From: a virus
Reading direction: 5' to 3' (one strand)
Length of the DNA: 41,434 nucleotides
Virus record (IMG/VR): IMGVR_UViG_3300017991_000193
Span: 1 to 41,434 of that record
Shown here: piece by piece, positions 1-41,434 of the stretch
Position numbering within the stretch: position 1 is the stretch's first letter
How the letters are laid out: every line of letters starts with the position of its first letter
Notes under the pieces: model-generated
Databases searched by the model: none
What the model was told of the DNA's origin: nothing
Seen by the model: the letters and a program-made list of their open reading frames with translations, nothing else
Position numbers and translations under genes: made by a program

Positions 1-75
1 CTATCTCCCAAATACAATCGCTACCACTATTAACTGAATAAGCATCATTGCTAAAATAATAACATAAATTTCCAT
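1..75 (-). CDS. 24-aa membrane microprotein
   Basis: Short ORF read leftward: ATG at 75, stop TAG at 1-3. The peptide (MEIYVIILAMML...IVFGR) is almost entirely one hydrophobic helix. A Shine-Dalgarno GGGAGG lies 7 bases before the ATG, and the ATG overlaps the TAA of the gene upstream (TAATG). The function is unknown; a single-pass inner-membrane peptide is the only inference. If the window ends join, the next gene is 41302-41424, another tiny membrane protein with the same arrangement. Confidence 0.55.
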   Translation of the reverse strand: MEIYVIILAMMLIQLIVVAIVFGR

Positions 76-167
76 TACATCCTCCCTATAAGTATAAGTA
101 TATCAGAATTACCTGTGAGCTCATACTCTTGCTGTAATTGCTGTTTAATCTTTTCTCGTATTTTCAT
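75..167 (-). CDS. 30-aa hypothetical protein
   Basis: Small ORF translationally linked on both sides: its ATG overlaps the stop of the SSB gene (TAATG) and its TAA overlaps the ATG of the 24-aa gene. The N-terminal half is charged and Gln-rich (MKIREKIKQQLQQEYEL) and the C-terminal half is hydrophobic. No family is recognised. The only support for expression is the gene packing. Confidence 0.4.
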   Translation of the reverse strand: MKIREKIKQQLQQEYELTGNSDILILIGRM

Positions 168-481
168 TACTTTTTCTCCAGAAACTGAAAATTTTCAACA
201 ATAACTTCTATGTTGCTACGATTATTGCCGTCTTTATCCTGCCACGTGCTTTGAGATAACCGTCCATCAATGCCTATCCGGTGGCCCTTCTTGCAATATT
301 GAGCAATAACCTCAGCAGTCTTCGACCAAACAAGACAATTGATAAAATGCGTCTTTTCTTGCTCCTTGCGAGTTTCATTTAGCGCAACTCCGAACTTGCA
401 ATATGATGTACCAGAGTTTGTATACTTTAGCTCAGGCTCCTTTGTTAATCTACCGATAATAAATACTTTATTTATATCCAT
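167..481 (-). CDS. ssb: Single-stranded DNA-binding protein
   Basis: A 104-residue OB-fold SSB. The start MDINKVFIIGRLTKEPELKY and the segment FGVALNE match bacterial SSB strands 1 to 3, followed by the typical FINCLVWSKTAEVIAQYCKKG and a GRL..STWQDKDGN loop. It ends right after the OB fold and lacks the long acidic tail (DDDIPF type) that bacterial SSBs use to recruit partners, so it probably only coats ssDNA during phage replication and recombination. It starts one base into the stop of the lipoprotein gene upstream. It lies far from the helicase but on the same leftward transcript. Confidence 0.9.
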   Translation of the reverse strand: MDINKVFIIGRLTKEPELKYTNSGTSYCKFGVALNETRKEQEKTHFINCLVWSKTAEVIAQYCKKGHRIGIDGRLSQSTWQDKDGNNRSNIEVIVENFQFLEKK

Positions 482-831
482 TATTCATCTTCCTTTAGTT
501 CAATATTTAATATTTTTTCCCCATTACATAACAAATATGCTGATTGTGAAAAACTTTCGAACAATTCATAATCAATTTGAATGTCTATCCTATTGCAATT
601 ACCACTGGTATCTTTAACGCGTACATATAAAAACTCTGTTCCAGAATTAACGTTGATTGTCTTCTCCCACGGCAATTGTACACCCAATAAATCAATTATA
701 TTTCCTTTCTCGTCAGCATATGAAATATCGACAATATCCACGCCATCAACAATATAAGTAGCATCAGGCCACGACATATTAGAACACCCGTACAACACAC
801 AAAATATAACTACCACTAATAATTTTTTCAT
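481..831 (-). CDS. Putative phage lipoprotein
   Basis: A 116-residue protein with a lipoprotein-type signal peptide: MKKLLVVVIFCVLYGC, where LYGC fits a lipobox with the lipidated Cys at about residue 16. The mature part has two further Cys (about residues 78 and 102) that might form a disulfide. Early-expressed phage lipoproteins often block superinfection, but no family is recognised here, so that role is inference. The start is preceded by AAGGAGAAGAGGT, a good ribosome-binding site. It overlaps SSB by one base. Confidence 0.65.
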   Translation of the reverse strand: MKKLLVVVIFCVLYGCSNMSWPDATYIVDGVDIVDISYADEKGNIIDLLGVQLPWEKTINVNSGTEFLYVRVKDTSGNCNRIDIQIDYELFESFSQSAYLLCNGEKILNIELKEDE

Positions 832-846
832 ACCTCTTCTCCTTGT

Positions 847-990
847 TTAATTTAAATAATTGTTATAAAACTCTTCTAAATCTTCGATAAGATATTCATA
901 ATCAATATACTTATCGTCTCGTCCTGTATCTCTATTGTACTCCTCACGAGTCTCGTCGTTTGTCTTTATTTTCCCATCGTCTATTATCAT
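847..990 (-). CDS. 47-aa acidic hypothetical protein
   Basis: The ATG at 990 follows AAAGGAGACATAA, a strong Shine-Dalgarno. The protein is rich in Asp, Glu and Tyr (it ends EDLEEFYNNYLN) and has no recognised domain. It overlaps the 3' end of the NrdD-like gene in another frame by 47 bases. The strong ribosome-binding site and the otherwise empty space support it as a real gene. Confidence 0.5.
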   Translation of the reverse strand: MIIDDGKIKTNDETREEYNRDTGRDDKYIDYEYLIEDLEEFYNNYLN

Positions 991-1111
991 TTATGTCTCC
1001 TTTGATATATTTTCGCTCCTTGAATTCTTCTTGTTTGCCTTTATTAAATTGACTTACTGGTCGGAAATATCCGACGCACCTTGTCCATATTTCACACGGT
1101 ATCTTTTTCAC
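944..1111 (-). CDS. Orphan NrdD C-terminal-like protein
   Basis: GTG start at 1111 with a near-perfect Shine-Dalgarno (GGAGGTGA, 5 bases upstream). The 55-residue protein contains IPCEIWTRCVGYFRPVSQFN and then KGKQEEFKERK. This closely resembles the conserved end of class III anaerobic ribonucleotide reductase (NrdD), which carries the zinc ribbon and the tail leading to the glycyl radical loop. No catalytic NrdD body is present here. Known phages carry similar stand-alone pieces. Possible roles are complementing a host NrdD that lacks this part, or a separate zinc or RNR-modulating function. Only one CxxxxxC pair is visible, so zinc binding is uncertain. Confidence 0.6.
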   Translation of the reverse strand: MKKIPCEIWTRCVGYFRPVSQFNKGKQEEFKERKYIKGDINDNRRWENKDKRRDS

Positions 1112-1115
1112 AAAA

Positions 1116-1607
1116 TCACCTCCAAAATTTTGTTAATCGTCCAGTTCTTTTCTCTAAAATTCTGTTTAACACATCACACTCGTCCTGAAACATGTTGTAT
1201 TTGCGCTGCTTTTCTATCTGCTTTATGGTTTCCTGCTCCACAAGCATCTTATTGTAGTCAGCAAGTGCTTTCATTTTCGGCAACATCTCTGTTATAGTTG
1301 TATATGCTTTTTCACTATCTTTTATAATCTCGTTCTTTTCGTCAATAATTTTTCGCAACTCTGAAATTTTAAATTCAAATTCTGCATACATCTCCTGTTT
1401 TTCTTTCTGATGTTCAGCTTTCAACCTCCGTGCAGTTTGCTGCAAATCCTCTTCATGTTGTATTCGCAAATTCCGCATGGAATCGCAATAATGCTTGTCA
1501 AGTTTTGCTCTTATGTCCTCTACGGCTTTTAAACAACACTCATTGTTAATTCGCTTAAATCTGAAAGATTTGAATTTTAAATATACTGCAAGTATGAATC
1601 TATTCAT
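1116..1607 (-). CDS. Coiled-coil hypothetical protein
   Basis: A 163-residue protein, mostly a long charged helix (about residues 28-150) rich in Glu, Lys, Arg and Gln with heptad-like spacing, typical of a coiled coil. Several Cys lie near the start and at about 143. SD AGGGAG lies 5 bases before the ATG. No domain is recognised. It sits between a 61-aa acidic protein and the NrdD-like fragment on the early leftward transcript. Confidence 0.55.
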   Translation of the reverse strand: MNRFILAVYLKFKSFRFKRINNECCLKAVEDIRAKLDKHYCDSMRNLRIQHEEDLQQTARRLKAEHQKEKQEMYAEFEFKISELRKIIDEKNEIIKDSEKAYTTITEMLPKMKALADYNKMLVEQETIKQIEKQRKYNMFQDECDVLNRILEKRTGRLTKFWR

Positions 1608-1609
1608 AA

Positions 1610-1795
1610 TTACTCCCTGAAGAAATTTTTATCAGGCAAAAGTGCCAAAAATAATTTATCAACAAGCTCCTTTAAACTTTTTGCTCCGTTACAATTTTCT
1701 AGCATCTTTTCCTTATTTAAACATTCCTCAACCAACTCTTTATGCTGCTCTTTTTCTTCTTCAGTCAATGTATCAATTATATCTTGTATTTTCAT
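1610..1795 (-). CDS. 61-aa acidic helical protein
   Basis: A small Glu- and Lys-rich, mainly helical protein beginning MKIQDIIDTLTEEEKEQHKEL. It overlaps the 3' end of the methyltransferase gene by 4 bases, a sign of translational coupling. No family is recognised. Its tight junctions on both sides support expression. Confidence 0.5.
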   Translation of the reverse strand: MKIQDIIDTLTEEEKEQHKELVEECLNKEKMLENCNGAKSLKELVDKLFLALLPDKNFFRE

Positions 1796-2733
1796 ATTAC
1801 TTCACCTGTTCCTCTATTAACTTTTTTCTTTCTTACCGTACCACCAGTAGTTAATGTTTTATTGCAACTTAATATATATACAATCATGTCGACAGTGAAA
1901 CTATTGCCAATACATTTATAACGTTGTGCTTTGCTCGCGCCATGGGTATAATTATCGGGAAAATTTTGCAATCTCTCATATTCAACCGGTGACAATTTTC
2001 TATATGTTCCGCGCCCTACTTGTATTTTTTTTTCTTGATTTCCACCGCATACGGCAGTTAGTGTCGGGCTTTTCGCATTTATACCATAAACTCTTTTTAA
2101 AATATCGTGACCGTTAATATCCATTGCAACTCCAACTTGATTGCATTCTCCGTTTTTATTTTTCACATCTTTTGCACTATAATATCCATCAATATGCTCA
2201 GAGTATTCTATTATATCACGTAATACAATATTTTTATCTTCAGGAATATCCGCTTGCCAATTAAACCAGTATAGTCTTTCTCTACTTTGAGCGCTAACAA
2301 GAGAAGAATTTAATTTGACTGGATTTACGCCAATATGTTTAGTTATTACGTCCCGATATTCTTTTTTCATCACGACATTTTCAAGTAAATAAAAATCTGG
2401 ACTATAGTAATTCAAAATGTCTGAAAAATAAAAAAATAATTTAGATTTTACATGACTGAAATTTATTTGATTGTTTACAGTGTAACTAAAACCCTGACAT
2501 GGACTTCCTCCGATAATTAAATCAGGTTTTTCTATATCCCATTTTTCCCAATTTTGAATATCTCCTAAATGAATAACGTCATTCCAATTTTGCTTAACTA
2601 TTTGTATAGCATTTTTATTAATCTCGCTTGCATAATATTTTTTAACTTTAATTTTAGCCTTTTTCAAAGCAAGCCTTGCACCGGCTATGCCATCAAATAA
2701 ACTTAAAACAATTATACCATTATCTTTTTCCAT
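1792..2733 (-). CDS. C5 cytosine DNA methyltransferase
   Basis: A 313-residue enzyme that would transfer a methyl group from S-adenosylmethionine to cytosine C5. Motifs are in order: motif I LSLFDGIAGARLAL (residues 10-23), motif IV GSPCQGFSY with catalytic Cys79, motif VI ENV (118-120), motif VIII QSRERLYW (149-156) and motif X IGNSFTVDMI near the C-terminus. The N-terminal pattern LSLFDGIAG resembles the Dnmt3-like and phage orphan group. The ORF is open to 2829, but ATG 2733 follows GAGGTG and begins right at the conserved region. No restriction enzyme partner is visible, so protection of phage DNA from host restriction is the likely role (inference). Confidence 0.9.
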   Translation of the reverse strand: MEKDNGIIVLSLFDGIAGARLALKKAKIKVKKYYASEINKNAIQIVKQNWNDVIHLGDIQNWEKWDIEKPDLIIGGSPCQGFSYTVNNQINFSHVKSKLFFYFSDILNYYSPDFYLLENVVMKKEYRDVITKHIGVNPVKLNSSLVSAQSRERLYWFNWQADIPEDKNIVLRDIIEYSEHIDGYYSAKDVKNKNGECNQVGVAMDINGHDILKRVYGINAKSPTLTAVCGGNQEKKIQVGRGTYRKLSPVEYERLQNFPDNYTHGASKAQRYKCIGNSFTVDMIVYILSCNKTLTTGGTVRKKKVNRGTGEVI

Positions 2734-2734
2734 G

Positions 2735-2770
2735 CTACACCTCAAAAACTCTTTCATAATCATACGCCAT
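2735..2770 (-). CDS. Possible 11-aa leader peptide before the methyltransferase
   Basis: ATG 2770 has an excellent Shine-Dalgarno (GGAGGGG, 5-6 bases upstream) but encodes only MAYDYERVFEV. Its stop codon sits one base before the methyltransferase ATG at 2733. It could be a translational-coupling leader, or a trace of a shifted upstream start. It overlaps the alternative upstream methyltransferase start region in another frame. Confidence 0.3.
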   Translation of the reverse strand: MAYDYERVFEV

Positions 2771-2838
2771 AAATGCCCCTCCAATAAAGACAACCTCGCA
2801 AACAAAGGAATAAAATTTATTATAGACAAAAATATTAT

Positions 2839-3057
2839 CTATTCTGCTAGTAACTTTTTTCTTTCTTTTGGCGGTATTAAGCATTTTATTTGGCCATCAT
2901 ATTCAAAATATACGCCATTATCTTTTTCACATGCCATAATAAAATTTAGCTTTTCAACATGCAATCTTTGTTCTTTGCCATATTTGCTTTCAAAAGAGCA
3001 CCTCACCATACATAAAAAAAATATTATGAATACAAATGTTTTAATTTCTCTCATCAC
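2839..3057 (-). CDS. Small secreted or lipoprotein-like protein
   Basis: A 72-residue protein starting at GTG 3057 or the adjacent ATG 3054, overlapping the transglycosylase gene by about 17 bases. The N-terminus has basic residues and then a hydrophobic stretch ending FFLCMVRCSFES. Cys at about residue 20 could be lipidated, but the sequence before it (MVRC) is a poor lipobox, so plain secretion is also possible. The mature part has two more Cys and a KERKK tail. It belongs to the envelope-directed gene group at 2839-4277. Confidence 0.5.
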   Translation of the reverse strand: MMREIKTFVFIIFFLCMVRCSFESKYGKEQRLHVEKLNFIMACEKDNGVYFEYDGQIKCLIPPKERKKLLAE

Positions 3058-3808
3058 ATACCGCCATTATTTCTTTAGTTAAAACTTGCTTATATTTACG
3101 AGATATTTTATTTACATATGCCCAATTTCTGTACTTCCATCGCTTACCATAAAGGCCTTGATTGTACTTTCTCGCTGCCTCTCTAGTGTTACCATCAGAT
3201 GACTTCAGGCACTGCCCTAAATACCACGCACCTTTTGATATATTATATCTCCAATCATAAAGCTTTTTAGGATGTCTTGTGTGAAATGGCATTATTTGGC
3301 AAACACCTATCGCTCCAGCGTGACTCACAACAATTTGCATTTGATCCCAATTGTTATGACAATAGTCTCCGGATTCATATTGGATAACAGACATCAAATA
3401 TTTTGGATCTATATTGTGGCTTTCCGATTCTTCTTTAATCACGATATAAACTTTTTCGTTGAGCCATGGAAAGCATTTTTTGAGAAACCTGTATTCATAG
3501 TTTATTTTGCGTTTGACTTTAACTGTCTGGATATTTTCTTTTGGTTTAAATTCATAAATAATGAATACTGACATATATATAACTGCGCAAATAATTGGTA
3601 TAATATTTGCTAAATTAAAAACATTTTTTATTTTTAAAAATATTTTTTTAGTAAAATAAAAAATTTTAATATTAAAATTATCAAAAAGCATATCAAAAGA
3701 TATCATCAGCGCAACAACTAAACCAACTAATGGGAAAACAGAAGTAATACACAAAACTAAAACAAAAAACATTTTTTTTAAATTTTTTCCAATATTATTT
3801 TTTTTCAT
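3041..3808 (-). CDS. Membrane-anchored lytic transglycosylase (SLT type)
   Basis: A 255-residue protein with two hydrophobic segments (about 12-42 and 67-87) followed by a soluble lytic transglycosylase domain. Catalytic Glu145 lies in VIQYESG; the GAIGVCQIMP motif (165-174), the GAWYLGQCL helix and YNQG complete the SLT pattern. It would cut peptidoglycan glycan strands from the membrane, outside the cytoplasm. It lies in the early region, away from the lysis cassette, and shares overlaps with a secreted Sm-like protein and a small lipoprotein-like protein. Roles could be DNA entry, wall remodelling or lysis support. The domain is clear and the role is not. Confidence 0.85.
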   Translation of the reverse strand: MKKNNIGKNLKKMFFVLVLCITSVFPLVGLVVALMISFDMLFDNFNIKIFYFTKKIFLKIKNVFNLANIIPIICAVIYMSVFIIYEFKPKENIQTVKVKRKINYEYRFLKKCFPWLNEKVYIVIKEESESHNIDPKYLMSVIQYESGDYCHNNWDQMQIVVSHAGAIGVCQIMPFHTRHPKKLYDWRYNISKGAWYLGQCLKSSDGNTREAARKYNQGLYGKRWKYRNWAYVNKISRKYKQVLTKEIMAVCDERN

Positions 3809-4086
3809 TTTTGACCTCCTTCTTGATAATAATCCTGCATGGAATAAATAAGCTTAATCCTATGCACTGGAATAATAGCATTCTGATTACTTTGTTGCAA
3901 TACAATAAATGAATCAGTGTAGGCAACACATGTCCCGCTAATAGACAATTCTGTATCAATGAGATACACCGTCATGCTTTTATTGAGCACATAATCCTTA
4001 AATGTCTTTTGGGGAAATCTTTCAGCAATCGTCATGCCGCTAAAAGACATAAAAGCCACGAATGCAATCACTATAAATCTTTTCAT
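3805..4086 (-). CDS. Sm/Hfq-like protein with signal peptide
   Basis: A 93-residue protein. Residues 1-21 (MKRFIVIAFVAFMSFSGMTIA) look like a signal peptide with a possible cleavage after TIA. The rest resembles an Sm fold of the Hfq kind: Sm1-like strands MTVYLIDTELSISG...DSFIVLQQ (compare Hfq VSIYLVNGIKLQG..FDQFVILL) and Sm2-like IIPVHRIKLIY (compare YKHAISTI). The start is secure because GGAGG lies 7 bases before ATG 4086. Hfq is normally a cytoplasmic RNA chaperone, so a secreted copy is odd. It could be a periplasmic oligomer unrelated to RNA. It overlaps neighbours by 4 bases on both sides. Confidence 0.55.
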   Translation of the reverse strand: MKRFIVIAFVAFMSFSGMTIAERFPQKTFKDYVLNKSMTVYLIDTELSISGTCVAYTDSFIVLQQSNQNAIIPVHRIKLIYSMQDYYQEGGQK

Positions 4087-4277
4087 TTGCGTCCTCCAGT
4101 AATTTTGTTATATATTTTTTCTGTTGTTGGTATTCCTACTATAGCTGAAATAAAACCAGCAAACACCTTGTACTCAATTAAATTCATTTTCGTGAAAAGC
4201 ATAATGTCGTACATAAAATAAATTAATAAAAAAATCAAAGGCGAGACTACGATTATATATATTAATGTTTTAATCAC
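4083..4277 (-). CDS. Small two-helix membrane protein
   Basis: A 64-residue protein starting at GTG 4277, with AGAGGT upstream. Two hydrophobic segments are visible (about 5-28 and 38-50) and the C-terminus is basic (KITGGRK). This layout resembles small holins, but the gene lies beside the early transglycosylase and not in the lysis cassette, so it may be a partner of that enzyme or a membrane protein of another kind. No family is recognised. Confidence 0.55.
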   Translation of the reverse strand: MIKTLIYIIVVSPLIFLLIYFMYDIMLFTKMNLIEYKVFAGFISAIVGIPTTEKIYNKITGGRK

Positions 4278-4560
4278 AGTGACCTCTATTTGATTGCTCT
4301 TCTCTGAACATTTCTAAAATACAACATAACATAACATGAACTAAATTACACCGCCATGTTTCATCGTCTATATATTCACTATCGCCGTAATAATTTTCTA
4401 TCCTACTCATTATTTCCTGACAATTTATTTGCTTAAAATTATCGTCGTCAATATCGTCAATAAACTTTTCATTTTTTTCTACGTTAAATTCAAAAACATC
4501 GTATATGTCAGATATTGTGTTTATCATAAATTCTTGAAAATCATTATACTTTTCGTCCAT
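4270..4560 (-). CDS. 96-aa acidic hypothetical protein
   Basis: The frame is open from GTG 4572, but ATG 4560 lies 6-7 bases after GGAG and is the better start. The protein is very acidic (for example FIDDIDDDNFKQ) and probably helical, with Cys residues in its second half (CQE, CNL, CCI). Strongly acidic small phage proteins sometimes act as DNA mimics or host inhibitors, but nothing specific supports that here. Confidence 0.5.
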   Translation of the reverse strand: MDEKYNDFQEFMINTISDIYDVFEFNVEKNEKFIDDIDDDNFKQINCQEIMSRIENYYGDSEYIDDETWRCNLVHVMLCCILEMFREEQSNRGHCD

Positions 4561-4586
4561 TTTTTTCTCCACTATTTTTATTTAAA

Positions 4587-4626
4587 CCCCCATTGATGTT
4601 ATCGCAGGGGGATTAAAGGCTTTAAT
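4587..4626. repeat. Two inverted repeats in an intergenic gap
   Basis: CCCCC (4587-4591) pairs with GGGGG (4607-4611) across a 15-base loop. Immediately after it, ATTAAAG (4612-4618) pairs with CTTTAAT (4620-4626) around one base. On the leftward transcript the GC stem is followed by TTTAAATAAAAA, only a weak U-run. It could be a leaky terminator or RNA processing site between the two acidic-protein genes. Confidence 0.4.
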
Positions 4627-5066
4627 TATTCTGATATATGAAAAATTGCACAATTTTGATAGCCATAGTGATTTGCCACTGCATAATCAAATTCTATAAA
4701 TTCAGCAAATTCAATTTCATCATCATCTAATTCACCCCATGCATCAACCTCATTTATATTATTATTACTTAAAATATAAATTGAATTTTCGAAATATTCT
4801 TTTTTGGTTGTTTTTAAATTTTCATCTTTTCCGCTTGAATCATCATCTTGTATAGAATTAATATATTCTGCGGTATCATTTGTGAAACTTTCTATTTTGC
4901 CTTGATCCGATTCTTCCTGACAAAGCTCAACGAAAGTTTCTAGAAAAGATTGAGCACAGTTGATATTATTTGAAATTTCATAAATTTCCCTAAGTCCACA
5001 AGGTGAAGTTAGGTCTGACTCAATTGCTCTTTCTAATTCTGTTCTGATTTCTTCTAAATTTTTCAT
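4626..5066 (-). CDS. 146-aa acidic hypothetical protein
   Basis: First gene after the 5.1-kb promoter, with SD AAAGGAG before ATG 5066. The protein is acidic throughout (for example ELDDDEIEFAEFIEFDY near residues 116-132) and shows no recognised domain. As the promoter-proximal gene of an early transcript it is a candidate host-takeover protein, but that rests only on position. Confidence 0.5.
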   Translation of the reverse strand: MKNLEEIRTELERAIESDLTSPCGLREIYEISNNINCAQSFLETFVELCQEESDQGKIESFTNDTAEYINSIQDDDSSGKDENLKTTKKEYFENSIYILSNNNINEVDAWGELDDDEIEFAEFIEFDYAVANHYGYQNCAIFHISE

Positions 5067-5099
5067 TTTGTATTCTCCTTTAATCTTTAATCTATATAT

Positions 5100-5128
5100 A
5101 ATATACTAAAAAAAATTACAATCGTCAA
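5100..5128 (-). promoter_or_regulatory. Sigma-70-type leftward promoter (5.1 kb)
   Basis: On the minus strand, -35 TTGACG (5123-5128), a 17-base spacer and -10 TATATT (5100-5105) precede the 146-aa gene. The upstream flank carries the same 19-base element as the 12.6-kb promoter. It lies in the 91-base gap between two leftward genes, so it would restart transcription inside the early region. Confidence 0.7.
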
Positions 5129-5129
5129 T

Positions 5130-5148
5130 ACTAAACAAATGTTTTTTT
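5130..5148 (-). promoter_or_regulatory. Shared 19-bp upstream element (copy 1), possible operator
   Basis: The plus-strand sequence ACTAAACAAATGTTTTTTT is identical to the one at 12636-12654. Its core AAACA-AA-TGTTT is an inverted repeat with 5-base arms. It sits just upstream of the -35 box, where an activator or other regulator could bind; alternatively the A/T-rich part is an UP element. Confidence 0.6.
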
Positions 5149-5157
5149 GCGTTTTTT

Positions 5158-5334
5158 TCAATTTTTTTTCAGTCCATACGAATTTTTATAACTAAACCCA
5201 TGTATAGTAAATCTACACTCCCATATCCTCATTGTTGTACATTTTCCGCAAGCAGGACATATTGGATTAACCGGCTTAATGTAACTTCGTATAGTAAAAA
5301 AATTACCACATTTGCATTTATATTCCGTTTCCAT
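5158..5334 (-). CDS. 58-aa zinc-ribbon protein
   Basis: ATG 5334, stop 5158-5160. The protein has CKCG (residues 7-10) and CPACGKC (residues 26-32) spaced like a zinc ribbon, then a basic aromatic C-terminus. It overlaps the end of the MazZ-like gene by 17 bases and has AGAGAGG upstream of its ATG. It is one of several tiny zinc-ribbon proteins in this genome. Nucleic acid binding is plausible but not shown. Confidence 0.65.
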   Translation of the reverse strand: METEYKCKCGNFFTIRSYIKPVNPICPACGKCTTMRIWECRFTIHGFSYKNSYGLKKN

Positions 5335-5647
5335 TCTCTAGCCTCTCTTGATTATTATCTCCCCACATCATAAACAAGCAGCAACATGTTGCGTGCGCAA
5401 GATGATGCAATCCACTTTCCGGATCATATACCTCGCCACGAATATAAGCAACAATGTGCCTGACAAGTGCTGCAAAATATCGAACTTGAAACGGAATAAC
5501 TTTCTGCCAGCTATATTCCCCGTAACCCTTTACGTCCACGGCAAAAGTTAATACTTTTGCAACTTCTTCAAATTCTGCCCACGGAACTAAATCCCATCGT
5601 GTTTTCCCTGCATCATGTTTATTAGTTTGATCCAATATCGCCTCCAA
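5318..5647 (-). CDS. MazZ-like dATP/dGTP diphosphohydrolase domain protein (DUF5664)
   Basis: A 109-residue protein matching the phage family called dATP/dGTP diphosphohydrolase N-terminal (DUF5664): KHDAGKTRWDLVPW, then EEVAKVLTFAVDVKGYGEYSW, RYFAALVRHIVAYIRGE and DPESGLHHLAHATCCCLF. The Glu, His and Asp residues in these helices are the usual metal and pyrophosphate site of all-alpha NTP pyrophosphatases. The best-known relative, MazZ of cyanophage S-2L, trims purine dNTPs for the 2-aminoadenine pathway. No PurZ or DNA polymerase is recognised here, so a general dNTP pool role is more likely. It overlaps the HNH gene by 26 bases. Confidence 0.75.
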   Translation of the reverse strand: MEAILDQTNKHDAGKTRWDLVPWAEFEEVAKVLTFAVDVKGYGEYSWQKVIPFQVRYFAALVRHIVAYIRGEVYDPESGLHHLAHATCCCLFMMWGDNNQERLENGNGI

Positions 5648-6011
5648 GCTTTTGAGTTAATTCTTGATATCGAAAGACAGAAAATTCATTTCTGCTCATC
5701 TCGTTATCTCTTAGATATTCTTTTAGCTTCACATTTTCCATCGAACACAGCCACTCATAATATTTATGGTTTTCAGTCAACCATCGCTCGCCATTTTTTG
5801 TATGCAAAAATTCATGATGAATACGACAAACCGGCACACCGTTTCTCCACGAATGCCTTAATACAGCATGACGTCTATAGACAATATGGTGACATTGCAG
5901 CTCCTCTATATTTCCGTATCCACATACAGCACACTGATAATTATACTCCTTTAATACTGCACTACGCCACAATTTCATTAAGTATCCATCTGAATATTTT
6001 TTCTTAATCAT
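5622..6011 (-). CDS. HNH endonuclease-like protein
   Basis: A 129-residue protein with CAVCG (Cys27, Cys30), the HNH core LQCHHIVYRRH (39-48), NGVPVC (58-62) and RIHHEFLH, fitting a zinc-stabilised beta-beta-alpha-metal nuclease of the group found in many phages. It would nick or cut DNA. It lies between replication-associated genes, not next to the terminase, so a homing-type or recombination role is as likely as a packaging role. SD AAGGA lies upstream of the ATG. It overlaps the genes on both sides. Confidence 0.75.
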   Translation of the reverse strand: MIKKKYSDGYLMKLWRSAVLKEYNYQCAVCGYGNIEELQCHHIVYRRHAVLRHSWRNGVPVCRIHHEFLHTKNGERWLTENHKYYEWLCSMENVKLKEYLRDNEMSRNEFSVFRYQELTQKLGGDIGSN

Positions 6012-6369
6012 TTATTTTGTCCTTAACCCAGTTAATCATTTTGTCCATATAATAATCGTAATGCTGCTCACTTGTTTTAAATCCCTCGTTATTGCTTTCC
6101 CATGCTCGGTAAAGTGAAGCTCGTAAACGTTGTGATTTTGTTTTTTGATCTTTGTCGATTGGCCTGAGTGGTGGTAAGTCGATAATGTCTTCAGCCTCTA
6201 TGACATGCGAATTTACAGTCATCCATGAAGGCTTGTTTTTCAAATTAGAAAATGTTGCAATTTTTTCTCCTGATATATTTTCGCTCGTTTCAAAAACTAT
6301 TTTCCAGCTATTTGTTTTTGACTCTATTTTTGTTAAATATCCAGATACCTGAAATACTATTTTGCTCAT
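6004..6369 (-). CDS. 121-aa hypothetical protein in the replication region
   Basis: The N-terminal part (about 1-65) is rich in beta-type sequence (VFQVSGYLTKI, SWKIVFET). A Pro-rich link (DLPPLRP) leads to a helical, basic end with KSQRLRASLYRAWES and HYDYYMDKMINWVKDKI. The two-part layout suggests a small nucleic-acid or protein adaptor of the replication module, but no family is recognised with confidence. It overlaps both neighbours by a few bases, which supports co-translation with the gene before and the HNH gene after. Confidence 0.55.
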   Translation of the reverse strand: MSKIVFQVSGYLTKIESKTNSWKIVFETSENISGEKIATFSNLKNKPSWMTVNSHVIEAEDIIDLPPLRPIDKDQKTKSQRLRASLYRAWESNNEGFKTSEQHYDYYMDKMINWVKDKIND

Positions 6370-6572
6370 ATTCTATTTTCAACCTCTTCTTTTACAATGT
6401 CCCATAGTAAATCATAGAGTAAGGAATCCTCTACCAACGTCAAGTCTTTTTCTTCTTTTCGCTTGTAATGCAACAAAAATTCCAATTCAATTATTTCACC
6501 TTTCTCAAGCATGACATGAGTTACGTCAACAACTAAATAAACGTCAATATAAAAATTATGTATAAATCTCAT
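6366..6572 (-). CDS. 68-aa hypothetical protein
   Basis: ATG 6572 follows AGGAGG at ideal spacing. The protein starts MRFIHNFYIDVYLVVDVTHV and ends in an acidic helix (LLWDIVKEEVENRI). No domain is recognised. It lies directly after the helicase gene and overlaps the next gene by 4 bases. Confidence 0.5.
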   Translation of the reverse strand: MRFIHNFYIDVYLVVDVTHVMLEKGEIIELEFLLHYKRKEEKDLTLVEDSLLYDLLWDIVKEEVENRI

Positions 6573-6581
6573 TTAAGCCTC

Positions 6582-7787
6582 CTAGAAAAAATATCTTTCC
6601 TCAAACCTTGAAAATTCTCCATTGAACCACAACCCATCGATTGTACCTTTTTTGTATTTGCGTCCCTTTGCTACGGAAAAATTTAATTTTTTATTTTCGT
6701 CGTTCCACAATATAAAAACAACATCACTGTTTTGCCCAATAGAACCAGATCCACGCAAGCTTGCCAAAGTTGGAGCAGCACCCATTTTGTATGACTCTTT
6801 TGTCAATTGTGATAAAATTATAATTGGAATGTTTAATTCTTTTGCTAAATTTTTAAGGTCAGCTGTCATGTATTCCAAAGCAGTGTTGGTATCCTTTTCT
6901 TTTGTTCTCACCAATTGCAGATAATCTATAACAACCATTTGGTAATTATATTTCTTAACATAATATTTTATAGAATGCCTTATGTTGTAATAATTGGACG
7001 CATTCGTTATTATCTCAACATCCATATTTTCTTTTATTTTATTATGAACTTCCAATATTTTCGCATACTCAAATTCAGCAAGCTCCTTTGTTTCTATTCT
7101 CAAGCTAGGAATACTACATAGCCGTGATAATATTTTTGAATACAATTCCTCTTTTTGCATTTCCAACGAAAAGAATAATGTTTTATTGTTACAGGCTATT
7201 TGTAGAGCTAATGAAGTTTTCCCAGCACCGGGCTCCCCGGCTATTGTTATCAAATTTGAGTTAAACAATCCCTTTAGATTTTTATCCAGCATATAAATAC
7301 CAAAAGGCAAATAGTTAGAGTGCTTAAAAATATCATCCAAATTCGCACTGGATAAACTTTTAACATTGATTGACTTCTCTTCGTTTTGCTCTAGAGAATC
7401 CCTGAGTTGAAGTATTTTTTCGATAAACAAATCATAGTCTATTTTGCCTTGTTGTAATGATTTATACAAATCTACTGAATTTAATTGCATTTGTGATTTT
7501 ATGTGTTTTTCATGTAAATTTCTAAGCGCCACATCAATGTTAAAGCATGTATTTTTCGCCATTAAGTCAACAAAATAATCATCTCCAAAAACATCATATT
7601 TATTCAGCTTTCGTAAGTAAGACATGATTATAGTAAAATCTATATCCTGACCGGATGCGCAAATATCTTTTATGTGATCAAACAATATTTTGTTTTTATT
7701 TGTAAATATCGAAGACTCATAATTCAATGCCTCGTACATAGCATTTTTATTTGTAATAATGGTGTGTAAAATTTGCTCTTCAATCAT
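6582..7787 (-). CDS. Replicative DNA helicase, DnaB family
   Basis: A 401-residue hexameric-type helicase that would unwind the fork ahead of the host polymerase. The N-terminal helical domain (about 1-100) is followed by a RecA-like core: Walker A GEPGAGKT (184-191), the FSLEM motif (206-210), Walker B MVVIDYLQL (284-292), then ILSQLTKES and LRGSGSIGQNSDVVF, which fit motifs 3 and 4 with the arginine finger region. The length is a little shorter than bacterial DnaB (about 450-470), as is usual in phages. Its start overlaps the stop of the putative loader gene, pairing loader and helicase. Confidence 0.92.
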   Translation of the reverse strand: MIEEQILHTIITNKNAMYEALNYESSIFTNKNKILFDHIKDICASGQDIDFTIIMSYLRKLNKYDVFGDDYFVDLMAKNTCFNIDVALRNLHEKHIKSQMQLNSVDLYKSLQQGKIDYDLFIEKILQLRDSLEQNEEKSINVKSLSSANLDDIFKHSNYLPFGIYMLDKNLKGLFNSNLITIAGEPGAGKTSLALQIACNNKTLFFSLEMQKEELYSKILSRLCSIPSLRIETKELAEFEYAKILEVHNKIKENMDVEIITNASNYYNIRHSIKYYVKKYNYQMVVIDYLQLVRTKEKDTNTALEYMTADLKNLAKELNIPIIILSQLTKESYKMGAAPTLASLRGSGSIGQNSDVVFILWNDENKKLNFSVAKGRKYKKGTIDGLWFNGEFSRFEERYFF

Positions 7788-8461
7788 TAGTATTTCTCCA
7801 TTATTGCCTGCTGCTCTGCTGTTAGTTTAGGCTTACTCCACTCTCTATCGTTTCTACTCCAATTACGCATTGCTGCTTTCCAGTCTTTCATTTTGTGTTT
7901 TGCTTTACCAACCAACCAGCCTATTTGTTCGTAGTGATCGAAAAAACGTTCACAGTCAATGTTTAATTGCTTCTCTTCGTTGTATTGTCTTAATTCTGCT
8001 AGCGAGGGCCTCTTAAACTTTTTCTCTTCTCTTCTCTTCTCTTCTATTCTATTCTCTTCTCTTCTATTCTCTTCTCTTCTGCTTTTAGAATCTTTAAGAA
8101 ACTTAAAGTTTTCTGACGATTTCATTTGTTTTATACATATATTTTGCGACATTGTATTGTCAAGCATATCAAAAAGTTTAAAATGCACTATTCTGTTGTT
8201 TGTTTTGTTTAATTCAAAAAGACCTAATTCCAAACAATACAGCATAATTTCCTCAACAAGTCTGGAATCCATTTTTAGGTCGTGAGCTAATATCTCAGAA
8301 TCATGTTCAAGTTCAAATGTTATATTTTCTGTTGTTAAATTGCCGGCAATTATTTCCACACAATAATAATATAAGCCGTATCCGTTTACTCCATATTTCA
8401 TCAGAAGTTTTTTCATTTTTGCATCAAATCCACTATTAGTTTCATGCTTGAACCACTTCAT
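7787..8461 (-). CDS. Replication initiator or helicase-loader-like protein
   Basis: A 224-residue protein. The N-terminus MKWFKHETNSGFDAKMKKLLMKYGVNGYGLYYYCVE matches the Lin1244/Lin1753-type winged-helix domain (DUF4373) of phage replisome organisers. A very basic and acidic low-complexity linker (RREENRREENRIEEKRREEK, about 128-148) leads to a C-terminal DnaD/DnaT-like segment (CERFFDHYEQIGW...KMKDWKAAMRNW). Such proteins bind the origin and bring in the helicase, which is encoded by the overlapping next gene. SD AAGGAG lies 5 bases before the ATG. The linker is encoded by a purine-pyrimidine tract at 8021-8080. Confidence 0.8.
   Translation of the reverse strand: MKWFKHETNSGFDAKMKKLLMKYGVNGYGLYYYCVEIIAGNLTTENITFELEHDSEILAHDLKMDSRLVEEIMLYCLELGLFELNKTNNRIVHFKLFDMLDNTMSQNICIKQMKSSENFKFLKDSKSRREENRREENRIEEKRREEKKFKRPSLAELRQYNEEKQLNIDCERFFDHYEQIGWLVGKAKHKMKDWKAAMRNWSRNDREWSKPKLTAEQQAIMEKY
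8021..8080. repeat. Polypyrimidine/polypurine tract within the initiator gene
   Basis: About 60 bases of TTCTC/TTCTT-type repeats on the plus strand, pure C and T except for a few A. It encodes the Arg-Glu linker of the initiator protein. Such tracts can form triplex or unwound DNA and are prone to length change. Confidence 0.7.
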
Positions 8462-8477
8462 ATAATCTCCTTAAAAT

Positions 8478-8669
8478 TTATTCTTCATTTCTCACTATGT
8501 CTCTACATATTTCGCAGTAATATTTATTTTTGTGTTTCTTGACAGATCCATGTTTTATTTTTGATTTGCATAAATAGCACTTTTGTTTATCCGGTATACG
8601 TTTCCTTCGCTCTTTTCGCATATTCCCATATGACTTATTAATCGACTCTTTCAGTTTATCATTTATCAT
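8478..8669 (-). CDS. 63-aa zinc-finger protein
   Basis: Two Cys pairs, CYLC (about 31-34) and CEIC (about 53-56), are separated by a basic loop with KHGSVKKHKNKYY, a treble-clef or LIM-like zinc site. The N-terminus is very basic (MRKERRKRIPDK), suggesting nucleic acid contact. It is the first gene after the structured gap at 8670-8813 and precedes the initiator and helicase genes. SD TTAAGGAGAC lies close upstream of the ATG. The exact function is unknown. Confidence 0.65.
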   Translation of the reverse strand: MINDKLKESINKSYGNMRKERRKRIPDKQKCYLCKSKIKHGSVKKHKNKYYCEICRDIVRNEE

Positions 8670-8688
8670 ACTGTCTCCTTAAGCAAGC

Positions 8689-8717
8689 GGGTGGGGACTC
8701 ACCACAAATCCCCACCC
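8689..8717 (-). promoter_or_regulatory. Strong hairpin just upstream of a ribosome-binding site
   Basis: GGGTGGGGA (8689-8697) and TCCCCACCC (8709-8717) form a perfect 9-bp stem with an 11-base loop. On the leftward transcript it ends about 10 bases before the SD of the 63-aa zinc-finger gene and is followed by CGCTTGC, not a U-run. It is therefore more likely a processing, stability or translation-control element than a terminator. Confidence 0.6.
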
Positions 8718-8724
8718 AAAGTGA

Positions 8725-8816
8725 TTTGATCCCTTCCAAAATCAAACAAAAAATTTGTTAAACATACTTATTTTTTATACGTGCTTTCCTGCGTTAGCGT
8801 GCATATACACACGTTA
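8725..8816. repeat. Cluster of inverted repeats, candidate origin or control region
   Basis: The rest of the 144-base gene gap holds TTTGAT (8725-8730) with ATCAAA (8741-8746), AACAAA (8745-8750) with TTTGTT (8754-8759), and an imperfect 22-base palindrome (8795-8816) of the form TA-CGTG-TATA-CACG-TA. It lies directly ahead of the zinc-finger, initiator and helicase genes. An origin or a regulatory RNA is possible; the sequence alone does not decide. Confidence 0.4.
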
Positions 8817-8924
8817 TTGTTTCTTATATCGCTCTGCACATTTAGAACAAAGCTTATAAGTTGACAATCTAAAATCTGTAAACAAAACTACTTCTGCACC
8901 ACATTTTTTACAATAAAATTTCAT
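8814..8924 (-). CDS. 36-aa zinc-ribbon microprotein
   Basis: ATG 8924 overlaps the TGA of the upstream 77-aa gene (ATGA); stop TAA 8814-8816. The protein MKFYCKKCGAEVVLF...CSKCAERYKKQ has two CxxC pairs (residues 5-8 and 26-29), a minimal zinc ribbon with a basic tail. Its last codons overlap the 22-base palindrome. It resembles each half of the double zinc-ribbon protein at 10532-10798 (spacing and YKC/YKLC pattern). Confidence 0.65.
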   Translation of the reverse strand: MKFYCKKCGAEVVLFTDFRLSTYKLCSKCAERYKKQ

Positions 8925-9154
8925 TTGCATTGCCTCACAAATCCTTTATAAAATATATTTCCATGCTCAATTACATACACCATTACTGTTCTTTTGCCCT
9001 TCAGCATGACATTAGGAACGTCAGCCAATGTTTTGTCAATCTCAAATTCAACAAATTCATAATTACCGTTTTTATTTTTACGGATATTCGAATAGTTTAT
9101 GTGATAATCATTTTCGATTTTCCGCTCATTTAAGCTTATTTTTGATATTTTCAT
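8921..9154 (-). CDS. 77-aa hypothetical protein
   Basis: A small beta-rich protein (for example KGKRTVMVYVIEHGNIFYKGF) with no recognised family. It lies between the nuclease gene and the 36-aa zinc-ribbon gene, with which it shares an ATGA junction. The start ATG 9154 follows GGGGTGTGAT, a modest ribosome-binding site. Confidence 0.5.
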   Translation of the reverse strand: MKISKISLNERKIENDYHINYSNIRKNKNGNYEFVEFEIDKTLADVPNVMLKGKRTVMVYVIEHGNIFYKGFVRQCK

Positions 9155-9170
9155 ATCACACCCCGTTTTT

Positions 9171-9983
9171 TTAATTAAAACGCCGTAGCGTTGCTGATAT
9201 TGCGTCTAATGCGCTCTTCTGGTCTTCCCACAGAAAGTCTCTAGAATATCTGAACACATTTAACGCAGAAAGAAAAACTATCTTTGCCAAATACATTTTG
9301 TCTTTAGTATACTCAAAAACTTTCATAACGTCAAGATTACTACCAAGAACGATATTTATACATGTATCAACTTCAATATTTGCATTTTCTTCGTACATTA
9401 TTTTATAACCACCTAGCTGGTATTTCCAATCGGGATACGAATACAGTTTTCCATTTTTACTATTTTGCGTTTTGAAGTCAATTAGAACAATTCTATCGTC
9501 TCGCATTTTTGCAACTAAATCTATTTGGCCTGAATATCCATATTGCCTTGATATCCATGTTCGCTCTGAAGCTATTATTGTTTTGATATTTACGTCTATC
9601 CATGCTATTGCATTTCTAGTTGCGCCTGCAATATTCTCGTCATACTGACTTAATTTAATTTCAGAAAGCTCCCCACCTCTACAATATCGCTTTATGAGAT
9701 TGTGCACAGTTGTTCCGAAATCTGCCGCATTTTCAGAAAGACAATTATTCACAACATGCTTAATGTGCCTCGTTTTAGCTTCATCGTATGTCTCCTCATC
9801 GTCAATCAAAAATGGAGTCACCATAGCCTTTGCAACAGCTTGTTCCATTTTCCATTTTTCTAATTGTGGCTTTTTGATCTCACTCAATACATCGCTAACC
9901 GATGGAACTAGACATTGTTTTCTTGCTTCCTTCAATGTTGCGTGCTCGTAAAGATTTCCGTCCAAATCTCTCCAGTGTGCCAT
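9171..9983 (-). CDS. PD-(D/E)XK exonuclease (RecB/Cas4-like)
   Basis: A 270-residue nuclease. The catalytic core is visible as GQIDLVA (Asp of motif II), then IVLIDFKTQ (the D-x-K element of motif III), and then YQLGGYK (QxxxY-type helix). FGTTVHNLIKRYCRG upstream fits the motif I His region of the RecB family. It probably resects double-stranded DNA ends to create single strands for the ERF annealing protein encoded nearby. SD GGAGGTGA precedes the ATG. Its start follows the Ala-rich protein gene closely. Confidence 0.8.
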   Translation of the reverse strand: MAHWRDLDGNLYEHATLKEARKQCLVPSVSDVLSEIKKPQLEKWKMEQAVAKAMVTPFLIDDEETYDEAKTRHIKHVVNNCLSENAADFGTTVHNLIKRYCRGGELSEIKLSQYDENIAGATRNAIAWIDVNIKTIIASERTWISRQYGYSGQIDLVAKMRDDRIVLIDFKTQNSKNGKLYSYPDWKYQLGGYKIMYEENANIEVDTCINIVLGSNLDVMKVFEYTKDKMYLAKIVFLSALNVFRYSRDFLWEDQKSALDAISATLRRFN

Positions 9984-10535
9984 TTATTTCACCTCCAATA
10001 ATTCCAGACCATATTTTAAAAAGTCTTTATAAAATTTAATTTTATCCACATCAGCAGCAGCAGCAGCAGCATAAACAATAGCACGAGTAGCGCCACCATT
10101 AGCAGTATCATTGGCAGCAGCAGCAGCAACAGCAACAAAATGAGAATCAATAGTATCATCACGAATAGCAGCATAAGCAGCATGAAGAGCAGCATCATAA
10201 GCAACAGCATTTATTCTAGTATCGTGATTACCGCTTTTCAGAACTTTTTCTGCTATCTCTATAGCTCTTCTCGGTCTATCATCATATGGATATCTATCCT
10301 CAAAAATATGCAAAACTTTCTTAGCTGCGTAAATAGCATACTTTGTACGCTGATCTCTATCCATAAGTTCAACAAGAAGCCAGTTGAAGTATCCATAGTA
10401 TTTTATATTTTCCTGATTAAGAACAAACTTATGAATATCTTTAATATCTGCGCTGGTTCCAAATTCTTCTTTAAAAATATATACTGCTGGACCACAGGCT
10501 TTACGTTTTTCTAAAAATTCTAATGTTATGATCAT
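9984..10535 (-). CDS. Ala-rich phage protein, Imm5-like
   Basis: A 183-residue helical protein. The pattern RKACGPAVYIFKEEFG, then RTKYAIYAAKKVLHIFE, then DDRPRRAIEIAEKVLKSG and a long Ala-rich helical segment matches a family common in phages and bacteria that is often labelled putative immunity protein (Imm5-like). The biochemical role is unknown. Part of the Ala stretch is encoded by GCA/GCT-type trinucleotide repeats at about 10050-10140, which may vary in length. SD GGGGGC lies upstream of the ATG, overlapping the stop of the zinc-ribbon gene. Confidence 0.6.
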   Translation of the reverse strand: MIITLEFLEKRKACGPAVYIFKEEFGTSADIKDIHKFVLNQENIKYYGYFNWLLVELMDRDQRTKYAIYAAKKVLHIFEDRYPYDDRPRRAIEIAEKVLKSGNHDTRINAVAYDAALHAAYAAIRDDTIDSHFVAVAAAAANDTANGGATRAIVYAAAAAADVDKIKFYKDFLKYGLELLEVK

Positions 10536-10798
10536 TTTTTGCCCCCTTTATGAAATTTATGCTTACCGAAACATTCAGAACACTTATAAGCAAATTGATA
10601 GCTATATAATCTGTACGCTTCAGATCTAGGCATTTTCTTTTTGCATTTTCTACATGAAACAATATTGTCAGCACGTTTGTGCTCGCTGTAACATTTATTG
10701 CATTTGTACATCCATTGTTTTTCATAAAGGCGCACAGCCAATTCTCTATCAATTATATTATTGCATTTTATGCATCTAACAGTTTTTTGGCCTACCAT
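10532..10798 (-). CDS. Double zinc-ribbon protein
   Basis: An 88-residue protein starting at ATG 10798, which overlaps the stop of the pentapeptide gene (ATGGTAG) and is preceded by GAGG. Two tandem copies of about 35 residues are clear: CIKC...LYEKQWMYKCNKC and CRKC...LYSYQFAYKCSEC. Each would bind one zinc ion. The N- and C-terminal ends are basic. The frame is open to 10846, but the extra 16 residues are not conserved in style. It probably arose by internal duplication of a microprotein like the one at 8814-8924. Nucleic acid binding is likely but unproven. Confidence 0.7.
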   Translation of the reverse strand: MVGQKTVRCIKCNNIIDRELAVRLYEKQWMYKCNKCYSEHKRADNIVSCRKCKKKMPRSEAYRLYSYQFAYKCSECFGKHKFHKGGKK

Positions 10799-11316
10799 CT
10801 CTCTGCCTCTTCTCTGGTCAGAAAAAAATGTATTCCACCTGAACATTCGTTCCAGCGATTATTGTCCCATTTATGGCATATAACTACTTCTCCAACACGG
10901 TACACAACACTCCCATCGTGTTCAGATATTGCTTTATCCGCACCATAAATTTCTATTACCTTCACCCATTCTGCACGACATTTTGTAGTTGTTGCGTTAC
11001 TTCTTTTTGCTTCAGCTGGAATTTCTAATTTGACAATAATATCATTTCTGCATTTTTTGTAACCTGTTATCGTTCCTTCAGGTGTTATATTTGTCAAAGA
11101 GATTAAATATTTTTCATCAAAATATGCACCACGTAAATCTGCACCACGTAAATCTGCACCACGTAAATTTGCACCAATTAAATCTGCATCATGTAAATCT
11201 GAATAACTTAAATCTGAATCACGTAAATTTGCACAACTTAAATCTGAATCACGTAAATCTGTTTTTATGTTTTCTACTTCAATTAGCACCTGACCGCTTT
11301 TATTGTAAATTTTCAT
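10792..11316 (-). CDS. Pentapeptide-repeat protein with DUF5758-like C-terminus
   Basis: A 174-residue protein from ATG 11316, preceded by GGAGG; the frame is open further upstream but that part overlaps the ERF gene. Residues about 20-65 are pentapeptide repeats (DLRDSDLSCANL, ANLRGADLRGADLRGAYF), which fold as a right-handed quadrilateral beta-helix. The C-terminal part (ending RVGEVVICHKWDNNRWNECS, then LTREEAERW) resembles a domain often fused to such repeats in phages. Some pentapeptide proteins mimic DNA and block gyrase; whether this short one does is unknown. Confidence 0.75.
   Translation of the reverse strand: MKIYNKSGQVLIEVENIKTDLRDSDLSCANLRDSDLSYSDLHDADLIGANLRGADLRGADLRGAYFDEKYLISLTNITPEGTITGYKKCRNDIIVKLEIPAEAKRSNATTTKCRAEWVKVIEIYGADKAISEHDGSVVYRVGEVVICHKWDNNRWNECSGGIHFFLTREEAERW
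11124..11262. repeat. 15-bp tandem repeats coding for pentapeptides
   Basis: About nine diverged copies of a 15-base unit such as CACGTAAATCTGCAC. They lie fully within the pentapeptide-repeat gene and keep the reading frame. This explains the repetitive look of the region. Confidence 0.85.
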
Positions 11317-11317
11317 A

Positions 11318-11956
11318 TTAACCTCCAACAATATTGTCAATTGGCGATTGCTTATCGAAACTATTTTGTATCCTCTTATGCGCTTCGCCTGCAAATCTAT
11401 CTATATTTTTTAATTGTTGCTGACTAAAGTTTCCAGATTGTTTCAATTCATTAACATATTTATCAACATCTGTGCCATTAAACATTTGCTGCAGATCAGC
11501 TACTATTTTTTTAAAGTCAACCGTTGTGTTATTCGTGTTACTTTTTTTAGATTCGTATGCAGGTTGTGCTACTTGCTTCTCTCTGTTATCCTGAGTGTCT
11601 GCATCTTTTGTATCGTCTATAAGGAATAAACCATTGAGTGCGTATTTTCTTGCATATGATGACGCTGCACCAGTTATTTGTGCGCTGTCCATACCTTTTT
11701 TATCTTCGCTCTCTCTTGCATAGGCAGTTACAATTGTAACTTTAGTATCAGCAGAGCTTTCGAATTTTGCCGTTGCCTTGACATAATAGCGCTCACCTAT
11801 GCATACTATTTCGTCGCTTAACGTAAGAACACTATTCCCAAGTAGCGGCTTTACCGCTTCAAGTATGTCTTCGCAGGACCTGTAGTTGAAGCCACCAAAT
11901 TTATTAGTTTGATTTTTTGGTGCTTTTAATTTTTGTTGGATTTCTTGTAATGTCAT
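11318..11956 (-). CDS. erf: ERF-family single-strand annealing protein
   Basis: A 212-residue recombinase that anneals complementary single strands, as in P22 Erf. Signature segments are KFGGFNYRSCEDILEAVKPL (about 20-39), ERYYVKATAKFE, ITGAASSYARKYALNGLFLIDD (about 96-117) and then DTKDADTQDN, followed by a low-complexity linker and a helical tail. It is encoded two genes away from the PD-(D/E)XK nuclease, with which it would form a recombination pair. SD GAAGGAG lies 6 bases before ATG 11956. Confidence 0.92.
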   Translation of the reverse strand: MTLQEIQQKLKAPKNQTNKFGGFNYRSCEDILEAVKPLLGNSVLTLSDEIVCIGERYYVKATAKFESSADTKVTIVTAYARESEDKKGMDSAQITGAASSYARKYALNGLFLIDDTKDADTQDNREKQVAQPAYESKKSNTNNTTVDFKKIVADLQQMFNGTDVDKYVNELKQSGNFSQQQLKNIDRFAGEAHKRIQNSFDKQSPIDNIVGG

Positions 11957-12184
11957 TTATAGCTCCTTCATGTTTTCTTTCAGTACCATTCTTCTTGCAA
12001 GCCTTAGTGATTTAATGTCGCTTTTGTTTTTTCGAATTCTATTTCTTACTACTGTAATAGAATCTTCTGCTATTTCTTTTCGCTCATATAGCAGTTCTCT
12101 CAGTGTATCTGAATATTTCATATTTTCACTTTCGAGACCAGCTATCATTAAATCCAATCTTCGAACACATGCTCTTAAATCCAT
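11957..12184 (-). CDS. 75-aa coiled-coil protein
   Basis: A basic, helical protein with a strong heptad character (LMIAGLESENMKYSDTLREL, then RIRKNKSDIKSLRLARR). No family is recognised. SD AAGGGGG precedes ATG 12184, and it directly abuts the ERF gene. Confidence 0.5.
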   Translation of the reverse strand: MDLRACVRRLDLMIAGLESENMKYSDTLRELLYERKEIAEDSITVVRNRIRKNKSDIKSLRLARRMVLKENMKEL

Positions 12185-12387
12185 ATTAACCCCCTTAAAA
12201 AATCCACTTCTGGATAAATTATTTTAATTTTTTTATTTCTCAGCTTATCGGCTAGCCAGCCGACAAAAGAGATATGGAAATATGTGACATCTTTAAGATC
12301 AAGTACATCACAATCTTCAAGCAGATTTTTGTCAAGCTTTATAATGTCCTCTCTTTCAATTTTTCCGTAAAACGCTACTCTTCTCAT
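12175..12387 (-). CDS. 70-aa hypothetical protein
   Basis: A small alpha/beta protein. The segment CDVLDLKDVTYFHISFVGWL loosely recalls the strand-helix of STAS domains (anti-sigma antagonists), but the protein is shorter than the usual 100 or more residues and no phosphorylatable Ser in the classic place is certain. Treat as unassigned. SD GTAGGAGGGG precedes ATG 12387. Confidence 0.5.
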   Translation of the reverse strand: MRRVAFYGKIEREDIIKLDKNLLEDCDVLDLKDVTYFHISFVGWLADKLRNKKIKIIYPEVDFLRGLIWI

Positions 12388-12590
12388 TATTCCCCTCCTA
12401 CAAGCATTTTTTCTATTGTATATTTTATTCCGTCATTTGATTTTTTGATTCTGGTATAATTATTTTTTTCATCGTCAAAATAATAATGTCTTTCATCTTC
12501 TGTTATTACTTTTGCCCTATAACGCGGTCCACAATTTATTGTTTTCCTTTTAAAGACTAAGTATTTGATTATTTGTTTTTTCATTGTCAT
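12387..12590 (-). CDS. 67-aa first gene of the early operon
   Basis: A small basic protein directly downstream of the 12.6-kb promoter, with SD AAAGGAGG upstream of ATG 12590. It contains RYRAKVITEDERHYYFDDEK and looks like a small beta-barrel. No family is recognised. As the first early gene it may act on the host or on transcription, by position only. Confidence 0.5.
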   Translation of the reverse strand: MTMKKQIIKYLVFKRKTINCGPRYRAKVITEDERHYYFDDEKNNYTRIKKSNDGIKYTIEKMLVGGE

Positions 12591-12608
12591 CCTCCTTTAA
12601 CTAATTAT

Positions 12609-12636
12609 AATATACTAAATTATAAAAAAATGACAA
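12609..12636 (-). promoter_or_regulatory. Sigma-70-type leftward early promoter (12.6 kb)
   Basis: On the minus strand, -35 TTGTCA (12631-12636) and -10 TATATT (12609-12614) are 16 bases apart, leading to the SD of the 67-aa gene. The layout and flanking bases (TTTAGTATATTATA) match the 5.1-kb promoter. Confidence 0.65.
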
Positions 12637-12654
12637 CTAAACAAATGTTTTTTT
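12636..12654 (-). promoter_or_regulatory. Shared 19-bp upstream element (copy 2), possible operator
   Basis: Identical 19-base sequence to that at 5130-5148, with the same AAACA-AA-TGTTT inverted repeat. It touches the -35 box of the leftward promoter and lies between it and the candidate rightward lysis promoter, so one bound protein could affect both directions. Confidence 0.6.
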
Positions 12655-12695
12655 ATTGCATTTTACAGAAAAAAAATATTTTCAGAAAAAAAGTC

Positions 12696-12724
12696 TTGAC
12701 GGACGGTTTTTGTGTTTATATCTT
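12696..12724 (+). promoter_or_regulatory. Candidate rightward promoter for the lysis cassette
   Basis: -35 TTGACG (12696-12701), 17-base spacer, -10 TATCTT (12719-12724). Transcription would begin near 12731, leaving a very short leader before the M23 gene. The -10 box matches only four of six positions. Confidence 0.35.
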
Positions 12725-12743
12725 GTTCGTAATGGGGGACACA

Positions 12744-13178
12744 ATGTTAGTACCAGTTGCACAGCCTTATCGCGTAACATCAAAATATGGGCCACGCATT
12801 CTAAATGGCAAACCTCAATACCATAAAGGTATTGATTTTGTTTCGTGCACAGGTCTTAGAGATGTATATGCGGGACTAGATGGCATAGTTAAATACGACA
12901 AAGATAATTATGATCACTCGAAGAGATGGCTTAAAGGCAATACTGGTGGCAATCTTGTTATCCTTCAGCACGAAATAAACAAAAAAATATATTACACACG
13001 TTATCTTCATTTAGGCAGAAACACTGTTAAAGTTGGAGATGTAGTACACAGGGGGCAGATGATTGGAGAATACGGCGATTACGGACGTAGTTATGGTGCA
13101 CATTTGCATTTTGATTTGCTTGACAGCAAATGGCGCAAAATAAACCCGACATCGTGGTTTGCTAATTTGGAGGTATGA
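12744..13178 (+). CDS. M23-family peptidoglycan endopeptidase (endolysin)
   Basis: A 144-residue LytM-type zinc peptidase that would cut peptide cross-links in the cell wall at lysis. Zinc ligands are His27 and Asp31 (YHKGIDF), plus His120 or His122 in GAHLHF; YLHL (87-90) supplies the third conserved His. ATG 12744 has GGGGGA 5 bases upstream; ATG 12732 is an alternative. The open frame back to 12573 runs into the promoter area and is unlikely to be translated. No signal peptide is present, so release would depend on the holin-like gene downstream. Confidence 0.85.
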   Translation: MLVPVAQPYRVTSKYGPRILNGKPQYHKGIDFVSCTGLRDVYAGLDGIVKYDKDNYDHSKRWLKGNTGGNLVILQHEINKKIYYTRYLHLGRNTVKVGDVVHRGQMIGEYGDYGRSYGAHLHFDLLDSKWRKINPTSWFANLEV

Positions 13179-14147
13179 ATGTATATTTGCCCGAAGTGTG
13201 GGGGCCCGCTGGTGAAAAGTGGGCACAAAAATGATAAACAAAACTATATATGCAAAGTTTGCAGTAGACAAACGATCAAACCAAAACGACAAAAGAATAA
13301 TAAGAAGAGACCAGAAACGAATTGGCGAGAATGGCTCAAGCATCTTAAGTGCGGACAAAAATTACACGAGAAATCATCTGGTAGTCAAGACTCGTGTGAT
13401 ATCCATATTAAAACCAGTGGTGAATATATTATATATCAACCTATCAGCGACATGCATTTAGGCAGCATAGGATGTGATTATGAATCGCTAGAAGCGTTTA
13501 CAGATGCCATACTGAGATATAAAAATGTGTTTTTTTCTCTTACAGGCGATAATATTGATGGATTTTACTCTTTCAAAAACATGCTTGCAGTTCATCAAAT
13601 GCAGATGAGTCCAGAAGAACAACTAAACTTTTTCGAAAGTTGGATAAAAGAGGTTCAACATAAGTTTCTATTTTCGACATGGGGCAATCATGAGGAAATG
13701 GAAGAGCGTGCGAGCGGAATGAATAGCACGAAACGAATGCTGAATAGACAGCTTGTTTATTTCAATGGTATAGGTATTGCAAATTTAAATATCAACGATA
13801 TAAAATATCAAATTGTAGCAACACATAAAACGCGAAACAATTCTATGTATAACAGGACTCATGGGCTAAAGCAACTTGCTAGAATGCAATTGCCTGCTGC
13901 TGATATATACATAGCTGGGCACTTGCACAGTTCAGCCTTTGAAGTGCAGTACGAACGTGATAAGATGCAAGTGTTTGCACTCTTAGGTACGCTGAAAAAA
14001 AATGATGGATTTGCAAAAAGATATTTTAGTTACTGGTCAAATCAGCAAATGACTGCATTTGTACTGAATGCGAAGAAAAAGGAAATCGTTCCATTTGCCA
14101 CTCTAGAGCAAGCGATTAAGTTTTGTGGAATAAAAGATGATAATTGA
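13179..14147 (+). CDS. Zinc-ribbon / calcineurin-like metallophosphoesterase fusion
   Basis: A 322-residue protein. The N-terminus is a zinc ribbon (Cys4, Cys7, Cys25, Cys28: CPKCGG and CKVC) and a basic linker, like those of DNA-binding transposase-type proteins. The rest is a metallophosphoesterase: SDMHLGS (Asp91, His93), GDNID (Asp124), GNHEE (Asn170, His171), THKT (His216) and AGHLH (His248, His250). All metal ligands of the family are present, so it should be active on a phosphodiester or phosphoester. The zinc ribbon suggests a nucleic acid substrate (inference). Why it lies between endolysin and holin-like genes is unclear. Confidence 0.85.
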   Translation: MYICPKCGGPLVKSGHKNDKQNYICKVCSRQTIKPKRQKNNKKRPETNWREWLKHLKCGQKLHEKSSGSQDSCDIHIKTSGEYIIYQPISDMHLGSIGCDYESLEAFTDAILRYKNVFFSLTGDNIDGFYSFKNMLAVHQMQMSPEEQLNFFESWIKEVQHKFLFSTWGNHEEMEERASGMNSTKRMLNRQLVYFNGIGIANLNINDIKYQIVATHKTRNNSMYNRTHGLKQLARMQLPAADIYIAGHLHSSAFEVQYERDKMQVFALLGTLKKNDGFAKRYFSYWSNQQMTAFVLNAKKKEIVPFATLEQAIKFCGIKDDN

Positions 14148-14148
14148 C

Positions 14149-14178
14149 TTGACAGAAATAAATACTTGGATGCATACT
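14149..14178 (+). promoter_or_regulatory. Possible promoter before the holin-like gene
   Basis: Consensus -35 TTGACA (14149-14154) with an 18-base spacer to CATACT (14173-14178), which matches four of six -10 positions. It lies in the 62-base gap before the holin-like gene and could give that gene separate timing. Confidence 0.3.
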
Positions 14179-14209
14179 GTAGAAAACTTAAAGAAGAGGT
14201 GTTATTAAA

Positions 14210-14434
14210 TTGAAAAACATAATTAAATCATTTTTTTATAAAGATGACGATTTTCAGCCACCATACGCATGGATAACATTTTTTTGTGGCTTAATTGGAG
14301 TATCTGTTATACTTAGATTTTTCCAAGTGTCAAGTTTGAGTGATACTTTGCTTTTAGGTATGCTAGGTTTCGTGATGGGATGGATAGGATTCTACAACAA
14401 GGATAGAAAAGATCGTGAAAAAGAAAATAATTGA
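14210..14434 (+). CDS. Holin-like membrane protein
   Basis: A 74-residue protein starting at TTG 14210 with AGAGGTG upstream. It has two hydrophobic segments (about 19-38 and 45-62) separated by a short turn and a very charged C-terminus (YNKDRKDREKENN), a class II holin-like layout. In the lysis cassette it would open the inner membrane to release the M23 enzyme. The weak start codon could keep expression low. The assignment rests on topology and position, not on sequence homology. Confidence 0.6.
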   Translation: MKNIIKSFFYKDDDFQPPYAWITFFCGLIGVSVILRFFQVSSLSDTLLLGMLGFVMGWIGFYNKDRKDREKENN

Positions 14435-14696
14435 TTTTTTTAAAAAAATACCGAAGTGGTTTTATTATACAGTGACTATTATAATCGGTGCTGGCGTATG
14501 TGGCGTAGCATTGTTTATAGTTATATATTATTCAGTAGTTGGAAAACTAACAAAGAAAAAAAAGAAATCTGAAATACAGGTAGAGAAAAATGACAAAGAA
14601 GTCGAAGAAGGTCGTGCAATTGTTCGTGATACCGATAATTTTATTAAGCTTATGCGCAAAAAAATCAAGCGCAGAAAGCTGCAATCAAAATCTTGA
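14415..14696 (+). CDS. Putative inner-membrane spanin (Rz-like)
   Basis: A 93-residue protein with one N-terminal membrane helix (about 17-43) and a charged, Lys- and Glu-rich C-terminal stretch. This fits an i-spanin, which spans the periplasm and helps disrupt the outer membrane at lysis. The last 107 bases overlap, in another frame, the start of a gene for a secreted protein, the classic Rz/Rz1 arrangement. The periplasmic part is short and highly basic, so another membrane role is possible. Confidence 0.5.
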   Translation: MKKKIIDFFKKIPKWFYYTVTIIIGAGVCGVALFIVIYYSVVGKLTKKKKKSEIQVEKNDKEVEEGRAIVRDTDNFIKLMRKKIKRRKLQSKS

Positions 14697-15012
14697 GGAG
14701 TGTGTTGACAGACTTGAGTTTGTTAAAAATAGATACGATAAGGCACTAGATATTATAGATAACAATACAAAGCTAATAAGGGAATTGCAAAATTCTAAAA
14801 AGAAGAATGTCCTTTTCCCATATGGCGGCTTTAGATGGATACCTGAGATAATATTACCTCAGATCGGCATAGGCTACATCCGAAATATCAAGCGGATCGG
14901 GTTTAAGAGTAAGTTTTTTTACATAGGAGTTGGTGGCATGGTCGATGTGAGCTTCAATAATGATGGAGTACATAGCGTAGGATGTAGCTTTATGCTTGCT
15001 TTTTTATTTTAA
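14590..15012 (+). CDS. Secreted protein overlapping the Rz-like gene (o-spanin candidate)
   Basis: A 140-residue protein with a signal peptide (MTKKSKKVVQLFVIPIILLS...) and likely signal peptidase I cleavage after KKSSA. LSLC is a poor lipobox, so lipidation, expected for an o-spanin, is uncertain. Residues about 33-65 form a coiled coil. The C-terminal half has alternating Gly and hydrophobic segments (IGIGYIRNIKR, FFYIGVGGMVDV, GCSFMLAFLF) that look like outer-membrane beta strands, ending in Phe. It may be a novel type of outer-membrane lysis partner. It ends just before the terminator. Confidence 0.55.
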   Translation: MTKKSKKVVQLFVIPIILLSLCAKKSSAESCNQNLEECVDRLEFVKNRYDKALDIIDNNTKLIRELQNSKKKNVLFPYGGFRWIPEIILPQIGIGYIRNIKRIGFKSKFFYIGVGGMVDVSFNNDGVHSVGCSFMLAFLF

Positions 15013-15041
15013 TTTTTTCGTAGGAACCTCCTGAACACTGG

Positions 15042-15068
15042 CCCCTCTATATGAGGGGTATTTTTTTT
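15042..15068 (+). terminator. Intrinsic terminator of the lysis cassette
   Basis: CCCCTC (15042-15047), 5-base loop, GAGGGG (15053-15058), then TA and eight T. The T-run reaches the stop codon of the converging tail-side gene at 15067, so it separates the two opposing transcripts. Confidence 0.85.
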
Positions 15069-15321
15069 ATGAGAATACAAACGTTTTAATTAGAAATGTT
15101 ATAATACCTATCGCCCACACAAGCCCATTAGCTGCTATCATATATTTAATTTTAATACTGCTGTGTTTTATTGCTTCTGGAATTACGTTTTTTTTTATAT
15201 CGTCAATATTTTTACAATTCTGTTTGATATTTTCGTCCTGTCTTATTGTCTGTTCTAATATTATATCCTGTTTTTCAGATATCGATTTTAATTCATCTAT
15301 TACATATTTTTCAAAATTCAT
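15067..15321 (-). CDS. XhlA-like protein with C-terminal membrane helix
   Basis: An 84-residue protein, last gene of the leftward structural transcript. The N-terminal two thirds are a coiled coil (KSISEKQDIILEQTIRQDEN...) and the C-terminus is a single membrane helix (YMIAANGLVWAIGIITFLI). This is the layout of XhlA/haemolysin-type lysis accessory proteins, which often sit after tail genes. Function is by analogy. It converges on the lysis cassette, so it may add a second membrane-active protein late in infection. Confidence 0.5.
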   Translation of the reverse strand: MNFEKYVIDELKSISEKQDIILEQTIRQDENIKQNCKNIDDIKKNVIPEAIKHSSIKIKYMIAANGLVWAIGIITFLIKTFVFS

Positions 15322-15652
15322 TTTTCTTATTCCTCAGCTTTTTACGTTTTTCATATTTATCCATCAATAATTTTGGTATATCATTATTTTTTAAAATATC
15401 TTTATCGATTAAAGTATCAATAATGAAATCTATTGTCTGGATATATTCTACATCAATTGTGTTCAAAATTTTTTCTGCTTCTTCTATGTCTAGCTCTTCT
15501 TGATTTTTCAAAATAACGTTTTCTCCATTCCATTTGCACAAATCTTTTCTAGCAGGGCTGCCACCCAATATAGGCCAATATTGAATTTGTATGCTACCAT
15601 TTTTCCCATATTCAATAATACGTTCATCTTCAGCAATTATATATAATGCCAT
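15311..15652 (-). CDS. Tail-fibre-linked small protein
   Basis: A 113-residue protein directly after, and overlapping by one base, the fibre gene. The middle part is acidic (EELDIEEAEKILN) and the C-terminus is basic (KYEKRKKLRNKKNEF). Size and position suit a fibre assembly chaperone, but no family is recognised. It overlaps the XhlA-like gene by 11 bases. Confidence 0.5.
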   Translation of the reverse strand: MALYIIAEDERIIEYGKNGSIQIQYWPILGGSPARKDLCKWNGENVILKNQEELDIEEAEKILNTIDVEYIQTIDFIIDTLIDKDILKNNDIPKLLMDKYEKRKKLRNKKNEF

Positions 15653-16905
15653 TATATTGACACCTCTATTATTATTTTATAATACCAGTCCTGTGTTGAT
15701 ATTGCAGTACCTGTACCTGAGTCATTAAGATGGACCATTCCGCTGGAACCAGTTTGCACCTTAACATTATTTTCGTCTATTCCTGTTGTGCATGCGCCAA
15801 GACTTGATGCATCAATATTTTGCGTTAAATCATATGAAGCAGCTTCGGTTTTGTCTTCACTTATGATTGCCCTTGTTGTCATCTTAAAGTTTCCGGTCAT
15901 GTAATTATAGCCATAATCGTGCAAAATATTTGTATCTTGATTTTTATTACTACCGGCAACCTCGTTTACGTCAGCTGTAGCACCACTGGTTGAACCAGTT
16001 ATTTCTTTATTGTTCGTCCATATGCCTGTGCCAGTAACATTTTTCACATACAGCGTTGTCTCGTCATCACTTTGTATTATGCCAGTATTTCCGCTTGTCT
16101 CTTCTGTTATCAATTCGCCTACAATAAAATTTCCAGATAAATTATCATAATCAAAAGCGCTTGTGCCAAAATGTCTGTTTGAAAAATCATTAGTATTTAT
16201 AAACCCCGTGTCGTATCTAGAATTGTATTGTACAATTTGCCATTCTCCAGATTCTGCTATTATTTCAAGTGTATCATTTTTTGATTGCATTGCAATAGAT
16301 GTTTCACCTCCTATCGTCTCTGCTCCTTCTCCATCAATTGTTACCTTGCCCCCAAGGTCGGTTATCAAAAATAATAGTTTCCTATCTGAATTATCGGCAA
16401 GTGTTGGTAGTGTGATTGTCAATGTTCTTTCAGAAGGGTTAATATAAAATTTATCAAACCCGTCATCATCCAGTATTGTATAGTCAGAAGTAACTGTCTT
16501 AGCATTTCCCAATTGAGCTTGAATCGTAGTTATGTTAGCAGTATTAGTTGCGACATCTGTTATTAGTCCATCTATAGTTGTTTTATCGACATAGCTGCCA
16601 ACCGCCTTGTATGTTATGTATAATTCTCCAACCTGATAAGCTGCATTGAGTATGTTGATGCCAGTCCACACATTTACGCCCTCAAGCCCAGTGTAGTATG
16701 CGTCTTTATTTGTAAACTCATAATCAACATTGAGAGTTAGCTCTGTTCCATTTGAGTCCCCTTCTTCAATAGTAAAGTCGGTTTCTATAAATGCTCTTTT
16801 TACTGTACCAAGTTGCAAAGTTCCAGATCCAACATTATTATATCTTTCATCTATAAAATTTGTTGTTTCGCCTGATACATAATTCACTAATGTGCTTTTA
16901 GACAT
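15652..16905 (-). CDS. Tail fibre protein
   Basis: A 417-residue Ser/Thr/Gly/Asp-rich protein without Cys until near the end. An N-terminal part (about 1-105) probably attaches it to the tail tip. A short coiled coil (TTIDGLITDVATNTANITTI) follows, then long beta-rich segments with repeated Gly-Asn-Thr patterns (for example ETSGNTGIIQSDDETTLYV) typical of trimeric fibres. It probably contributes to receptor recognition. The host receptor cannot be predicted. Confidence 0.65.
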   Translation of the reverse strand: MSKSTLVNYVSGETTNFIDERYNNVGSGTLQLGTVKRAFIETDFTIEEGDSNGTELTLNVDYEFTNKDAYYTGLEGVNVWTGINILNAAYQVGELYITYKAVGSYVDKTTIDGLITDVATNTANITTIQAQLGNAKTVTSDYTILDDDGFDKFYINPSERTLTITLPTLADNSDRKLLFLITDLGGKVTIDGEGAETIGGETSIAMQSKNDTLEIIAESGEWQIVQYNSRYDTGFINTNDFSNRHFGTSAFDYDNLSGNFIVGELITEETSGNTGIIQSDDETTLYVKNVTGTGIWTNNKEITGSTSGATADVNEVAGSNKNQDTNILHDYGYNYMTGNFKMTTRAIISEDKTEAASYDLTQNIDASSLGACTTGIDENNVKVQTGSSGMVHLNDSGTGTAISTQDWYYKIIIEVSI

Positions 16906-16907
16906 GT

Positions 16908-18773
16908 TTATACCTCGTTAAATTGTGTATCTCCGTATAATTTTTCATAATATAATTTATCATAATACAGGAAACCCTGTGTATATATTATTTCGGTTTC
17001 TTCATAGTCTTGAATGTATTTCATTGTTAATGTTATTTCGAACGTGTTAAAATTTATATTTTTGCCTATAATTTCGTAAACATAAAAATTATCAATATCT
17101 CCATCTGGCCGTGTGGATGGATTTGCAATAATAAAATCACCTAGCTCAAGGTCGTAATGAGACATTTTTACTTTACGTTGTATTATATTTCTAACGAAAT
17201 ATGATTGTTGCATGATTAAATCTGACATGATTTCGGCATCACTCGAACTGGTGATAAGCGTTTCGAGTGTACGTTGTTTGTACGATTTGTAACGCAACAA
17301 GGCATTTTCTTCATAATCGGAATTGATATATTGTTCATAGCGGTCAGTTCTCAGGTTTTTATTATATGAAATTCTAATTGAAGATAAAAACTCACTTCCA
17401 TTATTTTTTACGGAAGGCTGCCCAATCCATTCATAATTATATATTGTTTTTACTGGATCCCTATTTGAATTAAATATTTTAGCGCTATATTTTCCGTCTA
17501 TTTGCGCATAAAATATTCCATGTGTACTGGCTATAATATCATTTATTTTGTCTATCAAATTTACGTCGTCGTCTATAAAAATACCAATATCTATGGCAGA
17601 CGCAGTTGCAAGATTCCACATTGTTGTATTGAAATTTGTGTCTATAAATGAAATGTCAGCATAATATAGCATAAGATCTTTTATAACGCTCATCGCATTT
17701 GAGATAACGTTCCCGCTATCATCTTTATAACCATAAAAAGAAACGTATATGTCTGTTATATCGTCTACGTCATCTGAGTCAATGCTTAAAATACCTGTTG
17801 TCAAATCAACTGACCATGTAGCTGTTGATGTGATGTCAGTTTCTCCCTCATAAATTTCGACAACACTATGGATATTCCTATTAGTTGTATCAGCCAGCAT
17901 ATACTCGTAATTATCTGGGATAGGATCAGCTAATTCATTTAAGCAAATTACAGGAGCTTGATTTATGTAACCATATGCTATTGGTTTAGGATAATCAACA
18001 TTGTCAGGTTCAAGATCTGGAAATTCAATTAAATTTAAATAATTGATTGGAATTGATCTTGATAACGATTTTCTTATATCCTGTATGGTTACCGTAAATG
18101 TTTCAAATGTGTTTGAATAATTTTCTAAATAACCAGTAAAAACTTTTTTGTATTCATCATATGTTTCATTTTCAAATCCAAAAAGAATTCTCCCTGCCTG
18201 CCTGTACGCATTTTCATCCTCAAAATTATCAAATTGTCCATCATTGTTCGCAAGAGAAATGCTGCCCGAATTAAATGCTATTTTGCCAAAAAACAAAGGA
18301 TCTTTTTGCGTATTCAAATTTGGGATAGAAGTTATTCTAGGCTCATAGTAAACATTTTCGTAATAAGCTCCGAGCTCTCGATCTGCCTCCGTTGAATACC
18401 CTGTTACACTACCAAGCAAAATAATTTTATCAAGTGGCGGTTCCCATGAATCGAAATGAATATATATTTTCGTTGTCAACGCATCATAATAAAATGATGC
18501 GTTTTGTATTCTTAAATCAGTCAATGAATTTACTTTAGTATAGTCCTGAGAACCAATTTTCAGCGATTGTATATTATATTCTATTTCATTCGTGTTAGTA
18601 TAATACCATAGGTTGCCATTATCGTCTGTCCATGACTTATCTCCCGGAGTCAATATGTTAAACCATATCCCGGCTTCATAATTTATTAAAACATCATTGT
18701 TTACGGGTAAATCATATTCAAATAATACGATTTTATGGGTTACCGATTGATCTATTTTATCTAAAAACGCCAT
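16908..18773 (-). CDS. Tail hub / baseplate-type protein
   Basis: A 621-residue protein beginning MAFLDKIDQSVTHKIVLFEYDLP. It is rich in Tyr, Asp and Ile beta strands and lies between the gp53-like fibre and the fibre at 15652. The middle section (YKKVFTGYLENYSNTFETFT...TIQDIRKSLSR) resembles the repeated beta domains of siphovirus tail hub proteins, and ISSTHG-like IASTHGIFYAQIDGKYSAKIF resembles later hub segments. It shares a one-base overlap with the previous gene. It would close the tail tube and hold the fibres. Confidence 0.65.
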   Translation of the reverse strand: MAFLDKIDQSVTHKIVLFEYDLPVNNDVLINYEAGIWFNILTPGDKSWTDDNGNLWYYTNTNEIEYNIQSLKIGSQDYTKVNSLTDLRIQNASFYYDALTTKIYIHFDSWEPPLDKIILLGSVTGYSTEADRELGAYYENVYYEPRITSIPNLNTQKDPLFFGKIAFNSGSISLANNDGQFDNFEDENAYRQAGRILFGFENETYDEYKKVFTGYLENYSNTFETFTVTIQDIRKSLSRSIPINYLNLIEFPDLEPDNVDYPKPIAYGYINQAPVICLNELADPIPDNYEYMLADTTNRNIHSVVEIYEGETDITSTATWSVDLTTGILSIDSDDVDDITDIYVSFYGYKDDSGNVISNAMSVIKDLMLYYADISFIDTNFNTTMWNLATASAIDIGIFIDDDVNLIDKINDIIASTHGIFYAQIDGKYSAKIFNSNRDPVKTIYNYEWIGQPSVKNNGSEFLSSIRISYNKNLRTDRYEQYINSDYEENALLRYKSYKQRTLETLITSSSDAEIMSDLIMQQSYFVRNIIQRKVKMSHYDLELGDFIIANPSTRPDGDIDNFYVYEIIGKNINFNTFEITLTMKYIQDYEETEIIYTQGFLYYDKLYYEKLYGDTQFNEV

Positions 18774-19498
18774 TAACTACCAACCGCTATAAAATATATT
18801 GTAGGAGTAGTTCCTGCGCCGGTTGTAACAACCTGAAAATTACTTGTAGTTAAATTTTGAGCATACATTTGGAACGTAGACGTTGACCCGCCATTTATGG
18901 TAACAGCATATGCACTATTCGGAAATGTCATCGGTAAATTTATTGTCGTAGTTCCAGCGCCAATTATTGGATCATTTTGCCCCCATTGTATATATAAAGA
19001 GCCAAGTTTAATATATCCATTTGTGTCAATACTTTGTGTCAGAAAATTATCGGTATCAAGCAGTGCCAACATTGGTTTCGTTTCTGGATCTTGTGGATAA
19101 AATCTTTTATCGCTATAGCTTGCGCCTGATTTTGTCATAATAAAATTAGCATATCTATAATTGGCATTACCACCAGTTCCATACCATCCCTGTTTTGAAT
19201 CGGACCATGTTGGAGCAGTGTTTGTAAAAGAAGCTGTGACCGAATCTCCCGAAGGAGAAAGCAAAATATATACACTTCCATCAGATGGGGTTCCGGATAT
19301 TGCCTCTTCTGAATCGAATTTAAATAGAGCTCCATTTATTTCAACTTTGCTACCTGCTGCAATAGCTGGTTTTGTAGTGTTATCGTAATTTGTTAGCGAT
19401 ATCGCATGATAGCCATATCTTTGCGTGTCCAATGTTTCCATAATGCTTGTAGCATTCGTGTCTCCTATCCCATAATCATTCACTTTACTTCCAGCCAT
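18773..19498 (-). CDS. Tail fibre protein with gp53-like C-terminal domain
   Basis: A 241-residue protein. The last 75-80 residues follow the gp53-like fibre tip pattern: GYIKLGSLYIQWGQ, TTTINLPMTFPNSAYAVT, then TSNFQV and TIYFIAVGS at the end. The N-terminal part starts MAGSKVNDYGIGDT and probably binds the tail. The domain is common at the receptor-binding tips of phage fibres. It overlaps both neighbours by a base, in the same transcript as the hub. Confidence 0.75.
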   Translation of the reverse strand: MAGSKVNDYGIGDTNATSIMETLDTQRYGYHAISLTNYDNTTKPAIAAGSKVEINGALFKFDSEEAISGTPSDGSVYILLSPSGDSVTASFTNTAPTWSDSKQGWYGTGGNANYRYANFIMTKSGASYSDKRFYPQDPETKPMLALLDTDNFLTQSIDTNGYIKLGSLYIQWGQNDPIIGAGTTTINLPMTFPNSAYAVTINGGSTSTFQMYAQNLTTSNFQVVTTGAGTTPTIYFIAVGS

Positions 19499-20238
19499 TA
19501 GAACACCTCTCTAAATTTTATTTTTGTACCCCATGGATCATGAGACTCACCATTTCTTTTGAATTGCAAACTTTTTTGATCGATCAAACAATACATCGGC
19601 TCCTCTATATTCAGGTCATTCGCCCATATAAGGCATATAACTGGTTTAACGTTTTTATTATTTTCAAACATGCTATTCAAACTATCTCTTTGATCGTGCG
19701 ATAAAAACGGAAAGCTAAACATTGGGTTTCTGTAACTGTATCTCTCTTCTCCATATGCCTGCCCTGAATATGAAATAGACACAGTTGAATCTGATTTCTT
19801 TTCAAGCGTTTGATTTAATTTCATTCCAGGCATCTGTAAATAAGTGCCTAAAAATATACTCCCGATTTCTATATATCCGTCTGATGTGGTATCGTCGTCT
19901 GTTATAGTGATTCGCCAATAATTATAAGTTGCTTCGCTAAAATTCAATATACACATGCTTTGTCTATATGGAATTGTTTGTTCAAACGAAGGTGCGCCCC
20001 ATGCGTCTGTATCATTTCCCTGAAGCGTAATGCTTGCCGTACTGGTTAAATTGTGTCCGAGTATAGAGCAATATGAAGCTTTTATCGTAGTACTAATTTT
20101 TATCGTAGTACTTGTAATCGCACTACGATAAACTTTGGATAAATTTGTATCCTGCATATTCGCAGCCAAATAATTTGGGTTTTCACTTGTAGCCAATATT
20201 GTAGCTGTTAAGAACTTATTGTCGTATAAAAGTCTCAT
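19498..20238 (-). CDS. Distal tail (Dit-like) protein
   Basis: A 246-residue protein directly after the tape measure, where siphoviruses encode the distal tail protein. The middle (CSILGHNLTSTASITLQGND, NYWRITITDDDT, GYIEIGSIFLG) looks like a discoidin or galectin-like beta sandwich, suggesting a carbohydrate-binding module. The end (KSLQFKRNGESHDPWGTKIKFREVF) is typical of tail proteins. The Dit assignment is by position plus style. Confidence 0.6.
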   Translation of the reverse strand: MRLLYDNKFLTATILATSENPNYLAANMQDTNLSKVYRSAITSTTIKISTTIKASYCSILGHNLTSTASITLQGNDTDAWGAPSFEQTIPYRQSMCILNFSEATYNYWRITITDDDTTSDGYIEIGSIFLGTYLQMPGMKLNQTLEKKSDSTVSISYSGQAYGEERYSYRNPMFSFPFLSHDQRDSLNSMFENNKNVKPVICLIWANDLNIEEPMYCLIDQKSLQFKRNGESHDPWGTKIKFREVF

Positions 20239-22520
20239 ATTTTCACCAGTGCATTTGCATCTATAAGTATTTGTCTGTTTTCTATTCCCTGCGTAATTGT
20301 CCCATAAAGCTGTTCGCCGCCAATATTTACGTGCACATTAAAAGTCATTTGCTGCGCTTCTGGAACAACTCCGGCCTCTTCTGTAATTATTCTATCCTGT
20401 TGCCCGCCTATTGCATTTATCAAGTCGTTGGCAAACATTTCTCTTGTTTTGGCGCCCTGTGGACCAGTAAGAGGGAAAACGGCTTCAGGTCCAGCTTCGC
20501 CTATTTCTGCGAATGTTCTACTATTTGCAATGCCACCCTCTGCCATAGCTGGTGGTTTTTGTGAAGCTATTATCCCAAGTTGAACCGCACCCATAACACC
20601 AGCAAGTGCAGCAAATGCAATTGATGCTGGCCACGGACCTGACAACGCTGACATAATTGCTTGACTTGTAGCCATTATTGTTTCTACAATACGAAATCCT
20701 TTTTGCCTCTCAAAAGCCTGTCTTTGAATTTTAGCTTTTTCTTTTTCGCTTTTTTCATTTATTTGCCGTTCTTTTTTTGCCCTATTTTCTTCAAGCTTAT
20801 TTATAGCTATTTCTTGCTTCTTTTTATTCTTTATTGTGCTTCTTATATTGTCTCTTTCCTGTTCAAAGGTAATTTGCAATTCATTTAATTTTTTTTGTCG
20901 TCTTTGATCTATTTCCGTCAATCTATTTTGCTCAGACACTGCGAATGCTTCTCCTATTAGCCCAAGCATTTCACCAGTTTTTGACAACGATTGATCGGCC
21001 AATTGCATTTCCTGTTCATGTCGTTGTTTTTTCAATTCTAATATTTTATTTTCTGCATCTTGATTGATAGCAATTCTTGCTTCTTGATATTGTTGCTCAG
21101 AAATAAAACGTCTTTTTCTGAAATCTTCTAGTTTTGCTAAATTTTCTTCTTGAACTCTTGCAATAGTTTGTGCAGGAGATTCCATACTTTGTATTAAATC
21201 TGTTGCAAATTTTTGCGCTTCACTTCTTGCCTTTTTCCATTCTTTTGATGCAGCCTGAGCAGCCTTCTGTTGTTTCTGCATATACACTGTTGGTTGGTCA
21301 CTACCAGCAAGCTCCTCAAGTGTTTCAAACTCGTGCTCAATTCCTCTCATTTCATCAATTACATCGACAATTACATTTTTAAAGTCAATTAAATTATTTA
21401 TTGCGCTTTTCAATGCTGGACCAAAAGTTTCATTTAATATTTCAACAAATTGCATTATCGATTGAATTAAAAATGCGATTGCTTCAGCGATAAGCAAAAT
21501 AATTGGCTCCATTTCTTTGAATGCATTTACTACTGAATCTAATGCAGTACTTAATATTTGCGTTACACCTTTGCCTTCGTTCATTCCACTTAAAAATGGG
21601 GAAAGGGCTGTTGTCACAAAATTTGCCATAATACCAGCAATTTGAGCAACCCCAGAAGCGCCTTTTGCTAAAACTTCAGTAAATTTTATTATTGCATCTC
21701 TATTAGATAATAATGCACTTTGCCCAGAACTAAGGGCATCTTTTAGCGGAGTTCCGACAACAACAGCCATGTCCTTCAATAAAGATGTCAATGTCCTTTG
21801 TTGATTGGCATATGAGCTTGCAGATCGCTCGAAATCGCCAATCGCATTTTTAGATTGTTCAATGGATATTGCCAATGTTGCTTCCGCCTTCGCTTGCAAC
21901 AATGCCATTCCGGTTAAATTAGATTTGCTTTCCGCCGCAAGCCTTTCCTTAACCATTTCTTCTGAGATAATAATCCCAAGATCCTTTGCCTGCTCTCTTT
22001 CCCCAAGCAATGCGGCAGTGAGTGCCTGACTTGCCCTTTCTGCGCCACCCTCTACATTCGCGAAGCTTGCCAAATCAACAGCAAGCTTTTGCACTTGCCC
22101 AGAAAGATCAAGTGCACTTTCGCCAGTCATGCCTAGCCCTGTTAGAAGATCGCCAGTCGCAGATAATAATGTTTTTGATTCAAGCGTTGAAAGTCCATAT
22201 GATTGAACAAGCGTATTTGACATTTGTTCAGCTTCTTCAGCTACTTCCTGAAAAACAACTTTAAATTTATTATTTGTTTCTTCAAAATCAGAAGCTGCAC
22301 CAATTAAATCATTGAAAACAAAATTTAGCCCCTTTATTGCGGTATATATGCCAATTGCTTTTTTCCCTATATCAGATATTGAATCGCCAATACTTTTAGT
22401 TGATTTATTTGCTTTTGATTGAAATTCTTTTATTTTTTTTTCTGCATCAAGCAGCCTTTTATTATATTCATCCAGTCTGGCGGTTACATCGACAAACGCT
22501 TCTCCTACTTTTACAGCCAT
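20235..22520 (-). CDS. Tape measure protein
   Basis: A 761-residue protein, the longest in the window, which sets tail length and is packed inside the tail tube. The TP901-1-type core is present (FEETNNKFKVVFQEVAEEAE to ASQALTAALLGEREQAKDLG, about 80-190). Hydrophobic segments (about 285-360 and 615-660) are separated by long coiled coils (for example 545-600, Glu/Lys/Arg-rich). The C-terminal segment GEAGPEAVFPLTGPQGAK is the usual motif of this family. At the common rule of about 1.5 angstrom per residue, the tail would be roughly 110 nm (inference). Confidence 0.92.
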   Translation of the reverse strand: MAVKVGEAFVDVTARLDEYNKRLLDAEKKIKEFQSKANKSTKSIGDSISDIGKKAIGIYTAIKGLNFVFNDLIGAASDFEETNNKFKVVFQEVAEEAEQMSNTLVQSYGLSTLESKTLLSATGDLLTGLGMTGESALDLSGQVQKLAVDLASFANVEGGAERASQALTAALLGEREQAKDLGIIISEEMVKERLAAESKSNLTGMALLQAKAEATLAISIEQSKNAIGDFERSASSYANQQRTLTSLLKDMAVVVGTPLKDALSSGQSALLSNRDAIIKFTEVLAKGASGVAQIAGIMANFVTTALSPFLSGMNEGKGVTQILSTALDSVVNAFKEMEPIILLIAEAIAFLIQSIMQFVEILNETFGPALKSAINNLIDFKNVIVDVIDEMRGIEHEFETLEELAGSDQPTVYMQKQQKAAQAASKEWKKARSEAQKFATDLIQSMESPAQTIARVQEENLAKLEDFRKRRFISEQQYQEARIAINQDAENKILELKKQRHEQEMQLADQSLSKTGEMLGLIGEAFAVSEQNRLTEIDQRRQKKLNELQITFEQERDNIRSTIKNKKKQEIAINKLEENRAKKERQINEKSEKEKAKIQRQAFERQKGFRIVETIMATSQAIMSALSGPWPASIAFAALAGVMGAVQLGIIASQKPPAMAEGGIANSRTFAEIGEAGPEAVFPLTGPQGAKTREMFANDLINAIGGQQDRIITEEAGVVPEAQQMTFNVHVNIGGEQLYGTITQGIENRQILIDANALVKI

Positions 22521-22736
22521 TTACTCCCACCGTTTCCTTTCGTCGTTCCAGAGAAATTTATTATTGATTTCATCAAGTTCCTCTTTGACATTATAATTAT
22601 CATTTAAATTTACTTCTATTCCATGTTTAACTCTTAATGCCTGCATGTGCCATAGAAGAAATTGCTTAAATGTTATTTTATACATTAAATAATCATAACT
22701 GAATTGGGAAAACGCATGCATAATGTCTGCAATCAT
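22521..22736 (-). CDS. Tail assembly chaperone, frameshift extension (GT-like)
   Basis: This frame is open upstream to the A-run at the end of the preceding chaperone gene. Reading -1 at that run gives ...KKK-VIYSSMIADIMHAFSQF, so it is best seen as the T part of a G-GT fusion of about 190 residues and not an independent gene starting at ATG 22736. The content (FKQFLLWHMQALRVKHG...) is helical, as in other T parts. It ends one base before the tape measure gene, the standard location. Confidence 0.75.
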   Translation of the reverse strand: MIADIMHAFSQFSYDYLMYKITFKQFLLWHMQALRVKHGIEVNLNDNYNVKEELDEINNKFLWNDERKRWE

Positions 22737-22747
22737 GCTGCTATAAA

Positions 22748-23101
22748 TTACTTTTTTTTTGTAGTTCCAGCACTACCATTTTCCTGTTTTATTATGTCCA
22801 TTGCAGCATAAACACTTTCCGATATAACATTATTTATGTACATTAGATGCGCAAAATCACAATTACGTAAAATATAATCTGGTTCAATATCTTTATTCAA
22901 TTGCTCCTTGATCATATCACTGACAAGTATAGACGCGCTTTCCATTTCAGTTTTTTTATCATTGACTGCCTGAATACATCGCATAGCAATGTATGGACTT
23001 ATATGCATTTCTAAAACAATTTCCTGCCCATCCTTTGTATTGAATTTTACAACATTTTTTTGCTTTTCGAAAAGTATGTTCAGGTCTACTACATCACTCA
23101 T
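22748..23101 (-). CDS. Tail assembly chaperone (G-like)
   Basis: A 117-residue protein between the tail tube and tape measure genes. The beginning MSDVVDLNILFEKQKNVVKF and the helical middle are typical of short siphovirus tail chaperones that keep the tape measure soluble while the tube assembles around it. The last codons are ACA AAA AAA AAG TAA, a slippery run that would send some ribosomes into the next ORF. Confidence 0.8.
   Translation of the reverse strand: MSDVVDLNILFEKQKNVVKFNTKDGQEIVLEMHISPYIAMRCIQAVNDKKTEMESASILVSDMIKEQLNKDIEPDYILRNCDFAHLMYINNVISESVYAAMDIIKQENGSAGTTKKK
22752..22760 (-). other. Programmed -1 frameshift slippery site
   Basis: Nine A followed by G on the minus strand (read A-AAA-AAG in the zero frame), immediately before the TAA of the chaperone gene. 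A -1 slip enters the open frame of 22521-22736 without a stop. Position and outcome match the G/GT frameshift of lambda-like tails. Confidence 0.75.
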
Positions 23102-23113
23102 TTAGCTCTCCTT

Positions 23114-23659
23114 TTACCCGTTATATGGTCCATCAATTTCCCAGACAAGATCACCTCTTCCAGAATCGGATCTGCCAAGAATCTCTACTGTATTTTGCAG
23201 TCTTCTATCTTCGCCGTCGTCCTTCTGAAAGCTATATTCAAATCCCTTATTTACCGTGCAACGATATGCCATAAAATACCATGGACCGTTATCATCATTT
23301 TTAGTCGTAATTCTCAGCATAAAATCTGGCAAAGATGATTTGTTGCCGGATTGAATTTTTGTTGTTTGCGATTCCATCGTTATAGTATCAAGATCACCTC
23401 TCATGATTTCCCATACGTCAAGGTTCGCATGCTCAAGCTGAGTAAATCCGATTATAACCTCCTGTTTTGATACTCTTTTGTTGTACACTGCATTATCGAA
23501 TTCCTCTGTTGATATCGTTTGATTCTCATTGAATGTCAACCCGATAATCCCTCCAACATCTACCCATGCTGGATCCCCGGTTGTATATGGTGCTACTTCA
23601 ACTTTGCCTGAGCCACGTATTAGATTCAGGTCGGTTGAAGTGGTTTGATATTCAGCCAT
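23114..23659 (-). CDS. Major tail tube protein
   Basis: A 181-residue beta-rich protein located between the tail terminator and chaperone genes. It starts MAEYQTTSTDLNLIRGSGKVEVAPY and includes VDVGGIIGLTFNENQTISTEEFDNAVYN and VEILGRSDSGRGDLVWEI, in the style of siphovirus tube subunits, which stack as hexamers to form the tail. Its gene is preceded by AAGGAGAAAA, a strong ribosome-binding site suited to an abundant protein. Confidence 0.8.
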   Translation of the reverse strand: MAEYQTTSTDLNLIRGSGKVEVAPYTTGDPAWVDVGGIIGLTFNENQTISTEEFDNAVYNKRVSKQEVIIGFTQLEHANLDVWEIMRGDLDTITMESQTTKIQSGNKSSLPDFMLRITTKNDDNGPWYFMAYRCTVNKGFEYSFQKDDGEDRRLQNTVEILGRSDSGRGDLVWEIDGPYNG

Positions 23660-23671
23660 TTTATTTTCTCC

Positions 23672-24043
23672 TTAATGATAAATTATTCTAAAGTCTAAAT
23701 ATTTCTCATAAATATTTTCTTCTCTTGTTGGTTCCGACTGATCTATAAGAAATACATTTACAAAAGTGTCGCCCATATCATCCTGAAGTCTATGCAAGGC
23801 ATCGTATAGTGCATCCCCTATTCTTCGACATTCGTCTTTTGAATCTGAGAGGCAATAAAAACGCCACCGTTGCCACCTATCATTCGCCTGATATAAAGGC
23901 GGATCAGATATTTTTTGGTACACAATTCGTGGATATGGTGTTGTTTCATCACAATCAATCCAACCAATTTGTGTTGATGGCACAATATTTGTTATTGAGC
24001 TTATGCTAGATATAAAAGTATATATGTCGTCTTTAATAGCCAT
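23672..24043 (-). CDS. Tail terminator / completion protein
   Basis: A 123-residue protein beginning MAIKDDIYTFISSISSITNIVPSTQIGWIDCDE and including PYPRIVYQKIS and RIGDALYDALHRLQDD. This is the pattern of DUF3168/gp17-type tail completion proteins, which cap the tail tube and join it to the head. It overlaps the HK97 gp10-like gene by one base. Confidence 0.8.
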   Translation of the reverse strand: MAIKDDIYTFISSISSITNIVPSTQIGWIDCDETTPYPRIVYQKISDPPLYQANDRWQRWRFYCLSDSKDECRRIGDALYDALHRLQDDMGDTFVNVFLIDQSEPTREENIYEKYLDFRIIYH

Positions 24044-24399
24044 TATATTTTCATTTTCTCAGCTAATTTTTCAAAAGTTTTTGCTGCTATTAGCTGGTCC
24101 CATGCCTTAGACATCCAACCAGCAGATTTTCCTCTTTTTTCAACTGATGCAGCATAAATTATATTGCTGCCAGCCCGCACTGTATTTTTTTTTGTTGGCT
24201 TTGTGACTTTAGGTTTGCCTCCTCCGCCCTGACCGTTATAAATTTGATAACTTAAAGAATTTCTCAACAACCCGGTTACAACAGGGGAAGATGTGGAAAA
24301 TTGGTTAACAACAATATTACCAGCAGCGTGAAGAAATGTATTAACATTATTCTTCATTTTCGCATCAAGCTCTTTTTGATTCCATTTAGCTATCGCCAA
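24043..24399 (-). CDS. HK97 gp10-like head-tail joining protein
   Basis: A 118-residue protein with the segments VNQFSTSSPVVTGLLRNSLSY and YAASVEKRGKSAGWMSKAW, the recognised pattern of the HK97 gp10 family. It acts at the neck between head completion and tail terminator. It overlaps the head closure gene by 14 bases. Confidence 0.85.
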   Translation of the reverse strand: MAIAKWNQKELDAKMKNNVNTFLHAAGNIVVNQFSTSSPVVTGLLRNSLSYQIYNGQGGGGKPKVTKPTKKNTVRAGSNIIYAASVEKRGKSAGWMSKAWDQLIAAKTFEKLAEKMKI

Positions 24400-24724
24400 T
24401 CTCTATACCCCTTTCGTTCAGTTTGCAATATATTTCAAGATGGTGGTCCATTTCATTTGGATTGTGTATTCTATAGATTGTGAATTCATCATCATTAACC
24501 CTAAGAACATCACGCATTTTTAGATCTGAAATGTAATCCATATAAACAACATGATCTGCTAAAATTTTATCGCCATCTCTCCTTATAACTCTATTTGAAT
24601 TCAATTGATCAATAGTACAATCGACACTGTTTTGCAAAACATATATATAGTTTGGCGACACATTGTCTCCGGTGTTTGTTTTACGGTATATTTCGACTGT
24701 ATTATTGTGATTAGTAAAGCTCAT
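24386..24724 (-). CDS. Head closure protein (SPP1 gp16-like)
   Basis: A 112-residue protein of the head-tail adaptor type. The beta-rich body includes NNTVEIYRKTN, DGDKILADHVVYMDY and the segment DLKMRDVLRVNDDEFTIYRI, which is typical. It directly follows the sugar cassette: it overlaps the HAD gene by 4 bases. In most phages this gene comes right after the connector gene, which here lies more than 6 kb upstream. Confidence 0.8.
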   Translation of the reverse strand: MSFTNHNNTVEIYRKTNTGDNVSPNYIYVLQNSVDCTIDQLNSNRVIRRDGDKILADHVVYMDYISDLKMRDVLRVNDDEFTIYRIHNPNEMDHHLEIYCKLNERGIEIGDS

Positions 24725-25008
24725 ATAAACTCTTCTGGTCTCATCGCCTTGTCGTCGATGTATATATCCGCAGTTGGCTTCGCCATCACAAGGGTGTGAT
24801 ACCTGACTCCTATTTTAAGCAATTGTTTTTTTGTCAACATTAGTTTGTCCCAATGTCTACCAGTCCATAATACAACTGTATGCCCACAATAATATAATTT
24901 ATTTATTTTATCAACCATTTTTTTGTTCCACGATAATAGATCGTATTTTCCATTTTCTTTTATTGTCGTGAATAATATTGTATCGTCAATATCAATTACA
25001 TATTTCAT
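24721..25008 (-). CDS. Minimal HAD-type phosphatase
   Basis: A 95-residue protein with all four HAD motifs: DIDDT (Asp6, Asp8), WTGR (Thr49), a Lys in AKP (Lys77) and DIYIDD (Asp81, Asp85, Asp86). It has no cap domain. In nonulosonate pathways a HAD enzyme removes the 9-phosphate from the sugar made by a phosphate-using synthase, and this gene directly follows the neuB-like gene with a 4-base overlap. That role is an inference. It would act in the host cytoplasm. Confidence 0.75.
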   Translation of the reverse strand: MKYVIDIDDTILFTTIKENGKYDLLSWNKKMVDKINKLYYCGHTVVLWTGRHWDKLMLTKKQLLKIGVRYHTLVMAKPTADIYIDDKAMRPEEFI

Positions 25009-25817
25009 TTTTTTAAATCCTTCCTTTTCTTTTTTTCGCTCTCTAAAATTTCACGTGGCCCATATCCTTTTAATGTTTTCTCTATAGATCGTATGCCTGC
25101 GATTAGCTTGACGCATCCAATTTTGTCTAAAGAGCTACTCTGGTCAGTTCCCCACATATTCTTATCAAGCGTTATGTGTCTTTCAAGCCATGTTATACCA
25201 GTTGCAGCAACGGCGAATGATGTAGTCAAGCCATATTCATGGCCAGAATAACCGATTTCACAATCATATTTATCCTGAAGCCATTTTATGTAATGAAAAT
25301 TTAAGTCTCCTATTGGTGATGGATACGCACTATTTGTGTGCATAATGACATCTGGATCACATACATATACTGCCTTTTCAATTTCTTTTTCGACACTCAT
25401 GCCAGTGCTCATAATTACTGTTTTGTAATTTTTTCTACAAAATTTTAACATTTCCAAATTCCCAATACATGCTGATGGAATTTTTACTATATTAGAGAAT
25501 TGTGTCATAAACTTAGCACTGTTAATGTCCCATACCGAGGAAAACCACCTGATACCAATATTCTTACAATATTTGTCAATTTCGGCATAATCATCATAAT
25601 CGAACTCAACTCTTTGCTTGTAATCATAATAAGTCATGTCTCCCCATGGGGTGCTTTTTGGTTCATTTTTTTTATGTTCTGGCACTGCAAGATCTATATC
25701 TCTTTTTTGGAATTTAACATAATCAAATCCTGCGACATGCGCAAGATTTATAATTTTTTTAGCTATATCAATATCACCATTATGATTTATTCCTATTTCA
25801 CCAATCGTCTTTATCAT
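25005..25817 (-). CDS. neuB: NeuB-like nonulosonate (sialic-acid-type) synthase
   Basis: A 270-residue TIM barrel that would condense phosphoenolpyruvate with a hexosamine such as ManNAc. Family motifs: GEIGINHNGD (6-15), VKFQKRD (34-40), IGYSGHEYG (188-196) and ERHITLDKNMWGTDQSSSL (212-230). The usual C-terminal SAF (antifreeze-like) domain of about 60-70 residues is missing; typical NeuB is around 340-350 residues. In dimeric NeuB that domain covers the partner active site, so this enzyme may use another lid or have altered substrate choice. It overlaps the HAD gene and the GT29-like gene by 4 bases each. Confidence 0.9.
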   Translation of the reverse strand: MIKTIGEIGINHNGDIDIAKKIINLAHVAGFDYVKFQKRDIDLAVPEHKKNEPKSTPWGDMTYYDYKQRVEFDYDDYAEIDKYCKNIGIRWFSSVWDINSAKFMTQFSNIVKIPSACIGNLEMLKFCRKNYKTVIMSTGMSVEKEIEKAVYVCDPDVIMHTNSAYPSPIGDLNFHYIKWLQDKYDCEIGYSGHEYGLTTSFAVAATGITWLERHITLDKNMWGTDQSSSLDKIGCVKLIAGIRSIEKTLKGYGPREILESEKKKRKDLKK

Positions 25818-26506
25818 TTTTGCTTTACTTCTCCATTCATTATTCCAATTAAAATTTTTTCTACAAAATCAGAAAAAATTAAATTATCATTTTCTTTCCA
25901 TAATTTATAAAAATATTTGGCATTTTCATCGAAATTATGTCCATCCTCTTTTTTGCCTTTGTTGATTTCGTTTCCCTGCTTGCGTATTTTATCAGGAAGA
26001 TACCCGTCGAAATATTCCTGATAATTATCATGCTCGAATACTTTCTTTTTTAAAGAGAAAAAACTTATGCCAGTCACATATAACTCGCATGGATTGTGAT
26101 TTAAAATATCTCTTAAAATATATGATCCCATTGTCGCAGATGGGTTGTATTGATTGACATTTAAAATTGCATTCTTTATTATTTCACATTGTATTTTTTT
26201 CCTAAAATTTTCTAAATCATTTTTTTTACACGTTTTCATTCGTAAATATTTTACGCCTTTAGTTGAAAAAGCATCAATTGGCAACGGCGACATTTCTCTA
26301 TAAAATTGGTTATTTGTATATAAAATATCTATTTTTTTACCATAGTCTTTTTGATATTCATCATTTTCCAGTAAATATATACTTCCATTTGTTCTAGCAA
26401 CAACATCAAATGTATCAATAAATTCACCAAGTCCACGCCCTTTCATGATTGCAGATGGACCAACAAAGCAAACTTTTTTCCCTTTAATATAATCAGTAAA
26501 ATTCAT
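25814..26506 (-). CDS. GT29-like sialyltransferase
   Basis: A 230-residue protein with a sialylmotif-L-like start (VCFVGPSAIMKGRGLGEFID then VVARTNGS, residues 12-42) and a sialylmotif-S-like segment (NPSATMGSYILRDILNHNPC then ELYVTGISFF, 121-150), followed by a conserved His region (EHDNY, His159). GT29 enzymes move sialic acid from CMP-sialic acid to a glycan. This family is best known from animals, but short bacterial and viral members exist. It lies next to the NeuB-like gene, which fits the donor sugar. No membrane anchor is seen, so it would work in the host cytoplasm. Confidence 0.75.
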   Translation of the reverse strand: MNFTDYIKGKKVCFVGPSAIMKGRGLGEFIDTFDVVARTNGSIYLLENDEYQKDYGKKIDILYTNNQFYREMSPLPIDAFSTKGVKYLRMKTCKKNDLENFRKKIQCEIIKNAILNVNQYNPSATMGSYILRDILNHNPCELYVTGISFFSLKKKVFEHDNYQEYFDGYLPDKIRKQGNEINKGKKEDGHNFDENAKYFYKLWKENDNLIFSDFVEKILIGIMNGEVKQK

Positions 26507-27135
26507 TTATTTTCCCCTATTCGTTCGTAACAATGTAGCTGTGGGAATCCATTTAGATATACTTTTTTCTTTAATTTAAACCCACGTTTTTCAATTTCTT
26601 TTTTCCACCATGAAATTGTTTTGATTGTCAAATGTAAATTTGGTATTTTATCAAATATAATTGGATACATTTCTTTGCCTTTTTCTATCCAGCTTCTATT
26701 TCCCTCAATGGCATCATCAAAAATTATAAAAATATATCTTTTTGTAATTCTGTTAATTTCATCAATTGCTTTTTGGACGTCCTCCTCTGTTAAGTGTTCT
26801 AATACATCACATGTGAAGACAGCATCAACGAAATTATCTACAAATGGAATATTTGTTGCTGATGCCTGTATGCAATTCGGGATGTTATATTTTTTTCCTG
26901 TCGCCATCCTGATAGCATTCAGACTTACGTCAATTCCATAAGCCAATTTTCTCCTTTTAAGAAATTTTCCTACGGTAATACCCTGACTACATCCAATATC
27001 AAGAATTGTGTCAAAATCAAACATGCGACATAATTTATCTATATATTTCGCGCCATGATTCTGACCTTTGCCATGATATCCTATTTTGTACAAAAAATCG
27101 TAAATCTTAAAATAATTTATATCTTTTTTATCCAT
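26503..27135 (-). CDS. Class I SAM-dependent methyltransferase (1)
   Basis: A 210-residue Rossmann-fold methyltransferase: motif I ILDIGCSQG (about 44-52), GIDVS (motif II), SATNIPF and the strand-loop DAVFTCDVLEHL (motif IV). This is the methyltransferase-11/25 type common in sugar biosynthesis clusters, acting on small molecules or sugars. It overlaps the gene before and after. The methylated position cannot be predicted. Confidence 0.8.
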   Translation of the reverse strand: MDKKDINYFKIYDFLYKIGYHGKGQNHGAKYIDKLCRMFDFDTILDIGCSQGITVGKFLKRRKLAYGIDVSLNAIRMATGKKYNIPNCIQASATNIPFVDNFVDAVFTCDVLEHLTEEDVQKAIDEINRITKRYIFIIFDDAIEGNRSWIEKGKEMYPIIFDKIPNLHLTIKTISWWKKEIEKRGFKLKKKVYLNGFPQLHCYERIGENK

Positions 27136-27665
27136 GAACTGTCCCTGAAAGTTTTATCTGGAATTGCAAAATTATCAACTGCTGTCTTTACGTCAGGGAA
27201 ATGCTTACTTCCATAATCATGCCCCGAAATATAGCCACCATCTTTTATTTTAGGTAACCATACTCGTATGTCATTATTGACGCCAATATATGTGTGCAAC
27301 CCATCTATATATACAAGATCAATTGATTTATCTAAAATATTTTTACTTGAATTTTCACTTGTATTTTTTATTTTGACGATATTATCATATTTTTCACATA
27401 ATTCATCAAATTGACGCTCTACAATAGACATATCGTGTTGCGAGCTTGCGCCGTCATTTTCATCATATCCGTTTTCCCACGGATCAATACATATAATTTT
27501 CTTTACACGTTTTGCGAAAATTTCTGTAGAATCGCCTACATAACTTCCTATTTCAACCATAGTCATGTTTGACATATCGCCGACATAATCGCATAAATCT
27601 TCTAATCCAATTTTTGCATATTTAGCATTTCTAATTGAAATCTTTTTTGTATCCAAAATATTCAA
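27117..27665 (-). CDS. Class I SAM-dependent methyltransferase (2)
   Basis: A 182-residue protein of the methyltransferase-24 type: MVEIGSYVGDSTEIFA (about 35-50) as the SAM-binding loop, ICIDPWENGY, LVYIDGLHTYIGVNNDI and then DGGYISGHDY. This family includes sugar O-methyltransferases and macrocin-type enzymes. It starts 35 bases within the sulfotransferase gene end. Confidence 0.8.
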   Translation of the reverse strand: MNILDTKKISIRNAKYAKIGLEDLCDYVGDMSNMTMVEIGSYVGDSTEIFAKRVKKIICIDPWENGYDENDGASSQHDMSIVERQFDELCEKYDNIVKIKNTSENSSKNILDKSIDLVYIDGLHTYIGVNNDIRVWLPKIKDGGYISGHDYGSKHFPDVKTAVDNFAIPDKTFRDSSWIKKI

Positions 27666-28230
27666 AGTCTCCTTTTAATTTATTATAAACAATTTCTTGC
27701 AATTCATCTGTATAAAATTTTCTATAATCATTGCCGACACCCCAATTTTTCATATGTGGCAAAGTAAATGTTTTACCAAAAGCTTTTTGCGAAAATAAAT
27801 CAAAATCATTTTGAAAATTTTCAAATCTAATAATATAGTCAATCATTACTTTTTCGCCATACGAAATAAAGTCTTTCTGAAGGCTCCATAGCTTAAATTG
27901 CGTTGTTTCCTTATTACTATATATTCTTGTTTGTTCTTTTATAAATTGTTCAAAAGACTCAGGCTTGATAACGTCACTTGAGCGCTTGCCAATCTCAGAC
28001 TCTCTGAGCAAATGATGATACCACGAAACCATTCTGCTGTATGGATTTCTAATAACAGAAAACTTAATGTATGCATCAAGATTGTAATTTTTACGTAAAG
28101 CATTTCTAACATTTACGTGCACTCCTATTTTGTCGCCATTCAGATCATTTAATAAAATAGTTCTTACGCTAGATCCTCCTGTTTTCGGTATATGAAAAAA
28201 TATAACTCTATAATTCTCGCAAACAACCAT
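27631..28230 (-). CDS. Sulfotransferase
   Basis: A 199-residue protein with the two PAPS-binding sites of carbohydrate sulfotransferases: the 5'-phosphosulfate loop FFHIPKTGGSSVR (11-23, Lys16) and the 3'-phosphate motif FSVIRNPYSRMVSWY (57-71, Arg61, Ser65). DYIIRFENFQNDF later in the chain is also typical. It would transfer sulfate from PAPS to a hydroxyl, most likely on the cassette sugar. PAPS must come from the host. It follows methyltransferase 3 by two bases. Confidence 0.85.
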   Translation of the reverse strand: MVVCENYRVIFFHIPKTGGSSVRTILLNDLNGDKIGVHVNVRNALRKNYNLDAYIKFSVIRNPYSRMVSWYHHLLRESEIGKRSSDVIKPESFEQFIKEQTRIYSNKETTQFKLWSLQKDFISYGEKVMIDYIIRFENFQNDFDLFSQKAFGKTFTLPHMKNWGVGNDYRKFYTDELQEIVYNKLKGDFEYFGYKKDFN

Positions 28231-28232
28231 TT

Positions 28233-28898
28233 TTAAACCTCATAATCTGGAATTCTATCTACGAAATAAAGTCCTAAAAATATATTTGGCGCTTTCGGCT
28301 TCTTAATCGATGGTAATATCTCGGGGATATACGCTACAGAGTGCGATAAATTAAATGGTTCTATTTCTAAGTTTCTACGTATAGCCCATATGCAACTTGT
28401 TTCTTGATTTTCTTCAAGAGTAAAATCTGTAGACGCAAGTAAATATTTACTGCCTGATTTTTTGATATTAGAAAGCATTTTTTTTACACTATCCAGCGAT
28501 GTATGCAAAAATACATTTCTAACAATTACCATATCAGCCCGAGGACATTCATCTTCAATTAGATTGCTATGTTTAAAATTCATATGTGGATATTTGATTT
28601 TGTTGTCTTCAATAATTTCTTTAACTATATCTATTCCAGTATATTTTACTTTATCCCATTGCATTTTTGACTGCCATATACAGTCTGAACAGCCAACATC
28701 AATAACAGATTTTATTTTCAAATCATCAAACAATACATTAAGATGCTTTTCAGTCCAGCTTGAATATTTATTTATATCATCATTTTTTAACCATATCGAT
28801 TTATCGTCTTCGACATTATCTTTTTCTTGCAAATACAGCTCATTCCAGCATTCTTGTTCATTCAAATCTTTAGTTTTTTTATACCATTCTTTATCCAT
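28233..28898 (-). CDS. Class I SAM-dependent methyltransferase (3)
   Basis: A 221-residue protein. VIDVGCSDCIWQSKM gives SAM-binding motif I (about 65-79), followed by YTGIDIV, HSNLIEDECPRADMVIVRNVFLHT (motif IV area) and SGSKYLLASTDF. It resembles small-molecule and sugar methyltransferases in glycan clusters. It overlaps the GT8 gene by 8 bases. Confidence 0.75.
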   Translation of the reverse strand: MDKEWYKKTKDLNEQECWNELYLQEKDNVEDDKSIWLKNDDINKYSSWTEKHLNVLFDDLKIKSVIDVGCSDCIWQSKMQWDKVKYTGIDIVKEIIEDNKIKYPHMNFKHSNLIEDECPRADMVIVRNVFLHTSLDSVKKMLSNIKKSGSKYLLASTDFTLEENQETSCIWAIRRNLEIEPFNLSHSVAYIPEILPSIKKPKAPNIFLGLYFVDRIPDYEV

Positions 28899-29661
28899 TT
28901 ATTATGTCCTCGTAATTCATGTTATAATATTCCCACCATATCGGATATATTTCAAAAAATTCCTTTTCTATGTCGTTCTGGTGATCATCGTATTCCATCC
29001 ACGGTTTGTCGGCAACCCAATGGAGTATTTTTTTACCATTCCATACATCCTTGTATTTTTCAGTTTTCCACATGCGTTTTTCAACGTTGTAACCCTTTGA
29101 TAGATACTGCATAACATTACCAAAAAAGATATTTATTGTCTTCTGATCTGGCATGTTATGCCCACGTGTTGCAATTTTGATCAAATTATGATATATATGC
29201 TTTTGTATATATTTTTTATTAACAACAAAAACTCCTGAATTTATAGAATTATTAAGCCTATCCAATCGTGCATTATATGATTTGCACGCAGCAAAATCTT
29301 TTGAGCATTCGAGTATTTCTCGAATACTGCCCAAAACTGTTACATCGCTATCGATAAATATAAGTCTATCATATTCAAGTATACCAAAAATATCAAGCTT
29401 ATAGTATGTAGCTTTCAGCTTGTCATGTGTGCGCTTCATATTTACTTTGTGATATCGTTCATATTTAATTTTTCTAAATATTGCTTTGCTGTTGTATTTT
29501 TTTACAATATTTTTTGATTGCTCTGACAGGCCGTTATCCAATATGATTAAATCGATATCAGATTTTAAAAACCATTTATTATGATATATAAATGATTTCC
29601 AGAATCCTTCAAATCCAACAATAAAATTATCGTCCAATAGTGTTACAATGGCTTTTTTCAT
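28891..29661 (-). CDS. GT8-family glycosyltransferase
   Basis: A 256-residue GT-A fold enzyme of the glycogenin/LgtC type: DSD metal-binding motif in LIFIDSDVTVL (100-110), NSGVFVVNK (141-149), the DQKTIN segment and HWVADKPW near the C-terminus, which matches the conserved HxxG/KPW end. It would transfer glucose, galactose or a relative from a UDP-sugar with retention. It might build the sugar to which the nonulosonate is joined. It overlaps the gene before and after by a few bases. Confidence 0.85.
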   Translation of the reverse strand: MKKAIVTLLDDNFIVGFEGFWKSFIYHNKWFLKSDIDLIILDNGLSEQSKNIVKKYNSKAIFRKIKYERYHKVNMKRTHDKLKATYYKLDIFGILEYDRLIFIDSDVTVLGSIREILECSKDFAACKSYNARLDRLNNSINSGVFVVNKKYIQKHIYHNLIKIATRGHNMPDQKTINIFFGNVMQYLSKGYNVEKRMWKTEKYKDVWNGKKILHWVADKPWMEYDDHQNDIEKEFFEIYPIWWEYYNMNYEDIING

Positions 29662-30287
29662 TTTAATTCCCTTAAATCTTTTTCATAATCAACATCAATT
29701 TTGTCTTCTATTGTCATATAAACAGTATAATCATTATATAGATTTTTATTCAATCTGTATAATTCAAAAACATATGCGATTTGGATAAAATGGGATATTT
29801 CCCATACTTCAGGATAATCCTGTCTTCTATACTCATTATGCTTTATGATCTGCTTGCCATCATTGTAAATACATAAATATGGATGCGTTTTAGGTTTTTT
29901 CCTACATAGCAAGCTAGTTGCATTAGCAATATTGAAATAATCTATTGCTTTTTGAATATCTTCCCATGTGCGTTGTGGGTAAGTTAAATATAGCATAACA
30001 ATTATATCGTTATCATTTAAATCGCAAAAATGAACTACATCGGTTAAAACATCTTTCATGCTTGATGTATGCGTATGTATATTTAGTCCGCTATTTTCGT
30101 TATTTCTATAAATAGCTTTGACACCATGATATGCTGAATGGTCAAGTATAACTTGATCATTTGTAGTAACGATTACATTTTTTTTATATTTATCAGGTAT
30201 AGTTTTAATTGTATTTTCAAAAAGTTTTCTATTTTTAAACGGAAATCCTTCAGAATCTCTTTTGGCCGGAATAACATAATAAATCAT
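29658..30287 (-). CDS. neuA: NeuA-like nonulosonate cytidylyltransferase
   Basis: A 209-residue enzyme expected to activate the NeuB product with CTP as a CMP-sugar. The P-loop-like start IPAKRDSEGFPFKNRKLF (6-23) matches the IPARGGSKGIPxKN signature with Lys18 and Asn19 kept. MLYLTYPQRTWEDIQKAI fits the LQPTSPLR region, and IDVDYEKDL near the end fits the metal-binding IDxxxD segment. The second Gly of the signature loop is replaced (KRDSEG), so substrate range may differ. It overlaps the genes on both sides by 4 bases. Confidence 0.82.
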   Translation of the reverse strand: MIYYVIPAKRDSEGFPFKNRKLFENTIKTIPDKYKKNVIVTTNDQVILDHSAYHGVKAIYRNNENSGLNIHTHTSSMKDVLTDVVHFCDLNDNDIIVMLYLTYPQRTWEDIQKAIDYFNIANATSLLCRKKPKTHPYLCIYNDGKQIIKHNEYRRQDYPEVWEISHFIQIAYVFELYRLNKNLYNDYTVYMTIEDKIDVDYEKDLRELK

Positions 30288-30880
30288 AGCACTGTACTCC
30301 TATTTTGTTTTTTAAATAAATTCAAACCACTTTCTGGATTCAAGTTAATAAATCTATCTCTATGCGGAACAAATGCAAGCATCTTATCAAGTTTTTTTAA
30401 AAATTTGATCATTGGATACCGCTTATGATGTTCATAATCTGGATAAAAGTGCCTGTTCCCCTTTTTGTCAACATAATCAAACCCGAGAAGATATATTTTT
30501 TTTGCATTCATTATTAAAGCCAAATTCATTGCCATTATAGCAGAATTTGTCGGATGATAAAGCCCATCTTTTTCTATATCTGTAGACAGATGACCACGAT
30601 TATCTTGAAAAATATAGAAATTGTCATTATTTTTAATTGTTTCTATTTCTGGCTGGTATGTTGCTTTCTCAGATGCAAAAATCATCCCTTGAAATTTTGA
30701 TAAATCGTATGGCGTTGTCTTCACAAAAATTCTATCAGCAAATAACAAACAATTCAATTTGTCGTAATGTTCAACAATGTGATTCATCCCTATCGTGAAA
30801 TGTTTGTCCAATTTATTGAAATCAAATCCGCATAATGAAGATCCGGATCCAACTATAAAACAATCACGACCACTCAACAT
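30284..30880 (-). CDS. GT42/DUF115-like putative sialyltransferase
   Basis: A 198-residue protein. CFIVGSGSSLCGFDFNKL (7-24) and FTIGMNHIVEHY recall the Campylobacter Cst-type GT42 start (AGNGPSLKEIDY...FRCNQF), and TNSAIMAMNLALIMNAKKIY then LLGFDYV (111-137) recalls the central GT42 and DUF115 segment. The family also includes Maf-type motility-associated proteins that handle nonulosonates. It is the first gene of the cassette, 19 bases after the connector gene stop. Activity as a sialyltransferase is inferred; the DUF115-type alternative remains open. Confidence 0.65.
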   Translation of the reverse strand: MLSGRDCFIVGSGSSLCGFDFNKLDKHFTIGMNHIVEHYDKLNCLLFADRIFVKTTPYDLSKFQGMIFASEKATYQPEIETIKNNDNFYIFQDNRGHLSTDIEKDGLYHPTNSAIMAMNLALIMNAKKIYLLGFDYVDKKGNRHFYPDYEHHKRYPMIKFLKKLDKMLAFVPHRDRFINLNPESGLNLFKKQNRSTVL

Positions 30881-30899
30881 TCCATTTATTCTGCTATAT

Positions 30900-31262
30900 T
30901 TAGTTCGCTCTTTGATATCTGTCTATCCTTTTAACTATTGCCTCCGGATACCCATGTATCATTTTTTCTTTGTTTGCGCCTTTTGTATATGAATAACTGC
31001 CTATCGATTCACTCATTTTATTACCGTAATTTACATCACTAAAAGTCATAGATGACAACATATGACCTATCATCATAGATGCAACTGAATCCGCATTGTC
31101 TGGATACTCAATATTATCATTCGAATCCTCATCCCATGCTACACCTCTAATTCTCAAATAGTCATCTTCCACTTGAGAAATAAGAGCCTCTATCCTTTCA
31201 TCATACGTAGTACTTGTGATTCCAAGAAACATCTTTACCGTTTCCTTGTCTGTTATAGCCAT
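30900..31262 (-). CDS. Head-tail connector (HK97 gp6 / SPP1 gp15-like)
   Basis: A 120-residue helical protein with the connector pattern: MAITDKETVKMFLGI, DERIEALISQVEDDYLRIRG and later VASMMIGHMLSS and GSYSYTKG. It binds the portal ring and extends the head exit. It is separated from its usual neighbour, the head closure gene, by the whole sugar cassette. Confidence 0.85.
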   Translation of the reverse strand: MAITDKETVKMFLGITSTTYDERIEALISQVEDDYLRIRGVAWDEDSNDNIEYPDNADSVASMMIGHMLSSMTFSDVNYGNKMSESIGSYSYTKGANKEKMIHGYPEAIVKRIDRYQRAN

Positions 31263-31264
31263 TT

Positions 31265-33088
31265 TTACCCCGTTAAATCCGTAAAACGTGCGCTTGAAAC
31301 ATCAGGCACATATTTATCAATTTTTATATTAGATCCAAAATTAAATATATATTTAGATCCACGTGTCATGTTAGTATTCTCTACTAGCTCAATTTCCCAA
31401 TATCCGTTTACTCCAACTGTCGTCGTATATGTTTTATTTTTTATATATTGATCACCCTTATAGACAACCATATCTTTATTTAAATACACCTTAATTGTAT
31501 CGCCTGTTGTTAGTCCCTGTATATCATTTTCATGCCCATAAACAATACATGTATTTCGTGTTGCCGGTTGAGTGCCTGCAAAATCATACGATATTATTAT
31601 TGAGTCTATTTGTGGCGTCGTCAAACAGCATCCTGTTAAAAATACTTTCACTTTTACCGTCTGTTGACCTGATATAAAACTTGCTATATTTGCATTTATT
31701 TCACTTTCACTATTGCTTTGATCTACGGTACCATCCGCTTGAACCCATGCAGTACCATTGTGGTAATACCATGTTCCGTTTTTGCTTAAACTGCATGTTA
31801 TCTCTGTATTTGAGTCTATGATTTCAATTACCATAAATTCTGAAATCAAATCAGTAAAAAAAGATGTGTTGGGCACAATGGTTGGCGATGTATCAGAATA
31901 TTGTTGTGCTGTAAGTGTAGCAGTCAGCTCACCAACGCTTGACAGTGTATTTGAGTTGTTAAAATGAATTTTAAATTGCCCGTAAATTTCTCCTTCTACA
32001 TCAAGCGAACCTGCATTTACATCAAACGTAATGGCGTCGGTTGACTGAGGATATGTTCCATCTGAGATGTCCCACGTCGCCACACCCCAATATAAATAAT
32101 TGCCGGACCTGCCTATCTGCAATGTATATTTAGGTGATCCAGTTTCAGTCGTAATAAATTCATCAAAAGAAACTAAAGTGCCGGGATATTCGTCTACCAT
32201 TTCTGGCAAAATTACCGTGCTTGCGGCATACCTGTATTCTGGTACAGTATAACCCGGTGTGTAGTTCTCAGTATGCTGAACTGTGTCAAAAATAAGCAAA
32301 TCTTCTATAAAAAAATTAGATGTATCTGTACCGCCATAATTTCCGCCTATTCTTAGATCGTCAATTTGAGATTTATCAATTGTTCCAGTATCTGTCTGCG
32401 TAGCGCCAAATTGTACACCGTTAATAAATATTCTTGTAGCTCCATTTGTGAAATCATAATTTAATTCAATTTCGTACGTTGTGCCAGATGCAACTACCCA
32501 CGGATTCGCCGTTACATAATCAAGTAGAACAGAACCGGTAGAATTATATGCAAGAATCTGAATCCTTCTTGTGCCCTGATGTCTTATCATTAAAAAATTA
32601 TTTATAACAACACCCATAGTTTTGCAATGAACATACATCGTCTTATCACCATCTGGGATAGTGTAATTGGGAGTATATTTCATTCTTATGCATCCAACAT
32701 TACCTGTACCAAAATTCCCAGTTGCTACATAATCAACATACCGCACATCATTGCTGGCCAGATCTAATCTATTAGCGCTGATCGAAGCTCCACCAACGGC
32801 TGTTCCTGTAACACTTCCACCAGACCATGCTTCAAGATTGATTGTTGTTTCGTATCGGGCACCAGAAATTGCACCATTTGTTTGATCTTTTTGCCTCACT
32901 GATCCATCAACAAATTCTGCCCTGTCACTATCATAAACAAAACCAGTATCATCTGCAAAGTCTTCAACGAAATCAAGTCCGGGAAAATCAATTAACTTGA
33001 GCTTACCAGTGCCACTGCTCACTTCCACAACAGTGTTGTCGAAATCATAATTACTGCTTACGGTGAATGGATAGGTAATTGTAGGCAT
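31265..33088 (-). CDS. LamG (concanavalin A-like) domain structural protein
   Basis: A 607-residue protein from ATG 33088 (AGGTGATCAC upstream); the frame opens 3 codons earlier. About residues 45-275 form a LamG-like jelly-roll: GSVTGTAVGGASISANRLDL, VGCIRMKYTPNYTIPDGDKT, TYEIELNYDFTNGATRIFIN and IDDLRIGGNY..FFIEDLLIFD. The rest consists of beta domains rich in Thr and Ser with an Ig-like end. Its place between the capsid and connector genes suggests a head decoration or neck appendage that binds glycans. It could instead be a substrate of the neighbouring sugar enzymes. Confidence 0.7.
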   Translation of the reverse strand: MPTITYPFTVSSNYDFDNTVVEVSSGTGKLKLIDFPGLDFVEDFADDTGFVYDSDRAEFVDGSVRQKDQTNGAISGARYETTINLEAWSGGSVTGTAVGGASISANRLDLASNDVRYVDYVATGNFGTGNVGCIRMKYTPNYTIPDGDKTMYVHCKTMGVVINNFLMIRHQGTRRIQILAYNSTGSVLLDYVTANPWVVASGTTYEIELNYDFTNGATRIFINGVQFGATQTDTGTIDKSQIDDLRIGGNYGGTDTSNFFIEDLLIFDTVQHTENYTPGYTVPEYRYAASTVILPEMVDEYPGTLVSFDEFITTETGSPKYTLQIGRSGNYLYWGVATWDISDGTYPQSTDAITFDVNAGSLDVEGEIYGQFKIHFNNSNTLSSVGELTATLTAQQYSDTSPTIVPNTSFFTDLISEFMVIEIIDSNTEITCSLSKNGTWYYHNGTAWVQADGTVDQSNSESEINANIASFISGQQTVKVKVFLTGCCLTTPQIDSIIISYDFAGTQPATRNTCIVYGHENDIQGLTTGDTIKVYLNKDMVVYKGDQYIKNKTYTTTVGVNGYWEIELVENTNMTRGSKYIFNFGSNIKIDKYVPDVSSARFTDLTG

Positions 33089-33093
33089 AGTGA

Positions 33094-33228
33094 TCACCTG
33101 TTAGCCATTATTGCAGCATGCATTTTTTGTGCCTCTTTTCTGGTAGCAAAACATTTAATTTTTGTCCCCTTTGGCTTGTCCCTTTTGCTTCCCCTTTTCT
33201 GTTTGTGGCCGTGTATTACGCACCACAT
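33094..33228 (-). CDS. 44-aa basic protein overlapping the coiled-coil gene
   Basis: ATG 33228 with AAAGGAACG just upstream; stop TGA 33094-33096, at the ribosome-binding site of the LamG gene. The peptide MWCVIHGHKQKRG...KIKCFATRKEAQKMHAAIMANR is basic and its second half looks like a real protein segment. It overlaps the end of the coiled-coil gene in another frame by 74 bases. The function is unknown. Confidence 0.5.
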   Translation of the reverse strand: MWCVIHGHKQKRGSKRDKPKGTKIKCFATRKEAQKMHAAIMANR

Positions 33229-33382
33229 CTCGTTCCTTTTCTCTATCATGTAGTTTCTCCTTAATTTCTTTTATTTCTTTGTATATTAAATCTAAATAAT
33301 TTTCCAAAAAAACAATATCTTTTTTTAACAACAATTGTTTTTTATTCATCGACTCAGCTAATACTTTATTATATTCGTCCAT
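33155..33382 (-). CDS. 75-aa coiled-coil protein after the capsid gene
   Basis: ATG 33382 follows AAAGGAATAG. The chain is a coiled coil (about 15-50; KEIKEIKEKLHDREKERD) with a very basic, Gln- and Lys-rich tail (KGKQKGQAKGDKN). It lies just after the hairpin behind the capsid gene. Possible minor head protein; no family is recognised. Confidence 0.5.
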   Translation of the reverse strand: MDEYNKVLAESMNKKQLLLKKDIVFLENYLDLIYKEIKEIKEKLHDREKERDVVRNTRPQTEKGKQKGQAKGDKN

Positions 33383-33403
33383 TTCTATTCCTTTTTAAAA
33401 GAT

Positions 33404-33421
33404 AAGGGGCCGAAGCCCCTT
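33404..33421 (-). terminator. UUCG-capped hairpin after the capsid gene
   Basis: On the minus strand AAGGGGC-TTCG-GCCCCTT (33421-33404) forms a 7-bp stem with the very stable UUCG loop, followed by ATCTTTTAAAA. It lies 4 bases after the capsid stop. It could be a partial terminator or a 3' end stabiliser that lets capsid mRNA exceed downstream messages. Confidence 0.65.
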
Positions 33422-33425
33422 TATA

Positions 33426-34451
33426 TTACACTTCCCAATCATCAGGAATTTCATGCAGCAATGCTGCCCATTTACAATTTTGTGCGTTTGACGCAACCCT
33501 GTTCCAGTTTGATCCTTTTGCAAGCTCGTCATCAGTAGGTGAAAGACCAGCCATAGATGCCCCCTGCCATGCAAAGCCATCAACATGAAACGCAAAAACT
33601 GTACGAGTGTAAAGCTCCTCGACACCCATGCCTCTGCCCTCAACTCGCTCAATTGAAGTCGGTTCATAGCCAACAGAACTTGATCCCATGTGAATAGCGC
33701 CGGGCTTAAAAAGATACGTGTAATATGCATATCCACCTGACTCGCTCATACGAACAAGATTGTCGTCGACTATAACTTCCATTCCCTTATAGATACCAAG
33801 CGGCCTTGTCTGAGTTGAAATCGGAGTGAATGTTATTGAATCCTGATTAACAAGGTAATGATACGTGTTGGAATGCATGACAACATATTGGAATTCAGTA
33901 TTATCACCACGCCCTATTACGCCATTTTCTCCATGCTTTGCAATCGTCTGCAAAATAACACTATCTGAAATATATGCGTTTGTTCCAGATTCATCTGTAA
34001 TGTCAAGCACCAAATCTCCTGAATCGTTTGTCAGGTTATCGTTGATTAGCCCAATCATCATATAGATTATATTTTTATCATATTCTGTTGCCCAAAAATT
34101 TGGAACGTAATTGTTAATCGCTGACATTACGTTTTCGCCTGATTGAATCTGTGCTATTGCATTTGTTCCCCACGCCTTAGTCCTCATCTGACGCCTGATC
34201 ACTTCCTGTCCAGTACTAATTACATTTACTGTCTGTGTACCGCTTTCAGATGGGACATCAGAACTTCCCCCTAAATCCGTAAAAAAAGGCGCATTAAAAG
34301 TTGTGCCTCCTCCTGCAAGCAAAGCATCAATTTCTGAACTCCTTGTTACTATGCCAGACTTATAAAATCTATTCCGCTTAATTGATTCCTCTAAAAAATA
34401 TCTAGAAAAAATCGATGGTACAATTATATCACTAATTTTGGTTTCAGCCAT
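33426..34451 (-). CDS. Major capsid protein
   Basis: A 341-residue protein starting at ATG 34451 (MAETKISDII), with AGGAGA upstream; the frame opens 6 codons earlier. It follows the scaffold gene and has the style of HK97-fold coat proteins: a flexible N-arm with IVPSIFSRYFLEESIKRNRFYKSGIV, a middle domain with GENVMSAINNYVPNFWATEYDK, and a late segment with HMGSSSVGYEPTSIERVEGRGMG. It builds the head shell. The separate scaffold gene suggests it is not processed like HK97 gp5. Confidence 0.85.
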   Translation of the reverse strand: MAETKISDIIVPSIFSRYFLEESIKRNRFYKSGIVTRSSEIDALLAGGGTTFNAPFFTDLGGSSDVPSESGTQTVNVISTGQEVIRRQMRTKAWGTNAIAQIQSGENVMSAINNYVPNFWATEYDKNIIYMMIGLINDNLTNDSGDLVLDITDESGTNAYISDSVILQTIAKHGENGVIGRGDNTEFQYVVMHSNTYHYLVNQDSITFTPISTQTRPLGIYKGMEVIVDDNLVRMSESGGYAYYTYLFKPGAIHMGSSSVGYEPTSIERVEGRGMGVEELYTRTVFAFHVDGFAWQGASMAGLSPTDDELAKGSNWNRVASNAQNCKWAALLHEIPDDWEV

Positions 34452-35043
34452 TTTTTGTTCTCCTATCAATTTCTTTCAAGACGGCCTCCTCCATTTTTGG
34501 ATCATTTTTAACAATTTTATTTAATTCAAAAAAAGATTTATCTTTTAAATTATTGGAATCTATGCGCTCTCCTCTTGTTGGTTCCGATCCAGAAACTCTC
34601 TCCCTGAAGCCATCTTCTTTAATTTTATTATAATATTCTGCTCGTTTTTGAGCATTTTCCTTAATAGCTTCTTCAGTTTCGAATTTATACAGAAAATCAA
34701 AGTCAAATGTCGGATCAAGTTTGTTTTCAGCAATAATTTTATGCACTATCGCCTCTTTTTCCTTTTGCTTTTCTCTTGCGTCTCTTTCTGTAATCAGTTG
34801 TTGCATTTCCTGCAACTGCTGCTCAACTGTTTTCTTGCTATTGTCTTTTTCGTTAATAATTTTTTCTAAACTTTCTATTTTTTTAAAAAGCTCAGAATTT
34901 TTCTTGTCCTGACCTTGTGCAATTTTTTTCAAATTGTCAATTTCAGAATCCTTTTGTTTCAATATCTCGTCAAAGTTTACGCTTTCCTGTGGCTGACCCT
35001 CACTCACTTCAGGTGTTTGAGTTTCTTGAATTTCTTCTGACAT
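34444..35043 (-). CDS. Scaffolding protein
   Basis: A 199-residue highly charged, helical protein: Glu/Gln-rich coiled coil (about 20-110) and a C-terminal helical part that would touch the capsid protein. This is the standard profile of phage scaffolds, and the gene lies directly before the capsid gene (8-base overlap with its start). It is probably removed from the prohead before or during packaging. Confidence 0.8.
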   Translation of the reverse strand: MSEEIQETQTPEVSEGQPQESVNFDEILKQKDSEIDNLKKIAQGQDKKNSELFKKIESLEKIINEKDNSKKTVEQQLQEMQQLITERDAREKQKEKEAIVHKIIAENKLDPTFDFDFLYKFETEEAIKENAQKRAEYYNKIKEDGFRERVSGSEPTRGERIDSNNLKDKSFFELNKIVKNDPKMEEAVLKEIDRRTKNG

Positions 35044-35052
35044 TATATACTC

Positions 35053-36042
35053 CTATACTCTTATATCGTATTCTTTTTTAATCCATTCTTTTGCAGTTAA
35101 ATCACCGTTAACCGTTTTCCATCTCCCCTCTTTTGTTTTTGCTACTCTACTTGTTGGCTTAATCCCGAAAGGTATATTTAAACGCCTGCACCTACAATTT
35201 ATAACCTGTGCAGCTTCAGCTTTACTTCCTGTTTGAACAACCGGAATACGTGGTCCTCTCATTTCTATACCGCCAACCTTAAAAACTGGCTCCCCATCTA
35301 TAATTAACGCCTCAGTATTATCAGCTGCTGCGTGGTCTGGTCTAACTTTTGCATCAAGTGTTGCATTCCATATATAATTAAATTCAACACCCGATTTTTC
35401 TGCCTCAACTCTTGTCTCATCCTGTCCTAAACTGTAAGCCTTCAATAACTCAGTTCTTGCTATAGTTTGCGTATGTTTTAATCCTGCATTCATTTGTTCG
35501 TTTATTAGTTTCAATTTTTTACTCAATTGTTTAACAGTTTGCCCCTCAATTATATTTTGCGCAACAGCATCCTGTACAGCGAACTGCAACCTTGTTCTGA
35601 ATCTATTCGTTCTATCTTTTAGTAATAACCCTCCGATTCTCTGATCAAATGCAGCTTGAATTGCTTTTTCGTTTAATTTTGGCAAATTTATTGAATAACT
35701 TGCACTCAATCCAAGATCCATATTGACTGACTTTTCTATTGCCCATGCTTCTAGGTAATATGTCGATTCATATGTTTTTATAAAATTTTTTTGTATTGCA
35801 GCGTATGATTTACGTGTTAAATCTGCTATTTCTTTATTTATTTCATTTATCATCATTATCAATCGCTGCTCTTTTGTTGTTACGACTACACCATTCCGAA
35901 CAACTGACGAACGATATTTTAACAATTTTTCTAATGCTGCATCTCTTGAGTTTTCAAATATCTTTGCAAGTCTCTTATTTAATTCTGAAATATTTTTTAT
36001 CTGCAAATTATATATTTGCTTCTCGTCGAAACTGATCCCCAT
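35053..36042 (-). CDS. MuF-type head morphogenesis protein
   Basis: A 329-residue protein. The C-terminal MuF domain is clear: TIARTELLKAYSLGQDET, WNATLDAKVRPDHAAADN, and AAQVINCRCRRLNIPF with its CRC pair (about 195-290). The N-terminal part is helical. MuF proteins are minor head proteins carried in the prohead, and some are injected with the DNA. It overlaps the portal gene by one base, the usual order. Confidence 0.88.
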   Translation of the reverse strand: MGISFDEKQIYNLQIKNISELNKRLAKIFENSRDAALEKLLKYRSSVVRNGVVVTTKEQRLIMMINEINKEIADLTRKSYAAIQKNFIKTYESTYYLEAWAIEKSVNMDLGLSASYSINLPKLNEKAIQAAFDQRIGGLLLKDRTNRFRTRLQFAVQDAVAQNIIEGQTVKQLSKKLKLINEQMNAGLKHTQTIARTELLKAYSLGQDETRVEAEKSGVEFNYIWNATLDAKVRPDHAAADNTEALIIDGEPVFKVGGIEMRGPRIPVVQTGSKAEAAQVINCRCRRLNIPFGIKPTSRVAKTKEGRWKTVNGDLTAKEWIKKEYDIRV

Positions 36043-37481
36043 TATTCAACTTCTTCCTGCTCTTGTTTCTGCTCTTCCTGCATGTCCTCGCCATCATTTT
36101 CGCTTTCATCTTCCGGTTCATTGAAATTATTTTCGAACATAGACATATTTTCTTCTTTTTCTTTTTTTATCATTTCAATTTCACTTTCTGGATCACTCAC
36201 TATTGTTTCCGGTAATTTTTCTAATGCAGTTTCAAGTGAAATCAAACCCTCTCTTTTCAATAAAACTATTTCGTTAATTTTGCCCAAAATGTCTTCGGGT
36301 AAATTTCTTTTCCATGTTATTTCTGATTTAACATCTGTTTTGAGTAAATTATTTAATAACTGCAGTCGCCTCTGTAGACCATTATTGAAATACACTTCCA
36401 TCGTGCTAATTAAATTTTCAAATGGTATCAATGCATATAGAATTGCAATCCCAGATTGTGAATGGAATTTCTCATCACTTAATTTCGGTATTCCTGTGAG
36501 TTCATAGTAAAGACGCTCGTATATTTCAAAACCCTCAATAGTCGAATTGATATCCATTTTCCTCTGAATATATTCAACAAAATTTCCTTCTTCTTTCCCG
36601 CCCATATCATCCATGATGCGATATTCTTTTATATTTTCTATGACATCACTCTCCAGCCGTTTCGAAAGAGTCAAAATTGAATCGTTAAACCTCTGCAAAG
36701 CGTTTAAAATTGAATCGCTTGTCATGTCATCCATTGCATCAATGATTGTAATTGCAGGCTGGAACACACCGAGTCTATCAGTCGAAATATCGTAAGGATA
36801 GAGAGGAACGTCACCGAAAAAGTGACGCTCCTCCCGTTTGAAGAGGTAAGAATTGAACTCGCTTGTGGTATTGCGCTGTGTGGTTAGTTGTGGATCTACT
36901 GTCTGTGTTGCCTGTATTTCCTTTTGTTCAAAAAATTGTATAATATCGCTATAGTAAACATCAGCATGTTTTATTGTTTCAACATCTCCATTTTCACTAA
37001 TTGTAATGGATGTATAATATCTAATAGAGTATTTAAGCTTCTCTTTTATGCTATCCTCATAAACAAATATACATTGTTCTCGTGGAATCTGTACAAACTC
37101 TGGCAACTTGTCACCATTAGTCCAGTACATTAGCTCAGCACCCTGCCCCTTAATTAAAGCGTCTTGAAATATTTCTGCACTAACTAAATTCTCTTGATTA
37201 TGTTTGAAAATTTCTTCTATTTGCTCAACTGCTTTCTCGTTATTTTCCTGTATATTAAAATCGTACCTTACATGCCCCGGCTTATATGCATAACCCATAA
37301 TATCAAGTACGGTTCGTCGTGCGAATGGCAAAGGCACACGATTATCTGGTGTTCCATCAAAATCTTTCGCTAAAATAGTTACATTGGAACCCTGATAATA
37401 TGCATCATTAGTTACATATTGGCTATTATCGTAGTTGTCTATTATTTTTGCAATCTGTGCGCCATTTATTCTATCCGACAT
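36042..37481 (-). CDS. Portal protein (SPP1 gp6-like)
   Basis: A 479-residue portal protein of the SPP1 family. Features: N-terminal segment NRVPLPFARRTVLDIMGYAYKPGHVRYDF, the central DVPLYPYDISTDRLGVFQPAITIIDAMDDMTSDSI region, and a helical stem. The C-terminus is very acidic (EDESENDGEDMQEEQKQEQEEVE), as is common for portals that reach into the capsid. It forms the ring through which DNA enters and leaves. A near-consensus promoter lies directly upstream. Confidence 0.9.
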   Translation of the reverse strand: MSDRINGAQIAKIIDNYDNSQYVTNDAYYQGSNVTILAKDFDGTPDNRVPLPFARRTVLDIMGYAYKPGHVRYDFNIQENNEKAVEQIEEIFKHNQENLVSAEIFQDALIKGQGAELMYWTNGDKLPEFVQIPREQCIFVYEDSIKEKLKYSIRYYTSITISENGDVETIKHADVYYSDIIQFFEQKEIQATQTVDPQLTTQRNTTSEFNSYLFKREERHFFGDVPLYPYDISTDRLGVFQPAITIIDAMDDMTSDSILNALQRFNDSILTLSKRLESDVIENIKEYRIMDDMGGKEEGNFVEYIQRKMDINSTIEGFEIYERLYYELTGIPKLSDEKFHSQSGIAILYALIPFENLISTMEVYFNNGLQRRLQLLNNLLKTDVKSEITWKRNLPEDILGKINEIVLLKREGLISLETALEKLPETIVSDPESEIEMIKKEKEENMSMFENNFNEPEDESENDGEDMQEEQKQEQEEVE

Positions 37482-37504
37482 GAATCCAACTCCTATTTTT
37501 CGAC

Positions 37505-37533
37505 ATTATATTTATATATTTCTAAAAAGTCAA
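37505..37533 (-). promoter_or_regulatory. Strong sigma-70-type promoter for the head operon
   Basis: On the minus strand: -35 TTGACT (37528-37533), 17-base spacer, perfect -10 TATAAT (37505-37510), then SD ATAGGAG before the portal ATG at 37481. It lies in the only real gap (67 bases) of the head region and would start the structural transcript at the portal gene. Confidence 0.8.
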
Positions 37534-37548
37534 TTATTATTTAATCGC

Positions 37549-37731
37549 TTACGACTCATTTAATTTATTTAAAAACAATTCGCAAAAATATTCAAGATCT
37601 TGTATATGCTTATCGTTGATTTCAAGAAATTCCTCAAAAGACTTTGCCTTTTGTTTTGCGATGATATACATTAGCCTTAATCTGTCTAAATCACTTTTTG
37701 TCTTTTTCACTTTAATCTTATTTAGCTCCAT
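37549..37731 (-). CDS. 60-aa helical protein between terminase and portal
   Basis: ATG 37731 follows AGAGGTAAG. The protein is helical and basic at the start (MELNKIKVKKTKSDLDRLRL). It is the last gene of the terminase group before the portal promoter. No family is recognised. Confidence 0.5.
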   Translation of the reverse strand: MELNKIKVKKTKSDLDRLRLMYIIAKQKAKSFEEFLEINDKHIQDLEYFCELFLNKLNES

Positions 37732-37743
37732 AACTTACCTCTT

Positions 37744-38982
37744 TTAAAATTTTAATCGCTTATTTTTGCTAAATAGGTCTTGCATTTTGACACCAGTAGG
37801 TTCATATCTCTGCGAGTACCCCCTCCTTAAGCCTTCTAAGCTATACCGGATAGCATCTATGCAATGATTATATTTGTCAACTATAATTGGCAAAATTTCT
37901 TCTGTTAGTTTATCAATTTTGTAACTATACGACATAAACTCATATGCAGTATTCTTGCACCGCTCGTGTATATATATTTTCTTAAATTTCTTTATAAATT
38001 CTATTCCGTCTTTTATACTATTTTTGCCCTTCCTAGATGGCTTAATAATAAATCCTTTTCGATTTAAATAGCTAATTGTATCTGACCTCTGATTGTCTGC
38101 AACAATCTTATTTCGCCTTGCCTGTGGAATTGAATCAAATAATTGTGGTATCTCGTCAATTTCGACACCTACACCATATGCTTCGTAATCTATATATAAA
38201 CAATTATCATAAACATAACATCTTATCAAGCAAGTTGGATCATTTGCAAATCCCCAATCGGCGCCATAATAAAAATCGACACCTTCATGCGTATTGAACA
38301 TATCTACAACAAATTTGCCCTTAAACACGCATGCATCCGTAATAGTCTTAGGATTCCCTTCCCATACGTGCAAATACTTATCATAATCGTATTGCTTGTC
38401 CCATTCCATTTCCTTCCTGAGTACATCTGGAAAATATGGGTTGTCTAGATAATTCACCTTGATCAGTAAAGTGTCTTCCCTATTGCCTGTTACGAATCGT
38501 CTATAAATAGGATCGTCCTCAGTTTCCGGGTTAAATGTCACAAAAAATTGACTATTATTATTCCTGACGGTAGGCCATAATATATCAATTGATTTCTGGC
38601 TAACACTTTGCGCCTCCTCAATCCAACAATAATTAACACCCTCTGTGGATTTGACTCCTGTAATCTTATGGCTAAGCCCCTTAAATATAAATCTAGATCC
38701 ATTTTTACAGTATATTCTGTTCTTCTGTATGTCGAATATGTGATTGAGATTTAAATTTTGTATGATTTTCGCGAGTAGACTTAAAACGGAATCCTCTATT
38801 GTGTTCTGGACTTCCCTTGTGCACAGGATAATCTGATTTCTTTTCGTCATGGCCTTGACTATTAAGGCAATAGCGACGGCCCATGACTTAGAACCACCTC
38901 TGCCGCCATACATTACTATGTTTCTTTTCTTTGACTTGAATATTGGAAGTACTTTAGGTGGAACTTCTACATCTTTATTCAT
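37744..38982 (-). CDS. terL: Terminase large subunit (PBSX/SPP1 type)
   Basis: A 412-residue packaging motor. ATPase: Walker A GGRGGSKS (26-33), Walker B NYCWIEEA (117-124), coupling motif FVTFNP (147-152). Nuclease: YYGADWGFANDP (238-249, Asp242) and the late acidic segment YNHCIDAIRYSLEG. It pumps DNA into the prohead and cuts the concatemer. The type suggests headful (pac) packaging, consistent with a circularly permuted map (inference). It overlaps the small membrane gene upstream through ATGA. Confidence 0.94.
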   Translation of the reverse strand: MNKDVEVPPKVLPIFKSKKRNIVMYGGRGGSKSWAVAIALIVKAMTKRNQIILCTREVQNTIEDSVLSLLAKIIQNLNLNHIFDIQKNRIYCKNGSRFIFKGLSHKITGVKSTEGVNYCWIEEAQSVSQKSIDILWPTVRNNNSQFFVTFNPETEDDPIYRRFVTGNREDTLLIKVNYLDNPYFPDVLRKEMEWDKQYDYDKYLHVWEGNPKTITDACVFKGKFVVDMFNTHEGVDFYYGADWGFANDPTCLIRCYVYDNCLYIDYEAYGVGVEIDEIPQLFDSIPQARRNKIVADNQRSDTISYLNRKGFIIKPSRKGKNSIKDGIEFIKKFKKIYIHERCKNTAYEFMSYSYKIDKLTEEILPIIVDKYNHCIDAIRYSLEGLRRGYSQRYEPTGVKMQDLFSKNKRLKF

Positions 38983-39158
38983 CTCAAATAATGTCTACCT
39001 GCAATCAAATACCATACGCCAAATATGACAAACGACGCAAGGCTGTATACATGTTGCCACGGTCCAAGCTGTGACATCAGATTTGCAACAATATAAGCCA
39101 ATAAGCTCATACAAAATAAACAAACGACCACTACTGATAATATATTCATTAAGTTCAT
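38979..39158 (-). CDS. 59-aa membrane protein between the terminase genes
   Basis: ATG 39158 and TGA 38979-38981 share ATGA overlaps with TerS and TerL respectively, which strongly supports translation. Two hydrophobic helices (about 5-27 and 39-53) flank a short loop (SQLGPWQH). A small membrane protein wedged between packaging genes is unusual; it may be holin-like or a passenger gene. No family is recognised. Confidence 0.6.
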   Translation of the reverse strand: MNLMNILSVVVVCLFCMSLLAYIVANLMSQLGPWQHVYSLASFVIFGVWYLIAGRHYLR

Positions 39159-39571
39159 TCTGCACCCTTAATGTTAATTGTAATATTTAAATCGTCACCC
39201 AAATCAATATCCTTCTTATCTCTCCAGTCATGCGCCTGTCTATTCTTTAACCAGAATATCGCACTGGTAGGATCAGGATGCATAACCTTAACTATCTTAA
39301 CTATACCATTTTTAGTACTCACTTCCTCACTATACTCATAACCTAGTGCTCTGTTTAATAGACTTGCCTTCACTCGGTCGTCAACGATTTTTTTATTCTC
39401 CTTTAAGGCCTCCGCAAATGTCTCATATTGAGACTTCCACTTATATAGTGTTGATGTCGCTATCTCTAACTCTTTTGCTATTTCGACATCAGTTAGTCCT
39501 GCTCTAGCACATAGTCTGGCCAATTGCACATGTTTCTTTTCGTCGTATTTAGTTGGTCGTCCTGCTTGCAC
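39155..39571 (-). CDS. terS: Terminase small subunit
   Basis: A 138-residue protein from GTG 39571, preceded by AAGGAG at 7 bases; the frame opens earlier at 39637 but that stretch lacks a ribosome-binding site. It starts QAGRPTKYDEKK and has a helix-turn-helix (AGLTDVEIAKELEIATSTLYKW, about 23-44), then a helical oligomerisation part and PTSAIFWLKNRQAHDWRDK, typical of the TerS group that recognises pac sites. It pairs with TerL. Confidence 0.85.
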   Translation of the reverse strand: MQAGRPTKYDEKKHVQLARLCARAGLTDVEIAKELEIATSTLYKWKSQYETFAEALKENKKIVDDRVKASLLNRALGYEYSEEVSTKNGIVKIVKVMHPDPTSAIFWLKNRQAHDWRDKKDIDLGDDLNITINIKGAE

Positions 39572-39620
39572 TTTTAAACTCCTTAATGTTTGCACATAAC
39601 AAAAAATTGCATAATTTATA

Positions 39621-39800
39621 TTAAAAATGCCACCCATGGTGCAAATTTATAATTATGTCAACAAATCTACCTCTAGCCAAATCTTCATGTTTCTCATTTT
39701 TTATTTTGTTGAGAATATCATTTGTTTCTAGCGATAATTCATATATTTTGTCTAAATTTTCTTGAATTTTTTCTCTAGCGATTAAATCTTTATTTTTCAC
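39621..39800 (-). CDS. 59-aa helical hypothetical protein
   Basis: GTG 39800 has GGAGAG just upstream and overlaps the stop of the 28-aa ORF. ATG 39812 would add four residues but lacks a good ribosome-binding site. The protein is a charged helix (REKIQENLDKIYELSLET) with a more hydrophobic end. Unknown function; it precedes terS. Confidence 0.5.
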   Translation of the reverse strand: MKNKDLIAREKIQENLDKIYELSLETNDILNKIKNEKHEDLARGRFVDIIINLHHGWHF

Positions 39801-39876
39801 TAGTCTCTCCATCTATAACTTTATCTTCTGCTTTTAGAATTTTGTCAACTGTTTTTAGCGTTTCGGCATCTAGCAT
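39790..39876 (-). CDS. 28-aa microprotein ORF
   Basis: ATG 39876 sits in the same junction motif (GTGAGGTAAATTATG) that starts several neighbours. The peptide MLDAETLKTVDKILKAEDK... is a charged helix. Its support is the shared junction and the overlap with the next start. The function is unknown. Confidence 0.4.
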   Translation of the reverse strand: MLDAETLKTVDKILKAEDKVIDGETSEK

Positions 39877-39892
39877 AATTTACCTCACTTAT

Positions 39893-40219
39893 TTACACTT
39901 CTAACATATTCCATCTTGTTTGATTTATATCTACTTCTTTTTTAACTGAATTTTTTGGTATATATCTTGAATAGTTTCCAGATTTATGACACTCAAAACA
40001 TACATCAGAATGATCATATTCAGCTTTAAAATGCTTACATGAAAAATGCTTAGATCCTTCCATATCTTCATTAGTCATAACTCGTCTACCTCCATCACTT
40101 TCAGGCTGATTTTCTTTACTGGATATTTCTATTTCAGGCTGATTTTTGCACATACACTCTTTTCCTTCGTAAATAAAATTACCACATTCTCCACAACATC
40201 CTGTCATCCTAAGAACCAT
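39893..40219 (-). CDS. Cys-rich zinc-binding protein
   Basis: A 108-residue protein with two Cys-rich areas: CCGECGN...CMC near the start, and CKHFKAEYDHSDVCFECHKSG near the end, both suited to zinc. A linker rich in Glu and Gln lies between. The second half resembles small zinc-binding modules of phage proteins. Unknown function. It starts at the repeated TGAGGTAAATTATG-type junction; the frame could also start at ATG 40207. Confidence 0.55.
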   Translation of the reverse strand: MVLRMTGCCGECGNFIYEGKECMCKNQPEIEISSKENQPESDGGRRVMTNEDMEGSKHFSCKHFKAEYDHSDVCFECHKSGNYSRYIPKNSVKKEVDINQTRWNMLEV

Positions 40220-40227
40220 AATTTACC

Positions 40228-40599
40228 TCACTCTTTTATACTTAATGCGCCGTCAAGATTGTCGCATTCTGGAAATGAAAGCCCATTTTTAGCGGCCCTT
40301 TTCCTTTTGACTTCTCTTCTATATATTTCGCCATATTTATTTACTTTGTCATTTAATTCCTTTTCTACATCATAGATTATTTCTCCACGAAGCAACCCTG
40401 TTTTTACATCTTCAAAAATTTCATATACTATTTTGCGAGAAACAGCATATGACATAAATTCATATTTTATGTCAAATATATCGTTCCCATTTATATAAAA
40501 TGAAGCCTCGCCGGAATTAGACGAAACACGATATATGCCAAAACTAAACGTATCGCGAATATTTAAATTAACCACTGCATCTTTAAACAATATAATCAT
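40228..40599 (-). CDS. 123-aa protein with C-terminal GALS repeat
   Basis: A beta-rich first half (FSFGIYRVSSNSGEASFYI) is followed by a basic helical stretch (EIYRREVKRKRAAKNG). It ends FPECDNLDGALSIKE, one copy of the peptide repeat found on three consecutive proteins. No family is recognised for the body. Starts with the common junction motif. Confidence 0.55.
   Translation of the reverse strand: MIILFKDAVVNLNIRDTFSFGIYRVSSNSGEASFYINGNDIFDIKYEFMSYAVSRKIVYEIFEDVKTGLLRGEIIYDVEKELNDKVNKYGEIYRREVKRKRAAKNGLSFPECDNLDGALSIKE
40230..40272 (-). repeat. GALS peptide-coding repeat, copy in the 123-aa gene
   Basis: Encodes PECDNLDGALSIKE, the stop and part of the next ribosome-binding site. Nearly identical DNA occurs at 41101-41172. 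Confidence 0.75.
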
Positions 40600-40609
40600 A
40601 TAATTTACC

Positions 40610-41092
40610 TCACTTTTCTATACTTAATGCGCCTTCTAAATCACTATATTCTGGGACACTTAACGCACCGTCAAAATTATCATATTCTGGATTTGACACC
40701 ATACCAGAATACAGCTCATGCTTTTTACTATGCTCTTTTTTTAATTTAATTCTATCATATTGCTTCTGTCTAAATTTAATTGTTTTTTCTTTAGAAATAA
40801 TAAAAAAACCACATATAGCCATAAAAGTAACCTGCACTGGAATAAGTGGAATTATAAAAAAACCACTCATGAACTTAACAAAAATCATATCTTCTGGAAC
40901 ACTAATACAATAAAATATAACAGGTTCAATTGCAAAATGATATAATATGGCAAGTCCGCTTCCAATAAAAAACGGCTTATCACGTAAATTATATTTTGTA
41001 TCTAAATTAAAGACAAAAGCAACAAACATTAACAATAAAAACGGAATTGCTGCAAAAATAGACATCCAGCAAATTATCATATTATTATCCAT
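40610..41092 (-). CDS. Multi-pass membrane protein with two GALS repeats
   Basis: A 160-residue protein with three hydrophobic segments (about 5-28, 40-63 and 73-99), a basic cytoplasm-type linker (KFRQKQYDRIKLKKEHSKKH) and two C-terminal repeat copies (PEYDNFDGALSV and PEYSDLEGALSIEK). The membrane part is not recognised. The inner-membrane location with a repeat tail in the cytoplasm is inferred from the positive-inside pattern. Confidence 0.55.
   Translation of the reverse strand: MDNNMIICWMSIFAAIPFLLLMFVAFVFNLDTKYNLRDKPFFIGSGLAILYHFAIEPVIFYCISVPEDMIFVKFMSGFFIIPLIPVQVTFMAICGFFIISKEKTIKFRQKQYDRIKLKKEHSKKHELYSGMVSNPEYDNFDGALSVPEYSDLEGALSIEK
40611..40690 (-). repeat. GALS peptide-coding repeats, two copies in the membrane-protein gene
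   Basis: Two diverged copies (about 40620-40654 and 40657-40690) that encode PEYSDLEGALSIEK and PEYDNFDGALSV. Confidence 0.75.
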
Positions 41093-41100
41093 AATTTACC

Positions 41101-41172
41101 TCACTCTTTTATACTTAATGCGCCTTCAAGATTGTCATAACTTAATGCGCCTTCAAGATTGTCATATTCTGG
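41101..41172 (-). repeat. Exact 27-bp tandem duplication in the GALS repeat
   Basis: 41113-41139 and 41140-41166 are identical and adjoining, nine codons each. The sequence is close to those at 40241-40272 and 40621-40654. Confidence 0.85.
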
Positions 41173-41301
41173 AAACGATAATGATCCACGTATAGAATTA
41201 GCATTAACATATTCCTTAAAAGACATAGGCATTTTACCTTGATTAACACATGTGCATAAATATAATCCATATTCTTCTGATAAATTCTTCAAAAACAACA
41301 T
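41101..41301 (-). CDS. 66-aa protein with two GALS repeats
   Basis: The short body (MLFLKNLSEEYGLYLCTCVN...) is followed by SIRGSLSFPEYDNLEGALS and YDNLEGALSIKE. The two full copies come from an exact 27-base tandem duplication; SIRGSLS may be a third, decayed copy. About one third of the protein is repeat. Its start ATG 41301 adjoins the stop of the next tiny gene (TAAATG). Confidence 0.55.
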   Translation of the reverse strand: MLFLKNLSEEYGLYLCTCVNQGKMPMSFKEYVNANSIRGSLSFPEYDNLEGALSYDNLEGALSIKE

Positions 41302-41424
41302 TTACCTCACTATATCAAATATTGCTTGAATGCCTCTAACTGTTAAAGATACAGCAAGTGCACCAAGACATACACCTATGACCATCCAGAATAAATTCCA
41401 GAATACTGTTGCTATTTTATTCAT
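41302..41424 (-). CDS. 40-aa membrane microprotein
   Basis: ATG 41424, stop TAA 41302-41304. The peptide MNKIATVFWNLFWMVIGVCL...FDIVR is one long hydrophobic helix with short charged ends. GGAG at the very end of the window serves as its ribosome-binding site. If the ends join, it follows the 24-aa membrane peptide at 1-75. The function is unknown. Confidence 0.55.
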   Translation of the reverse strand: MNKIATVFWNLFWMVIGVCLGALAVSLTVRGIQAIFDIVR

Positions 41425-41434
41425 TACTATCTCC

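Follow-up and report, generated by a model that had tools for sequence, protein, structure and literature searches.

A SAF-less NeuB-type synthase and a capless HAD in a virus genome record: a proposed phage pathway for making and activating a nine-carbon acid sugar

The IMG/VR virus record IMGVR_UViG_3300017991_000193 (positions 1 to 41,434, the whole stretch of 41,434 bases analysed here and referred to as the window) was found to carry terminase, portal, capsid and tape-measure genes together with a gene for a NeuB-type synthase which lacks the C-terminal SAF (antifreeze-like) domain, followed by a gene for a very small HAD protein. The question raised by this locus is whether the two proteins act one after the other on a sugar phosphate and, if so, on which one. 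The reading favoured here, to which we give a probability of roughly 0.55, is that the phage encodes a pathway leading to an activated nine-carbon acid sugar, of which the pair would catalyse steps one and two.

Both genes belong to a cassette of ten close-packed genes on the minus strand (24721–30880) located between two head-tail adaptor-type genes (Table 1). Eight of the nine junctions within the cassette are overlaps of 4–35 nt, with overlaps of 4 nt joining the GT29-like gene to the synthase gene and the synthase gene to the HAD gene, and the junction into the downstream border gene also overlaps. The G+C content of the cassette is 0.306, compared with 0.357 and 0.366 for the flanking regions. 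The GT29-like match passes the family cut-off, covering only positions 59–152 of the 272 in the PF00777 profile. The CMP-transferase assignment of 29658–30287 is proposed on the basis of an iterated profile started from the CMP-transferase portion of a fusion protein described below (L152); the match of this protein to PF02348 (E 0.013, 15.8 bits) is under the cut-off of 22.6, and no match to it was found in the PDB. A scan for related phages with the major capsid protein identified three relatives only, at 28%. The terminase large subunit (37744–38982) is nearest to those of the Nitratiruptor phages NrS-1 to NrS-3 (49–50% identity), a likeness which gives a weak hint of a Campylobacterota host.

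Table 1. Genes of the cassette and its two borders, listed in the order of transcription.
Feature	Coordinates	Strand	Evidence
Head-tail adaptor, upstream cassette border	30900..31262	-	phrog_1161 4.1e-4
Second sialyltransferase-like / MptE-like candidate, 198 aa	30284..30880	-	phrog_4603 'alpha-2;3-sialyltransferase' 3.4e-14
Cytidylyltransferase-like, 209 aa; proposed CMP-nonulosonate synthetase	29658..30287	-	iterated profile
GT8-type glycosyltransferase, 256 aa	28891..29661	-	PF01501 1.3e-14
Methyltransferase, 221 aa	28233..28898	-	phrog_3382 3.2e-30
Sulfotransferase, 199 aa	27631..28230	-	PF03567 1.9e-14; phrog_3347 3.2e-15
Methyltransferase, 182 aa	27117..27665	-	PF13578 9.4e-19
Methyltransferase, 210 aa	26503..27135	-	PF08241 9.3e-17
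GT29 (sialyltransferase)-like glycosyltransferase, 230 aa	25814..26506	-	PF00777 5.9e-6, 26.3 bits, cut-off 23
PEP-dependent nonulosonate synthase of NeuB type, lacking SAF, 270 aa; proposed Kdn-9-P synthase	25005..25817	-	PF03102 3.9e-61
Capless HAD, 95 aa; proposed nonulosonate-9-phosphate phosphatase	24721..25008	-	four HAD motifs
Head-tail adaptor / head closure, downstream cassette border	24386..24724	-	phrog_1059 2.2e-6, phrog_25 3.4e-4

The synthase was matched by PF03102 over profile positions 1–237 of 241, and a Pfam search with E-values up to 0.1 identified no other family in it. Its AlphaFold2 model is a full barrel (mean pLDDT 95.5) with a final helix at residues 259–268. The best solved fold match is 6ncs, the sialic acid synthetase of Leptospira borgpetersenii (Z 33.9, rmsd 2.3, 257 aligned residues), of which the deposited 290-aa chain, maybe not full-length, also ends after the barrel. 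However, the two share 28% identity, and 6ncs has A-Y at the site of the Lys-Arg pair described below. The NeuB/NnaB of Neisseria meningitidis (NmeNeuB, 1xuu) was matched with Z 33.0 (rmsd 2.4, 265 aligned). A SAF profile built from 37 C-terminal tails detected no SAF in the window in any of the six reading frames. A first scan yielded 12 viral relatives (10 distinct synthases), each of which ends within five residues of the endpoint of the window synthase. The description given in an earlier note on this DNA, of a NeuB-like synthase of about 270 residues that stops after the barrel, therefore holds. A sequencing error hiding a SAF domain, which the note had named as grounds for refutation, was rejected as unlikely, because the viral relatives share the same endpoint and SAF-less sequences occur in many cellular phyla. 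The idea of a separate SAF protein acting in trans was also rejected, since no stand-alone SAF (segment <150 aa, E<1e-5) was found in the loci searched with the SAF profile.

In profile scans, 450 matched viral stretches yielded 387 relatives and at least 591 matched stretches of genomes at least 587, and the best 80 of each were examined. A SAF-less, HAD-linked class of NeuB was defined here by the absence of SAF, the presence of a Lys-Arg pair and a family profile score >300; the window synthase has no SAF, carries K38-R39 and scores 428. A total of 186 rows score >300, with tails of −1 to 26 residues beyond the barrel (−1 to 5 in all 91 viral class rows, window included), and a copy of the window (L013) was left out of all counts. 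Among the lower-scoring rows, 44 have at least 50 residues after the barrel and nine have fewer than 10, the latter being a second SAF-less branch, short viral paralogues and fragments. Pfam found SAF in L174 and L226, and none when sought in L099, L116, L119, L137, L152, L230 and L241. The SAF-less cellular rows bear the names of ten phyla, several of them from MAGs. On these matches the SAF-less synthase is a widespread cellular class which is also common in bacteria. SAF loss as a phage trait was rejected as the same class occurs in cells, and for this reason the "streamlined form" in which the earlier note had read the pathway is unsupported for the synthase, which is no phage reduction.

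A quick tree of 113 rows places the window within an all-viral SAF-less set of 37 rows (support 99). Another set of 37 rows (also 99) holds the long-tailed sequences, both SAF-containing and NeuB-cupin, along with the second SAF-less branch. As the tree is unrooted and many of its inner forks are weak, loss of SAF and late gain of SAF are indistinguishable in it.

With NmeNeuB as reference, the equivalents of eleven active-site residues (E25, K53, Q55, K129, S154, Y186, S213, H215, E234, H236, and D247, Nme numbering) are kept in all 186 class rows, which represent 163 distinct sequences, and that of S132 in 184. Seven of the eleven residues are among the 13 ligand contacts of NmeNeuB listed in PMC6795526. 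Of the other contacts, T110 is replaced by Ser, F112 by Trp (184 rows) and N184 by Ser (185 rows), N74 has no alignable position, and R314 lies in the absent SAF. The class also deviates from canonical NeuB in having Lys-Arg in place of Thr56-His57 (186/186) and in the loss of the acid at Glu134 in common variants, the window being one of those with no acid there. The window synthase scores 199 bits against the NeuB_NnaB equivalog TIGR03569 (cut-off 399.65) and 141.8 against PseI TIGR03586 (cut-off 340.25).

The gene neighborhood of the class was compared with that of SAF-containing synthases in a NeuB-driven sample of 41 rows (loci L174–L215, two phyla, best-scoring matches only). A same-strand HAD gene lies no more than 150 nt away in 11 of 11 SAF-less and 0 of 30 SAF-containing rows, although Fisher values on these counts and on those for Lys-Arg overstate their strength, and the linkage counts are not independent because most of the class falls in a single part of the tree. 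The SAF profile matches all 30 SAF-containing rows, most of which are its own seeds. Outside the 41 rows are L216–L223, where the synthase profile did not reach E 1e-20, and L215, which has a cut 3′ end. At 81 cellular SAF-less places, from the best 80 of at least 587 relatives, the HAD is adjacent in 53 or fused in 11 (64/81), further off in 5 and not found in 12. Of the 91 viral SAF-less rows (window included), 45 have a small HAD directly beside the synthase and on its strand, 33 have one elsewhere in the locus and in 13 none was found there, with L032 counted as "other" for HAD placement. The synthase of this viral contig occupies two abutting ORFs (L032:3103–3924), due to a frameshift or an assembly error. 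After identical synthases were collapsed, 60 of 72 viral loci were found to have a small HAD and 61 a CMP-transferase-like gene. By these counts the pairing of the synthase with a small HAD exceeds chance.

Gene fusions were found as well. A CMP-transferase, a HAD and a SAF-less NeuB share one frame in 11 loci by profile (among the best 80 of at least 587), three of which (L152, L116, and L119) were checked with Pfam. These triple fusions (L152:6759–8816 and ten similar loci) are 678–873 aa in length and are presumably all from Streptosporangiaceae. A HAD-NeuB fusion of 475 aa is encoded by L241:547–1974, from the same phylum as G001. The Streptomyces and Streptosporangiaceae loci L137 and L152 have the same synthase class and the same three functions as the window, but with the CMP-transferase and HAD (in L152 also the synthase) in one chain and with a HAD of KdsC type.

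The Lys-Arg pair follows the active-site Gln in every class row. Outside the class, 10 rows also carry it, all of them having a HAD no further than 600 nt away: the second SAF-less branch (L230, L232, L233, and L235), the SAF-containing L224–L227, and two more rows (L196 and L229). At this site the viral NeuB-cupin proteins carry Tyr-Arg instead. In the NeuB-driven sample, a HAD is present within 1 kb in 12 of 12 rows with Lys-Arg vs. 0 of 29 without it (L228, with a gap at the site, is excluded), the signature having been noticed on the same data that count it. Lys-Arg was also present in 12 of 12 rows of a HAD-driven set, which is only partly independent as some of its genes are also in other sets. 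It is suggested that K38-R39 probably helps to hold the phosphate. The phosphate route of the earlier note, in which a 9-phosphate is made and then dephosphorylated, is thus supported by gene context, HAD-synthase fusions and the Lys-Arg signature, and is considered quite likely.

A comparable arrangement exists in the Kdn-9-P synthase/phosphatase type of Bacteroides thetaiotaomicron (BT1714, as named in PMC6200933; phosphatase 3e81), to which L224–L227 are probably orthologous. These four rows have a KLTKR sequence, and their HADs are 59–64% identical to 3e81, the PDB title of which is Kdn-9-P phosphatase. Similar to the window, synthases of this type adjoin a capless HAD (≤500 nt), have the Lys-Arg pair and share a G-x(1-2)-T-Y-x-E/D-H/Y-R/K motif, read by eye. 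However, they keep SAF (PF08666 in L226), their HAD is a KdsC-type protein of 164 aa, and L224 and L226 are placed on the other branch of the tree (the 37-row set with support 99 that excludes the window). The idea that an enzyme must lose SAF in order to use phosphates was rejected on account of these HAD-linked rows; being probable Kdn-9-P synthases with SAF, they indicate that neither phosphate use nor Kdn needs SAF loss.

The HAD protein has motif residues D6, D8, and T10 (I), T49 (II), K77 (III), and D86 (IV), none of which varies among 48 aligned sequences (that of the window being one of them), and its model (pLDDT 94) has only a short hairpin at the cap position. It is accordingly a capless (C0) HAD, in agreement with the earlier description of a 95-residue protein with four motifs and no cap. 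The nearest solved structure is 9iqw (Z 10.8), the D-arabinose 1,5-diphosphate phosphatase AfhF of phage HY126, which is likewise a small phage HAD (34–40% identity); its substrate by PDB title is, however, a pentose diphosphate, unlike that proposed here. A phmmer search of solved structures with E-values up to 1 identified 9iqw, 1xpj, and 1xhl only, and hence no Kdn-9-P phosphatase or KdsC family member, while the fold match to 3e81 is weak (E 2.8e-3). The phage HAD is thus, by sequence, of another HAD family than the KdsC-type partner in cells. The small family matches 357 phage records, and in 80 viral loci fetched by HAD alone NeuB was in view in 22 and not in 58, some of the latter being short contigs. 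The five viral HADs nearest to that of the window (47–53% identical) are all within 200 nt of a SAF-less NeuB, three of these loci being contigs already found through NeuB. As it is common in phages with mixed linkage to NeuB, the small HAD has the appearance of a general phosphatase that phages use on sugar phosphates, taking the place of the KdsC-type partner of cells. The label "phosphoheptose isomerase" of phrog_1238 for this HAD was rejected as a mislabel, since the matched protein has HAD motifs and fold; it has propagated into phage records.

The genes, their intact motifs, the synthase class and its linkage to a HAD are observed, whereas each reaction, the substrate, the role of K38-R39 and the glycan target are inferred. 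In the proposed route, the SAF-less barrel would condense PEP with a hexose-6-phosphate, most likely Man-6-P of the host, to give Kdn-9-phosphate, from which the 95-aa HAD would remove the phosphate. Kdn would then be converted to CMP-Kdn by the cytidylyltransferase-like protein (29658–30287) and be transferred to a glycan by the GT29-like or the second sialyltransferase-like protein. This glycan may be assembled by the GT8 protein, with decoration by the methyl- and sulfotransferases.

The identity of the sugar is the less certain part, with about an even chance of Kdn specifically. The same phosphate route could start from ManNAc-6-phosphate, giving Neu5Ac-9-P and then Neu5Ac as in animals. 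This is considered unlikely, even though it fits the same HAD-synthase gene context, 6ncs, the solved structure nearest to the synthase, comes from Leptospira and bears the label sialic acid synthetase, and an animal-like 9-phosphate route has been proposed for Leptospira in PMC3438082. A NeuC/WecB-like epimerase is the usual source of ManNAc. None was detected in 79 unique cellular SAF-less loci (among the best 80 of at least 587), where some could be missed because 24 of these 80 loci span less than 16.7 kb, and Pfam found none among the ten cassette proteins. An epimerase was present in 8 short loci of the SAF-containing sample, besides the seed locus L016, and an epimerase-like gene in 10 of 72 unique viral loci. 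In NmeNeuB, positioning of the N-acetyl group is attributed to the SAF residue Arg314 (PMC6795526), and the absence of this residue hints at Kdn since Man-6-P has no such group to be placed; the hint is weak as SAF is retained in L224–L227, which are probable Kdn-9-P synthases. According to PMC11481543, Kdn teichulosonic acid occurs in Streptomyces walls, and in nine of 11 Streptomyces genomes (L165 left out) the SAF-less gene is the sole NeuB-family match, with one further marginal match in the other two. An algal Kdn-9-P synthase accepted only Man-6-P of seven sugars tried, as stated in PMC6200933. The first-choice substrate is therefore probably Man-6-P and not ManNAc or ManNAc-6-P.

It is doubtful, and somewhat more so than a start from ManNAc-6-P, that the two enzymes are not consecutive, with the HAD acting on another cassette sugar phosphate (e.g., a pentose phosphate, as for AfhF) and the synthase using a free sugar. 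AfhF as nearest solved HAD and the 58 of 80 HAD-driven viral loci without NeuB in view, in a family spread over 357 phage records, speak for this, but the five nearest viral HADs all lie close to a SAF-less NeuB, a different HAD family adjoins the same synthase in cells, and a natural HAD-NeuB fusion exists. The resemblance of the HAD to an arabinose-phosphate phosphatase could also point to an eight-carbon or other keto acid, such as Kdo-8-P made from arabinose-5-phosphate. This is very improbable given that KDO8P synthases are only ~9–14% identical in fold alignments, that the class clusters with NeuB and that some of its cellular members are fused to cytidylyltransferase and HAD. The view of the SAF-less protein as a remnant, inactive or degenerate, is slightly less probable again: replacement of the SAF arginine by Ala abolishes NmeNeuB activity (PMC6795526), but the eleven active-site residues are invariant, the class is conserved across many phyla and viruses, and the related KDO8P synthases, which match in fold, are reported in the same source to lack SAF too.

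The favoured reading of two consecutive steps toward an activated nine-carbon acid sugar may be extended, tentatively and with somewhat less than even confidence, to the class as a whole: SAF-less Lys-Arg synthases would be a separate, widespread class acting on hexose-6-phosphates and chiefly making Kdn, SAF would mostly mark the free-sugar class, and phages would have acquired this class and swapped the cellular phosphatase for a minimal phage HAD. If this is true, phages could decorate their own glycans or those of the host with Kdn derived from two common host metabolites, and many uncultured viruses would need no more than PEP and Man-6-P to produce a sialic-acid-type sugar, which could serve as a disguise or a receptor change. 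In the titles and abstract openings among the literature matches listed, mostly from outside subscription journals, no phage-borne nonulosonate synthesis and no SAF-less NeuB were found.

Additional NeuB-like genes were observed in several loci. A second NeuB-like protein of ~486–492 aa is encoded near the SAF-less synthase in L004:4581–6059, L039:5236–6699, and L059/L060:4654–6114, with further examples at L257:3842, L260:3709, and L320:2154; a C-terminal cupin (PF07883) was confirmed on those of L004 and L039. In a large phage genome (L014:7253–12074), several proteins which by eye look like GT29 type surround the SAF-less NeuB. Short divergent NeuB paralogues (244–253 aa) are present in the same viral loci as the synthase at L019:10403–11137, L075:9445–10197, L079/L080:6565–7311, L055:4209, and L056:4183, and those of L019 and L075 were confirmed as members of the NeuB family.
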